Shown piece after piece: positions 1-53,053 of a DNA stretch of 53,053 bases. The stretch covers positions 1-53,053 of the forward strand of contig MHJG01000005.1 in assembly GCA_001818695.1 (NCBI GenBank), in the 5' to 3' direction. The stretch is from Candidatus Harrisonbacteria bacterium RIFCSPHIGHO2_02_FULL_42_16 (lineage in GTDB: Bacteria; Patescibacteriota; Minisyncoccia; UBA6257; 02-FULL-45-10c). A program made the translations under genes and the position numbers. The notes beneath the pieces were generated by a model. The model made no database searches, was not told where the DNA came from, and was given only the letters and a program-made list of their open reading frames with translations. Position 1 is the first letter of the stretch. Every line of letters begins with the position of its first letter.

Positions 1-105
1 AGAAGCGGCAAACCAGTCGATTGCCGACAAAAGATGTTATTACCCTACAAACCTAAGTGGTCACTATGTATCTGAACCTGGACAATTTTTGGCGGCCCTT
101 CATTT

Positions 106-132
106 TTATCACTCTCCTTGACAGAGTGCTAA
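106..132 (+). promoter_or_regulatory. CIRCE (HrcA operator): TTATCACTC-N9-GAGTGCTAA
   Basis: Matches CIRCE consensus TTAGCACTC-N9-GAGTGCTAA with one mismatch and exact 9-nt spacing; upstream of clpB. Confidence 0.9.
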
Positions 133-147
133 TTACTTTGTTATAAT
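118..147 (+). promoter_or_regulatory. Sigma70-type promoter of clpB (TTGACA-N18-TATAAT)
   Basis: Consensus -35 (118-123) and -10 (142-147); CIRCE overlaps the -35. Confidence 0.88.
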
Positions 148-172
148 TAAAAATGTTAGAATACGAAGTAGC

Positions 173-283
173 GATTCAAACCTACAAATAACATTCGAAT
201 CTACAAACAGTATGTGAATGGCTTACAAATAGTCATATCTAAATAAATTTTATAGATTCGGATAATAGTTTATAGGTTCGCAT
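173..283. repeat. Imperfect long inverted repeat in the clpB 5' leader
   Basis: Left arm GATTCAAACCTACAAATAACATTCGAATCTACAAA (173-207) pairs imperfectly with 248-283 TTTATAGATTCGGATAATAGTTTATAGGTTCGCAT. Confidence 0.7.
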
Positions 284-290
284 CGGTTTT

Positions 291-2978
291 ATGAGGAATT
301 TTAATAGATTTACAATCAAAGCCCAGGAGGCGCTACAGAACGCGCAGGACTTGGCCAGCCAGAAAAATCACGGCGAATTTAAAGCGCTGCATTTGCTTTC
401 CGCGCTGATTAGCGACGACCAGTCGCTGGTTCGTCCGGTCCTTACCCGCAGCGGAATCAATTTGGAAAAGCTGGACCAGGATATTGAAGAGGAATTGAAG
501 AAATTGCCGAAGATATTCACTGCCGCCAATATCGGACAGATGTATTTGTCCCAAGAATTGATGCAGGTTTTGGATAGGGCGGCAAAAATCGCCCAAGTCC
601 AAAAAGACGAATATATTTCCTGCGAGCATCTGCTTTTGGGAATTTTAGAAACCCTTTCTGCGGCTAAAATTTTATTGGAACGCGCCGGATTCCGCAGGGA
701 AGTCGCGCTTCGGATTCTGGCCCAGCTTCGCGGTTCGGTTCGAGTAACCGACGAGACGCCGGAAAGCAAGTTCCAGGTGATGGATAAATATGCCATTAAT
801 CTTACGGAAAGGGCCAAAGACGGCAAATTAGACCCGGTTATCGGTCGGGATGAAGAATTGAGGAGAGTAATCCAGGTTTTGTCCCGGCGGACTAAAAATA
901 ACCCGATTTTAATCGGAGAGCCGGGCGTCGGCAAAACCGCCATTGTGGAAGGCCTGGCCCAGCGCATAATTTCCGGAGATGTTCCGGAGCCGCTTAAAAA
1001 TAAAGAAATTATTATGTTGGATTTGGGCTCTTTGATTGCCGGCACGAAGTTTCGCGGAGAATTTGAAGACCGCTTAAAAGCTTTCATAAAAGAAATTCAG
1101 AATGCCGCCGGCCGGTTTATCTTGTTTATAGATGAAATTCATATGATTGTCGGCGCCGGCGCCGCCGAAGGCGCGATAGATGCTTCAAATTTATTGAAAC
1201 CGGCTTTGGCCAGAGGCGAACTGCATGCGGTTGGCGCTACCACTCTTAAGGAATATCAAAAATATATTGAGAAAGACGCGGCTTTGGAAAGAAGGTTTCA
1301 ACCGATTTTAGTGGAAGAGCCATCATTGGAAGACAGTGTGGCTATTTTGCGCGGCCTTAAAGAAAAATATGAAATTCATCACGGTCTTCGGATTAGCGAT
1401 GAGGCGCTGGCGGCCGCGGTAAATTTGTCCGCCAGATATATTCCCGACCGGTTTTTGCCGGACAAAGCGGTGGATTTAGTGGACGAAGCCGCGGCCGCCC
1501 GGCGACTGGAGACGGAAAGTTTGCCGAGAGAAATTGATAAAATCCGGCGGGGCATCACCCAATTGGAAGTGGAACGTTCCGCTCTTCAGAAAGAAAACAG
1601 TAAGGAAGCCAAGCAGAGATTAAACGAAGTAGCCAAAGAAACTGCCGTTTTAAAAGAGAAAAACGATGAATTATCCGCCCAATGGCATGCGGAAAAAATC
1701 GCTTTTGAAAATATGCATAATTTAAGGAAAAAGGTGGAGGATTTGAAGCGGGAAGCGGAAGTGGCGGAACGGGACGGAAATTTAGAAAGAGTGGCGCAGA
1801 TTCATTACGGGGAATTGCCGGCGGCGGAAAAGGATTTTAATAATTTTGAAAAGAGATACTTTGTTAAAAGCGCGAAGAAAAAAACATCCGACGGTCTTAA
1901 GGCGAAGAAAAATGACCGATTTTTGAAGGAGTCCGTTGACGAGGAAGATGTGGCGGAAGTGGTTTCGCGCTGGACCGGAATTCCGGTGACTAAGATGCTG
2001 GAATCGGAAAGTGAAAAACTTAATAAAATAGAGGAGGAGCTTTCGGAAAGAGTGATTGGGCAGAGGGTTGGCATTGCCGCGGTTTCTAATGCGCTCCGCC
2101 GCGCCAGGGCCGGGCTTTCCGACGAGAACAAGCCCTTGGGTTCTTTTATTTTTCTTGGTCCGACCGGAGTCGGGAAGACCGAATTGGCAAAGGCGCTGGC
2201 GGAATTTATGTTTAACGACGAAAAAGCGCTGGTTCGGATAGATATGTCCGAATATATGGAAAAACACTCGGTTTCCCGCTTAATCGGTTCGCCTCCCGGA
2301 TATATCGGTTTTGAAGAAGGCGGCCAATTAACGGAAATAATAAGGCACCGGCCGTATAGTTTAGTATTATTCGACGAGATAGAAAAAGCCAATCCGGAGG
2401 TCTTTAATATCCTTCTTCAGGTTTTGGATAACGGCCGGTTGACAGACGGAAAGGGGCGGGTGGTTAATTTTAAAAATACGATTATTATCATGACTTCCAA
2501 TGTGGGCGGCCATTATTTAAAAGAGATGGCTAATTTGGGATTCGCCTCGTCCGCCGGAGGCAATGAACAGGAGAATAAAGATAAAAAATTCAGGGAAAAA
2601 GTTTACGAAGAGCTCAAAAACCGATTCAAGCCGGAATTTTTGAATCGCATAGACGAACTTTTGATATTTAATACCTTAAGCAAGGTTGACATGGAAAAAA
2701 TTGTTGATAAGCAAATAGAAGAAGTAAGGCAAAAAATGGAGGGCAAGGGAATGAAAATAGCTGTTGACGCTTCGGTTAAAAATTACCTTATTGAAAACGG
2801 CTATAGTCCGGAATACGGCGCCCGTCCGCTTAAACGGTTGATTCAAAAGGTTATTTTGGATAAAATTGCCGATAGGATAATTAAAAGCGAATTAAAAAAT
2901 GGCGGGAAAGTTAAAATCAGCTTGTCAAAATCTTTATCTCCGGCTCAAACAGCAGAGCCATTGGTCACTGTTTCTTAA
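291..2978 (+). CDS. clpB: ATP-dependent disaggregase ClpB (Hsp100)
   Basis: Clp N-domain, two AAA+ modules ([18 protein letters not shown]), long ClpB-type M-domain coiled coil (AQWHAEK...[18 protein letters not shown]), [10 protein letters not shown] motif. Confidence 0.95.
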
Positions 2979-3672
2979 GGCCGTAATTTTTGCCGCCGTT
3001 CTTTATTTGGCGGCTTGGAGCGATTTTAGGATAATTTCTTCTATTTTTTTTATTATAGCGGCAGTCGTTTTATACGCGCGTCCGATTTTTAGCGGTTATC
3101 AGATTTGGCGGGCTTTTACGGTTCTTCTTGTGGTAGCGATTTTGGGGATGAAAATAGTGTCCGGAACCGCTTTGTTTTTTCCGGCTCCGCTGGCCTTCGC
3201 ATTTATTTTTTATCTGATTTTAGGAATTAAGGACTACCTTTTTATAAAAAGAAGCCGGATTTATTATATTGCCGCCCTGCTTCTTTTTTATTCAATTTTT
3301 ATAATATTTTTTCTGGCGGATAAATCTGATTGGTTTGCATTCAAATACGGCGCCGTGGTTTTGGCTTCTTATTTTCTTTTTTGGGAATGGCTTGGAATTA
3401 TTACCAGTTTCAGTTTTCCTAAAAGAGAAATGGTTATTTCTTCGGCAGCGGCTTTGGCAACCGGGCAAATTTTATTGGCGACCGCTTTTTTGCCGATTGG
3501 ATTTCTTAGCGCCGCCAATTTCATGCTCCTTTTCGTTTTTATTTTAAACGAATTTATTTTAAAGCATTTTATGGGCGGAATTTCGCGGGAGTTTTTAATC
3601 AAGCGATTAATTTTATTTTTCTTGCTGGCGGGTTTAATTTTTTGGACTTCCGGCTGGGCATTGAATTTTTAA
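2899..3672 (+). CDS. Multi-spanning membrane protein, hypothetical
   Basis: Hydrophobic ORF with several TM segments; annotated start overlaps the clpB 3' end by 80 nt. Confidence 0.7.
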   Translation: MAGKLKSACQNLYLRLKQQSHWSLFLKAVIFAAVLYLAAWSDFRIISSIFFIIAAVVLYARPIFSGYQIWRAFTVLLVVAILGMKIVSGTALFFPAPLAFAFIFYLILGIKDYLFIKRSRIYYIAALLLFYSIFIIFFLADKSDWFAFKYGAVVLASYFLFWEWLGIITSFSFPKREMVISSAAALATGQILLATAFLPIGFLSAANFMLLFVFILNEFILKHFMGGISREFLIKRLILFFLLAGLIFWTSGWALNF

Positions 3673-3719
3673 GTTGGTTAGATTGACTTTTATTTTGCCG
3701 CAGAGTTAAAATAACTTCT

Positions 3720-4481
3720 ATGTCTGCGCAATTTCTTAAGAACAAGGCCCGGGAAATATCTTATGCGTTAATTCGCGTGTCATTTTATGTTAAGCGGGGT
3801 GATTTAAGGTTAAAATTAGAAAAATTAGCTTTTGAGTTTTTAGAAGATTCTTTAAGGGTAAGCGTTGACAACGGCGCGGAAAACATTAATAAGGCGTTGG
3901 TTAGCATTTCGGTTTTAGACGGATTAGTAAGATTGGCGCATTCTATCTATGAAATTGAGCCGGTAAACGCAACAATTTTAATAAAGGAATTAGATAATTT
4001 TAATTCGGCAATACGGCAATACGGCAATATGCCGGAATCCGGCAATGATTCGGCAAGCTCGTTGCAAAATGAATTGCCGAATATAAGCAGTATATTTTCC
4101 AGATATCCCATAGCAGTTTCCAATACAATTAGAAATGAGAATAGTCATAATTATAAAGAACCAGAATACTATAGAAATAATGAGCTTAACCCATTAAATT
4201 CAACAAATTCTGAAAAAGTAAATAGTAATGGTAATAGCGCTAATTCGGCAATGCGGCAATCGGCAATTATTGATAAGATAAAATACGGCATCGGCTCTTC
4301 TAATGGTGATGGCGTAAATAACTCGACCAACCCATTAGCTATAAAGTTAAAGGATTTAATAACCGAATTCCCCGATATAAGCGAGAGAACGCTCAGATAT
4401 GACTTGAAACGTTTATGCGAACAGGGTATTATTGAGCATGTTGGAAATGGAGGCCCGGCAAGCTATTATCGGTTGAAGTAA
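3720..4481 (+). CDS. HTH (DeoR-like) domain protein with Asn/Ser-rich linker
   Basis: C-terminal DLITEFPDISERTLRYDLKRLCEQGIIEHVGNGGPASYYRLK winged-HTH-like; N-terminal helical domain; low-complexity middle. Confidence 0.75.
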   Translation: MSAQFLKNKAREISYALIRVSFYVKRGDLRLKLEKLAFEFLEDSLRVSVDNGAENINKALVSISVLDGLVRLAHSIYEIEPVNATILIKELDNFNSAIRQYGNMPESGNDSASSLQNELPNISSIFSRYPIAVSNTIRNENSHNYKEPEYYRNNELNPLNSTNSEKVNSNGNSANSAMRQSAIIDKIKYGIGSSNGDGVNNSTNPLAIKLKDLITEFPDISERTLRYDLKRLCEQGIIEHVGNGGPASYYRLK

Positions 4482-4494
4482 CACCAGTAAGTAG

Positions 4495-4544
4495 AAGTTC
4501 GGCAAACTTCGTAAAATGCCGTCTACGGCGGCCAAGCCGAACTT
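4495..4544. repeat. Inverted repeat after the HTH gene
   Basis: AAGTTCGGC (4495-4503) / GCCGAACTT (4536-4544), perfect 9-bp arms. Confidence 0.55.
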
Positions 4545-4715
4545 TCACTTCCCGGTAACAGGATTAAGGCAATATCGTTATATTTAGGGTAACGGATAAT
4601 AGGGGCTTTTTAATTTAGTTATCCACAAAAAAGCTTCTCAAATGACAGCACTTAGTATATTATAGATTTAATGATTCAGAGTGAGGCTGGATCTATTAGG
4701 TTTTAAGTTGATAAG

Positions 4716-4793
4716 TTTTAAGTTATTAAGTTAGCTTATAAACTTATAGCAAAGTCCGACTTGTCGGACTATTGCGTAACTTATAACTTAAAT
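4716..4793 (+). other. Hairpin element in the intergenic leader region
   Basis: TTTTAAGTTATTAAGTTA / TAACTTATAACTTAAA outer stem enclosing perfect AGTCCGAC-TT-GTCGGACT hairpin. Confidence 0.6.
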
Positions 4794-4796
4794 TGG

Positions 4797-4819
4797 TCTC
4801 GCTCACACGCGAGATTTTT
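4797..4819 (+). terminator. Rho-independent terminator-like hairpin
   Basis: TCTCGC-TCACAC-GCGAGA followed by TTTTT. Confidence 0.65.
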
Positions 4820-4834
4820 CGTTTAGATATTGAG

Positions 4835-4976
4835 AATTGTTCTTTTGTTGAGGTCGGTCTTCCCGGTATTTATCGGGGGGAACAGCAAAAGGAATAATTT
4901 TGAAACAGAACACAATTAAATTTCCGCTAAAAGATAAATTTTATCTTTGAGGCGGGTTAGCCGCCTTAGGCGGAAA
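4835..4976 (+). other. Structured 5' leader of the large surface protein gene
   Basis: Outer pairing AATTGTTCTTTTG (4835-4847)/CAAAAGGAATAATT (4886-4899) with inner CCCGGT..ATCGGG; then TTTCCGC-TAA (4921-4930)/TTAGGCGGAAA (4966-4976) enclosing AAAGATAAATTTTATCTTT and AGGCGG-GTTAG-CCGCCT. Confidence 0.55.
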
Positions 4977-5064
4977 ATAAAATTAACTAATTAAAATTTC
5001 TTATAAGGGTAGCGCGTCGATGCGTCGCTTTTAAAAGAAAAAGGTCAAAAAATATAATAAAATT

Positions 5065-8000
5065 ATGAGTAAAAAATTAATAAATAAAATTTCAACAACC
5101 GTAATTTCCGTAGCCACGGTTGTTTCTCTTTCCGGCGCAGGAGCTTTGCTCCCAATGGCTGCTCACGGAGCAACCTTGCAGGAGCAAATTACGGCCCTGT
5201 TAGCCCAAGTAGCGGCTTTGCAAGCTCAATTAACAGCAGGAACTTCTACTTCCGGCTCTGCTTCGGCTTCTTTAACATCTTCCGGGGACCTCGCCCTCGG
5301 CAGTAAAGGAGCGGCAGTAAAGGAATTACAGATGTACTTGAATGCTAATGGCGCGCAGGTCTCTGCAAGTGGCGCCGGTTCTCCTGGCAATGAAACCGAA
5401 TATTTCGGTGGATTAACCAAATCAGCTCTTGCCAAATGGCAGGCGGCTAACGGAGTTTCTCCAGCGGCCGGATATTTTGGTCCAAAGACACGGGCGAAAA
5501 TGGCTTCTATGGGCGGAACTACTACTACAACTACCACCACAACAACGACAACTGGCGGCACAACTCCAGCTCCGGCTCCGGTAGTTCCGGCAGGTACTGG
5601 TTTGACTGTGACTTTAGCTCCGGATCAGCCAGCTCCAGCTTTAGCTCCGTATAATGCAACCAGAATTCCTTTCACTAAAATTCAATTAACTGCCTCCGCC
5701 GATGGCGCAGTAACAGTTAGTTCAATCGAAGTGCAAAGAACCGGTTTGTCTGAAGATGCCGGCTTGGCCGGTTTGGTGCTTTTGGATGAAAATGGAATTC
5801 AGCTTGGTTTAGAAAAAACCCTGAATTCCGACCACAAAGCGGTTCTTGGCGAAACGTTAACAGTGGCGGCTGGCACAACCAGAACTCTTACTGTTGCGGG
5901 TCGCAGAGCGGCTGCCGGTTCTCGTGGCGGTCAAACCGTTTCTTTACCGGTTACCAAAGTTAATACTTCGGCCACTGTTTATGGAACTTTCCCATTTACT
6001 GGAACTACCCATACAATAAACGAAACCTTGACTGTTGGAACATTAGTTAGCCCGACAGCTGGTCCGTTAGATCCAGGAGGATCTCAGACCAAGGAAGTTG
6101 GTACCAAAGCGTACACTTTTTCTTCTGTTCGGGTAACTGCCGGTTCTGCGGAAAAAGTTATTTTGAAATCCATTCGATGGAACCAGACCGGTTCTGCCGG
6201 AACCGCTGATTTGGAGAATGTGAAGACCTATGTTGACGGCACTGCGTATGATACGGTTGTCAGCGCGGACGGCAAATTCTTTACCTCCACTTTCGGCGCG
6301 GGTATTCTTATTGATAAAGGATTCAATAAAGAAATGTCCATTAAAGGCGATATTAAGGGCGGATCCGCTCGAACTATTGACTTTGATGTTGATAAGCGAA
6401 GCGATGTCTATGCGGTAGGCGAAACCTATGGTTATGGAATTTTGACTGCTGATGGAACCAATTCTACCGGTTCTGACGACGGTCTTTTCCACAGCACTAA
6501 TCCGTGGTTTGACGCTTATCAGGTGTTGGTTTCCGCTGGTACGCTTACGGTTAGTAAGTGGAATACCGTGGGAGCTCAAAATGTGGCTATTAACTTAGCT
6601 GATCAGCCAATGGGCGGATGGTCAGTGGATGTCAAAGGAGAACCGATTTCTGTAGGCAGTTTGGTTTTCCGTTTGGGACTTGTTGACAATACCGGCACTG
6701 ACCCAGCTTTAACTGATTTGGACAATGTCAAATTAGTTGATGAAAGCGGTAAAACCTTAGCTGGTCCGGTGGATGCTTCCGGCGATGGAATTGACGGCAC
6801 AATTACCTTCACGGATACTATTACTTTTCCGATTGGCGTGACTAATATGAAGATGGTAGGTAAGTTAGCGACTAATTTCGCTAATAATGACACCGTACAG
6901 GCGTCTACCACTCCGTCCAGCCAATGGACAACTGTTACCGGTCAACAGACTGGCAACACGATTACTCCAGGCCCAACCTCTTTGGTTGCTGGAAGTTTGA
7001 TGACGGTAAAATCATCCGCGTTAGCAATCAGCGTTTCTACTGTGCCAAGGGCGCAGACAATCATCGCTGGCACTAACCAGTTTGAATTTGCCAGATATAT
7101 CTTAGACACTTCCGCTTCTGGTGAAGATTTGCGGTTAACTTCCCTGCCTTTGGAATACAATATGCCGGGTGGCGGAACCGCGTCTGACCTTACCAGCTGC
7201 TATTTGTTTGATGGCAGTACCAACTTAACCAGCGCTAATGTTAAAAATCTGACTGCTATTGCTTCTTCAAGTTCCTTTGTCTTTGATGGTACCGGTCTGA
7301 CCCTTACTAAGGGAACATCCAAGACCTTGTCATTGAAGTGCAATTTGAAAGCGGCGGCTACTGGCGGATATGCTTGGGGTTATAATGGCGTTTCTTCTCC
7401 GTCTCCAACCGGATTAACTTCCGGCCAGAGCGTGGCAACCGGTGATCTTACTGAGAATGCCAGTGTCGGACAAACAATGACTGCGGCAACTAATGGTACT
7501 TTGGCTGTTGCCTTAAATACCATAACGTCTTACCAGATTGTTACTCCCGGCACAGAGGTTACTCTCTCGGAGTTGAAATATTCCGCTACTCTGGAAGATG
7601 TAAATGTGAGGCAGGTCAGCTTAGGAATGAGAGGCGCGGCTTCTAATACTCCAGATAACTTGGTTAACCAGGAGGTTACTTTGTGGGATGGAGCGACTAA
7701 AGTCGGTACCGCTTCTTTTTCCAGCGGCGATCACGCTACTGGAACCCTTAGCGGTTTCGTAGTTCCGAAAGACGGATCCAAGGTCTTGACCGTAAAAGCC
7801 AAGATCGCGGGAATTTCCGTGTCTGAAGCTATGAACCGATCGGGAGAATTCCCGAAGGTTGATTATGACGGCGGCGGCGGCTTGACTTCCAATTATGGAA
7901 TCGGCGTGTCCTCCGGCCAGACCGTCACTCCAACTTCCGGAGTTACTAGTTCTACCGGCGTTCGGATTATGAAATCTTATCCGACCTTTGAGAAAGTCGA

Positions 8001-8718
8001 TCTTTCTTCTTCGGATAAAACTTTAGCGGCGGGATCTGAGAGGACGCTTTATAAGTTTAAAGTTACCGCCAAAGACGGTGACATACTCTTAGCCAAGCTC
8101 ACTTTCTCGGTTTCTTCTTCCACGCTGACTGCCACCACTTCCAATTTCGGATTATACGCGTATTCTGATTCTTCTATGAGCTCATTTGACCAGCAGATCA
8201 ATACTACTGGACTGGTTAATAACGCTTCTTGTATCGGGAATATGACGAATGATAATAATGTGTATGAATCTTCCGGATCAGGAGGTTTGGGAGCTATCGT
8301 AGAAATCTGGCCAACCACCGCTTGCGGAACCGCCACGACTTCTTTGAAGATTTCATCCGGCCAAAGCCGATGGTTCAAGTTAGTGGCTAGCGTTTCCAGC
8401 GTTTCTGGCTCGGGAACTTCCGAATCTTTGGAGGCACGACTTGAAGGCGACGCGGCTTTCCCGGTTGGTCATCAGGCTTACGAAGTCTCGGCAGTAGGTG
8501 AAATGGGTGTATCCGGACATACTTTTGGCGTAACTGGCGTGGCGAGCACGACCAGTAATGCTTCGGCCAATAACAACTTTGTCTGGTCCCCGACTTCTAC
8601 TACGAGTGCTTCCAGTGCTGACAGCGCTTACCTTAACCGGAATGACTGGACCAACGGTTATGGCGTTCCCGGACTTCCAGGAACGTATATGGCGTCGGAA
8701 TCCATTACGAAGAGCTAA
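5065..8718 (+). CDS. Large secreted surface (S-layer-like) protein with peptidoglycan-binding domain, poly-Thr linker and beta-sandwich-like repeats
   Basis: Signal peptide; LQEQITALLAQVAALQAQL coiled coil; PG_binding_1-like domain (LGSKGAAVKELQMYLNANG...YFGPKTRAKMA); TTTTTTTTTTTT linker; long Ser/Thr/Gly-rich ectodomain. Confidence 0.88.
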   Translation: MSKKLINKISTTVISVATVVSLSGAGALLPMAAHGATLQEQITALLAQVAALQAQLTAGTSTSGSASASLTSSGDLALGSKGAAVKELQMYLNANGAQVSASGAGSPGNETEYFGGLTKSALAKWQAANGVSPAAGYFGPKTRAKMASMGGTTTTTTTTTTTTGGTTPAPAPVVPAGTGLTVTLAPDQPAPALAPYNATRIPFTKIQLTASADGAVTVSSIEVQRTGLSEDAGLAGLVLLDENGIQLGLEKTLNSDHKAVLGETLTVAAGTTRTLTVAGRRAAAGSRGGQTVSLPVTKVNTSATVYGTFPFTGTTHTINETLTVGTLVSPTAGPLDPGGSQTKEVGTKAYTFSSVRVTAGSAEKVILKSIRWNQTGSAGTADLENVKTYVDGTAYDTVVSADGKFFTSTFGAGILIDKGFNKEMSIKGDIKGGSARTIDFDVDKRSDVYAVGETYGYGILTADGTNSTGSDDGLFHSTNPWFDAYQVLVSAGTLTVSKWNTVGAQNVAINLADQPMGGWSVDVKGEPISVGSLVFRLGLVDNTGTDPALTDLDNVKLVDESGKTLAGPVDASGDGIDGTITFTDTITFPIGVTNMKMVGKLATNFANNDTVQASTTPSSQWTTVTGQQTGNTITPGPTSLVAGSLMTVKSSALAISVSTVPRAQTIIAGTNQFEFARYILDTSASGEDLRLTSLPLEYNMPGGGTASDLTSCYLFDGSTNLTSANVKNLTAIASSSSFVFDGTGLTLTKGTSKTLSLKCNLKAAATGGYAWGYNGVSSPSPTGLTSGQSVATGDLTENASVGQTMTAATNGTLAVALNTITSYQIVTPGTEVTLSELKYSATLEDVNVRQVSLGMRGAASNTPDNLVNQEVTLWDGATKVGTASFSSGDHATGTLSGFVVPKDGSKVLTVKAKIAGISVSEAMNRSGEFPKVDYDGGGGLTSNYGIGVSSGQTVTPTSGVTSSTGVRIMKSYPTFEKVDLSSSDKTLAAGSERTLYKFKVTAKDGDILLAKLTFSVSSSTLTATTSNFGLYAYSDSSMSSFDQQINTTGLVNNASCIGNMTNDNNVYESSGSGGLGAIVEIWPTTACGTATTSLKISSGQSRWFKLVASVSSVSGSGTSESLEARLEGDAAFPVGHQAYEVSAVGEMGVSGHTFGVTGVASTTSNASANNNFVWSPTSTTSASSADSAYLNRNDWTNGYGVPGLPGTYMASESITKS
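5214..5515 (+). repeat. Duplicated PG-binding-domain DNA, copy A
   Basis: 302 bp almost identical to 10656-10957 except a short divergent block around 5396-5424. Confidence 0.9.
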
Positions 8719-8753
8719 AATTTCTAAGCTACTTGAGATAGTTTAGATCTAAA

Positions 8754-8799
8754 CCAAATCCCGCCTTTCAAGGCGGGATTTGGATTTAGTGAGTTTTTT
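8754..8799 (+). terminator. Strong terminator hairpin after the surface protein gene
   Basis: CCAAATCCCGCCTT-TC-AAGGCGGGATTTGG, perfect 14-bp stem; T-rich run downstream. Confidence 0.85.
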
Positions 8800-8821
8800 A
8801 TTATATAATTCTTTCAATATT

Positions 8822-10498
8822 ATGGAGGTCGGACTTCCCTTATTTGGCTATAAAATCACTGAAAAACAGCTTTTAATCGCAATCCTTCTATTAGGCGCTC
8901 TTTTGCGTTTTTGGGGGCTTGGTTCAGCGGAAATTTTCCACGACGAAGGATTTTATGCTTTTCGTTCCATTGGCTATTTTGATTATATTCAAAATGATGC
9001 CCAAACTACACCCGTTCAGTGGCCTGCCGTGAGCTTGCCGAACGGTTCGCTACCGTTCTGGACATCACTTTCTTTTCATGACCACCCACCGCTTTTTTTC
9101 CTGATTCAGCATTTATTTTTTAGTATTTTTGGCGATTCGCTTTTGGTGGCGCGCTTGCTTTCTTTTTTGGCTGGCATTGGGGCAATCTATTTGGCTTATT
9201 TAATCGGTAAGAAACTATCTAAAAATGAATTAGTCGGAATTTTAGCAGCGGCTTTACTGAGCGTTAATCACATCCATATCTGGATTTCCCGCTCCAGTAT
9301 TTTTGAATCTTTACTGACCTTTTTGATTTTTTTGAATATTTATTATTTTTTGAGTTTTTTAGAGAATCTGGAAAGGTGGAAAATGTTCGGGATTACTTTA
9401 GGTCTGGCTTTTCTTACCAAATACACCGGTTTTTTCTTGGTGCCGGTTTATTTCTTTTATTTATTGATTTATAGACGCGAAATTTTTAAAAGTCGGTATT
9501 TGTATGCTTCTTTATTAATTACCTTATTACTATTTACACCCGTCATTATTTATAATTTCTATCTTTATCAAGTTACCGGCCATTTTGACCTTCAATTCTC
9601 TTATTTATTCCGGCAAGCCACGCCGGAATGGCAGGCTTCGCTTGGGAAAATCCAAGAACCATTTTCTAATATGGTTGAAAACTTGCTCGCGATGTATTCT
9701 ATTCCATTTTTACTTGTTGTTTTAAGCGGAATGGCTTATTCTTGTATAATTTTGTTTAGAGATTTCCGCGTAAATCCGCGTATTGATCAGCGTAAATCCG
9801 CGATATTGTTTGGCTGGCTGACTTTTCTTTTTATCACCTTAATATTGATTCCGGTGGGTTCGGCATTCCGGTTTATTGCGCTTTACCTTTTCCCATTTAT
9901 GTTTTTTTCTGTAACCGCAATCTTATTTTTATCAGGAAAATTTCCTAAAAAAATATTTTTTCCGGCCTTGGCGGTATTTTTAGCTTATGAATTGTATTTT
10001 TCTATCGGCGGGATATTTTTGGAATTTCCGAATTTTGGCGTCGCCAGATTAGATCGTTATCTAGAAGCAGAAATTGACGGGAAGCGCCCCCTCCGTTTGC
10101 CGGAATCTCCGAATCCGCACTTGGACGCAGTTATAAAAAAATACGGCCGTCCGCTTCCGACAGTCGATGAATCGCTAGTTATCGTATATGATGAAAATAT
10201 TGCGCTTTCTTCCAAGCTTTGGCTGTTTACCCGGCGCCTTTATTACCGAGGGATTTTGACGGTTACGGCCGGGCAATTTAAGACCCTGCTTCAGAATCAA
10301 GGCATGGAAGCATTTAATAATTCGCGGATTTATTTTGTAAAAGCGACCGAAAATACTTCTTTAAATCCTAATTTTACCACTAAAGACGCGGAGGAATTGG
10401 AATATTTTTTACGCACTCAACTTAATTTAAATCCCGCTGAAAAAATTTACGGCTATAACAATCTTTTAATGTTTACTATATACGAATTTAAGCTATAA
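8822..10498 (+). CDS. GT-C membrane glycosyltransferase (ArnT/PMT, GT39-like)
   Basis: Acidic motif (FHDEGFYAF), multiple TM helices. ORF track starts at a TTG (8780) inside the terminator; ATG at 8822 is the likelier start. Confidence 0.85.
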   Translation: MEVGLPLFGYKITEKQLLIAILLLGALLRFWGLGSAEIFHDEGFYAFRSIGYFDYIQNDAQTTPVQWPAVSLPNGSLPFWTSLSFHDHPPLFFLIQHLFFSIFGDSLLVARLLSFLAGIGAIYLAYLIGKKLSKNELVGILAAALLSVNHIHIWISRSSIFESLLTFLIFLNIYYFLSFLENLERWKMFGITLGLAFLTKYTGFFLVPVYFFYLLIYRREIFKSRYLYASLLITLLLFTPVIIYNFYLYQVTGHFDLQFSYLFRQATPEWQASLGKIQEPFSNMVENLLAMYSIPFLLVVLSGMAYSCIILFRDFRVNPRIDQRKSAILFGWLTFLFITLILIPVGSAFRFIALYLFPFMFFSVTAILFLSGKFPKKIFFPALAVFLAYELYFSIGGIFLEFPNFGVARLDRYLEAEIDGKRPLRLPESPNPHLDAVIKKYGRPLPTVDESLVIVYDENIALSSKLWLFTRRLYYRGILTVTAGQFKTLLQNQGMEAFNNSRIYFVKATENTSLNPNFTTKDAEELEYFLRTQLNLNPAEKIYGYNNLLMFTIYEFKL

Positions 10499-10509
10499 TT
10501 ATTATAAAG

Positions 10510-11574
10510 ATGGTTAATCGTATGGAAAAGAAATTATTATCAATTATTACAGTCATTTCATTTTTCGGCGCTGGTATGTTTTTGCCGATGACGGCTTATG
10601 GCGAAACTGCGGCAGAATTGCAGGTTCAAATTAACGCGTTACTTGCGCAAATTCAGGCTTTGCAAGCTCAATTAACAGCAGGAACTTCTACTTCCGGCTC
10701 TGCTTCGGCTTCTTTAACATCTTCCGGGGACCTCACCCTCGGCAGTAAAGGAGCGGCAGTAAAGGAATTACAGATGTACTTGAATGCTAATGGCGCGCAG
10801 GTCTCTGCAAGTGGCGCCGGCTCTCCTGGCAATGAAACATCTTATTTTGGTCCTGCGACCAAAGCGGCTCTTGCCAAATGGCAGGCGGCTAACGGAGTTT
10901 CTCCAGCGGCCGGATATTTTGGTCCAAAGACACGGGCGAAAATGGCTTCTATGGGCGAAACTACTCCAGCCCCGGCCCCAACTATGGGCGGAACAACTCC
11001 AGCGCCAATTCAAGAAGAAATTGTCAGCGCGCCTTCGGATGCTACCGTCACGGTTTCTCTTCCGGCCGTTCCCACGCCCTTGCCTAAATTAATTGTTAAT
11101 GATTTAAAATTTAATGTTGATTTCCCGTTCCTTCGAAATAAAAATTATTCACTCTTTAATCTTTTTGATTTTATTGTGGAAAGTAAAGAGAATATAGCAA
11201 TTACCCGCTTGCGTTTTAAGCAAACCGGAACTTTAGACGATGGCTTAATTGATAATTTTCGGCTGGTGCAGGTTATCGGCGAAAATGAAACGCTATTAGC
11301 AACTTTTACTGGAAACCCGATGAATAAGTTTATTGAATTTAATTTGGTTCCGAATGAAAATAAGCCCAATAAGGGATTGGTGGTTTCCGGAGGGCATTAT
11401 AGAGTTTTAACCACCATTACGGTTTCTTACGGCGCTATTAAGCCGACGGTCAGCTTAAGCATAGAGAAACCAGCCGATATTTCGGTATTTGATTTTAACG
11501 ATTTAGGCCGGGCGGCGGATATTCCGGCATCCATATTTCCAATTGGCGGACCAATTTATACTATTTCTATATAA
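10510..11574 (+). CDS. Secreted surface protein with PG-binding domain, paralogue of 5065..8718
   Basis: Signal peptide, coiled coil, near-identical PG_binding_1 domain, Pro/Thr linker, unrelated C-terminal beta domain. Confidence 0.87.
   Translation: MVNRMEKKLLSIITVISFFGAGMFLPMTAYGETAAELQVQINALLAQIQALQAQLTAGTSTSGSASASLTSSGDLTLGSKGAAVKELQMYLNANGAQVSASGAGSPGNETSYFGPATKAALAKWQAANGVSPAAGYFGPKTRAKMASMGETTPAPAPTMGGTTPAPIQEEIVSAPSDATVTVSLPAVPTPLPKLIVNDLKFNVDFPFLRNKNYSLFNLFDFIVESKENIAITRLRFKQTGTLDDGLIDNFRLVQVIGENETLLATFTGNPMNKFIEFNLVPNENKPNKGLVVSGGHYRVLTTITVSYGAIKPTVSLSIEKPADISVFDFNDLGRAADIPASIFPIGGPIYTISI
10656..10957 (+). repeat. Duplicated PG-binding-domain DNA, copy B
   Basis: Same length and nearly same sequence as 5214-5515. 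Confidence 0.9.
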
Positions 11575-11600
11575 GCGGAAGGATTTTTAGGCGTTAGGAA

Positions 11601-13319
11601 ATGAGCAAAATTTTAAACAGCCGCAATTTATTGTTAGTAATTATAGTTTTGGCGTTTATTTTCCGGATTTGGGGGATCGGGGACCGGGATTTATTTGGCG
11701 ATGAAGGCGTAGATGCTTTCCGGGGAGTTGGTTACGTTGATTATTTAGGAACCAGCTTCCAGACCCAGCCGATTGATTGGTTTAGAGATACAACTTTGCC
11801 ATGGTGGACCAATCTTTCTTTTCATGATTTTCCGCCGCTGGCGATGATTATCCAGCGCGCTTTTTTTGCGGTTTTCGGCGATTCAATTTTAGTTGCGCGT
11901 TTACCGGCAGTTATTTTTGGAACCCTATCGGTATTGCTTATTTATTTTATCGTCAGAAGATTTTTAAGAGAAGGCATAGCACTTTTAGCCACTTTTTTAT
12001 TTGGCATCAATAGCGTAATGGTTTGGATATTCCGCACCAGCATCTTAGAGCCGATTTTATTGTTTTTTATTCTTTTGAATATTTATTACTTTTTTAAATT
12101 TATTGAGTCAATGTCGGGATTTCGGGAATCCATAGGATTCCCGAAATCAATATATTGGGCGTTGTTCGGCGTAACATTTGGTTTTGTCGCTCTCACTAAA
12201 TATACCGGAGTATTTTTATTGCCGGTGTATTTTGTTTATTTATTAATTTACGACCGCAAGATTTTTAAAAGCTGGCAGTTGTACGCCGCCTTACTAATTG
12301 TTTTTTTACTATTTACTCCAGTACTTATCTATAATTTCTATCTTTATCAGGCTACCGGCCATTTTGACCTTCAATTTGCTTATCTTTTAGGGCAGGAAAC
12401 GCCGGAATGGACTGGATTGGTCGGGAAAGTCCAGGCTCCATTTTCAGAAATTTGGAAGAATTTGGCTACTGGCGCGTATGAATCGCCAAGCATTTTTTCT
12501 TCAGTGGTTTCTTATCAAATTCCATTTTTGGTTTCGGCGGTAATGGGATTTTTATATTTTCTCTATAGATTTGTTAAAAAAGCCGGCTCTCAAGAAGAAA
12601 GAAAATTAACAATTTTTCTCGGGCTATACCTTATTTTCGTTACCCTGCTTCTTGCAAAAATTGGTTCAGCGCACCGGTTCTTAGCGTTATATGGCCCGAT
12701 TTTCGTAATCCTTTCTTCGGTGGCTCTGAATTGGCTTTGGGCTAAATCATCCGCATTAAAATTTTTAGTCGGTGTATTTTTAGTATGGGAAATCTTTTAT
12801 TCAATCAATCGGAATTTAATTCAGGTGCCGGATTATGGAATAGCAAAATTAGACCATTTTTTAGAGGAAGAATTTAAAGGTAAGGAATCCGGAGTAATTC
12901 CGGAATCGGATAATCCCCACCTGAATGTCATCATTAAAAAATTTGTTAATAATAAAAAGGGAGTCCTTCGACAAGCTCAGGATAAACGAGTATTAGCGAT
13001 GATTGTCTATAATGACAATGTGGAGTTGCCGATTCTGGATTGGGTTTTTTACCGGAGATTTTTTTATCACAGCACCCCTGTTTTATTCGTGGAGAATTTC
13101 AATAAGGCGATTTCCGCGCAAGGGGAAAATTATTTTAAAAATTTCACGATTTATTTTGTTCAGAGTACGGAAAATACTCTTTTAAATCAATTTAAGAAAG
13201 AAAAAATTGCCGGTTTGGAATTTGAAAATCGCCTGCAAGAAAAGGGGTTGCGGCCGGTAAAAATTATTTACGGACATAACAATTTGCCGATGTTTAGGGT
13301 TTACAAATTTATAATATAA
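11601..13319 (+). CDS. GT-C membrane glycosyltransferase (ArnT/PMT, GT39-like), paralogue of 8822..10498
   Basis: DEGVDAF, LSFHDFPP, YNFYLYQATGHFDLQFAYL shared with the 8822 gene. Confidence 0.87.
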   Translation: MSKILNSRNLLLVIIVLAFIFRIWGIGDRDLFGDEGVDAFRGVGYVDYLGTSFQTQPIDWFRDTTLPWWTNLSFHDFPPLAMIIQRAFFAVFGDSILVARLPAVIFGTLSVLLIYFIVRRFLREGIALLATFLFGINSVMVWIFRTSILEPILLFFILLNIYYFFKFIESMSGFRESIGFPKSIYWALFGVTFGFVALTKYTGVFLLPVYFVYLLIYDRKIFKSWQLYAALLIVFLLFTPVLIYNFYLYQATGHFDLQFAYLLGQETPEWTGLVGKVQAPFSEIWKNLATGAYESPSIFSSVVSYQIPFLVSAVMGFLYFLYRFVKKAGSQEERKLTIFLGLYLIFVTLLLAKIGSAHRFLALYGPIFVILSSVALNWLWAKSSALKFLVGVFLVWEIFYSINRNLIQVPDYGIAKLDHFLEEEFKGKESGVIPESDNPHLNVIIKKFVNNKKGVLRQAQDKRVLAMIVYNDNVELPILDWVFYRRFFYHSTPVLFVENFNKAISAQGENYFKNFTIYFVQSTENTLLNQFKKEKIAGLEFENRLQEKGLRPVKIIYGHNNLPMFRVYKFII

Positions 13320-13344
13320 AGATATACTTTATTTTAATTTGATT

Positions 13345-14118
13345 ATGAGGAAAGTACTGGTAACAATTTTAGTTTTAGCGACGGTAGGAGGCGTATTTTG
13401 GTATATCAGAAATGATTTGAAATTCTCCCAAAATCAAGCAGCAGTTACGGACGTAAATTTCAAAGAAAACATAAGCACGTCTTTGACAGAAGCGTCGCAA
13501 AAAGAAGTTGTTAAAAATAACGCCGATTTATTAAAAGCGCAAGCATTAAAAATTATTTCCCGGCCGATTTCGGTTAAAATTCAAATTTCGGATAATTCCA
13601 GAAAGAATGCCCTTGCCAAATTAGATGAACTGATAAAATTGATTAGGAATAAGTATGATTATGTTAATGCTTGGTACGATTTGGGGGCTTATCGGATGGT
13701 TATCGGCGATTATGACGGCGCGATTGAGGCTTATCAATTTGTTCCTTTAATTAAATCCGGTGATTATATTGGCTATGTCAATTTAGGAGATATTTACAGC
13801 CATTACCTTAAAAATTATCCTTTAGCGGAAGAAAATTTTTTAAAAGCTCTTAAAAATAATTCGGCTTATGTTTCCGGATATGTTGAGCTCGCGGTTTTGT
13901 ATGAAAATTATTTTGAGAGCGGCTATCAGAAAGCCGAGGACTTGCTTTTGTCGGGTATAAGATTCAACGAAGGAAACCTTCATATAAAAATTAAATTAGC
14001 TGAATTTTATGAAAGAAATGCCAAGAAATCAGAAGCGCTGGCTCTTTTTAAAGAGGTTTTGTCTTTAGACCCAAATAATAAATTTGTTGAAGCGGAGGTA
14101 GTTAGATTATCCCAGTAA
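13345..14118 (+). CDS. Membrane-anchored TPR-repeat protein
   Basis: N-terminal TM segment; TPR-like AWYDLGAYRMVIGDYDGAIEAYQ, YVNLGDIYSHYLKNYPLAEENFLKAL; ATG at 13345. Confidence 0.75.
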   Translation: MRKVLVTILVLATVGGVFWYIRNDLKFSQNQAAVTDVNFKENISTSLTEASQKEVVKNNADLLKAQALKIISRPISVKIQISDNSRKNALAKLDELIKLIRNKYDYVNAWYDLGAYRMVIGDYDGAIEAYQFVPLIKSGDYIGYVNLGDIYSHYLKNYPLAEENFLKALKNNSAYVSGYVELAVLYENYFESGYQKAEDLLLSGIRFNEGNLHIKIKLAEFYERNAKKSEALALFKEVLSLDPNNKFVEAEVVRLSQ

Positions 14119-15250
14119 GGATGCCGTTATAAACATTTTCTGTCTTTTTAATCATAGTAGATAAGTTAAATTTTTTGGTTACTTGGTTTTTCGCCGCGAT
14201 AGCCATTTCTTTGGCTATATTTTTATTGGCCAATAGCCCATTTATTGTTTTCGTCAATAAATCCGGATTTTTTTGCGATACCATCAGGCCGTTTTCATGA
14301 TTTTTTATTACTTCCGGCATGCCGCCGGCTTCGGTCACAACGATTGGTAATTCTGCCGCCATAGCTTCAAGAAGAATATAGGGAAGGCCTTCTTTTACGG
14401 AAGACATCGTAAAAATATCAAAGGCCTTCAGGTATTGGGCATCATTGCCAGTCGGGTTAATGAGAAAAAACCTATTTTGTAATTTGTAATTTATAATTTG
14501 TAATTTATAATTTTTGTATTCCGGTCCTTCTCCGATTATAAAAAAATAAGCGTTTGGCACTAAGGCGGCCGCCAGTATTAATGTCTCATAATTTTTTTCT
14601 TTAACGAGCCTCCCAATTGATCCCACCCAGGGGTAGTTTGTTTGTAGTTTGTAGTTTGTAGTTTGTAGTTTTTTTGTTATTTCGTTTTTGGCGGTTTCTT
14701 TATCTAAAAATTTGATATTTGAATCAATGCCGTTATGGACAGTTGTTAATTTTTCTTTAGGCGCTATCCGACAGGATAACGCAAGATTATAATCGTATTC
14801 TGAAACACAGATTATTTTATCTTGGAAAAGAGCGGTAAATTTATGGAGAAAAATATAAAACCAGCGTACGGGAAAGGACAAGGCATTAGTAGGATTAAAG
14901 ACCCAGCCGTGGGCGGTGAAAATAACTTTAGGGTTTGGGGTAGGGGGTTTGGGGTATAGGGTTTTATAAATTGAAGCGGCGATGGAGCCGAGAACGCCGG
15001 CTTTGGAACTGTTGAGATGAATAATATCCGGCCGTTCTTTTTTATATACTTTTGCCAATTCCCAAATTGCCAGCCAGTCGTTCAAAAAAAACGGCCATAC
15101 TTTATTTGAAAGCCATTTTATATCCGCACCGCCGCACAAAATCTTTGTTTCAAATTGGTTTTTGTCCAGATTTTTAGCGAGATCAAAAACGTATTTTTGA
15201 GCCCCCCCAATATCTGTTTTGGTAATAACACACAGTATTTTTTTCTTCAT
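14102..15250 (-). CDS. Glycosyltransferase family 4
   Basis: TKTDIGGAQKYVFDLAK; GSIGRLVKEKNYETL; SSVKEGLPYILLEAMAAELPIVVTEAGGMPEVI. Confidence 0.9.
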   Translation of the reverse strand: MKKKILCVITKTDIGGAQKYVFDLAKNLDKNQFETKILCGGADIKWLSNKVWPFFLNDWLAIWELAKVYKKERPDIIHLNSSKAGVLGSIAASIYKTLYPKPPTPNPKVIFTAHGWVFNPTNALSFPVRWFYIFLHKFTALFQDKIICVSEYDYNLALSCRIAPKEKLTTVHNGIDSNIKFLDKETAKNEITKKLQTTNYKLQTNYPWVGSIGRLVKEKNYETLILAAALVPNAYFFIIGEGPEYKNYKLQIINYKLQNRFFLINPTGNDAQYLKAFDIFTMSSVKEGLPYILLEAMAAELPIVVTEAGGMPEVIKNHENGLMVSQKNPDLLTKTINGLLANKNIAKEMAIAAKNQVTKKFNLSTMIKKTENVYNGILTGII

Positions 15251-15287
15251 AAATTCAGTTATAGGTATAATAGTTAATATAACTCTT

Positions 15288-16472
15288 ATGATTCAAAATA
15301 GGTCTAATATTGCAGTTTTTTCTTTGGCATACGCTCCTTTTGAGGGTGGGGCGGAAATAGCCGCGAGAGAGATAATAAAGCGTCTAAACGGGCTAAATTT
15401 CACGATTTTTACCTATAAATTTGATAAAAGATGGCTTTCTGCGGAGATAGCCGATAATGCGGAAATTATTCGCGTCGGCAGAGGTAAAAACAGCAGCAAA
15501 AAATATGGCAGAATTTGGAATAAAATTTGGTATATTTTTATGGCTTGGCGCAGGGCAGAAGAAGCGCATCGACAGAAACGCTTTGAAGTAATTTGGGCGA
15601 TAATGGCGTCTTATGGAGGAATTGCGGCTTTATTTTTTAAGCTAAGCCATCCGCGGATTCCCTTGCTTCTTACAATTCAGGAAGGGGATTCGGAGGGCCA
15701 TATGGTTTTCGGCAAGTTTGGTTTGACTGGATTTTGGGGGCGGAAAATTATTAAGAACGCGGATTATATCCAGGTTATCAGCAGTTATCTTCGTAACTTT
15801 GCCGTAAAGAGAGGCGCAAAATGCCCGATTCAGGTGATTCCTAATGGCGTTGATTTAGATTTATTTAGCGCGCGCTATACGGATTTTGAAATTAAAGCCA
15901 TTAGAGAAAATTTAGGCATTAAAGATGATTATGTAATAGTGACGACTTCCCGTTTGGTGTATAAAAACGGCATTGATATTTTGATTGAAGCAGTGGCTGA
16001 ATTTAAAGAAAAACGGCCGAATATCAAATGTTTAATCATCGGTGGCGGGCCGGAATTTAAAAAGTTAAAAGTTAAAAGCGAAAAGTTAAAAGTTGATAAA
16101 AATGTTTTATTTTTGGGACAAATTTCGCATCGTGATTTGCCGATTTATTTGAAGATTTCCGATGTTTTTGTAAGGCCGTCGCGTTCCGAGGGGTTGGGCA
16201 GTTCTTTTTTGGAAGCGATGGCCGCCGAAGTGCCGGTAATAGGCACGCCGGTGGGCGGCATAGTTGATTTTTTGAAAGATAATCAGACCGGATTTTCGGT
16301 GGAAGTTGATAATGCGGAAGATTTATATAAAAAAATTGAATATGTTTTAAATAATTCTGATGTCCGAAACCGGGTAATCCATAATGCCGAGGCATTAATA
16401 AAGGAAAATTATTCTTGGGAAAATATAGCAAAGTCGTTTCGGAACATTTTTGATAAATTGATTAATACATGA
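15288..16472 (+). CDS. Glycosyltransferase family 4
   Basis: APFEGGAEIAAREI; SRLVYKNGIDILIEAV; PSRSEGLGSSFLEAMAAEVPVIGTPVGGI; ATG at 15288 preferred over 15219, which overlaps the divergent gene. Confidence 0.9.
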   Translation: MIQNRSNIAVFSLAYAPFEGGAEIAAREIIKRLNGLNFTIFTYKFDKRWLSAEIADNAEIIRVGRGKNSSKKYGRIWNKIWYIFMAWRRAEEAHRQKRFEVIWAIMASYGGIAALFFKLSHPRIPLLLTIQEGDSEGHMVFGKFGLTGFWGRKIIKNADYIQVISSYLRNFAVKRGAKCPIQVIPNGVDLDLFSARYTDFEIKAIRENLGIKDDYVIVTTSRLVYKNGIDILIEAVAEFKEKRPNIKCLIIGGGPEFKKLKVKSEKLKVDKNVLFLGQISHRDLPIYLKISDVFVRPSRSEGLGSSFLEAMAAEVPVIGTPVGGIVDFLKDNQTGFSVEVDNAEDLYKKIEYVLNNSDVRNRVIHNAEALIKENYSWENIAKSFRNIFDKLINT

Positions 16473-17587
16473 AAATTTTAATAGCTACCGGAATTTTTCC
16501 TCCGGATATCGGCGGACCGGCGTTATATAGCCAAAAATTAGCGGAAGAGTTTTCCAGCCGAGGTCTGGTGGTATCGGTAATTACTTATGGTAAAAATTTT
16601 TTTAAAAATAACGCTTATTTGATTAGTGGTGTATCTCGAAAGTGGCCATTTGGGCTTCGGCAGGCGATTTATTTTTTAAAATTATTAAATCAAGCCAGAA
16701 AATCTGATGTCATTTTGACTTTTGATTCTCTCGGCGCCGGATTGCCCGCTGTTATAGCCGGGAAATTATTCAATAAAAAAGTAGTTATCCGTTTGGGCGG
16801 CGACTTTTTATGGGAAAAATTTGTGGAATCCGGCAGGGGCAAAGTTACGATGGCAGAATTTTATCAAAAGAAGTTGCATCAAAGATTTATCATATTATTC
16901 CGTCTTATAATTTTTGCTCTGCAAAATACCGATAAAATTGTATTTACCACTGAATTTCAAAAAGGTTTATTTGTATCTTATTATGGATTAAGGCCAAATA
17001 AAGTTTTTATGATTAGAAATGTTTTTGAGAAAAAAAACGGCCAATTGCTGATTTATGATAATAATTTAAAAACCATTTTATGGGCGGGGCGATTTTTAAA
17101 ATTAAAAAATCTCGATTTATTATTGAGAGTTTTTAAGCGATTATTGGTTTATGATAAAAATTTAGTTTTGGAATTAGCGGGCGAAGGGCCGGAGCGCAGA
17201 ACGCTACAATTGACAGCTGATAATTTACAAGTGACAAATAATATAAAGTTTCTTGGTAAGTTAAGCGAATTCGAGTTAAAAAAGAAAATTATTAATTCTT
17301 ATTTTTGTATTTTGCCGTCTTTGTCAGAGGTGAGCCCCAATTTCGCTTTGCAGTGTTTGGCCTTGGAGAAGCCGATTATTCTTACCGAAGAAACCGGCCT
17401 AAAAGAGCAATTTCCCGGTTTGATGTATGCCGACCCTCAAAAAGAAGACAGTTTTTTTCAGTCCGCCTTACGATTATTAGACGCTAATTCGTATGATAAT
17501 TATCAGAAATTTATTTCCGATATCCATTATCAAAAAACTTGGCGGGATTTAGCCGATGAATATTTAAAAATTCTTGACCCTCACTAA
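16469..17587 (+). CDS. Glycosyltransferase family 4
   Basis: GIFPPDIGGPALYSQKLAEEF; LELAGEGPER; ATGA overlap with upstream gene. Confidence 0.88.
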   Translation: MKILIATGIFPPDIGGPALYSQKLAEEFSSRGLVVSVITYGKNFFKNNAYLISGVSRKWPFGLRQAIYFLKLLNQARKSDVILTFDSLGAGLPAVIAGKLFNKKVVIRLGGDFLWEKFVESGRGKVTMAEFYQKKLHQRFIILFRLIIFALQNTDKIVFTTEFQKGLFVSYYGLRPNKVFMIRNVFEKKNGQLLIYDNNLKTILWAGRFLKLKNLDLLLRVFKRLLVYDKNLVLELAGEGPERRTLQLTADNLQVTNNIKFLGKLSEFELKKKIINSYFCILPSLSEVSPNFALQCLALEKPIILTEETGLKEQFPGLMYADPQKEDSFFQSALRLLDANSYDNYQKFISDIHYQKTWRDLADEYLKILDPH

Positions 17588-19375
17588 ATACGCAGTTGCC
17601 AGCCAATTTAATTTGGAATCGGCCAAATTTTTTAATTTATCAGCTAATTTTATGGTCAGTTGCGGAAATAATCGGTCAAAGGGAAGGGGCGCCAGTTTGA
17701 AGTTGTAACCGGTGATTTCTTCTGTTTCCAGTCCGGCTTGCTCCAAAATTTCTTTAATTTGTTTTTTAGTATACTCGCGATGTTTAATCGGGTGGGTATT
17801 TTTACCGGATAAATTTTTAAATAATCCCCAAGGCAGCCCTATCGTTGCCATGAGAATTTTATTCCAGATTCGCCACGGGCTAAAATAATTTGGAAAAGAA
17901 ATAATTGCCTCCCCGTCTTTTTTTAGAACTCGTTTTATTTCTAATAACGCTTTTTCGTCGGTTTCCAAATATTCCAGCACCCCTAAGGCGGTTAGATAGT
18001 CATAATAATCGGACGGAGAATCAATATCTTCAATGTTTCCGGTTTTGGCGACTAAATCTCCATGCTTAAATCGCCTTTTTAATAACTCAATCATATTTGG
18101 CGCTATATCAATAGCGGTAATTTTGGCGCCTCTATTCAATAGTTCCTCAATTATTATTCCCGGACCGGAGCCGATGTCAAGGATTTTTTTACCCTGAACG
18201 TTTTTTAAAATATCAAGAGTCAGCCGTTTTCTTTCCCTGAATGAAAAGCCCTCGGGTGTCTCTTTGTAATATTCAGACAAATATGAGTCGGTATCTTTGT
18301 TAAAAAATTCTCCCGGATCCATTGATTTAATGCTTAGAGTATCTCTAATTAATTGCATATAGTTTCTTATTCCGCTAATAGTGATGCGAAAAAATATCAG
18401 ATTATCTGATTCGTCCAAGGAAAATCTCGGCAAGGAATAAGGGTTAAGTCCCGGCTTTATTGTTCCGGGAATAGTGGTCAGGGCGGCTATAAATCCTTCC
18501 CTTTTTAAAATTTCAATAATTTCTTCATTAAAGTCCTCTTTTTGGCCGTTGGGATAGGCAAAGATTTTTAAAATCCGGCCAATCTTCTGTTCGCATAAAT
18601 TATAGGACTCAATAATTTCCGAACTTATTTTTTCCGCGGGTAGTTTGGAAAGAATCGGATGAGATTTAGTGTGAGGGGCGAAGCCAATCCCATTTTTGGA
18701 CATTTCTTGGATTTGCTCCCAGGTTAATCCTTTATAAGGCGAAGCGCCGAAATCCCCTATTAATCTTTCCCCTAACTGATTTTCAATTTCAATCAGCAAA
18801 TTTTCTTTTTTTTCGTTATCAATATTTTTTAAATATTTTCTTATGGCGATGTCTGTTTTGCATTTATTTCTATGATTATCTGTTGGTAAATTACGGATTG
18901 CGCCGTTGATTTCCATAGTTAATGATTTTAAATTTGTATTGCTAATCGCGTATTCTAATCTATCAACCCAGAGGGGTTTTTGTTCGTCCACCAAATCAGT
19001 GGCTATGAATACCGTGGCCGGCAATTCAAGTTCTTTTAATATCGGAAAAGCGTGTTTATAGATATTTTCATATCCGTCATCAAAAGTTAGGGCCAGTATA
19101 TTTTCGGTTAACCTCTTTTTACTTTGATGAAGTTCTATAAGGGCAGACAGGGAAATAATTTTATAATTTCTTTTTAGCCAGATTAGCTGACTTTTGAAAT
19201 TTTTCGGATTGACGAATTTTTTTCTGTAATTAAAAATCCCCCCATTATTTATTTCCGGAGATATTCCATGGTAAAGAGCGATTGTGGCGGTCGGTCTGCG
19301 TATTTTCAAATAGATAATCGGAAGCCGCAAAAAATCCGCAAACCAGAACAGCATATATTTTAAAAATTTTCTCAT
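17564..19375 (-). CDS. Fusion: polysaccharide deacetylase (NodB-like) + SAM methyltransferase
   Basis: N-term ALTFDDGYENIYKHAFPILKELELPATVFI and FAYPNGQ; C-term KKILDIGSGPGIIIEELLNRGAKITAIDIAPNMIELL. Confidence 0.9.
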   Translation of the reverse strand: MRKFLKYMLFWFADFLRLPIIYLKIRRPTATIALYHGISPEINNGGIFNYRKKFVNPKNFKSQLIWLKRNYKIISLSALIELHQSKKRLTENILALTFDDGYENIYKHAFPILKELELPATVFIATDLVDEQKPLWVDRLEYAISNTNLKSLTMEINGAIRNLPTDNHRNKCKTDIAIRKYLKNIDNEKKENLLIEIENQLGERLIGDFGASPYKGLTWEQIQEMSKNGIGFAPHTKSHPILSKLPAEKISSEIIESYNLCEQKIGRILKIFAYPNGQKEDFNEEIIEILKREGFIAALTTIPGTIKPGLNPYSLPRFSLDESDNLIFFRITISGIRNYMQLIRDTLSIKSMDPGEFFNKDTDSYLSEYYKETPEGFSFRERKRLTLDILKNVQGKKILDIGSGPGIIIEELLNRGAKITAIDIAPNMIELLKRRFKHGDLVAKTGNIEDIDSPSDYYDYLTALGVLEYLETDEKALLEIKRVLKKDGEAIISFPNYFSPWRIWNKILMATIGLPWGLFKNLSGKNTHPIKHREYTKKQIKEILEQAGLETEEITGYNFKLAPLPFDRLFPQLTIKLADKLKNLADSKLNWLATAYLVRVKNF

Positions 19376-19398
19376 TTGTTAGATACTATTAAATATAG

Positions 19399-20616
19399 AT
19401 GTCAATTATTATGAAAAATTATACCAATGAAACGGCTTGGGGTCAAAATATTAATATCCTTATTATTGGCACGGACGACGGTATTTTTAAATCCAATTCC
19501 GCCGTGCGAAAAAGGATTGTTGATTATGCCGCGCATTTTAAATCTTTTTATGTTATTTCCAAGACCCGCGATAAAGTATTGAGTGAAGATTTTGAAAGTA
19601 AGGCATTTTTTTACCCCGCATATTCATCGTCGTTTTTTTCTTTTATCAGGTCTTCTTATTTATTAGGTTCGGCTATTTTGGGTAAGGAAGGAAATTGGGT
19701 GATTAGCGTTGAAAATCCTTTTGAAACTGCATTGGTTGGCTGGCTGCTTAGCCGGAGATATAAATTTCCATTACAAATTCAGGTTCATACTGATATATTC
19801 AGCAATTATTTTTGGAAAGAGTCACTAAAAAATAAAGTTCGAGTTTTATTAGCGAAATTTTTATTGCCCCGAGCGGACGGTGTTCGCGTTGTTTCAGAGC
19901 GTATAAAACAATCTTTAATTACTCAATTACCTAATTACCAATTACTCCCCCTACGAGGGATCTCCCAAAGGGAGACAATTATTGTTTTACCAATTTTCGT
20001 TGATGTTAAAAAAATTCAATCAGCGCCTATAAAAACCGACTTGCATCAAAAATATCCTGATTACGATTTTATAATTTTAATGGCTTCCCGGCTGACTCGC
20101 GAGAAGAACATCGGAATTGCCATTGAAGCGATGAAGGAAATTCTAAAAAGAAAAAATCTAAACCCTAAACCCTCTACCTTAAACCCTCTATTATTGATTG
20201 TCGGCGATGGACCAGAGGGGCAGAAACTAGAATCTAGAATTCAGAATCTAGAATTAAGCACTAATATTAAAATAGAAAATTGGACAGACGATTTAATTTC
20301 TTATTATAAAACCGCGGATTTATTTTTATTGACTTCAAATTATGAGGGATATGGGCGTACCGTTGTAGAAGCAATGTCGGCCGGCTTGCCGGTAGTTATG
20401 ACGGATGTTGGGATAGCGGGAGAGCTTTTAATTGATGATTTGGATGGCAGAGTAGTTCCAGTAGGAAGTGAAAAAGCGCTTGCGGCGGCGATAATGGAAT
20501 TAAAAGAAAATTTCGCAAAAAAAGAAGAATTTAAGCAAAATAACTTGAAACTGCTGGAAAAATGGCCAACTAAGCAAGAATATTTGGAGAAATATAAACG
20601 ATCTCTTGAATTATAA
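19399..20616 (+). CDS. Glycosyltransferase family 4
   Basis: MASRLTREKNIGIAIEAM; IVGDGPEG; TSNYEGYGRTVVEAMSAGLPVVMTDVGIAGELL. Confidence 0.9.
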   Translation: MSIIMKNYTNETAWGQNINILIIGTDDGIFKSNSAVRKRIVDYAAHFKSFYVISKTRDKVLSEDFESKAFFYPAYSSSFFSFIRSSYLLGSAILGKEGNWVISVENPFETALVGWLLSRRYKFPLQIQVHTDIFSNYFWKESLKNKVRVLLAKFLLPRADGVRVVSERIKQSLITQLPNYQLLPLRGISQRETIIVLPIFVDVKKIQSAPIKTDLHQKYPDYDFIILMASRLTREKNIGIAIEAMKEILKRKNLNPKPSTLNPLLLIVGDGPEGQKLESRIQNLELSTNIKIENWTDDLISYYKTADLFLLTSNYEGYGRTVVEAMSAGLPVVMTDVGIAGELLIDDLDGRVVPVGSEKALAAAIMELKENFAKKEEFKQNNLKLLEKWPTKQEYLEKYKRSLEL

Positions 20617-20734
20617 AAAGATAAGGTAATCGTTTGCGCGAGATGAGCAATCTTTTAGAAAAAGATTGAACTATTATACTTCCGCGTAAAAATTCTTTAT
20701 TAGAGATTTTTTAAGCTAGGAAATTTGGAGCGAT

Positions 20735-20763
20735 TTGACAGATGTTATTTTTTCTGTTAACAT
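20735..20763 (+). promoter_or_regulatory. Promoter TTGACA-N17-TAACAT
   Basis: -35 at 20735-20740, -10 at 20758-20763. Confidence 0.75.
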
Positions 20764-20802
20764 ATGCCAAGTAGTACATTCTCAATAGAAAAGGAGGTAG
20801 TT

Positions 20803-21393
20803 ATGGGATTAGAACACGCTTATGAGCTAGTGGGGGCTGTTACGATATTTTTTTACTTTTTAATTCCGCTGCTTTTGCAAGTTTTTGGAAGGGACATTCT
20901 AAATTGGTGTTCAGATTATATTTCATTGTACTTTGGAAAATCTATTGAGAAATTCATTGCGGTGGCTAAGAAGCGAGGATATAGCGAGGTTACTGTTAAA
21001 TTATCTTGTATTTGCTATAGCGGAGGATTTGCTGATATAGGAGCTGGAGACGAATCACATTTTTATGTTGATCTTGTGGCTGGCACTATGAAATGGAGGG
21101 TGTGCCATATAGTTTCCCAAGAGTGGATTGATTTGCGCGGACCAGCCCAGATTGCTGCACTTCGTTGTTGGAGAAATATTGTTGATGTTTTTGAACTATT
21201 GATTTGTGCTGGATTTAAGATAAAGATAGATGGGGGTAGGAATGAAATAGTTTCGTATAGCGAAGCGCAAAATCTAGTCACTGAATACGAATTGAATGTT
21301 CCAAAGTTTTTAGAAGAAAATAATATTTCAGAAAAAAGAGCGGCTAATTTGGTGAAAACAAAATTAGCGTTACGACGACAGATTCTTAGATAA
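20803..21393 (+). CDS. Hypothetical protein with N-terminal TM segment (orphan cassette)
   Basis: AAGGAGG Shine-Dalgarno immediately upstream of ATG 20803; ORF-track start 20764 abuts the -10 and is unlikely. Confidence 0.75.
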   Translation: MGLEHAYELVGAVTIFFYFLIPLLLQVFGRDILNWCSDYISLYFGKSIEKFIAVAKKRGYSEVTVKLSCICYSGGFADIGAGDESHFYVDLVAGTMKWRVCHIVSQEWIDLRGPAQIAALRCWRNIVDVFELLICAGFKIKIDGGRNEIVSYSEAQNLVTEYELNVPKFLEENNISEKRAANLVKTKLALRRQILR

Positions 21394-21402
21394 TAGTAGA
21401 CG

Positions 21403-21429
21403 AGCTGCTCTCATGGGGGCAGCTTTTTT
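21403..21429 (+). terminator. Terminator of the 20803 cassette
   Basis: AGCTGC...GCAGCT followed by TTTTTT. Confidence 0.75.
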
Positions 21430-21496
21430 ATTAAAGAAATACAACACTTTTGTTTTTTAGAACTGGTGTTAAAATGAGTATTATGTTTAAACCTAA

Positions 21497-21787
21497 ATGG
21501 CTGTCGTAGAAGCAATGGCGGCTGGTTTGCCGGTGATTATGACTGACGTTGGGTTGGCAGGAGAGCTTTTAATTGATGATTTGGATGGCAGAGTAGTTCC
21601 AGTAGGAAGTGAAAAGGCGCTTGCGGCGGCGATAATGGAATTAAAAGAAAATTCCGTTAAAAGGGAAGAATTTAAGCAAAATAACTTGAAACTGCTGGAA
21701 AAATGGCCGACTAAACAAGAGTATTTGGATAAGTATAGAAATTCTTTAATAACGATTGTTCAAACTATGAAATCTTATGTGATTTGA
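21497..21787 (+). pseudogene. Duplicated 3' fragment of GT4 gene (remnant)
   Basis: VVEAMAAGLPVIMTDVGLAGELLIDDLDGRVVPVGSEKALAAAIMELKEN...LLEKWPTKQEYL matches the C-terminus of 19399..20616; no catalytic N-domain. Confidence 0.85.
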
Positions 21788-21812
21788 CATTATTGATTTT
21801 TTTTGCTACTAT
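21784..21812 (+). promoter_or_regulatory. Promoter TTGACA-N17-TACTAT
   Basis: -35 21784-21789, -10 21807-21812; GAGGAG-type SD before ATG 21850. Confidence 0.7.
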
Positions 21813-21849
21813 ATAATATAGTAAATTCCCAAAAGAAGAAAGAGGAGAA

Positions 21850-22197
21850 ATGAAATCAGACAAAAAGAAGTTGAGTGAAAAGCGAGACATTTTATCAAAT
21901 ATATTATTCATATTAATAAGATTTGATTTGCTATCAGTCTTCAAAAAATCGGTTAAGGGACAAGTCCTTTTAATGAATATACTATTATCTCTTCCGTGGA
22001 TTCTTGCAGTTAGCATTGCTTTATTTACTTGGTTTTTTGGATCAAGGGGTGTCGTATCGGCAAAGGATTCACGAGACTTAGCAGATATGTCAATTGGTTT
22101 AGGTTTGTGTGTATTCTTTTGGACATTTCTCTTAGTTCGATTGACAATTTACGAATCTTTCAAGGTTAATATCGGTCCCAGCACTTTTGAATCTTAA
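21850..22197 (+). CDS. Small membrane protein, hypothetical (cassette)
   Basis: Two hydrophobic segments; own promoter, SD and terminator. Confidence 0.65.
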   Translation: MKSDKKKLSEKRDILSNILFILIRFDLLSVFKKSVKGQVLLMNILLSLPWILAVSIALFTWFFGSRGVVSAKDSRDLADMSIGLGLCVFFWTFLLVRLTIYESFKVNIGPSTFES

Positions 22198-22204
22198 AAA
22201 TTGT

Positions 22205-22241
22205 AAAAAACCCCCCCCATGGTTCGCCCAGGGGGTTTTTC
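22205..22241 (+). terminator. Terminator hairpin AAAAACCCCC...GGGGGTTTTT
   Basis: Inverted repeat ending in T-run directly after ORF 21850. Confidence 0.85.
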
Positions 22242-22260
22242 TTTATAAAAATATCAATAA

Positions 22261-23391
22261 TGCATAACCTCAGATACATTCTGGACTCTATGAAGCCTTA
22301 GCTTTATGGAGTTTTTTAATCGAATTCACTCAAAATATACCGGCATCAGAGGGTTTATCACCGTATACAATGACGCGATACAATATGGGTATATGATTAC
22401 CCAACAAGCGCAGGAGAAGGCGCGTATCTTGGTCTTTTGGGAAAAGCACGGCCTTCAAGCGACCCTCGATGCTTTTCCCGTCAAAAGGTCGACACTTTAC
22501 ACCTGGAAACAGACCTGGATTGCGGGAGGGAAAAAGCTTGAAGCGTTGAACCCCAAGTCCCGACAACCCAAGACGAAACGCAAGCGATTATGGCCTGCCC
22601 CCATCATCGCGGAAATTCAACGACTCCGGAGTCGCGAAGTCCATCCGAATCTTGGGGAAAGGAAGCTATCGAAAGAGCTTGCCGTGTTTTGCGAGGCACG
22701 CAACCTGCGTTGTCCAAAGCCCGCAACAATTGGGCGTCTGATCGCCGACCTCGGCGGTCTTCGCGCGGCGCCGGTCAAGGTGTCGCATTTTGGCAAAATC
22801 AAAAAGGTTAATCGCCGCGCCGTCCTCAGAAAACCTAAACAATTCAAGGCAACGCATCCCGGCCACTGTGTGGCATTTGATACGATTGAGATCTTTATTC
22901 GCGGTATGCGTCGCTATGTCATCACTGCCACCGACCTATATGGGCGTATGAGCTTTGCATGGGGAACGGCGTCGCACGCCTCGCATGCGGCGCAAGAGTT
23001 CTTTGAGAGGTGCGAGCGCGTCCTCCCCATGCCGATGGAGTACGTCTTAACCGACAATGGTTCAGAATTCAAGAAAGATTTTGACATTGCGCTCCGGAAC
23101 GCTCATCTCACGCACTATCATACGTATCCCAAGACACCCAAGATGAATGCTCATGCGGAACGATTCAACCGAACGATTCAAGAAGAGTTTGTGGACTTCA
23201 ATTATGAACTACTTGCGACCGATATTGATGCATTTAACCGCAAGCTCATGGATTGGCTCATCTGGTACAATACCGAGCGTGTGCATTACGCATTCAACAA
23301 TCAATTGTCCCCAGCGCAATATCTGTTATCCTATTATCAACAATCGTCGAGACAAACTGCTTCCGAGTCCAGAGTATGGTGCGGTTATACA
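22261..23391 (+). mobile_element. IS481-like insertion sequence
   Basis: Imperfect ~27-bp TIRs: left TGCATAACCTCAGATACATTCTGGACTC; right (rc) TGTATAACCGCACCATACTCTGGACTC; 5-bp TSD AATAA at 22256-22260 and 23392-23396; GC visibly above flanks. Confidence 0.88.
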
Positions 23392-23400
23392 AATAATTGA
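22393..23400 (+). CDS. Transposase, HTH + DDE integrase core (IS481-like)
   Basis: rve motifs: VAFDTIEIF..., YVLTDNGSEFKKDF, HYHTYPKTPKMNAHAERFNRTIQEEF, WYNTERVHYAFNNQLSPAQYL; MITQQAQEKARI start preferred. Confidence 0.88.
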   Translation: MITQQAQEKARILVFWEKHGLQATLDAFPVKRSTLYTWKQTWIAGGKKLEALNPKSRQPKTKRKRLWPAPIIAEIQRLRSREVHPNLGERKLSKELAVFCEARNLRCPKPATIGRLIADLGGLRAAPVKVSHFGKIKKVNRRAVLRKPKQFKATHPGHCVAFDTIEIFIRGMRRYVITATDLYGRMSFAWGTASHASHAAQEFFERCERVLPMPMEYVLTDNGSEFKKDFDIALRNAHLTHYHTYPKTPKMNAHAERFNRTIQEEFVDFNYELLATDIDAFNRKLMDWLIWYNTERVHYAFNNQLSPAQYLLSYYQQSSRQTASESRVWCGYTNN

Positions 23401-23424
23401 TATTTTAATTCAGTGTGTTATCAT
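23397..23424 (+). promoter_or_regulatory. Putative toxin-antitoxin promoter TTGATA-N16-TATCAT
   Basis: -35 at 23397-23402, -10 at 23419-23424, ATG at 23431. Confidence 0.6.
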
Positions 23425-23430
23425 ACTAAT

Positions 23431-23652
23431 ATGACCGTTGTGACGATTCTAAAAGAAACAATTAAAAATCAAGAGTTGGTGGCTATACCCAGAAAAGAAT
23501 ACGAAGCGTTTTCGCGATGGCAAAAGATGTTTAAAATTTTTAAACCGACTGCCAAAGATAAGGCCGAACTTAAACATGCCCGTAATGATTATAAGGTTGG
23601 ACGGTTTATGACTATCAATGAACTTAAGCGGAAATTGGCAGGTAAGAATTAG
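23431..23652 (+). CDS. Antitoxin-like protein of a type II TA pair
   Basis: Short ORF (TVVTILKETIKNQELVAIPRKEYEAFSRW...) overlapping a RelE/ParE-like gene; ATG at 23431. Confidence 0.75.
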   Translation: MTVVTILKETIKNQELVAIPRKEYEAFSRWQKMFKIFKPTAKDKAELKHARNDYKVGRFMTINELKRKLAGKN

Positions 23653-23887
23653 AGAAATTGTTTATAAACAATTGGCTCGATTTCCCGTCAAAGATCGGGA
23701 GCGTTTATTGCGCGCCATTGATGGGTTATCAGCCAATCCTTTTATTGGGGATATTCAAAAGATGGGCGGAGAAGAAAATGTTTGGCGAAGACGCATAGGT
23801 TCTTACCGAATTCGTTATGAAATATACGTCCAGGAGAGGGTTATTTATGTTTTTTTCGTAGAACGTCGGACTTCAAAGACATATTAG
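23618..23887 (+). CDS. RelE/ParE-family toxin-like protein
   Basis: RIREIVYKQLARFPVKDRERLLRAIDGLSANPFIGDIQKMGGEENVWRRRIGSYRIRYEIYVQERVIYVFFVERR, typical RelE/ParE fold signature. Confidence 0.88.
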   Translation: MNLSGNWQVRIREIVYKQLARFPVKDRERLLRAIDGLSANPFIGDIQKMGGEENVWRRRIGSYRIRYEIYVQERVIYVFFVERRTSKTY

Positions 23888-23902
23888 AATCACCCCACTA
23901 CC

Positions 23903-25567
23903 ATGAAAGAAATTTTTGAAAATTTTTCCCAATCGAAATGGCTTCTTATTTATATATTAGCTTTTGCCTTTTTAGTTAGGGTGGCGGGTATTGGCTATGG
24001 CCTCCCGCTTTGGCTAATTGATGATGAACCGCCGTTTACTTTGGCTGCTTTAAAAATGATTCAACTGAAAACCTTACTGCCAGCATCTTATTTGGCGGAT
24101 TTTCAAACAGTTTTGTATTACCCCCCGTACCTTTCTTATTTGTATCTTTTACCATTTTCTATTTTACTTGGATTCAAGTATTTATTTTTTAGCGGCGGCA
24201 GGGAACAATTTATTTATTACCTTACCGGCGATTTGTCGCACTTTTTTCTTATCGCGAGATTTTTGAATGTTTTAACGGGGGTTGCTTCAGTTTATTTGTT
24301 GTATCGGATTGGGAAGAAAATTTTCCAAAATGAACCGATTGGCTTACTTTCGGCTTTTTTCTTATCCACTAGCTTATTTCATATTCTTATGTCGGCTAAT
24401 GGCAGGCATTGGTTACCTGTTTCTTTTTTTACGATTTTAATATTATGGCTTTTAACTTTGGACTGGGAATTTCAAAAACGATATTTTGCGGCGATTTTGG
24501 CTGTTGGAATTGGGATGGGAGTCAGCCCGATTAACGCGTTTCTGCTGATATTTATTGCCGGCTGGTATTTATTTTATGAACGAAGAAGATTGCGGGATTT
24601 GATTAGGGAAAAATATTTCTATTGGGCATTGGTTATTTTTATATTTTTAGCAATTTTGCCAGGAATTTTATATCCGCAAAGTTTTGGATTCCGCGGCGAT
24701 TTGACTTTTCAGGAAACAAAATCCATTTTGGGAATTATCGCCAGCCCGTTTGTTTTTTTGAAGCCGGTAGCGTTATCCGAACCAATTTTAATGCTAGGCG
24801 TTTTGGTAGGATTATTATTCGCCTTTTTATACAAAAGAAATCTTTTTCTGCCGACGTTTCTTTTCCTGTACGCTTATAGCGCAACATTTTATCTTTTTTT
24901 CCGGTACGAGCACAGGTTTGCTTTGCCGCTTTTTCCGTTGTTGGCGATAATGGCTGCTTATGGAGCATTAGAAGTTTATAAAAGATTTACTGGCCGTATT
25001 TTTACTGCTCTTTTGATTCTGATTTTGGCTATGCCAGCAGTTTTTTCTTTGCGACTAAGCTATTTATTATATCAGAATGATTCGCGCAATCATTTAATTG
25101 AATGGGTTGAAACGAATATTCCGGCCAGTTCTAAAATATTGGTTTATGCCCGGCTGACTCGTTTGCCGGCCACTCCGGAAGCAATTAAAGAACAAAGGGC
25201 TATTGATTCTGGTTCATTAAGAAAGATTGATTTAGCGGAAGAAAATTTTCCTAAGCAACGAAGTTTTCACGCCTTGAATTTACACGATGTAAATAATCAA
25301 GAATTTTATGGTAATTTAGAAAAATATGCCAAAGACAATAGTTACCAATATGTTTTTTTTGGCGGAACGGATGTTAGAGAAGCGGAAAAGCTGAAGATTT
25401 TCCAAAAAATAGCGACAAAAGGAACGGCTCTAAAATCATTCGGAGAATTTCAAGAAGATTATTCGCCGTACATAGGCCAGCTTTTGGGAAATCCTTTGAA
25501 TTTGTTTAAAATTAAAGAATTCGGCCCACCGGTGGCAATTTATGAATTAACAATAAATAACAAATAA
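23903..25567 (+). CDS. GT-C membrane glycosyltransferase (GT39-like)
   Basis: GLPLWLIDDEPPFTLAAL acidic motif; many TM segments. Confidence 0.82.
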   Translation: MKEIFENFSQSKWLLIYILAFAFLVRVAGIGYGLPLWLIDDEPPFTLAALKMIQLKTLLPASYLADFQTVLYYPPYLSYLYLLPFSILLGFKYLFFSGGREQFIYYLTGDLSHFFLIARFLNVLTGVASVYLLYRIGKKIFQNEPIGLLSAFFLSTSLFHILMSANGRHWLPVSFFTILILWLLTLDWEFQKRYFAAILAVGIGMGVSPINAFLLIFIAGWYLFYERRRLRDLIREKYFYWALVIFIFLAILPGILYPQSFGFRGDLTFQETKSILGIIASPFVFLKPVALSEPILMLGVLVGLLFAFLYKRNLFLPTFLFLYAYSATFYLFFRYEHRFALPLFPLLAIMAAYGALEVYKRFTGRIFTALLILILAMPAVFSLRLSYLLYQNDSRNHLIEWVETNIPASSKILVYARLTRLPATPEAIKEQRAIDSGSLRKIDLAEENFPKQRSFHALNLHDVNNQEFYGNLEKYAKDNSYQYVFFGGTDVREAEKLKIFQKIATKGTALKSFGEFQEDYSPYIGQLLGNPLNLFKIKEFGPPVAIYELTINNK

Positions 25568-25585
25568 CAACAAGTTACGACAAAT

Positions 25586-25633
25586 AACTACAATTAACAA
25601 TATTTATATAATCACATGTTGTTTATTGTAGTT
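25586..25633. repeat. Inverted repeat in a repeat-word-rich spacer
   Basis: AACTACAATTAACAA / TTGTTTATTGTAGTT (one mismatch); spacer 25557-25655 built of AAATAACAA / GTAGTTAT words. Confidence 0.65.
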
Positions 25634-25655
25634 ATGGGTAGTTATATGTAGTCAT

Positions 25656-26387
25656 ATGTCAAAAATCGTAGTCATTATTCCAACTTATAATGAAAGAGAA
25701 ACGATGGGTGTGCTAATAGATGAATTAGAAAGCGAATTTCGACTTATTTCAAAGCATCAGATGTGGATTTTAATCGTGGACGGTAATTCTCCGGACGGCA
25801 CAGCAGAAGCGGCGAGGCAAAAGAAAAAAGTACATCAAAATATAAATTTAATTATAGAGAAAGAAAAGCGCGGTCTGGGAATGGCTTATCTAACCGGAAT
25901 GAATTACGCCATTCATAATTTAAAAGCTGATGCTTTTATTGAATTTGATGGAGATGGCCAGCACGACCCCAAAGATATTAAACGCTTAGTGGCGGAATTG
26001 GATAATGGTTATGATTATGTAATTGGTTCCCGTTATGTTGCCGGAGGCAGTATACCGGAAGAATGGGGTTGGCATCGAAAATTTTTAAGCCGTTTTGGCA
26101 GTTTATTCATAAAATGGTTGCTTCATCTGCCGACTAACGACAACACTTCCGGTCTTAAATTAACCAGAGTGGCGGGATTCGCGGAAAAATTACTTCTTAA
26201 TGAAAAAGAAATTTTATCCAAGCGGCACGCTTATAAAATTCATCTTTTATATGAAATGTTGGCTTTAGGAGCGAAAACTAAAGAAATCCCGATTAAATTT
26301 TTAGAACGGGGTGGCGGCGCCTCCAAAAGTTCTTTAGAGGATATTATTGAATCTTTAAGGGTGGCCTTAGTGTTGTATTTTAGGTGA
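25656..26387 (+). CDS. Glycosyltransferase family 2, dolichol-phosphate mannosyltransferase-like
   Basis: VIIPTYNERETMGVLIDELE; FIEFDGDGQHDPKDIKRLV; YVIGSRYVAGG. Confidence 0.9.
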   Translation: MSKIVVIIPTYNERETMGVLIDELESEFRLISKHQMWILIVDGNSPDGTAEAARQKKKVHQNINLIIEKEKRGLGMAYLTGMNYAIHNLKADAFIEFDGDGQHDPKDIKRLVAELDNGYDYVIGSRYVAGGSIPEEWGWHRKFLSRFGSLFIKWLLHLPTNDNTSGLKLTRVAGFAEKLLLNEKEILSKRHAYKIHLLYEMLALGAKTKEIPIKFLERGGGASKSSLEDIIESLRVALVLYFR

Positions 26388-27553
26388 TTATGTCATCTAA
26401 AAAATTAAAAATCGCCTTTTTTAGCGAGGACTTTTCCAGAAAGGGCAAGGGCACGGCGCTGGTGGTTCAAAAATTGGTTGAGCAATTTATTTCTAATTTT
26501 TCCGATAAGGTTGAGCTGACCATTATTAGAAAGGCGGGTTTTTGTGACCATCCGATAGCTAAAAAAATCAGGAATATTGAGATAAAAGTTTATCGTCTTC
26601 CATTTTTTTCCACCCTAATATCTTATTTGATTTTTTTTGTTAGCAATAAAAATAAAGAAGAATTTGACGCGGTTATTTTTAATCGTAATGTTTATCCTGG
26701 ATTTTGGTTTTTAAACGCAAAAAAATTTGTGCTTTTACAATATGATGCGCCAGTAAATTCATTTTATAAGATAAAAATGAGTTTGGATATTAAATTAATA
26801 GACCTATTTTTAAAATATTTTGGTAAATATTTTTTAAAAGCTGTGATTGCGTTTTCTAAAAGTGCCAGAGAAGAAATTATTCATTATTACCGAATGAGCC
26901 CCGACACGGTTTTTTCAATTTATGGTGGAGCAGCAGAAAATTTCCGCCAGTTTTCCCTGTCAGAAAAATTAGAAAATAGAGATTATTTTCAACAAAAATA
27001 TGGCATTATAGCCCCGTATATTTTAGTTGTTTCTAGGTTAGATCCTCAAAAAAATATTCACACCTTAATTGACGCCCTTTTAATTTTAAAAAATCGTTAC
27101 GGAATTTCTCATAAATTGATTATCGTTGGTGGGCGGCATTTGCCGGAATATACTAAAATGATTGATGATAAAATTGTTAAAAATGGCCTAAATAAAGAAG
27201 TAGTTATCGCGCCATATATAGAAGATGCGGATATGCCGGCAGTTTATAACCTGGCTGATTTATTAGTTTTCCCATCATTACTGGAAGGCTTTGGTTTGCC
27301 GATGATTGAGGCGATGAAGTGCGGGATTCCTGTAGTGGCCTCGGATATTCCGGTATTATCAGAAGTAGTTAGCGGGGCGGCGGCTTTAATGGATTCTCAA
27401 GACCCAAAACAATTAGCTGATAAAATTTTTGAGGTTTTAAATGATAAAAATTTGCGGGATGATTTAATCCGTCGCGGGTTAGAAAGATCCAAGCTGTTTT
27501 CTTGGGAAAGAACAGCGGACGACCTATTTAAAATAATTAGAAATTTAGAGTAA
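26384..27553 (+). CDS. Glycosyltransferase family 4
   Basis: VVSRLDPQKNIHTLIDALL; PSLLEGFGLPMIEAMKCGIPVVASDIPVLSEV. Confidence 0.92.
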   Translation: MIMSSKKLKIAFFSEDFSRKGKGTALVVQKLVEQFISNFSDKVELTIIRKAGFCDHPIAKKIRNIEIKVYRLPFFSTLISYLIFFVSNKNKEEFDAVIFNRNVYPGFWFLNAKKFVLLQYDAPVNSFYKIKMSLDIKLIDLFLKYFGKYFLKAVIAFSKSAREEIIHYYRMSPDTVFSIYGGAAENFRQFSLSEKLENRDYFQQKYGIIAPYILVVSRLDPQKNIHTLIDALLILKNRYGISHKLIIVGGRHLPEYTKMIDDKIVKNGLNKEVVIAPYIEDADMPAVYNLADLLVFPSLLEGFGLPMIEAMKCGIPVVASDIPVLSEVVSGAAALMDSQDPKQLADKIFEVLNDKNLRDDLIRRGLERSKLFSWERTADDLFKIIRNLE

Positions 27554-27564
27554 TTAGGGTAATT

Positions 27565-28692
27565 ATGAAATTGATTTATATTGCCAACATACGTTTGCCG
27601 ACCGAAAAAGCTCATGGCATCCAGATTATGAAAATGTGCGAGGCCCTAAGCAATCAAGATTTAGATGTGGAATTGCTGGTTCCGAGACGGATTAATGATT
27701 TATTAGAAGACCCTTTTGATTTTTATCAAGTGAAAAGAATTTTTAAGATTACCCGTATTCTTTGTTTTGATTTAGTTAGTTTTGAAAAATGGAGAATCGG
27801 TTTTTTCGTTTCTACATTAAGTTTTTTGTTTTTCACAAAGATTTATTTATTTTTTAGGGAATACGATATTTTATATAGCCGGGAGCTATTAACAGGACTA
27901 TTTTTCAGAAACTATTTTTTTGAATTGCATAATTTTCTTCAGAAACCCGGTCGATTTTATAAATTTTTGATATTTAAGCCAAGAACAATATTTGCTTTGA
28001 CCGGTTTTTTGAAGGATAATCTTAAAAAAACGGGAATCGCAGATAAAAAGATTATGATTTTGCCTGATGCGGTTGATTTGGCAGAATTTAGCCCTTCTCT
28101 TGATAGGGAAGGGGCAAGAAAGAAGCTTAATTTGCCGTTAGATAAAAAAATTATTATTTATACCGGCAGTTTCCTTTTTTATAAATGGAAAGGAATCGGT
28201 TCCTTATTGGATGCGGGAAAATTGCTAAAGGACGACTTTTTATTTGTTTTAGTCGGGGGTCACCCGTGGGAGATAAGAAAATTAAAAGAGCGTCCCATTC
28301 CTCTAAATGTTTTATTAGTGTCTTATCAAAAACATGAAATTATTCCATATTATTTAAAAGCTGCAGATATTTTTGTAATTCCTAATGAAAAAGGGGACGC
28401 AATATCAGAAAAATATACTTCACCTCTTAAGCTTTTTGAATATATGGCTTCCCGGCGGCCAATTATTAGTTCTGACCTTCCTTCCTTGCGAGAAATTTTG
28501 ACGGAAAAAGAAGCATTATTTTTTGAGGCCGGCAATCCGGCAGATTTAGTGAGGGCAATTAAAAAAATTTTTGAAGATAAAGATTTATCGGAAAAATTGA
28601 GTTATAATGCATATCAGAAGGTTAAAGATTATACTTGGGAGAAAAGAGCAAAGAAAATTATATTTGAAACAAGTGACAAGAAATTGTATTAG
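27565..28692 (+). CDS. Glycosyltransferase family 4
   Basis: RLPTEKAHGIQIMKMCEALS; KLFEYMASRRPIISSDLPSLREIL. Confidence 0.9.
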   Translation: MKLIYIANIRLPTEKAHGIQIMKMCEALSNQDLDVELLVPRRINDLLEDPFDFYQVKRIFKITRILCFDLVSFEKWRIGFFVSTLSFLFFTKIYLFFREYDILYSRELLTGLFFRNYFFELHNFLQKPGRFYKFLIFKPRTIFALTGFLKDNLKKTGIADKKIMILPDAVDLAEFSPSLDREGARKKLNLPLDKKIIIYTGSFLFYKWKGIGSLLDAGKLLKDDFLFVLVGGHPWEIRKLKERPIPLNVLLVSYQKHEIIPYYLKAADIFVIPNEKGDAISEKYTSPLKLFEYMASRRPIISSDLPSLREILTEKEALFFEAGNPADLVRAIKKIFEDKDLSEKLSYNAYQKVKDYTWEKRAKKIIFETSDKKLY

Positions 28693-28734
28693 TCAAATGT
28701 AAAGCGTCAAGCGTCAAATGTTAAATGTTTTATT

Positions 28735-30099
28735 ATGAATTATAAAAAAGAAGATTTGATTTTAGTCATTGTCCTTTTAGGAGCCCTGTTTGTTTCTCTT
28801 TCTTATTCATTTTATTTTCGAATACCTCCGGCGGTTGATGCTCGTGCTTATAATAATATTGCCTGGAATATTGTTACAGGCAATGGTTACCGGGAAGACG
28901 TAAACGTGCCGATTGACGAAGACAATGCAATTATGAGAGTGGGTCCCGGCTACGAGTTTTTTTTGGCAGCTATTTATTATTTATTCGGGCATCATTATGA
29001 AGCAGTATGGGTTATTCAAGCGCTTTTAAATGTTTTATCGGCCGGACTAATTTTTTTGGTTACTAAGGAGATTTTCAAGGTTCACTGGAATTATCTTATT
29101 GGCGTAACCGCAGCGATTTTAATCGGTTTTTCTCCGGATTTGATTACGATGCAGGGCATGCTGATGACAGAGACATTAGGAGTTTTTTTAATTGTCCTTA
29201 CGGCATATTTATTTTTCCGATATTTTAATCAGACAGAAAAATCCGGATGGAAAATTTTTTCAATTGGGGTAACTTTGGCTTTGGCTTCCACCGTCAGGAC
29301 GCCGGCTCTTTTTTTGATTTTTCCGATAATTTGGGTTTTGTGGAAAAATAAAAACTGGAAACACCTCCTTTTTGTTTTTTTGGGGTTAGTTTTGATTTTT
29401 ACTCCATGGATTGCGAGAAATTATTATGTTTACCGGACTTTTGTTCCGACTAATTTGGCTTATGGAATTGATTTGGGTTCCGGGAATCATTTTGGCGCCA
29501 GTGGCGAACTGGAGCCGTATCCAGTCAATGATCTTTATTTGGAGCAGTATGGATTGGTGGAGGGAAGCCGTCGCCTTACTGGAGAAGCCCTACGATTTAT
29601 CGTTTTTAATCCTCTAGAATTTTTAAAAATCACTCTTTATAGAACCTCCATTTATTTTAGTTTTGCCCGGCCGACCGGTTTTTGGTTCCATCTTCATGGC
29701 TGGAGTAAGGCCATTACTCTTGTTTTTTCCGCAATTTATTCAGTAATACTTTTTGTTTTTGGATTTTGGGGTATTTGGTCCCTCTTCGCGGGATCTCGCG
29801 AAGCGAGACAGATTTCTTATATGAATGGCCGGGAAAAAACCCTCGCTAAAATTTTTTTGGCGATGCTGATTATGATGCCGCTCGCAGTGGTTGGTATTAT
29901 AGTAGAAACAAGATATAGGATGCTGGTTTACCCGTTTCTGGCGGTTTTTGCCGGTTATGGTTTGAGTGTGTTTTGGCAAAAGAAATTGGAATGGCAGCCG
30001 GCTTTAATTATCACATTTTTGCTTGGCGCCAATACTTTTTTTGATGTTTCAAGAAATCTGGGTCGGATTTTTGAACGAATTCAGGACTTGACAAAATAG
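28735..30099 (+). CDS. GT-C membrane glycosyltransferase (GT39-like)
   Basis: RIPPAVDARAYNNIAWNIVTGNGY; multi-TM; ANIVTG-type PMT-like organisation. Confidence 0.8.
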   Translation: MNYKKEDLILVIVLLGALFVSLSYSFYFRIPPAVDARAYNNIAWNIVTGNGYREDVNVPIDEDNAIMRVGPGYEFFLAAIYYLFGHHYEAVWVIQALLNVLSAGLIFLVTKEIFKVHWNYLIGVTAAILIGFSPDLITMQGMLMTETLGVFLIVLTAYLFFRYFNQTEKSGWKIFSIGVTLALASTVRTPALFLIFPIIWVLWKNKNWKHLLFVFLGLVLIFTPWIARNYYVYRTFVPTNLAYGIDLGSGNHFGASGELEPYPVNDLYLEQYGLVEGSRRLTGEALRFIVFNPLEFLKITLYRTSIYFSFARPTGFWFHLHGWSKAITLVFSAIYSVILFVFGFWGIWSLFAGSREARQISYMNGREKTLAKIFLAMLIMMPLAVVGIIVETRYRMLVYPFLAVFAGYGLSVFWQKKLEWQPALIITFLLGANTFFDVSRNLGRIFERIQDLTK

Positions 30100-30117
30100 T
30101 TCTAATCGTGCTATACT
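30088..30117 (+). promoter_or_regulatory. Promoter TTGACA-N18-TATACT
   Basis: -35 30088-30093, -10 30112-30117, upstream of the 30244 cassette. Confidence 0.8.
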
Positions 30118-30150
30118 TTATTTAGTAATTTAAGTTATTTACGGAGTTGG

Positions 30151-30215
30151 TTACAGCTTTTAGTCCATACAAATGTGGATTGAGAGCTGTAATTAACTGG
30201 CAGGAGTTCCGCCAG
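30151..30215 (+). promoter_or_regulatory. Structured 5' UTR (two hairpins)
   Basis: TTACAGCT (30151-30158)/AGCTGTAA (30185-30192) and CTGGC-aggagttcc-GCCAG (30197-30215). Confidence 0.6.
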
Positions 30216-30243
30216 ACAAAGGAAAAACAAGGAGGATACGGCG

Positions 30244-30828
30244 ATGGCAAAGAAAATCGTCGTGGTTCCGGGCTTAACACCGGAATGGATGAGAAAGCGA
30301 AATGGCATCATGAAAGCGATCGATGAGCGGCTACTTCTTGGCTTGGAAAGGCCAGGAGCTGGTTTGACTCTTGATCAGCTACAGAAGCGGGCTGTGGAAG
30401 ATCGCTGCTTCTGCAAAAAGAAGGCAGAAGCGGCAGTCCTACCCTTCAAGCATGACAAGACACCAAATGGCTGGACGCTTTTGGAAGACACTCCGTTCGA
30501 CGGGAAGCAGTTCGTTCCAGACCTCGTGGAGTTCCTGAAGTCCGGCGAGTCCTCGGTCAACGGCGAGTTGATGAAGTGGAGAGCCAAAGAGCTCAATGCC
30601 CATCTCGGTCAGAGACACGCAGAGTACTTGCTGGAGCATCAAGAACTGATCACCAAGGAATGGCAAGGCAAGTATTACCTCGTCTTCCCTGGAACAGTCT
30701 GGCAGGACTCGATTGGCCTCCGCGACATACCGTACCTCGTCTGGAGCAGGGGCGAGTGGTACCTGAGCTTCCGCTGGCTTGAGGACGGCTGGATCGGCTA
30801 CGACCGTTTGGTTCGTCATCGCGGGTAG
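30244..30828 (+). CDS. Hypothetical soluble protein (orphan cassette)
   Basis: AAGGAGG SD at 30229-30235; own promoter and terminator; GC-rich relative to neighbours. Confidence 0.75.
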   Translation: MAKKIVVVPGLTPEWMRKRNGIMKAIDERLLLGLERPGAGLTLDQLQKRAVEDRCFCKKKAEAAVLPFKHDKTPNGWTLLEDTPFDGKQFVPDLVEFLKSGESSVNGELMKWRAKELNAHLGQRHAEYLLEHQELITKEWQGKYYLVFPGTVWQDSIGLRDIPYLVWSRGEWYLSFRWLEDGWIGYDRLVRHRG

Positions 30829-30850
30829 GGTCACTGGGACCCTTGGGAAG

Positions 30851-30892
30851 ATGCGCTGCAAGAGCTTGCTCTTGCAGCGCATTTCTATTTTC
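30851..30892 (+). terminator. Strong terminator, 15-bp perfect stem
   Basis: ATGCGCTGCAAGAGC-TT-GCTCTTGCAGCGCAT then TTCTATTTTC. Confidence 0.9.
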
Positions 30893-31084
30893 AAATCAAT
30901 TTTTAATTGTTATTATGAATTTTGGATAGTAGATTAATATTTTGTTTGCGGCTACGGCTTCAAACAATCGAATTCCAAGGATTAAAAATCCTTAAAAATG
31001 AAACTACCCGGTACAGAGTATTAGAGAGTTTAAATACTCCGAATAAGATACAGCCCAGAGAGCATTCAATGGGCGGTGGAATGG

Positions 31085-31443
31085 ATGGCGCGCTATATAT
31101 TAAGGAAAAATATTATATCAGATACGCTGATGATTTTGCTATCCTATCAGATAGCAGGAATTGACTGGAAGGTCTAACCCCTAAAATCCAGAGTTTTTTA
31201 TCCGAAAAACTTAAACTAGAATTGCATTCCAATAAATTATTCATTGAAACCATCTATTCCGGAGCGGATTTTCTTGGTTGGGTGAATTTTTCTGATCACC
31301 GGATATTATGAACCGCTACTAAAAGGAGATTGAGGCATGGGAATACGAATAAGATTAAAAAAGAGATTTTATTTCTTTCCAGATGATTTTATGCCACATA
31401 CGGGTATGACAATGAAGGTTTGATTAATGTTATATTTATATAA
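31085..31443 (+). pseudogene. Reverse transcriptase C-terminal fragment (decayed)
   Basis: YYIRYADDFAILS (RT YADD motif)...LEGLTPKIQSFLSEKLKLELHSNKLFIETIYSGADFLGWVNFSDHRIL*TATKRRLRHGNTNKIKKEI in one frame interrupted by three TGA stops. Confidence 0.85.
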
Positions 31444-31450
31444 TTGATTT

Positions 31451-32479
31451 ATGAAAAAACAATTTTTAGACAATAAGACAATTTTGGTCTGTGGCGGCTG
31501 CGGTTTTATGGGTTCTAATTTTATCCGTTATGTGCTTGATAATTTTAAAAAAGCTAAGATCATCAATTTAGATCTTTTAACTTATGCGGGGAATAAAAAA
31601 AACCTTGCCGGAATTTCTAGTAAAAATTATCAGTTTGTAAAAGGCAACATTAACAATTTAAAATTGATGGTTAGATTGATGAAAACTGCTGATTTTATCG
31701 TTAATTTTGCCGCCGAAACCCACGTGGACCGTTCTATCCATGGCGGCGCGCCGGATTTCGTTAGAACCAATGTTTTAGGAGTGCAGTCCCTGTTAGAAGC
31801 GTTACGGCAGTCGCCGAATGTTTTAAAAATGATTCAGATTTCCACTGATGAGGTCTGGGGAGATTTACCGCTTGATTCCAAAGAGAAATTCAAAGAAGAT
31901 TCGCCGTTTAAGCCGAATTCTCCTTATGCCGCTTCAAAAGCAGCCGGTGACCTCTTGGTCCGTTCTTATGTGAAAACATATGGGGCGCCGGCAATAGTTT
32001 CCCATTCGGTAAATAATTTCGGCCCAAGGCAATTTCCGGAAAAACTCATTCCTTTTTTTGCTTTGCGGGCTATGCGGAATCAGCCGTTGCCGCTTTATGG
32101 CGACGGTAAAAATGTCCGGGATTGGCTTTATGTAGATGATCACACCGCCGCTATTTTGTCTTTGCTTGAAAAAGCAGAAACTGGCGGGGTTTATGCGATT
32201 TCCCGGGGCGAAGAATTTTCTAATTTAGAAATTGCGGGAAAAATATTAAAGATATTAAATAAGTCAAAAGATTTGATTACTTTTGTCAAAGACCGCCCCG
32301 GACATGATCGGCGTTATTCAGTTGACTCTTTAAAATTAAGGCGCCTAGGCTGGAAACCAAAATATTCTTTTGAAGATCAGCTTAAAAAAACCATTGCTTG
32401 GTATAGAGAAAACTCTAATTGGGTTTACGGGGTTCTAAATAAGAGTAACGATATTAATAAACACATTAAAATTAATTAA
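31451..32479 (+). CDS. rmlB: dTDP-glucose 4,6-dehydratase (RmlB/RfbB-like)
   Basis: CGGCGFMGSNFIRYVL; AAETHVDRSIHG; ISTDEVWGDLP; YAASKAAGDLLVRSY. Confidence 0.9.
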   Translation: MKKQFLDNKTILVCGGCGFMGSNFIRYVLDNFKKAKIINLDLLTYAGNKKNLAGISSKNYQFVKGNINNLKLMVRLMKTADFIVNFAAETHVDRSIHGGAPDFVRTNVLGVQSLLEALRQSPNVLKMIQISTDEVWGDLPLDSKEKFKEDSPFKPNSPYAASKAAGDLLVRSYVKTYGAPAIVSHSVNNFGPRQFPEKLIPFFALRAMRNQPLPLYGDGKNVRDWLYVDDHTAAILSLLEKAETGGVYAISRGEEFSNLEIAGKILKILNKSKDLITFVKDRPGHDRRYSVDSLKLRRLGWKPKYSFEDQLKKTIAWYRENSNWVYGVLNKSNDINKHIKIN

Positions 32480-32494
32480 TTTAATTTTAAATTT

Positions 32495-33226
32495 ATGAAA
32501 GGAATTATTTTAGCGGGCGGCAATGGAACTCGTTTGCATCCCCTGACGTTAGTAACGAATAAGCACCTTTTGCCGGTCTATAAAAAACCGATGATTTTTT
32601 GGCCGTTGGAGACCTTAATTTATTGCGGCATTAAAGATATTTTGATTATTTCCGGACGGGGGCATGCCGGTCATTTTGTCAATTTGCTTGGTTCCGGAAA
32701 AAAATTCGGAGTGGACTTATCTTATGATATTCAAGAAGACGCCGGCGGAATTGCCCACGCGCTGGCGATTGCGGAGGACTTTGCCAATAAAGATAAAATC
32801 GCGGTTATTCTCGGAGACAATGTTTTTATGGATTCCGGAGAATTAAAGAAAGGCGTGGATGATTTTAAAAAACAGGAGGATGGGGCAAAAATTTTCTTAA
32901 AATCAGTATCTGACGCTCACCGATTCGGAGTTGCGGAAGTTAAAGAAAATAAAGTTATCGGCGTGGAAGAAAAGCCAAAACAGCCGAAGTCCAATTTGGC
33001 GGTCACCGGAATGTATCTTTATGACAATAATGCTTTTGATATTATTAGAGGACTTCAGCCGTCCGGCAGGGGAGAATTAGAAATTACCGATGTTAATAAT
33101 CATTATATTGAAAAAAATCAGATGTCTTATCATGTTTTGGAGTCCGAATGGACGGATGCCGGAACTTTTGACTCTCTTTTACGGGCGAATTTAATTGCCG
33201 CCGGTATAAAATCATTTCCGCAATAA
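32495..33226 (+). CDS. rmlA: Glucose-1-phosphate thymidylyltransferase (RmlA-like nucleotidyltransferase)
   Basis: MKGIILAGGNGTRLHPLTLVTNKHLLPVYKKPMI; ILGDNVF. Confidence 0.9.
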   Translation: MKGIILAGGNGTRLHPLTLVTNKHLLPVYKKPMIFWPLETLIYCGIKDILIISGRGHAGHFVNLLGSGKKFGVDLSYDIQEDAGGIAHALAIAEDFANKDKIAVILGDNVFMDSGELKKGVDDFKKQEDGAKIFLKSVSDAHRFGVAEVKENKVIGVEEKPKQPKSNLAVTGMYLYDNNAFDIIRGLQPSGRGELEITDVNNHYIEKNQMSYHVLESEWTDAGTFDSLLRANLIAAGIKSFPQ

Positions 33227-33233
33227 TTCCTTT

Positions 33234-33932
33234 ATGCGTAAACTTTCAATTATTATACCTGTTTACAATGAAAAAAACACCATTCAAGAAATTATCAGCC
33301 GCGTGAAGTCCGTTTTTTTGGTTGATATTGAAAAAGAAATTATTGTAGTAGACGACGGCTCCACTGATGGCACGCGGGATATCATTAAGAACATTGAGGG
33401 AATCAATTATGTTTTTCATGAAAAAAATCTTGGCAAGGGCGGAGCTGTAAGGTCCGGTTTTCAAAAAGCCACCGGCGATTTTTTGATTATTCAAGACGCT
33501 GATTTGGAATATGACCCGGAAGAATATTCTCGGCTGTTAAAACCGATTATTGCCGGTAAGGCGGATGTGGTTTATGGATCGCGATTTGTCGGCAACGATC
33601 CGCACCGCATTTTATATATTTATCACTATCTGGCCAATAGCTTTTTAACAATGTTTTCCAATCTTCTAACCGGATTAAATCTTTCCGATATGGAAACTTG
33701 TTACAAAGCTTTTAATCGAAAAGTTATTGACAGCATTAAGGATTCATTGAAATCTCAGCGTTTCGGTATTGAACCGGAATTAACAGCGCGCGTAGCGCGT
33801 GGTCGCTGGCGCCTTTATGAAGTAGGAATTTCTTATTACGGCCGTACATATGACGAAGGCAAAAAGATTGGCTGGAAAGACGGGGTCTCCGCCATTTTTT
33901 CTATAATTAGATTCAACCTGTTTGATTTTTAA
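33234..33932 (+). CDS. Glycosyltransferase family 2, DPM1-like
   Basis: SIIIPVYNEKNTIQEII; VVDDGSTDGT; IIQDADLEYDPEEY; SYYGRTYDEGKKIGWKDG. Confidence 0.92.
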   Translation: MRKLSIIIPVYNEKNTIQEIISRVKSVFLVDIEKEIIVVDDGSTDGTRDIIKNIEGINYVFHEKNLGKGGAVRSGFQKATGDFLIIQDADLEYDPEEYSRLLKPIIAGKADVVYGSRFVGNDPHRILYIYHYLANSFLTMFSNLLTGLNLSDMETCYKAFNRKVIDSIKDSLKSQRFGIEPELTARVARGRWRLYEVGISYYGRTYDEGKKIGWKDGVSAIFSIIRFNLFDF

Positions 33933-35268
33933 TTTGCGTATGACTGGAAAGTTTTATTTATTTTCTCAATGGCTGAAAAATCACCGAATCGAGATTTCCA
34001 TATTTTTTCTTGCTTTCGGAACCCGTTTTTTGTATGCGGTTTTGGTCCAGATATTTTTTGGTTCTCATGGTTTTATTGCTTATAAGGACGCTGAGGTCCT
34101 ATATCTCGGAGGGGCTAATAATTTTTTAGAACATAGTGTCTTTAGCATTAATAGTTTTCCGCCTTATTTGCCGGATGTCTATCGGACCCCTCTTTATACT
34201 TTTTTTGTCGCTTCTTTTCTTTGGCTAAAACTTCCTTTTTTTGGGATAATTGCCACTCAGAATTTTTTAGCCGGCATCATTAGCATACTGGTTTATCGTA
34301 TCGGCCAACTGCTTTTTTCTTCTAAGCGCGTTGGTCTGCTGGCGGCAGTAGCAACCTCTCTTGAGCCATTATCAATCTATTGGAACAATCTCTTAATGTC
34401 TGATTATTTATTCACTTTCTTTTTCATCCTTGGCTGCTATAAACTTTTTCAAAAAAATTATCCTGTCTTTGGGCTGTTATTAGGATTGGCAACTTTAGTC
34501 CGGCCGATAGGCCTGTATTTTTTCTGGATATTATTGCTGGCGGCAATCATTAATGAATTTTGGGGTCAGGGGAATCTCTTTAAGCTTTCTTGGCGCAAGT
34601 TTTTATTAGCCATGATATTATTTATTATAGTTTTATTTCCCTGGATGGCGCGCAATAAAATTTTATTTGACACTTGGCAGTTATCCAGCGCTTTTTGGTA
34701 CAATCTTTATTTGCGGCCGATGAATGAATTTGTGCAAACGCAAGGTTTTTCTCTGCCGATGCCAATCGCGCCTTCCGACTATCCCAATCCGGAAACTTTT
34801 ATTTATAGTTTTCAAAGCGTCGCTTTTTATAAGCAGCAATTTATGGAGATATTCAAAAAATACCCATTGCAATATTCGCAATTTCATCTAGGATTATCGG
34901 TAAAATCTTTACTCGCTAACCAGTATAATTATCTTGCCAACTATGTTTTGCGTCCGGAATTGCCAGCTCTCTTTTACGGTGGGCGCAATAAGTTAATTAT
35001 GGCTGCCGTTGCGATTGGCGGCCTGGCCTGGTCATTGCTCTATTTGTTAATGTTTTTGTCTTTTCTTCATCGCTCCAGCCGAGTTTTCTTGGCCGCTTTT
35101 TTGGTTATCCTAGCCCTAGTCGCGCTTTCTTTAGGGGTTTTGGGGGGAGGAAAAGATGCCGATATGAGCCGTTATCTTTTGCCTTTGGCGCCATTTGTTT
35201 TTCTTTTCGCCGGTTCTGGAATTAAAGATTTCTATCTCCGCCTTAAGCGGACCGCGGCCGGGAATTAA
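33922..35268 (+). CDS. GT-C membrane glycosyltransferase (GT39-like)
   Basis: Multi-TM; YLPDVYRTPLYTFFVASFLWLKLP; 11-nt overlap with upstream gene. Confidence 0.78.
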   Translation: MIFNLRMTGKFYLFSQWLKNHRIEISIFFLAFGTRFLYAVLVQIFFGSHGFIAYKDAEVLYLGGANNFLEHSVFSINSFPPYLPDVYRTPLYTFFVASFLWLKLPFFGIIATQNFLAGIISILVYRIGQLLFSSKRVGLLAAVATSLEPLSIYWNNLLMSDYLFTFFFILGCYKLFQKNYPVFGLLLGLATLVRPIGLYFFWILLLAAIINEFWGQGNLFKLSWRKFLLAMILFIIVLFPWMARNKILFDTWQLSSAFWYNLYLRPMNEFVQTQGFSLPMPIAPSDYPNPETFIYSFQSVAFYKQQFMEIFKKYPLQYSQFHLGLSVKSLLANQYNYLANYVLRPELPALFYGGRNKLIMAAVAIGGLAWSLLYLLMFLSFLHRSSRVFLAAFLVILALVALSLGVLGGGKDADMSRYLLPLAPFVFLFAGSGIKDFYLRLKRTAAGN

Positions 35269-35309
35269 ATTATTATTGACACCCGGAATATTTTCGCTAA
35301 TTTAACCAT

Positions 35310-36752
35310 ATGAGTAAAACTGCTAATTTAATTTTTATCATCGGTTTACTGGTGGCGGTGTTTTTCTTCGCTACTTACGATTTAACCGAAAGTCCCCATA
35401 CCTGGTATGACGAAGGAGCGATTATCCAGAGGGCGATTACTTATTTGCGTTACGGAACCATGCATTATCAGGTGGCCCCCGACCAATTTAGTTCTGCCGC
35501 GTTTGACAGTACCGGCTACCCGGTAATTTATCCGATTGCTTTAGCTTTTAAATATTTCGGGATTGGTCTGTTGCCCGCGCGCGCCGTGATGGCGGTGTTT
35601 ATATTGCTTTTAGTTTTAACTGCCTACACTCTGATTAAGCGGACAGCTGGTTCTTACTATGCGGCGGCGGCGGCGCTTTTACTCGGCACCTTTCCGCCTC
35701 TTTATGGAAACGGAAAAAATGTACTGGGGGAAATTCCGGGGTTATTTTTCTTATTTTTGTTTTTATTTTGCCTGCACTTTCTGGAGAAAAGCGGTTTTCG
35801 GAGCAGGCGATTTTTAGTTTTAAGCGGTTTAGCGGCAGGTCTTTGCCTTTCCACTAAACCGAATTTTCTTCTGTTTTTGCCGGCCTTGGTTATTGCCTTA
35901 TTGATTTTTAAAAAAAAGGAAGTTTGGAATTGGGATGTGGCGCGGTATTTCTTGCCGGCATTTATGCTGCCGCTGATCCTATTTGCCTATACTCAATTTC
36001 TGCCAACCGATTCTTTGGCCAAGGTACTGGCTTTCTACCGCAATCCCTATAACTTAACCGATTGGCCGGCTTTAATGCTAAAAAATTTCCTTCGTTTTTT
36101 CACCGAAGCCACTCCCATCTATTTTTGGTCTTTTTTCCTAACGTGGCTGGCCTCTTTAGCTTTACGGATGAAATCCGATAAAAATCAAATTTCTTTAAGC
36201 GAGAGCACCGCGTTTATTTTCGCGTCCATCCTATTCTTAGCCTATTTGCGCACTCCCGGCTGGTACCGTTATTTTTTTATTGCGCACGTCCTGGCTTTGG
36301 TTTATTTTCCATTTTCCTTTTTCCACCTTTTTACTAAATTCATAAGGTTTTTTTCTCAGCGAGGAAAATTTTACTCGAGTTTAATGCTATTGGTTTTATT
36401 TATGTCAATTCATTTATACCTGTTAGGATTTAATTCTTGGGTTTCTGCATATTATGGCCACACCACTACGCAAAATCTGGAAAGTTATTTTAAGGATTTT
36501 AATCCCAGTTTGTCCGTATTTGTTTATGATGTGCCGCAAATCCTGACTTTTTTGCCAAATAAAAATTATTATCAATATTTGAGTATGAATGATACGGGAT
36601 TGTACGAAATAGGCACTGAACAAATTTCGGTTATTGATCAAGGCGTCCCGGATATTCTGATTCTTTCCGCTGACGAAGAAAATTTAGAGCGATTTGCGCA
36701 TTACCATTTAAAAGACAGGGTGGGCGGATATCTTATTTTGATTAGGCGATAG
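35310..36752 (+). CDS. GT-C membrane glycosyltransferase (GT39-like)
   Basis: TWYDEGAIIQRAITYLRYGTMHYQ acidic motif; multi-TM. Confidence 0.82.
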   Translation: MSKTANLIFIIGLLVAVFFFATYDLTESPHTWYDEGAIIQRAITYLRYGTMHYQVAPDQFSSAAFDSTGYPVIYPIALAFKYFGIGLLPARAVMAVFILLLVLTAYTLIKRTAGSYYAAAAALLLGTFPPLYGNGKNVLGEIPGLFFLFLFLFCLHFLEKSGFRSRRFLVLSGLAAGLCLSTKPNFLLFLPALVIALLIFKKKEVWNWDVARYFLPAFMLPLILFAYTQFLPTDSLAKVLAFYRNPYNLTDWPALMLKNFLRFFTEATPIYFWSFFLTWLASLALRMKSDKNQISLSESTAFIFASILFLAYLRTPGWYRYFFIAHVLALVYFPFSFFHLFTKFIRFFSQRGKFYSSLMLLVLFMSIHLYLLGFNSWVSAYYGHTTTQNLESYFKDFNPSLSVFVYDVPQILTFLPNKNYYQYLSMNDTGLYEIGTEQISVIDQGVPDILILSADEENLERFAHYHLKDRVGGYLILIRR

Positions 36753-36800
36753 TTACTTTTTTATTTTGTTTTTAATTATGCGCCAAAAAACAAATTTTTA

Positions 36801-37571
36801 TCATTCTGGTTTATGTATCTTTACTACCTTACCCTTGCGGATTACAACATCCGCCCCATTTGGTACGCCATTTTTTTTGAGTAAAAGTTTTACAATTATA
36901 TTAGCTACTTCCTCTGGCTTTTGCTGCATTTCTGCATCTTTATCTCCAAACAAATAACGTCTCATCTTAGTGTTAATTCCGGCTGGCGCTACAGAAAAAT
37001 AAGAGATACCGGAATTTATCAGAGATTTTCCAATAGATTGCGTTAAACCGCGAGCCGCAAATTTGGAAGCACTGTATATTGGAAACATAGAGTTGGCAGA
37101 TAACCCGGCAGTGGAAGTTATATTAACAATAATTCCGCTGCCTCGCCTTTTCATAATAGGCAAAATCTCTTTTGAAAAATAAAAAATAGGCTTAATGTTA
37201 GTATCAAAACTATTGTTATATTCCGTATCTGTTATTTTTTCTATTGGTTTTGGTTTAAATATAAAACCCGCATTATTTATTAAGATGTCTATTTTCTTCT
37301 GCCTATTCATTACTTCTCCGACGAAGCGAACCACATCTTCTTGAATTCTTATATCCGCTAAGCTATACTTACAAAAAAATCCAGAGTCCTTTATTTCCCG
37401 ACAAGCGTGCGCCAATTCTTTTTTGTTTCGGGCGCAAATTTCAACCAAAGCTCCTTTTTTTGATAAAGCCGCGGCGATTGCTTTGCCGAGACCAGACCCG
37501 CCGCCAGTTATGATGGCAACCTTATTTTTCAAATTTAGTTCCATACAGGTAAAACATTCTTTATATAACAA
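36801..37571 (-). CDS. Short-chain dehydrogenase/reductase (FabG-like)
   Basis: KVAIITGGGSGLGKAIAAALSKKGALVEIC; NNAG; YSASKFAARGLTQSIGKSL. Confidence 0.92.
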   Translation of the reverse strand: MLYKECFTCMELNLKNKVAIITGGGSGLGKAIAAALSKKGALVEICARNKKELAHACREIKDSGFFCKYSLADIRIQEDVVRFVGEVMNRQKKIDILINNAGFIFKPKPIEKITDTEYNNSFDTNIKPIFYFSKEILPIMKRRGSGIIVNITSTAGLSANSMFPIYSASKFAARGLTQSIGKSLINSGISYFSVAPAGINTKMRRYLFGDKDAEMQQKPEEVANIIVKLLLKKNGVPNGADVVIRKGKVVKIHKPE

Positions 37572-37600
37572 AGGTTAATAATATTTAAGATAATAGATAA

Positions 37601-38623
37601 ATGCATAAAAAGAAAGCTTTCATAACCGGCATAACCGGACAAGACGGATCCTATCTTGCCGAATTTTTATTGAGGAAAAAGTATGAAGTTCATGGCCTTA
37701 TACGAAGATCTAGTTTAGAAAATTTTGACCGTATAAAAGACATACGGTTCTGTTATAAAGACGCTTTTTATTTACATTATGGCGATTTAGTTGACTTCGG
37801 GTCAGTAATAAATTTGATAAGAAAAATCAGGCCAGACGAAATTTATCATATGGCCGCCATGAGCGATGTCCGAATAAGTTTTGATATTCCAGAATACACT
37901 GCCAATGTTACGGGAGTTGGAACATTGCGCGTGCTTGAAGCTATCCGACAAAGCAATCTAGATTTAAAAAATATAAAATTTTATCAAGCTTCAAGTTCCG
38001 AAGTTTTTGGCAAGGCCTTAGAAATACCACAAAAGGAGACGACCCCATTTTATCCCAGAAGTCCATATGCGGTGTCTAAGGTTTTTGCGCATTGGATGTG
38101 CAAAAACTATCGAGAATCATATAATATGTTTATTTGTAGCGGAATCTTATTCAACCATGAATCGCCCAGACGTGGAGAAAACTTTGTAACAAGGAAAATT
38201 ACAAGAGGTATCGCAAATATATTAGCGGGAGGTCAGGAAAAAATTAACCTTGGAAATCTTAATGCCAAAAGAGATTGGGGTTATGCTCCAGAATTCATTG
38301 AGGCAATATGGTTAATGATGCAACAAGAACAACCGGACGATTATGTAATTGCAACCGGAGAATCGCATTCCGTAAGAGAATTTTTAGAAGAGGCCTTCAG
38401 CTATACAAATCTTCGCTGGCAAGATCATATTAAGATAGATAAAAATTTATTTCGTCCCGCCGAAACCGATCTGCTTATCGGTGATGCTTCAAAAGCGAAA
38501 GAAATGCTTGGCTGGGAACCTAAAACTAAATTTAAAAATTTGGTGCGTATTTTGCTTCAGGAAGATTGTAAGGCCGTCGGCGTTAAGATACCCAAATTTA
38601 AAAAGAAATTCATTAAGAATTAA
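37601..38623 (+). CDS. gmd: GDP-mannose 4,6-dehydratase-like
   Basis: [73 protein letters not shown]. Confidence 0.9.
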
Positions 38624-38631
38624 TTATATAT

Positions 38632-39861
38632 ATGCAGAAAAAAATGTGCCGTATGTGTGAAAGCAAAAGCCTGGAGATGGTCCTGGATCTTGGATTTCAT
38701 CCCCCATCTGATGCCTTTTTGGATGCTGAAGAATTAAATCAGCCGGAAATTTTTTATCCTCTGCGGATTGTGATTTGTGAATCATGCGGTTTATGGCAAT
38801 TGGATTATGTAATCGATCCAAAAATTTTATATCAAAAAAATTACCCTTACGAGTCATCCACGACCAAGACAGGAAGAAATCACTATACAGAAATGGCTTC
38901 AACGCTTGCAAAAAAATTTGCGAAACCAGGGGAGTTAGCTATAGATATCGGCAGCAATGTAGGCGTGCTATTGCAGGGACTTAAAGAGCATGGCCTTAAA
39001 GTATTGGGGATAGACCCAGCGGGCAATATAGCCGCAAAGGCAATACAAAACGGCATAAATACCATCGTTGATTTTTTCTCGTTAGAAATAGCGAAGAAAA
39101 TAAAAAAGGAGTTTGGTGAAGCCAAAATTATAACAGGAACAAACGTATTCGCTCATATAGATAACTTAGCTGATTTTATGCGCGGCATTGATTATTTGCT
39201 TCTCCCCAAAGGTGTTTTTGTTATTGAAGCGCCGTATCTTTTGGAATTAGTAAAAAACCTTGAATATGATACCATATATCATGAACATTTAAGCTATTTA
39301 AGTTTGAAACCTCTCTCTAAGTTTTTAGATAAGTTTGGTTTTGAGATGTTTGGCGCGGAAAAACAAAATATTCACGGCGGCACTATCCGTTTTTTAATGG
39401 CGCGGAAAGGAAATTATGCGATTGCAAAAGATGTTGCGGAATTTATTAAAATAGAGGAGGATGAAAAAATTCATGACGTCAAATATATTAAAGATTGGTT
39501 TGCGCAAGAAGTTAAAAATCATAAATACGAACTATTAAAATTATTACTTAATCTAAAAAGTATGGGCAAAAGAATTTCTGGAATAAGCGCGCCGGCAAAG
39601 GGAAATACTTTACTAAATTACTGCGGAATTGATGCAGGAATATTGGAATATCTTACAGAAAAAGCTGTTATAAAAATAGGTAGCTATACTCCGGGTAGTC
39701 ATATAAAAATTGAACCGGACGAAAAATTATTAGATGATATGCCTGACTATGCGCTTATCCTGGCATGGAATTTTGCCGATGAAATTATGAAAAGTATGAA
39801 AGTATTTAAGAATAGAGGCGGAAAGTTTATTATTCCGATACCAAAACCGATTATTATTTAA
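38632..39861 (+). CDS. NDP-sugar C-methyltransferase-like (N-terminal zinc-binding + SAM MT + C-terminal domain)
   Basis: CRMCESKSLEMVLDLGFHPPSDAFL...CESCGLWQLDYV; LAIDIGSNVGVLLQGLKEHGLKVLGIDPA; ISGISAPAKGNTLLNYCGI. Confidence 0.9.
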   Translation: MQKKMCRMCESKSLEMVLDLGFHPPSDAFLDAEELNQPEIFYPLRIVICESCGLWQLDYVIDPKILYQKNYPYESSTTKTGRNHYTEMASTLAKKFAKPGELAIDIGSNVGVLLQGLKEHGLKVLGIDPAGNIAAKAIQNGINTIVDFFSLEIAKKIKKEFGEAKIITGTNVFAHIDNLADFMRGIDYLLLPKGVFVIEAPYLLELVKNLEYDTIYHEHLSYLSLKPLSKFLDKFGFEMFGAEKQNIHGGTIRFLMARKGNYAIAKDVAEFIKIEEDEKIHDVKYIKDWFAQEVKNHKYELLKLLLNLKSMGKRISGISAPAKGNTLLNYCGIDAGILEYLTEKAVIKIGSYTPGSHIKIEPDEKLLDDMPDYALILAWNFADEIMKSMKVFKNRGGKFIIPIPKPIII

Positions 39862-39873
39862 TTAACAAATATT

Positions 39874-40260
39874 ATGAACACAAAATTTAGCAACCAAAAA
39901 ATAAAACCGGTTTTCGGTGATTCGCGCGGAAATATTTTTGATATTCTTGAAATTCCCGTAACGCACATTGGAAAAATAACTTTCAAAAAAGGGGCGGTTA
40001 GAGGAAATCATTACCATAAAAAATCAACCCAGTATTCTTACGTCATTGGTGGGAAATTGGAACTGACAATAATGGGGCTTAATAATAAAAAAATTAAAAA
40101 AATAATCTTGAGCGAGGGCGACCTGACAACAATACCTCCAAAAATGATACATATATATCGCGCGCTGGCAAATTCTTCAATACTTGATATAACAACTTAT
40201 GCCCGGGGTAAAAAGGGATACGAAGAAGATACTATCCGAGTGAAAAATGACCATGTATGA
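39874..40260 (+). CDS. Cupin, WxcM/FdtA-like sugar isomerase/epimerase family
   Basis: DSRGNIFDI; FKKGAVRGNHYHKKSTQYSYVIGGKLEL cupin signature. Confidence 0.8.
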   Translation: MNTKFSNQKIKPVFGDSRGNIFDILEIPVTHIGKITFKKGAVRGNHYHKKSTQYSYVIGGKLELTIMGLNNKKIKKIILSEGDLTTIPPKMIHIYRALANSSILDITTYARGKKGYEEDTIRVKNDHV

Positions 40261-41356
40261 AGCTAAAAAACTTTGTTTTATTATACCCGAATATTATTCT
40301 TCAGCGGCTACCCACTTTAATTATTTATATAAGCTGATTTCTTTATTAGAGAAAGAGACGGATATTTTTTTAATTGTAGAGCGTGGCGATAATCCGGATT
40401 TTTTAAAGAAAGGATATTTTTACGTTCAAAAGTTTAGAATTTTGCCGCTAAGATTCATAGAGGATTTTTTAATACTTCTTTATGTTAGATTGCTTGGATA
40501 TCAAGATTTTTACGTTCATTACTCATTTCTTTCCGCATTTAATGCTTCTCTGATTATAAAATTTCTTGGCGGTCGGACTTTTTATTGGAATTGCGGCCTT
40601 CCCTGGCTTTATAAGCGCGGTTTAATCCGTAAAACCTTCGAACTTTTAACTTATAAATTTATTACTTATTTAGTGACCGGAACGGAGAATTTAAAAAAGG
40701 AATACGCTCTTCATTGCCGTATGCCGCTGTCGCGGATCAAGGCGATGCCTAACTGGATAAATCTGTCTGACTTTCGGCCGGATTCCGGGCGGATGCCGGG
40801 CCTTAAAAAGGAGTTAAACCTTTCTGCGAGAAACAAGGTTTTATTATTTGTACACCGGCTTTCCAAAAGGAAAGGGGCGCATTATCTGCCAGAAATTTTA
40901 AAAAGTTTGTCCGAAGAAAACGTGGTTTTGCTGATTATCGGGGATGGGCCGGAGCGTCCGGAAATAGAATCTAGAATCAATAATTACGGGTTATCGGCTC
41001 GGGCAAGATTTTTGGGCCGGGTGCCGAATAAAGATATCCGGAATTATTTTGGAATCGCCGATATCTTTATTATGCCGTCGGAAGAGGAGGGATTCCCGCA
41101 CGTGCTTTTAGAGTCAATGGCGGCAGCGGTTCCCTTTGTAGCTTTTAATGTCGGCGGAGTCGGAGAAATAACGCCACCGGAATTTTCTGAATATTTGGCA
41201 GCCGGAGGCAATCTTGAGATTTTTGTTGAAAAGGTTAAAAAATTATTATATATTGACTCGAAATATTTGGAGATTTTAAAACAAAGTGAATTAAAATGGG
41301 TGCGGCAATTTGATATAAAATTTGCCGTTGTAAAATTCAACAAATTGTTAAATTAA
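40247..41356 (+). CDS. Glycosyltransferase family 4
   Basis: [61 protein letters not shown]. Confidence 0.9.
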
Positions 41357-41360
41357 GTTT

Positions 41361-42350
41361 ATGAGCAAAAAAGTAGCATTAATTACCGGCATCACCGGCC
41401 AAGACGGCTCGTATTTAACTGAGCTGCTTTTGGCAAAAGGGTATGAGGTTCATGGAATTGTCCGCCGGGCTAGTAGCGTTAATACTGAGCGGATTGACCA
41501 CCTTTTTGATCCGATTAATCCGGTGGGAAAAAAATATCTGCATTATGGAGATTTGGCGGAAGAAATAGACTATTTGCTTTATGAATTGCAGCCGGATGAG
41601 GTTTATAATCTTGGCGCCATGAGCCACGTTAAGATTTCTTTTGAAATCCCTATTTATACCGGGAATATTACCGGATTAGGGGCGGCTAGGATTTTGGAAG
41701 GTATCCGCAAGATGGGATTAACTAAAAAAACAAAATTTTATCAGGCCTCATCCAGTGAAATGTTTGGCATTACGCCGCCGCCTCATTTAGAATCCAGTTT
41801 TTTTAATCCGGTTTCGCCTTATGGTTGCGCCAAGCTTTATGCTTACTATATGACTAAAGCATATCGGACAGGTTATGGAATGTTTGCAGCGAATGGAATT
41901 CTTTTTAATCATGAAAGCGAAAGAAGAGGGGTGAATTTCGTTACCAGGAAAATAACTCGCGGAGCGGCAAGAATTAAATTGGGATTGCAGGATAAATTGG
42001 TCCTCGGCAATTTGGATTCCAAAAGAGATTGGGGACACAGCCGGGATTATATGGAAGCAATTTACTTGATTTTACAACATGATAAGCCGGATGACTGGGT
42101 GGTAGCTACCGGCCAGCATCACACTGTCCGAGAATTCGTAGAAGCGGTATTCAATCATTTCGGTTTGGATTGGGAAAGGCATGTTGTTCTGGACAATATT
42201 TATACAAGACCCAACGAAGTGCCGTCTCTTTTGGGAGACGCTTCTAAGATAAAAAACGTTCTTAATTGGAAGCCGAAAGTCGGATTTACAGAATTAGTGA
42301 AGGTGATGTGCGATAGCGATTTTGAGAAAGAAAAGTTGAACTTGGTTTAA
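41361..42350 (+). CDS. gmd: GDP-mannose 4,6-dehydratase
   Basis: [67 protein letters not shown]. Confidence 0.93.
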
Positions 42351-42352
42351 AT

Positions 42353-42754
42353 ATGAAAAAAATAGAAAGAAATGGCGTTCTCTATGCTGCTTATGACAGC
42401 TTATCGGAGATAGAAAAAGGATTTAATTGGTATAGCAAAGATTCCGACGCTATTCAGGTGGCCAGTATGTCTTATGACCGTGGGAAAGTTGTGGAGCCGC
42501 ATACTCATATCTTTCGTCCCCGTTCATCCGATTACACTCAGGAATCGGTTATTGTTGTTAAAGGAAAAATAGAGTTTTCCTTTTATGACCGAGAGAAGAT
42601 TTTTTTGGATAAAGTTGTATTAAATCCCGGCGACCTGATAATTTCTTTCACCGGCTATCACGGCATGGAAGTGCTGGAAGACGGGACGGTTTATTTTGAA
42701 ATAAAAACCGGCCCGTTTACGGGCCTGGAAGGAGAAAAAGAATTTATGGATTAG
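42353..42754 (+). CDS. Cupin-domain protein
   Basis: GKVVEPHTHIFRPRSSDYTQESVIVVKGKIEFSFYD ... LNPGDLIISFTGYHGMEVLEDG. Confidence 0.8.
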   Translation: MKKIERNGVLYAAYDSLSEIEKGFNWYSKDSDAIQVASMSYDRGKVVEPHTHIFRPRSSDYTQESVIVVKGKIEFSFYDREKIFLDKVVLNPGDLIISFTGYHGMEVLEDGTVYFEIKTGPFTGLEGEKEFMD

Positions 42755-42759
42755 CCGAT

Positions 42760-42788
42760 TTGACTTTGTTTTTGTTTTGAATTACAAT
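42760..42788 (+). promoter_or_regulatory. Promoter TTGACT-N17-TACAAT
   Basis: -35 42760-42765, -10 42783-42788; CAATACT/AGTATTG hairpin close to the predicted start. Confidence 0.75.
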
Positions 42789-42832
42789 ACTTTCAGAGTT
42801 TCTTTGAGTATTGAATAGGGATGGGAGACAAA

Positions 42833-43423
42833 ATGGTGGATAAGCTCGAGTTGGTTAATCAGAAGGCGATTGAGATGTTTCCGGAGCTTTGGAAAGCGGT
42901 TTATCTTCGACATCTGAAGTCTAATATTTTAACTGGCGGCCACGATCCTTTTCATGCTGCTAGAGTTGGGCAATATGCTTTTGAGATCGCTGAGGCCCTT
43001 GAGGTGGCTCGGCTCGCTGGAGTAGCTGGCCTCTGCCATAATGCTGATCGGATATTGCAACACGATTTAAAAGTTAGTAGAAAGGATGTTCCGGAAGAGA
43101 TGGTTATCGTATTAGTCAATGAATGGCTTGATTTTACTGATTTATCTGAAGAGAAGCGGCGCCTGGTTGTTAGCGCGGTGCTTCTCCATAGTTTGCCGAA
43201 TGATCCTAATGACGGATTAGTGTTAGTGACTTTAAAAGATGCGGATCGTTTAGCTAATTTGGAACCGGACGTTATTATGCGAGCGGCGCAGTTTTATCCG
43301 GATTTTCCAGTAGTGGATCCAGTGTATTGGCTGTCTGAATCCAGCGGCTACTTTTCGCGAACCGCGATCGAGTGTTGGCTGGATGTCGGACTTTTGCCGT
43401 TTACGCCTCCGGAGGGAGGATAA
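42833..43423 (+). CDS. HD-domain-like protein (cassette gene 1)
   Basis: GGHDPFHAARVGQYAFEIAEAL...GVAGLCHNADRI suggests HD phosphohydrolase fold; ATG 42833 or 42821. Confidence 0.65.
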   Translation: MVDKLELVNQKAIEMFPELWKAVYLRHLKSNILTGGHDPFHAARVGQYAFEIAEALEVARLAGVAGLCHNADRILQHDLKVSRKDVPEEMVIVLVNEWLDFTDLSEEKRRLVVSAVLLHSLPNDPNDGLVLVTLKDADRLANLEPDVIMRAAQFYPDFPVVDPVYWLSESSGYFSRTAIECWLDVGLLPFTPPEGG

Positions 43424-43424
43424 A

Positions 43425-44201
43425 ATGGATAAAAAAGTTGTGTTAGTTACCGGGGGTTTCGGTGGAATTGGTTTTGCGACTGGGAAAGCTTTCATAAAAA
43501 GTGGGTATGACGTACTTCTTACTGATATTGCAGCAGCGCCCTCGCCAGAAGTTTTGGAATCTTTCCATGAATTAAACAGAATTTCTTCAGATGCGGTCGG
43601 TAACATGGTTTTGTATCCCAAATGTGATATACGTTCTGAAGAAATGGCAAGAGATCTTTTTGAGTTTTGTAAAAAAGCTTACGGTCGTTTAGATGTGTTG
43701 GTAACTGCACATGGCGTATATTCTTCTCAAAAAGTAAGTGAACTTACCGAAGAGGAAATTGATCGTATTATGGACACAAACTTCAAAGGGGTTGTTCTTT
43801 GTGCTCGGGAAGCGCTTTATCTTATGAAAACCGGCGTTATCATTAATGTTGGTTCTAGTGTGGGAATCGCAGCAGACAGCGATTCGCCAATTTATTCCGC
43901 TTCAAAAGCTGCAATCCATCAGTTTACGAAATGTTTGGCCCAAAAGTGCGGGAGAACCATTCGTGTAAATGTTATTGCTCCCGGTCCCGTGGATACGCCA
44001 CTTCTTCGAAAAGCTTTTAATAATGATTTAAAGACTATCGAAGAGTATCGGCGTATGGCATTACGCGGCATAGCAAGTTGCGACGAAATCGCGACAATGA
44101 TTGTATTTATGGCAAGCGATGCTTGTAATTTCATGAACGGCGCGATCGTGCCATTCGATGGCGGCGAGAGCATTCTTTACGCTGGAGAGCCACCGAAGTG
44201 A
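43425..44201 (+). CDS. Short-chain dehydrogenase/reductase (cassette gene 2)
   Basis: KVVLVTGGFGGIGFATGKAFIKSGYDVLLTD; YSASKAAIHQFTKCLA; GGAGGGAGG SD before ATG 43425. Confidence 0.92.
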   Translation: MDKKVVLVTGGFGGIGFATGKAFIKSGYDVLLTDIAAAPSPEVLESFHELNRISSDAVGNMVLYPKCDIRSEEMARDLFEFCKKAYGRLDVLVTAHGVYSSQKVSELTEEEIDRIMDTNFKGVVLCAREALYLMKTGVIINVGSSVGIAADSDSPIYSASKAAIHQFTKCLAQKCGRTIRVNVIAPGPVDTPLLRKAFNNDLKTIEEYRRMALRGIASCDEIATMIVFMASDACNFMNGAIVPFDGGESILYAGEPPK

Positions 44202-44241
44202 TATTAATGATGAAAAGTAATATGAGCTTTGATTGACTATC

Positions 44242-44297
44242 AGCGCCTTGTGAAAATTTGTGAATAACAAATCTAACTCATAAGGCGCTTTTTATTT
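44242..44297 (+). terminator. Terminator hairpin
   Basis: AGCGCCTT (44242-44249) / AAGGCGCT (44282-44289) followed by T-rich tail; nested ATTTGT/ACAAAT. Confidence 0.82.
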
Positions 44298-45146
44298 TCT
44301 TAAAATTACTTCTTTTAAAATTTGTTTTGCTAATTTTTGAGTGGCAGCGGTAATTACCGGCACCGCTTCTTTTTGTCCAAATTCAAAGTATTTTGCCGAT
44401 CCAAGATCATTACCGTTTATACCAATCATTACACCACCTGCCTCTTTAATGAGTCCGTAAGCAACGGCTTTTTCTAGGTTCTGTTTTTTGGTGTATTCAA
44501 TATAGGCGTCATATGCACCTAGAATAACATCGAGATAATTGGTGGACGAACCGGAGGTGTCGTTGCAGGAATTAGGAAATTTTTTGCTTAGAATATCGCG
44601 ATAAATATTTTTTTCAGCTTCTAAATAATTATCAATATAAATTTTTGTTTTTCGGTTTAGGGGATCAGTTTGCGGGATCTTAATTGGTAAATTTTGATTG
44701 TTTTTTATAAGCCAGGCGCCTTTCCCCCGAGAAGCAACAAAGAGTCTTTTGGTGGCATGTTCCATAATGCCGCTTATCAAATAATCTTTATATTTTGGAT
44801 TAAGGCCCTGAAAAATTCCAAACATGGTGGAGTATCTTCCTTTGCTGCGCGCGATTTTATAAATCGCTGATCCGTCTATGCCGTCTAAAATCCCGAGGAA
44901 CTGCGGATGGGGCGTGATGTCTACCTGTCCGTGTTCTTCGGAAATTACCCTAACGGGTATTTCAATTGATTTTAGGTGATTAAGGACTGCATTTTCGGCT
45001 TCTATATCAGCTCGGACTGCAACATCCCCAAATTGATTTTTTTGAACAATTTCTTCGCCTTTTATTCCTAAGAGATCGTGGGTTTCAAGGGCCTTGAATA
45101 GAGCGACAACAACTTCTTTTTGCAATTTTTCCAAATTTACCTTCAC
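44292..45146 (-). CDS. Inositol monophosphatase/FBPase-superfamily phosphatase
   Basis: VRADIEAENAVLNHL; ISEEHGQ; LDGIDGSAIYKIARSKGRYSTMFGIF. Confidence 0.82.
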   Translation of the reverse strand: MKVNLEKLQKEVVVALFKALETHDLLGIKGEEIVQKNQFGDVAVRADIEAENAVLNHLKSIEIPVRVISEEHGQVDITPHPQFLGILDGIDGSAIYKIARSKGRYSTMFGIFQGLNPKYKDYLISGIMEHATKRLFVASRGKGAWLIKNNQNLPIKIPQTDPLNRKTKIYIDNYLEAEKNIYRDILSKKFPNSCNDTSGSSTNYLDVILGAYDAYIEYTKKQNLEKAVAYGLIKEAGGVMIGINGNDLGSAKYFEFGQKEAVPVITAATQKLAKQILKEVILRK

Positions 45147-45150
45147 AAAT

Positions 45151-46086
45151 TTATAGATTTTTAGTTAGTTTTTTAAGTTTTCGGATTACCTTTTGTTCCA
45201 TTTTTTTTCGATTTTCCCCAATAATGTATTTTGTCCAAATTTTTGAAAGCGATTTCATCATTTTTTCAAACCATTTTTCTCCGTAGCGGTCTTTTCCTAA
45301 CAGCAACATTGCCGCTAAACCGTCCTCTACGCTGGCGAGTGCGGTTTCTATTATGAATTTTTCAAACCATTTTTTTCTAATAGGGATAAAAACAATCCGG
45401 TTTTCATCATCATGGATTTTTGAGGAAATGTCAACTGGGGTTAGATGGGTTTGGACAAAGAAGATTACTCCGGCGGTAGAAGAGCCAATATTATAAGTAA
45501 TACCTCGGCAAATTAGCCCATAAATTTCTTTTGGACTTAGCCCGGTTTCTTCTTTTATTTCTCTAATAACGGTTTCGGTAGGAGTTTCTTTATCTTGAGT
45601 TTGGGCATTGCCCCCGGCGGTTACGCTATAGCCGCCGGGCTTATAATCGTGTTTGAGATTTCTAATGGCAATACCGAGTTTTTCTTCGCCGGAATTTGTT
45701 TTGGCGATTATTGCCGCAACAACCCCTATTGGGACGGGAACAAATTTTCTGCCCATTTTTTTTAGTTTTAAACTTCGCCCCCCGATTGCGTCTCGATAAC
45801 TGATAGTCGGGTCAACCTTGATTATTAATTGACCGTTTTTAACTTTTGCGCCAACGAAATGATATCTTGACGGTTTGGTGTCGCCGGACCGTAGTTTAAA
45901 ACCCGAAGTTAAAAATTTTTGCCACTCATTTTCTATTAGTAATTCAGATTTTAAGTTCCGTTTTAAGATACCAAATCCTTTTTTTATTTTAATTTGATTT
46001 GGAAGGAATTTTCCTTCTACCAGCAATTTAAAAAACGGCCCCTCCTGATTTTTTGATGATGGAATATTTTTATTATTGCGAGCCAC
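45151..46086 (-). CDS. Nudix hydrolase
   Basis: Nudix box GGNAQTQDKETPTETVIREIKEETGL. Confidence 0.88.
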   Translation of the reverse strand: MARNNKNIPSSKNQEGPFFKLLVEGKFLPNQIKIKKGFGILKRNLKSELLIENEWQKFLTSGFKLRSGDTKPSRYHFVGAKVKNGQLIIKVDPTISYRDAIGGRSLKLKKMGRKFVPVPIGVVAAIIAKTNSGEEKLGIAIRNLKHDYKPGGYSVTAGGNAQTQDKETPTETVIREIKEETGLSPKEIYGLICRGITYNIGSSTAGVIFFVQTHLTPVDISSKIHDDENRIVFIPIRKKWFEKFIIETALASVEDGLAAMLLLGKDRYGEKWFEKMMKSLSKIWTKYIIGENRKKMEQKVIRKLKKLTKNL

Positions 46087-46088
46087 GT

Positions 46089-47180
46089 TTATTTTTTTAA
46101 AAACTCTTTTATTTTTTTACAGATAGTTAGTGTATTTTCATCGGTTAAGGTGAAGGCCGAAGGAAGCCAGAGCGCTTTTGGGGAAAGGCGGGTGCTGTTA
46201 GGAAAATTATCATCTGGCAATCGGTAAGGAGGTTGTTGGTGGATTGGCCGCCAGTATTTTCGCGAATCCATATTTTGGTCTTTAAGATATTTTTCTAATT
46301 CGTCTCTTTTTTCAGTTAGAATATCAGTCCATTGGGGTAATTCTTCTTGGCGAGACGGGAAAATTGAAATTTCTGAAACATTTTTTAAGTTTTCTTTATA
46401 CAATTCATAATTCCTCTTCATTCTTTCGGCCCTTTTTTTAAGGTGAGTCAACTGGCCTAATCCCATTCCTGCTTGCAAATCAGTCATCCGGAAATTATAA
46501 CCAATGCTGTTATGGATATCGTCTCCACCGCCAGTGCCGCGCATCGGCCGACCCTGGTCTTTAAGCGGACGGAGTTTAGAAAAGATTTTATCATTATTGG
46601 TAATGATCATGCCGCCTTGTCCAGTAGAAATAGTTTTATTGGCAGAAAAAGAAAAACATCCAAGATCGCCAATGGCGCCTAGAAATTTATTGCCTTGTTT
46701 AGAGGTCAGCGCTTCGGCGGCATCTTCTATCACAAAAAGATTATGTTTTTTGGCAATACTCATTATGGCTTCCATGTCTGCCCCTCTGCCAGTGACATGC
46801 ACTGGGACAATTGCTTTGGTTTTGACATTAATCGCTTTTTTGATGGCATCAATTGAGATGGTGAGGTCAGCCGGATTCACGTCTACTAATACTGGTTTTG
46901 CTCCGCAAAGATCCACTGCATTGGCAGTGGCAATAAAAGTGAGATCTGGAACAATTACTTCATCGCCGTACCCAACGTCCAAAGCTTTAAGTGCTAAGAA
47001 AATAGCTGCGGTGCCGCTAGTTGTTGCCGAGGCATATTTGGCGCCGACTAATTTAGCAATTTTATTTTCAAATTGAGCGGTTAGCGGACCTTCATTGACA
47101 AAATTAGCGTCCAGCGCTTTTTTTATAAACTCATAGTCCTCTTTTTCTACTTTTGGCATCCACCAAGGAATCTTATTCAT
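46089..47180 (-). CDS. DegT/DnrJ/EryC1 sugar aminotransferase (perosamine synthase-like)
   Basis: ATTSGTAAIFLALKALDVGYGDEVIVPDLTFIATANAV; LGCFSFSANKTISTGQGGMI. Confidence 0.93.
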   Translation of the reverse strand: MNKIPWWMPKVEKEDYEFIKKALDANFVNEGPLTAQFENKIAKLVGAKYASATTSGTAAIFLALKALDVGYGDEVIVPDLTFIATANAVDLCGAKPVLVDVNPADLTISIDAIKKAINVKTKAIVPVHVTGRGADMEAIMSIAKKHNLFVIEDAAEALTSKQGNKFLGAIGDLGCFSFSANKTISTGQGGMIITNNDKIFSKLRPLKDQGRPMRGTGGGDDIHNSIGYNFRMTDLQAGMGLGQLTHLKKRAERMKRNYELYKENLKNVSEISIFPSRQEELPQWTDILTEKRDELEKYLKDQNMDSRKYWRPIHQQPPYRLPDDNFPNSTRLSPKALWLPSAFTLTDENTLTICKKIKEFLKK

Positions 47181-47183
47181 ATA

Positions 47184-48431
47184 TTATTTAATTATTCTTG
47201 GCTTTGGTAATGGAATTATAAATTTACCCTTATACCCCATTTTTCGCATTACTTTCATTAATTCTTCTCCGATATGCCAGGAAGAGACAAGAACGTATTC
47301 TGGCTGATATTTTATGATTTTTTGCTCATCCACGACCGGAATGTGGGTTCCCGGAGTGAAGAGGCCGATTTTCGGCGACCCTTTTTTCTCGCCGATATAA
47401 TTTAAGAATTGATTATTGATTCCGGTGAATCCGAGGAGGGTATTGGAGCGGGCGGAGCTGGTGAGTCCGACCAGGCGCGCGCCTTCTTTTTTGCACTGTA
47501 AAATAATGGCCAGCAAATCATTCTTGGCCGTCATCACCTGCTTTCGGAATTGGTTCCAGAATTTTTTGTCATAGATTCCAGATTTTTCTTCTTCCCGGAT
47601 TAATTTTTTTACCCGATCGCTTTGCGGCCGTTTGCCCTTCATCGCGAAAACCCGGATTGATCCTCCGGCGGCGGAAATCCTTTCGGCGTCAACGAGGGTG
47701 CAGCCGAAGGAGTTGAAAAGATACTGCAACGGTTTTAGTGAGTAATATCGGAGATGGTCATGGTAGACCGTGTCAAACTCCAATTTTTCAACGATAGCCA
47801 GTAAATATTGGGATTCGGAAACAAAGACGCCGTCTTTGGCTAAAAGATTTTTAATATTATTTATTAATTCCGGCATGTTAGGAATATGCGCAAAAACATT
47901 GGTAGCGGTAATAATTTGGGCCTTTCCATATTTTTTAGTAATCTTCGCCACTGTTTTTTTATTGATGAATTCTTGAACCGTTGGGATGCTATTTTTATTG
48001 GCCACATCTGCCGCGTCCGTCGGTTCGATTCCCAGCACCCGCATTCCTTTATCCTTGAATCCCTGAAGCAAGGTGCCATCATTGGAACCGATATCAATGA
48101 CGAGATCTTTGGGAGTTAAATTATATTTTTTCTCCAGAAGGTCGGCCAGGGAGCGAAAATTTTTAACCAGCATATTAGTGAGTCCGCTGCGGTATGGATA
48201 AATAAAAGGAAAAGCAATATCGGGATCTAAGATATAGTCCAATTGTAAAAGACCGCACTTAGGACAGCGGCAAAGATTAAGAGGATAAGTTATTTCCGGC
48301 TCCTGCAGTTGTTTTTTGGTAAGATAGCTGGAAACTGGCAGTTGATGGCCTAGAGGTAGAACCAATTCAAGATTTTTATTGGAACAGATTTGGCATTTTT
48401 TTACTGCGCCAACGAATTGTTCTGATTTCAT
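47184..48431 (-). CDS. NDP-sugar C-methyltransferase-like, paralogue of 38632..39861
   Basis: KCQICSNKNLELVLPLGHQLPVSSYL...CPKCGLLQLDYILDP; LVIDIGSNDGTLLQGFKDKGMRVLGIEPT. Confidence 0.9.
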   Translation of the reverse strand: MKSEQFVGAVKKCQICSNKNLELVLPLGHQLPVSSYLTKKQLQEPEITYPLNLCRCPKCGLLQLDYILDPDIAFPFIYPYRSGLTNMLVKNFRSLADLLEKKYNLTPKDLVIDIGSNDGTLLQGFKDKGMRVLGIEPTDAADVANKNSIPTVQEFINKKTVAKITKKYGKAQIITATNVFAHIPNMPELINNIKNLLAKDGVFVSESQYLLAIVEKLEFDTVYHDHLRYYSLKPLQYLFNSFGCTLVDAERISAAGGSIRVFAMKGKRPQSDRVKKLIREEEKSGIYDKKFWNQFRKQVMTAKNDLLAIILQCKKEGARLVGLTSSARSNTLLGFTGINNQFLNYIGEKKGSPKIGLFTPGTHIPVVDEQKIIKYQPEYVLVSSWHIGEELMKVMRKMGYKGKFIIPLPKPRIIK

Positions 48432-48507
48432 GTTTATATTATTATAACTTATAATATTGAATTCAAGTTATATTTAAGAACTTATTTCAGCAATAATCTC
48501 TAAACAC

Positions 48508-49701
48508 ATGAAATTTTTTTTTATTACCCCGAAATTTAATCTTAGAAATATCAGCGGCTCCATTGTTGAATACGATATAATGATTAGGGATCTTATGAAA
48601 TTGGGTCACCAAGTTACCGTAGTGACGGCATTTTCTGACCTTAATGACGGCTTAGAAGGAGCGCCATATAAAGTTATTGAAGAAAACATAAATCGTCCAA
48701 GAAGATTGTTGAAAATTCAAAAAAGGGTTTTTTGGATTTTAAGGAAATATTCCGACCAGGCCGATTTTTTTTATGTTGACGGCCAAGTTTTTTTGTATGG
48801 CGCCGGCTTATATAGGCGATTAGGCGGCCGGGTGCCGGTTTCCGCTTATTTTAATCGTGAATTAGTTTGTTGGCCGGATGGTGAAGCAAATTTTCTTTCC
48901 CAAGACGATAATTTTTTGGTCAGAATCAAAAAAAACCTACGTTTTTATATTGAAAAATACATTGGAATGCCGATAGCGAGCAATATTGATTTGATGCTTT
49001 TTACCAATCCACACCTTAAAAAATCTTATGAAAATTTCGGTTTAAGGATGAAAACCGGCAGAGTTTTAATTTTCGGCGATTCTGTTGACGTCAGAAAAAA
49101 TATGAAAGAACATGGAGTAACCGAAGATTATTATGTTAAAAGAAATAAGATTAGTGAAAAGCTGAATATTTTTTATTCCAGTCGCATGGTTCCAGGAAAA
49201 GGATTTGAGCTGTTAATTAATGCTTTTTCTAAAATTAAGAATAAAGAAAAGTTTAATCTAATTTTGGGCGGAACCGGACCTCGGGAATCAATGATTAAGA
49301 AAATGGTTAAGGAATTAGGACTTGATCCGTATGTGGCATTTCCTGGCTGGGTGGCGCGGGAAGAAATTTTTAATTCTTATAAAAAAGCGGATATTTTTGT
49401 CCAACCTCGCTGGCGTCGGGATTTGACTTCAATGTCTTTAATAGATGCCATGACTTTTGGAGTGCCGATTGTGGCTCCTGGTGGTGGCGGCTTGGAGTGG
49501 GACGCTAAAAACAGCGCTCTTTATTTTAAAGACGGCAATGCCGATGAGTTAGCGCACAGAATTGAAGAATTGGGAAATAATCGCGAATTGCGAGCAAAAT
49601 TATCCAAAGCCTGTTATAAAAGATTGGCCGAGAATGAAATGAGGCACGATTGGCAGGCAGAGCGATGGAGCAATAAAATGAGAGAGATTAAAAATCAGTA
49701 A
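48508..49701 (+). CDS. Glycosyltransferase family 4
   Basis: SRMVPGKGFELLINAFSKI; LGGTGPRESMI; MSLIDAMTFGVPIVAPGGGG. Confidence 0.9.
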   Translation: MKFFFITPKFNLRNISGSIVEYDIMIRDLMKLGHQVTVVTAFSDLNDGLEGAPYKVIEENINRPRRLLKIQKRVFWILRKYSDQADFFYVDGQVFLYGAGLYRRLGGRVPVSAYFNRELVCWPDGEANFLSQDDNFLVRIKKNLRFYIEKYIGMPIASNIDLMLFTNPHLKKSYENFGLRMKTGRVLIFGDSVDVRKNMKEHGVTEDYYVKRNKISEKLNIFYSSRMVPGKGFELLINAFSKIKNKEKFNLILGGTGPRESMIKKMVKELGLDPYVAFPGWVAREEIFNSYKKADIFVQPRWRRDLTSMSLIDAMTFGVPIVAPGGGGLEWDAKNSALYFKDGNADELAHRIEELGNNRELRAKLSKACYKRLAENEMRHDWQAERWSNKMREIKNQ

Positions 49702-49705
49702 AACC

Positions 49706-50422
49706 ATGGTTAATTATAGGAATCACATATTACTCCCAACAGAAATTTCTTTTTTTTGTCCGGCCTATAATGATGAAGCCAACCTGCCTAAATTGATTTC
49801 GGCGGTGTACGAATTTCTTTCCCGCGTCAGCAAAAAATTTGAAATCATTATTGTTGAAGACGGCAGTCCGGATAGAACCGGCGAGGTTGCTGAACAGTTG
49901 GCTAAACAATTTCCGAATATCAAAGTTATCCATCATTCCAAGAATCTGGGATACGGAGCGGCTTTGCGGGATGGATTCCGGGAGGCGCGCTACGCTTACG
50001 TAATGTATACCGACGGCGACAATCAGTACGATGTCCGGGAATTCGAGCCCTATCTCCATCTTTTGGGCCAAGCTGATATTCTCTCTGGTTACGTAGAAAA
50101 AAAGGCCTTAACCTTGAGAAGAAAAATTCAATCGAGGATATTTAATGTTTTAATTAAATTGTTATTTTTCGTTAATATTCGCGATATTAATTGCGCGATG
50201 AAAATATATTCCCGGAAAGTTTTGGATGCCATAGATATTAAAAGCACCAGCGCTTTTATTGACGCCGAAATGCTGATTCGCGCCCAGCGGAGCGGTTTCC
50301 GCGTCGCTCAATTTCCGGTAACTCATTTTTCTCGGGTTGGCGGATTGGCCAGCGGTTCCCGATTTTCCGTGATTGCCGATACCGTCAAGGATATGTTAAA
50401 ATTCCGATTCGGGTTATTATAA
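49706..50422 (+). CDS. Glycosyltransferase family 2
   Basis: FFCPAYNDEANLPKLISAV; IIVEDGSPDRT; MYTDGDNQYDVREF. Confidence 0.92.
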   Translation: MVNYRNHILLPTEISFFCPAYNDEANLPKLISAVYEFLSRVSKKFEIIIVEDGSPDRTGEVAEQLAKQFPNIKVIHHSKNLGYGAALRDGFREARYAYVMYTDGDNQYDVREFEPYLHLLGQADILSGYVEKKALTLRRKIQSRIFNVLIKLLFFVNIRDINCAMKIYSRKVLDAIDIKSTSAFIDAEMLIRAQRSGFRVAQFPVTHFSRVGGLASGSRFSVIADTVKDMLKFRFGLL

Positions 50423-50431
50423 ATCGCGCCT

Positions 50432-52102
50432 ATGATTGATAAAAAAGAAATTTTACTGATTACCGGCTGCGGCGGAATGCTGGGTGAGGCCGTATATCAG
50501 CGGCTGCAGAATCGCTGCAAAGTTTATGCTACCGACATTAACCTTAATGAGCCCTGGCTGGAGCGCTTGGATGTAGCCGATCGGCGGGAAGTTCAGAATT
50601 ATCTGAATAAGGTCAGGCCAGATTACATCGTGCACCTGGCGGCATTGACCGATATGGAATATTGCGAGCTTAATCCAGAGCGGGCCTATGCAGTTAATGA
50701 GCTGGGGGTCGGAAATCTGGCGGAATACGCCAGTCAGAAAAACACACCATTTGTGTATATTTCCACGGCGGGAGTTTTTGACGGAGCCAAAGATTTTTAT
50801 AATGAAAACGACGCGCCTAATCCGCAGAGCGTTTACGGAAAATCAAAATATGGCGGAGAACTGATTGCGCGTCGGTTGAATAAATCAATTATGATCCGCG
50901 CCGGATGGATGATGGGCGGCGGTCCGAGAAAGGATAAAAAGTTCATCAATAAAATTATTAAACAGCTCCGCGCCGGCGCGGATGAAATTGCGGTTGTGGA
51001 TGATAAGCTGGGCACTCCTTGCTACACCTATGACCTTGCTAAAATAATCGAATATTTGTTGGATCATGAAACTTACGGTTTATACCATGGCGTTTGCGAT
51101 GGTGGCGCCAGCCGCTATGAGGTTGCGGAATTTTTAGTGAAAGAGCTGAACCTTGACCGCCCGGTTAAAATCCGGAGAGTTTCCTCCGATCATTTTCGGG
51201 AAAGTTATTTCGCGCCCCGACCGGCTTCCGAAAAATTAATTAATTCCAGGCTGAAAGAAAAGGGGATTAATTTTACCCGGGATTGGAAAGAGTGCCTGAA
51301 AGAATATGTAGGTAAATTTGATTGGAATTTATGGGACCTTAACACTTCCGGAATGGAACGCAGTTTCTATAAGAATTATTTTCAGGTGGAAAAAGGCCAT
51401 TGGCTGATGCGCGGTCGCCGGGGCATTGTGGAGGATATTTTGGCGAAGCTGAATTATCAGCCGAAGGCCACACGAATTTTAGATTTTGGCTGCGGCTCCG
51501 GGTATTTTGTTTCTGAGCTGGCTAAAATCGGTTATCCATCATTTGGCGTTGATGTTTCGTCGGAAGCAATTCAATACGGCCAGCGGCAGGGGATTCAGAA
51601 TATTGAAGTTTTAGACGGCCACCGCCTTAATTTTCCGGATAATCATTTTCAGGCAGTGTTAATGCTTGATTTCTTAGGGCATCTGGAAGATGAAACCTGG
51701 GCCTTAAAAGAAGCTCAACGGGTGCTGGCTCCGGGAGGAGTTGCCATTATCATGGTACCGGCCTTTCAATTTTTATGGGGAATTCACGATGAGGTCGCCC
51801 ACCATTTTCGGCGTTATACCATGCCGCAACTGCTGGAACGGGTTCGGCACGCCAGCAAGTTATCAGTAGCGAGGAAAACTTATTTTAATACCCTTCTTTT
51901 TTTTCCAATTGCCGCTGTGCGGCTTTTAACTCGTTGGCTGAAAATCCGGAATCGCGAATCAGACTTTGAAATAAATAACGGCCTTACCGACCCAATTTTT
52001 TCAAGAATTTTCAGTTTGGAGCGGCAACTGCTCCGGAGAGTCAGTTTTCCGTTCGGAGTTTCAATTTTATTGGTGCTCCAAAAACAAAAATCATATGAGT
52101 AA
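50432..52102 (+). CDS. Fusion: RmlD-like NDP-sugar reductase/epimerase + SAM methyltransferase
   Basis: N-term LLITGCGGMLGEAVYQRL...VYGKSKYGGELIARR; C-term ATRILDFGCGSGYFVSELAKIGYPSFGVDVSSEAI. Confidence 0.9.
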   Translation: MIDKKEILLITGCGGMLGEAVYQRLQNRCKVYATDINLNEPWLERLDVADRREVQNYLNKVRPDYIVHLAALTDMEYCELNPERAYAVNELGVGNLAEYASQKNTPFVYISTAGVFDGAKDFYNENDAPNPQSVYGKSKYGGELIARRLNKSIMIRAGWMMGGGPRKDKKFINKIIKQLRAGADEIAVVDDKLGTPCYTYDLAKIIEYLLDHETYGLYHGVCDGGASRYEVAEFLVKELNLDRPVKIRRVSSDHFRESYFAPRPASEKLINSRLKEKGINFTRDWKECLKEYVGKFDWNLWDLNTSGMERSFYKNYFQVEKGHWLMRGRRGIVEDILAKLNYQPKATRILDFGCGSGYFVSELAKIGYPSFGVDVSSEAIQYGQRQGIQNIEVLDGHRLNFPDNHFQAVLMLDFLGHLEDETWALKEAQRVLAPGGVAIIMVPAFQFLWGIHDEVAHHFRRYTMPQLLERVRHASKLSVARKTYFNTLLFFPIAAVRLLTRWLKIRNRESDFEINNGLTDPIFSRIFSLERQLLRRVSFPFGVSILLVLQKQKSYE

Positions 52103-52856
52103 AATGGCGCCTAGTAAAAAAGTGGTTGTGATTTTGCCAGCTTATAATGCCGAGAAAACCTTGAAAAAAACTCTTTTTGCAATACCTAAAGATTGGATAG
52201 ATGACATTATTTTAGTTGACGACGCTAGTTATGATAATACCGTGCAGGTTTCAAGAAAACTTGGTTTGAAAACCCTCGTTCATTCTAAAAATCTTGGTTA
52301 TGGCGGTAATCAGAAAACCTGTTATCGGGAAGCTTTAAAATTAGGCGCCGATATCGTGGTAATGGTTCATCCGGATTTTCAGTATGACCCTTCATTTATT
52401 CCGGAAATGATTCAACCGATTGCCCGAGGCGAGTGCGAGGCAGTTTTTGGTTCTCGGATGTACGTAAAAAGAAACGCGCGTTTAGGTGGCATGCCATATT
52501 GGAAGTTTGCCGCCAATATATTTTTGACTTGGTTGGAAAACTTGGTTTTGGGGATGAATTTGACTGAGTACCATTCCGGGTTTCGAGCTTATAGCAGAAA
52601 AGTTTTGGAGTTGCCGCTTCATTTAAATTCTGATGATTTTGTTTTTGACACGGAAATTATCGTCCAGATGAAAGTTACGGGAATGAAAATTAAAGAAATT
52701 CCTATTACTACCAGATATTTTGCGGAAGCTTCTATGATTGGATTTTGGCGAAGCGCCGAGTATGGTTTGGGAATTTTAAACGTTCTTAGAAAATTTATTT
52801 TACACCGATCGGGACTGAGAAATTACGAACAATTCAAATCAACTATTCAACGCTGA
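52095..52856 (+). CDS. Glycosyltransferase family 2
   Basis: VVVILPAYNAEKTLKKTL; ILVDDASYDNT; VMVHPDFQYDPSFI. Confidence 0.92.
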   Translation: MSKMAPSKKVVVILPAYNAEKTLKKTLFAIPKDWIDDIILVDDASYDNTVQVSRKLGLKTLVHSKNLGYGGNQKTCYREALKLGADIVVMVHPDFQYDPSFIPEMIQPIARGECEAVFGSRMYVKRNARLGGMPYWKFAANIFLTWLENLVLGMNLTEYHSGFRAYSRKVLELPLHLNSDDFVFDTEIIVQMKVTGMKIKEIPITTRYFAEASMIGFWRSAEYGLGILNVLRKFILHRSGLRNYEQFKSTIQR

Positions 52857-53053
52857 GATCGCTATTTTTAGCATTGAGCAGATTTCGGCTATTTTTGAAA
52901 TAGCCGATTATTTTTTGCAATCCATAAAAAGCGAAGATGAAAATCAGTGGGTTTATCGGCGAGCGGATTCTGGCATTTATGCCGAGACCAACGATTGCCG
53001 ACGTCGCGAGGAAATAGGCGATGGTTAGCAGAATGATTTTTGCCCCTGCGTTT
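52843..53053 (-). CDS. Partial membrane protein (C-terminal end only)
   Basis: Reverse strand reads ...KIILLTIAYFLATSAIVGLGINARIRSPINPLIFIFAFYGLQKIIGYFKNSRNLLNAKNSDLSVE*, open to the window edge. Confidence 0.6.
   Translation of the reverse strand, partial: NAGAKIILLTIAYFLATSAIVGLGINARIRSPINPLIFIFAFYGLQKIIGYFKNSRNLLNAKNSDLSVE

Follow-up and report, generated by a model that had tools for sequence, protein, structure and literature searches.

Heptamer tandem arrays lie in frame at recurrent structural sites of GT4 glycosyltransferases and other conserved genes of Patescibacteria

The window, the whole 53,053-nt stretch of DNA that was analysed, comes from Candidatus Harrisonbacteria bacterium RIFCSPHIGHO2_02_FULL_42_16, a member of the Parcubacteria/Paceibacteria lineage. 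Its array-bearing GT4 glycosyltransferase genes, named here by their first coordinate, score above the cut-off for Glycos_transf_1 (PF00534). They contain short tandem arrays of 7-nt words, and a further array lies between genes:

14102..15250, minus strand: GT4 glycosyltransferase gene with three arrays inside (PF00534, 119.9 bits; best fold match BshA, 3mbo, TM 0.83)
14473..14513, minus strand: heptamer array TTTGTAA/TTTATAA in the helix after GxGPE of the 14102 GT4, residues 246-260, KNYKLQIINYKLQNR
14640..14671, minus strand: perfect heptamer array GTTTGTA, 4.6 copies, 14102 GT4, residues 194-204
14930..14964, minus strand: imperfect heptamer array of the GGGTTTG/GGGTATA family, 14102 GT4, residues 96-107
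15288..16472, plus strand: GT4 glycosyltransferase gene with one array inside (PF00534, 161.6 bits)
16060..16094, plus strand: heptamer array AAAAGTT x5, 15288 GT4, residues 258-269, KKLKVKSEKLKV
19399..20616, plus strand: GT4 glycosyltransferase gene with three arrays inside (PF00534, 125.2 bits)
19916..19947, plus strand: imperfect heptamer/octamer array AATTACC/AATTACTC, 19399 GT4, residues 173-183
20158..20190, plus strand: heptamer array CTAAACC/ACCCTCT, 19399 GT4, residues 254-264, directly ahead of the GxGPE strand
20222..20255, plus strand: heptamer array AGAATCT in the helix after GxGPE of the 19399 GT4, residues 275-286
28699..28729, no strand: intergenic heptamer array AAGCGTC/AAATGTT between two genes
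40966..40985, plus strand: short borderline heptamer remnant (AGAATCTAGAATC...) after GxGPE of the 40247 GT4 (lag-7 score 8.0, P=0.010)

The AlphaFold model of the 14102 GT4 (mean pLDDT 83) has a GT-B fold, with BshA as the closest PDB structure, and in this model all three arrays are connectors from an alpha-helix to a beta-strand. The array after GxGPE coincides with helix 245-254 (block pLDDT 93-95). The array at 14640-14671 spans the end of helix 184-196 and the loop ahead of strand 208-212, and orthologues carry other words at this site. The array at 14930-14964 is the loop linking helix 83-98 to strand 108-113; at the matching site, L067 and L072 have four copies of CTACGAC. In the 16060-16094 array, a unit that would otherwise read an in-frame TAA is altered to GCGAAAA, and a would-be TAG in the 20222-20255 array is altered to CAG. 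The remnant in the 40247 GT4 has the same word as the latter array, AATCTAG being common to the two genes.

The initial annotation had placed low-complexity repeated words in the helix after GxGPE of five GT4 genes, and the sequences it quoted are indeed present there in the window. It missed their key property, which is that these words are 7-nt tandem repeats with a unique period. The best lag-7 segment in the 57 nt after GxGPE was scored against two nulls, synonymous recoding and residue shuffling plus recoding. The 14102 GT4 scores 24.0 (P=0.0016 and 0.0002, respectively), the 15288 GT4 18.0 (P=0.0022 and 0.0002) and the 19399 GT4 13.5 (P=0.0068 and 0.0002). The 40247 GT4 is borderline (P=0.010 and 0.0012), the 16469 GT4 finds no support (score 4.0; P=0.42 and 0.15), and the remaining three GT4s of the window show nothing convincing after GxGPE in the lag-7 test. 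Chance low complexity is thus ruled out by both nulls for the 14102, 15288 and 19399 genes and accepted for 16469, which leaves the claim strong for three genes of the five.

Among 89 GT4 helices drawn from the host's family and order, 26 have period-7 arrays after GxGPE, against 2.2 expected from synonymous recoding, and lags besides 7, 14 and 21 are at background level. As had been claimed, helix length stays near 17 residues: 17 residues separate the E of GxGPE from the following strand in 22 of the 26 array helices and in 47 of 62 non-array helices. The phase of the arrays retains hydrophobic residues at +4, +11 and +13 (0.70 vs 0.22 in the other six phases), and the actual phase is the best of the seven in 18 of 23 arrays. 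Read in triplets, any 7-nt word yields a period of 7 residues. One phase can for this reason restore the hydrophobics at all three positions, and the post-GxGPE helix is therefore an unusually good acceptor.

The focus of the initial annotation on one helix proved too narrow. Arrays occupy about six sites within GT4s, the post-GxGPE helix being the commonest, and four of the arrays listed above lie in other loops of the 14102 and 19399 genes. Arrays in leuS, tyrS, cca, dnaX, rsmA, rsmH, pheS and argS rule out a GT4-specific phenomenon. In the host's own genome, 20 arrays are coding and 1 is intergenic, and density is 34 per 100 kb in GT4 genes vs 6.1 in other coding DNA. An unbiased sample of relatives has 9 coding and 9 intergenic arrays, with a density of 27.9 per 100 kb between genes vs 3.5 in coding DNA; the host's own genome is not denser between genes. 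One array (1604-1643) lies within the RNase P RNA (RF00010, 1501-1886) of a relative, G022 (L199), at a location read as the P16/P17 region, and G020 (L207) has a shorter period-7 tract in this RNA. Since an array sits in RNase P RNA, protein selection is not the source of the arrays.

Only lag 7, with its harmonics 14 and 21, is clearly enriched, and lags 4-6 are scarcely raised. In 315 kb sampled from the host's own genome, there are 21 lag-7 arrays, and no other non-harmonic lag has more than 7. The corresponding counts are 80 vs 2-8 in GT4 ORFs, 19 vs at most 4 in leuS and 35 vs at most 6 in 400 kb of held-out sequence. Period-7 arrays are present across the phylum, with uneven density, several genomes of the order having none in 20-40 kb. 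They share no common sequence, 69 different words occurring among 112 distinct arrays; the AATTCCA pattern (~3 units) is found in only 3 of 116 phylum genomes, a single-word probe being too narrow. Arrays typically have 4-5 units, about 29-36 nt. Perfect arrays in the first data peaked sharply at 31-32 nt, but this quantum, predicted beforehand for new data, held up only loosely there, as a broader 29-36-nt class of six arrays. Loss of mismatch repair was also considered as a cause and rejected. A search of 61 genomes of the order found no MutS_V in any of them, but it is missing from array-poor genomes too. Such a loss leaves period 7 unexplained. Ordinary slippage without MutS is expected to favour 1-4-nt units.

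At a given site the word varies from one orthologue to another, usually with native length kept, so descent from a single ancestral word is insufficient, as the initial annotation had argued. The arrays of leuS occupy six shared alignment sites with differing words and mostly modal native length. Between the congeners G028 and G068 (leuS 79% identical at the nucleotide level), one has an array where the other has native sequence, with length changes of 0, +12 and +18 nt; all of these keep the frame, and none is a nonzero multiple of 7. Replacement of the native helix by repeat words at unchanged length is borne out. The proposal that each gene uses a different word goes too far: AAAAGTT and AATCTAG recur between genes, and some arrays were inherited with drifted words. 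Within the host's own genome, AAAAGTT recurs in dnaX and cca, and AAACCCT is found again in a nifS-like gene; repeat content exceeds the codon background. Neither of the refuting conditions named in the initial annotation therefore holds. Coding arrays lie mid-gene in intact frames. A perfect array would hold an in-frame stop in 51 of 115 coding arrays (44%), which carry a stop-removing mismatch, and the mismatch rate is 0.35 per nt at would-be stops vs 0.06 elsewhere in arrays. Because of these stops, one-step writing of a perfect tract is not the route in 44% of coding arrays.

Several explanations may be considered for this pattern. One is that the arrays are ready-made mobile elements, very small insertion elements that land in both genes and intergenic DNA before selection trims them. 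Such elements would account for the scatter of arrays through genes and gaps, the recurrence of certain words within a genome and the usual size of about 29-36 nt. They are nevertheless unlikely, given so many words without a common sequence and the mostly equal-length replacement, not lengthening, of native sequence. The arrays may instead be contingency or diversification sites, at which gain or loss of units switches or diversifies surface-polysaccharide glycosyltransferases. The high array density of GT4 genes in the host's own genome and the word differences between orthologues would fit, but housekeeping genes bear arrays too, frames are intact, arrays are mid-gene at conserved length, and no plus-or-minus 7-nt switch was seen, which makes this role improbable.

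Selection on the protein for a heptad amphipathic helix, the DNA period being a by-product of AT-rich codons, is suggested by the K/L/N/E-rich residues and by the hydrophobics already present at +4, +11 and +13 in the native helix. It predicts lag 21, whereas the strongest lag observed is 7; it also leaves the excess over synonymous recoding unaccounted for, as well as the arrays in Pro-rich loops, between genes and within RNase P RNA, and is very improbable. Assembly artefact or chance low complexity deserves next to no credence: the named relatives are metagenome-assembled genomes, but the pattern is repeated in many independent assemblies with period 7 alone enriched, open frames are kept, and orthologous sites coincide.

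Known repeat systems offer closer parallels. The STRR heptamers of heterocystous cyanobacteria are described as 7-bp degenerate tandem units with several words per genome, some of them within RNase P RNA (Vioque 1997, cited in PMC2858038; PMC2670836). The arrays described here share the degenerate 7-nt tandem unit, the several words per genome and the tolerance within RNase P RNA. Unlike the cyanobacterial repeats, which are mainly intergenic, most of them are found in protein genes, in frame and at recurrent structural sites, and the host belongs to the Patescibacteria. The cyanobacterial RNase P RNA STRRs are located in P12, in contrast to the P16/P17 region as read here. Long SSRs of bacteria are reported to have 7 as the dominant unit length, to prefer 4 units as heptamers in Xanthomonas and Nostoc, to have coding repeats mainly in multiples of three, and to under-represent G-rich heptamers in coding DNA (Mrazek 2007 as described in PMC4679880; Rehm 2015 PMC4692102). 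The present arrays are likewise tandem with 7 predominant over other unit lengths, but they are neither predominantly intergenic nor under-represented in the coding DNA of their own genome.

The TAACTGA heptamers of Beggiatoaceae consist of a single fixed word, located mainly ahead of start codons and at protein ends (PMC4679880); they sometimes extend into reading frames, whereas the present arrays have many words and lie within folded domains. Rickettsia palindromic elements, 105-146-bp palindromic insertions in protein genes (Ogata 2000, reviewed in PMC2229807), are, according to that review, also repetitive DNA borne in frame by many conserved proteins; the present arrays differ from them as 29-36-nt tandem words that have no shared sequence and mostly replace native residues. 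Borg tandem repeats in genes encode perfect amino-acid repeats, mostly disordered (PMC9879509). Like the present arrays, they arise independently, turn over fast, are A-rich and occur in genes and between them, but the present arrays have a 7-nt unit and retain structured helices. A literature search, mostly of open-access papers, turned up no account of heptamer arrays within coding genes of CPR bacteria. The arrays are probably a variant of STRR/long-SSR repeats, set apart by in-frame coding placement at recurrent structural sites.

On balance, the arrays are probably heptamer tracts of the STRR/long-SSR type, written by a DNA-level process and filtered by selection to tolerant sites. Such a process would copy short words locally and repeatedly, e.g. 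through polymerase misalignment or filler synthesis in replication or repair, leaving tracts of 4-5 units in many parts of Patescibacteria genomes, and the tracts may be rewritten later. Most placements within genes would presumably be lethal. In the survivors, native sequence would be replaced at fold-tolerant surface segments, with the frame kept and in-frame stops lost; arrays with would-be stops may need stepwise spread or a stop-free precursor word. The copying step, the reason for the length 7 and near-neutrality for enzyme function are inferred.

Among long simple repeats, those with a 7-nt unit are the commonest in many bacterial genomes, and we know of no established reason for this length. 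As 7 is not a multiple of 3, one would expect heptamers to be excluded from genes, and yet here an entire lineage tolerates them within the folded domains of essential enzymes, with many species sharing the structural sites. Word turnover at fixed length and frame makes the origin of heptamer repeats testable through orthologue comparison. Most words lack G tracts, so G-quadruplex formation does not explain the 4-5-unit size here and is weakened as a general reason for the 4-unit preference. More tentatively, and with considerable doubt, Patescibacteria may possess an undescribed activity of DNA synthesis or repair that overwrites sequence in place with self-copied 7-nt words, in tracts of 4-5 units and with no net length change; the arrays would then serve conserved proteins as a permanent reservoir of replacement alpha-helices and loops. 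The arrays show one way in which DNA repeats with a non-triplet unit provide new helices and loops, and they call for caution with CPR protein alignments and trees, in which some blocks are repeat-derived and not inherited residue by residue.

The genes picked out in the initial annotation are GT4 glycosyltransferases, named here by start coordinate, and their repeated words are 7-nt tandem repeats. They lie in a 754-kb draft genome, and the closest named relatives of the 15288 protein come from two Parcubacteria/Paceibacteria assemblies, a Candidatus Paceibacter MAG (69% protein identity) and Parcubacteria bacterium Athens0714_26 (66%). The AlphaFold model of 14102 (minus strand; mean pLDDT 83) has BshA as its top PDB match (TM 0.83). 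An exact-run search of the window found 6 lag-7 and 9 lag-14 hits, where a third-order Markov shuffle predicts 0.7 and 0.5; other lags stayed near background. Repeats had been proposed in the helix after GxGPE of five genes. When the 57 nt after this motif were compared with synonymous-codon and residue-shuffle nulls, 14102, 15288 and 19399 lay far above both and 40247 was borderline, while 16469 did not differ from chance. Two of these genes bear further arrays of tandem 7-nt words, and the helix is therefore one among several sites:

14640-14671, extra array in gene 14102 (minus strand)
14930-14964, extra array in gene 14102 (minus strand)
19916-19947, extra array in gene 19399
20158-20190, extra array in gene 19399

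The 14102 model predicts a helix/loop/strand setting for each of the gene's three arrays: helix 83-98 with strand 108, helix 184-196 with strand 208, and helix 245-254 with strand 261. Elsewhere in the window, a 96-aa open frame (21497-21685) matches only the C-terminal part of Glycos_transf_1 and is likely a GT4 gene remnant; an integrase-like gene (22306-23400) lies nearby. The same 27-nt period-14 repeat (CGGCAGTAAAGGAG x2) occurs at 5298-5324 and 10740-10766 in two paralogous N-terminal domains, which suggests recent duplication or conversion between the genes at 5065 and 10510.

Of 90 GxGP-bearing GT4s from the same genome and 40 relatives, 27 have a lag-7 score of 10 or more within the 60 nt that follow the motif. 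The same threshold is reached by 18 for lag 14, by 12 for lag 21 and by 0-1 for each remaining lag. The proposed enrichment around GxGPE extends to these GT4s: lag-7 arrays occupy 26 of 89 helices, against 2.2 predicted by synonymous recoding of the same peptides, in a set that includes a few near-duplicate rows (one gene, overlapping loci); the GT4 statistics ignore phylogenetic kinship. Across 149 whole GT4 ORFs, 80 lag-7 segments were found versus 2-8 at other non-harmonic lags; relative to the motif, the lag-7 segments cluster around residues -200, -150, -80, -45, -15 and +5 to +15.

A GT4-specific phenomenon is ruled out by arrays in other ORFs of this genome, among them ORFs that we take to encode DnaX, a NifS-like cysteine desulfurase, TsaE, RsmA, leucyl-tRNA synthetase (leuS), RsmH, the CCA-adding enzyme and tyrosyl-tRNA synthetase. 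The relatives presumably add a PolX-like protein, ArgRS and PheRS alpha to this list. The desulfurase gene (L016:4158-5516, contig C6) holds four separate arrays in one open frame. With mismatches allowed, 315 kb of the genome contain 21 period-7 arrays versus 0-7 at other periods from 4 to 13, and 20 of the 21 lie inside ORFs by crude gene calls (longest ORFs). Array density in this genome is 34 per 100 kb in GT4 genes versus 6.1 in other coding DNA. The GT4 and leuS locus sets were picked for the arrays seen in them, so densities in these sets do not stand for genome averages. In a held-out 400 kb, drawn partly from array-rich genomes, period 7 accounted for 35 arrays and no other non-harmonic period for more than 6. 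The unbiased samples are the 315 kb together with the relatives' sample, and the phylum-wide samples, in which other families, orders and classes have the same excess; 50 kb of E. coli have none. Except in the synonymous-recoding tests, the shuffle nulls ignore codon structure.

Orthologues share array sites, not words. An alignment of 14102 with sixteen orthologues from relatives (48-71% identical) is clean, and many of these bear arrays with differing words at three sites between conserved flanking bases; at -45 the word is AAACTAC in 14102 itself and CGACTTA, AAATTCC and CAAAGCT in three relatives. Within one gene, helix units agree at 0.73 at lag 7 (controls: 0.49 at lag 6, 0.42 at lag 8), while between species the helix arrays match at 0.62, which does not exceed the values for nearby flanks (0.65 and 0.72). 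Likewise, 29 leuS orthologues carry 19 arrays at six alignment regions, with differing words. Part of the arrays is inherited with drift, such as the TTTTGAC type at -80 in two genomes of a common genus.

The arrays mostly substitute for native sequence rather than add to it. That helix length stays near 17 residues was borne out, with 17 residues separating GxGPE from the next strand in 22 of 26 array helices, and array-bearing leuS orthologues keep the modal native length at most sites. Comparison of leuS between the congeners G028 and G068 shows native sequence replaced by an array three times, once with a length change of 0 and twice with net gains of 12 and 18 nt; one array further downstream changed word in place. 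Simply gaining 7-nt units disrupts the reading frame except in sets of three.

Read in triplets, a 7-nt word repeats at the protein level every 7 residues. When each GT4 helix word was set in all seven phases and positions +4, +11 and +13 were scored, the actual phase kept the conserved hydrophobics at 0.70 versus 0.22 for the other six, ranking first for 18 of 23 words. For 51 of the 115 coding arrays, a mismatch-free word would introduce a stop codon in frame. Mismatches per nt reach 0.35 at would-be stop codons versus 0.06 elsewhere in the arrays; an open frame by itself requires each such codon to be altered at least once, and the informative part is the scarcity of other changes. In two genomes of one genus (G041, G060), leuS reads through 16-17 TGA codons (L149, L150), so TGA seems to be read as an amino acid in both.

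Arrays are also found between genes, and one lies within the RNase P RNA of a relative, G022; their source is therefore not a protein phenomenon. By the Rfam alignment, the RNase P tract falls in a peripheral insertion, which we interpret as P16/P17; it echoes the STRR heptamers that cyanobacteria carry in their RNase P RNA (Vioque 1997, as cited by PMC2858038). Near an RNase P RNA gene, L196:2120-2216 holds a 96-nt period-7 array (13-14 units), far beyond the usual 29-36 nt. Two adjacent period-7 arrays of opposite orientation (TAGTATCTTGTATCT / AGATACAAGATACTA), at L132:4530-4610 and L134:4550-4640, look like inverted copies capable of forming a hairpin. Over 40+ nt the second shows no difference between two congeners with flanks 88% identical, unlike other arrays there.

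Published work explains heptamer SSRs by slippage of a polymerase that has a 7-nt contact (Mrazek 2007, described in PMC4679880). Plain slippage fits these arrays poorly, because lengths cluster at about 29-36 nt with a thin tail (modest numbers), length is usually kept and shorter units are hardly enriched, even though the MutS_V domain was found in 0 of 61 genomes of the order (11 of 14 controls have it). In-place copying from a neighbouring unit, by misalignment and realignment, or alternatively filler synthesis at a break, would allow replacement without frame loss. As a perfect tract of a stop-containing word is impossible in a working gene, such words must have spread stepwise or from a stop-free precursor, for example GTCAAAA.

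Heptanucleotide tandem repeats (STRR) are an already known kind in bacteria; dense in-frame heptamers at recurrent structural sites of conserved proteins, with in-place word turnover, were not found in the open-licence papers searched. They run counter to two reports, one in which the repeats of coding regions mainly have unit lengths divisible by three (PMC4679880) and one in which coding DNA is poor in G-rich heptamers (PMC4692102). The arrays fit a process that generates heptamer tracts at the DNA level, combined with strong selection.
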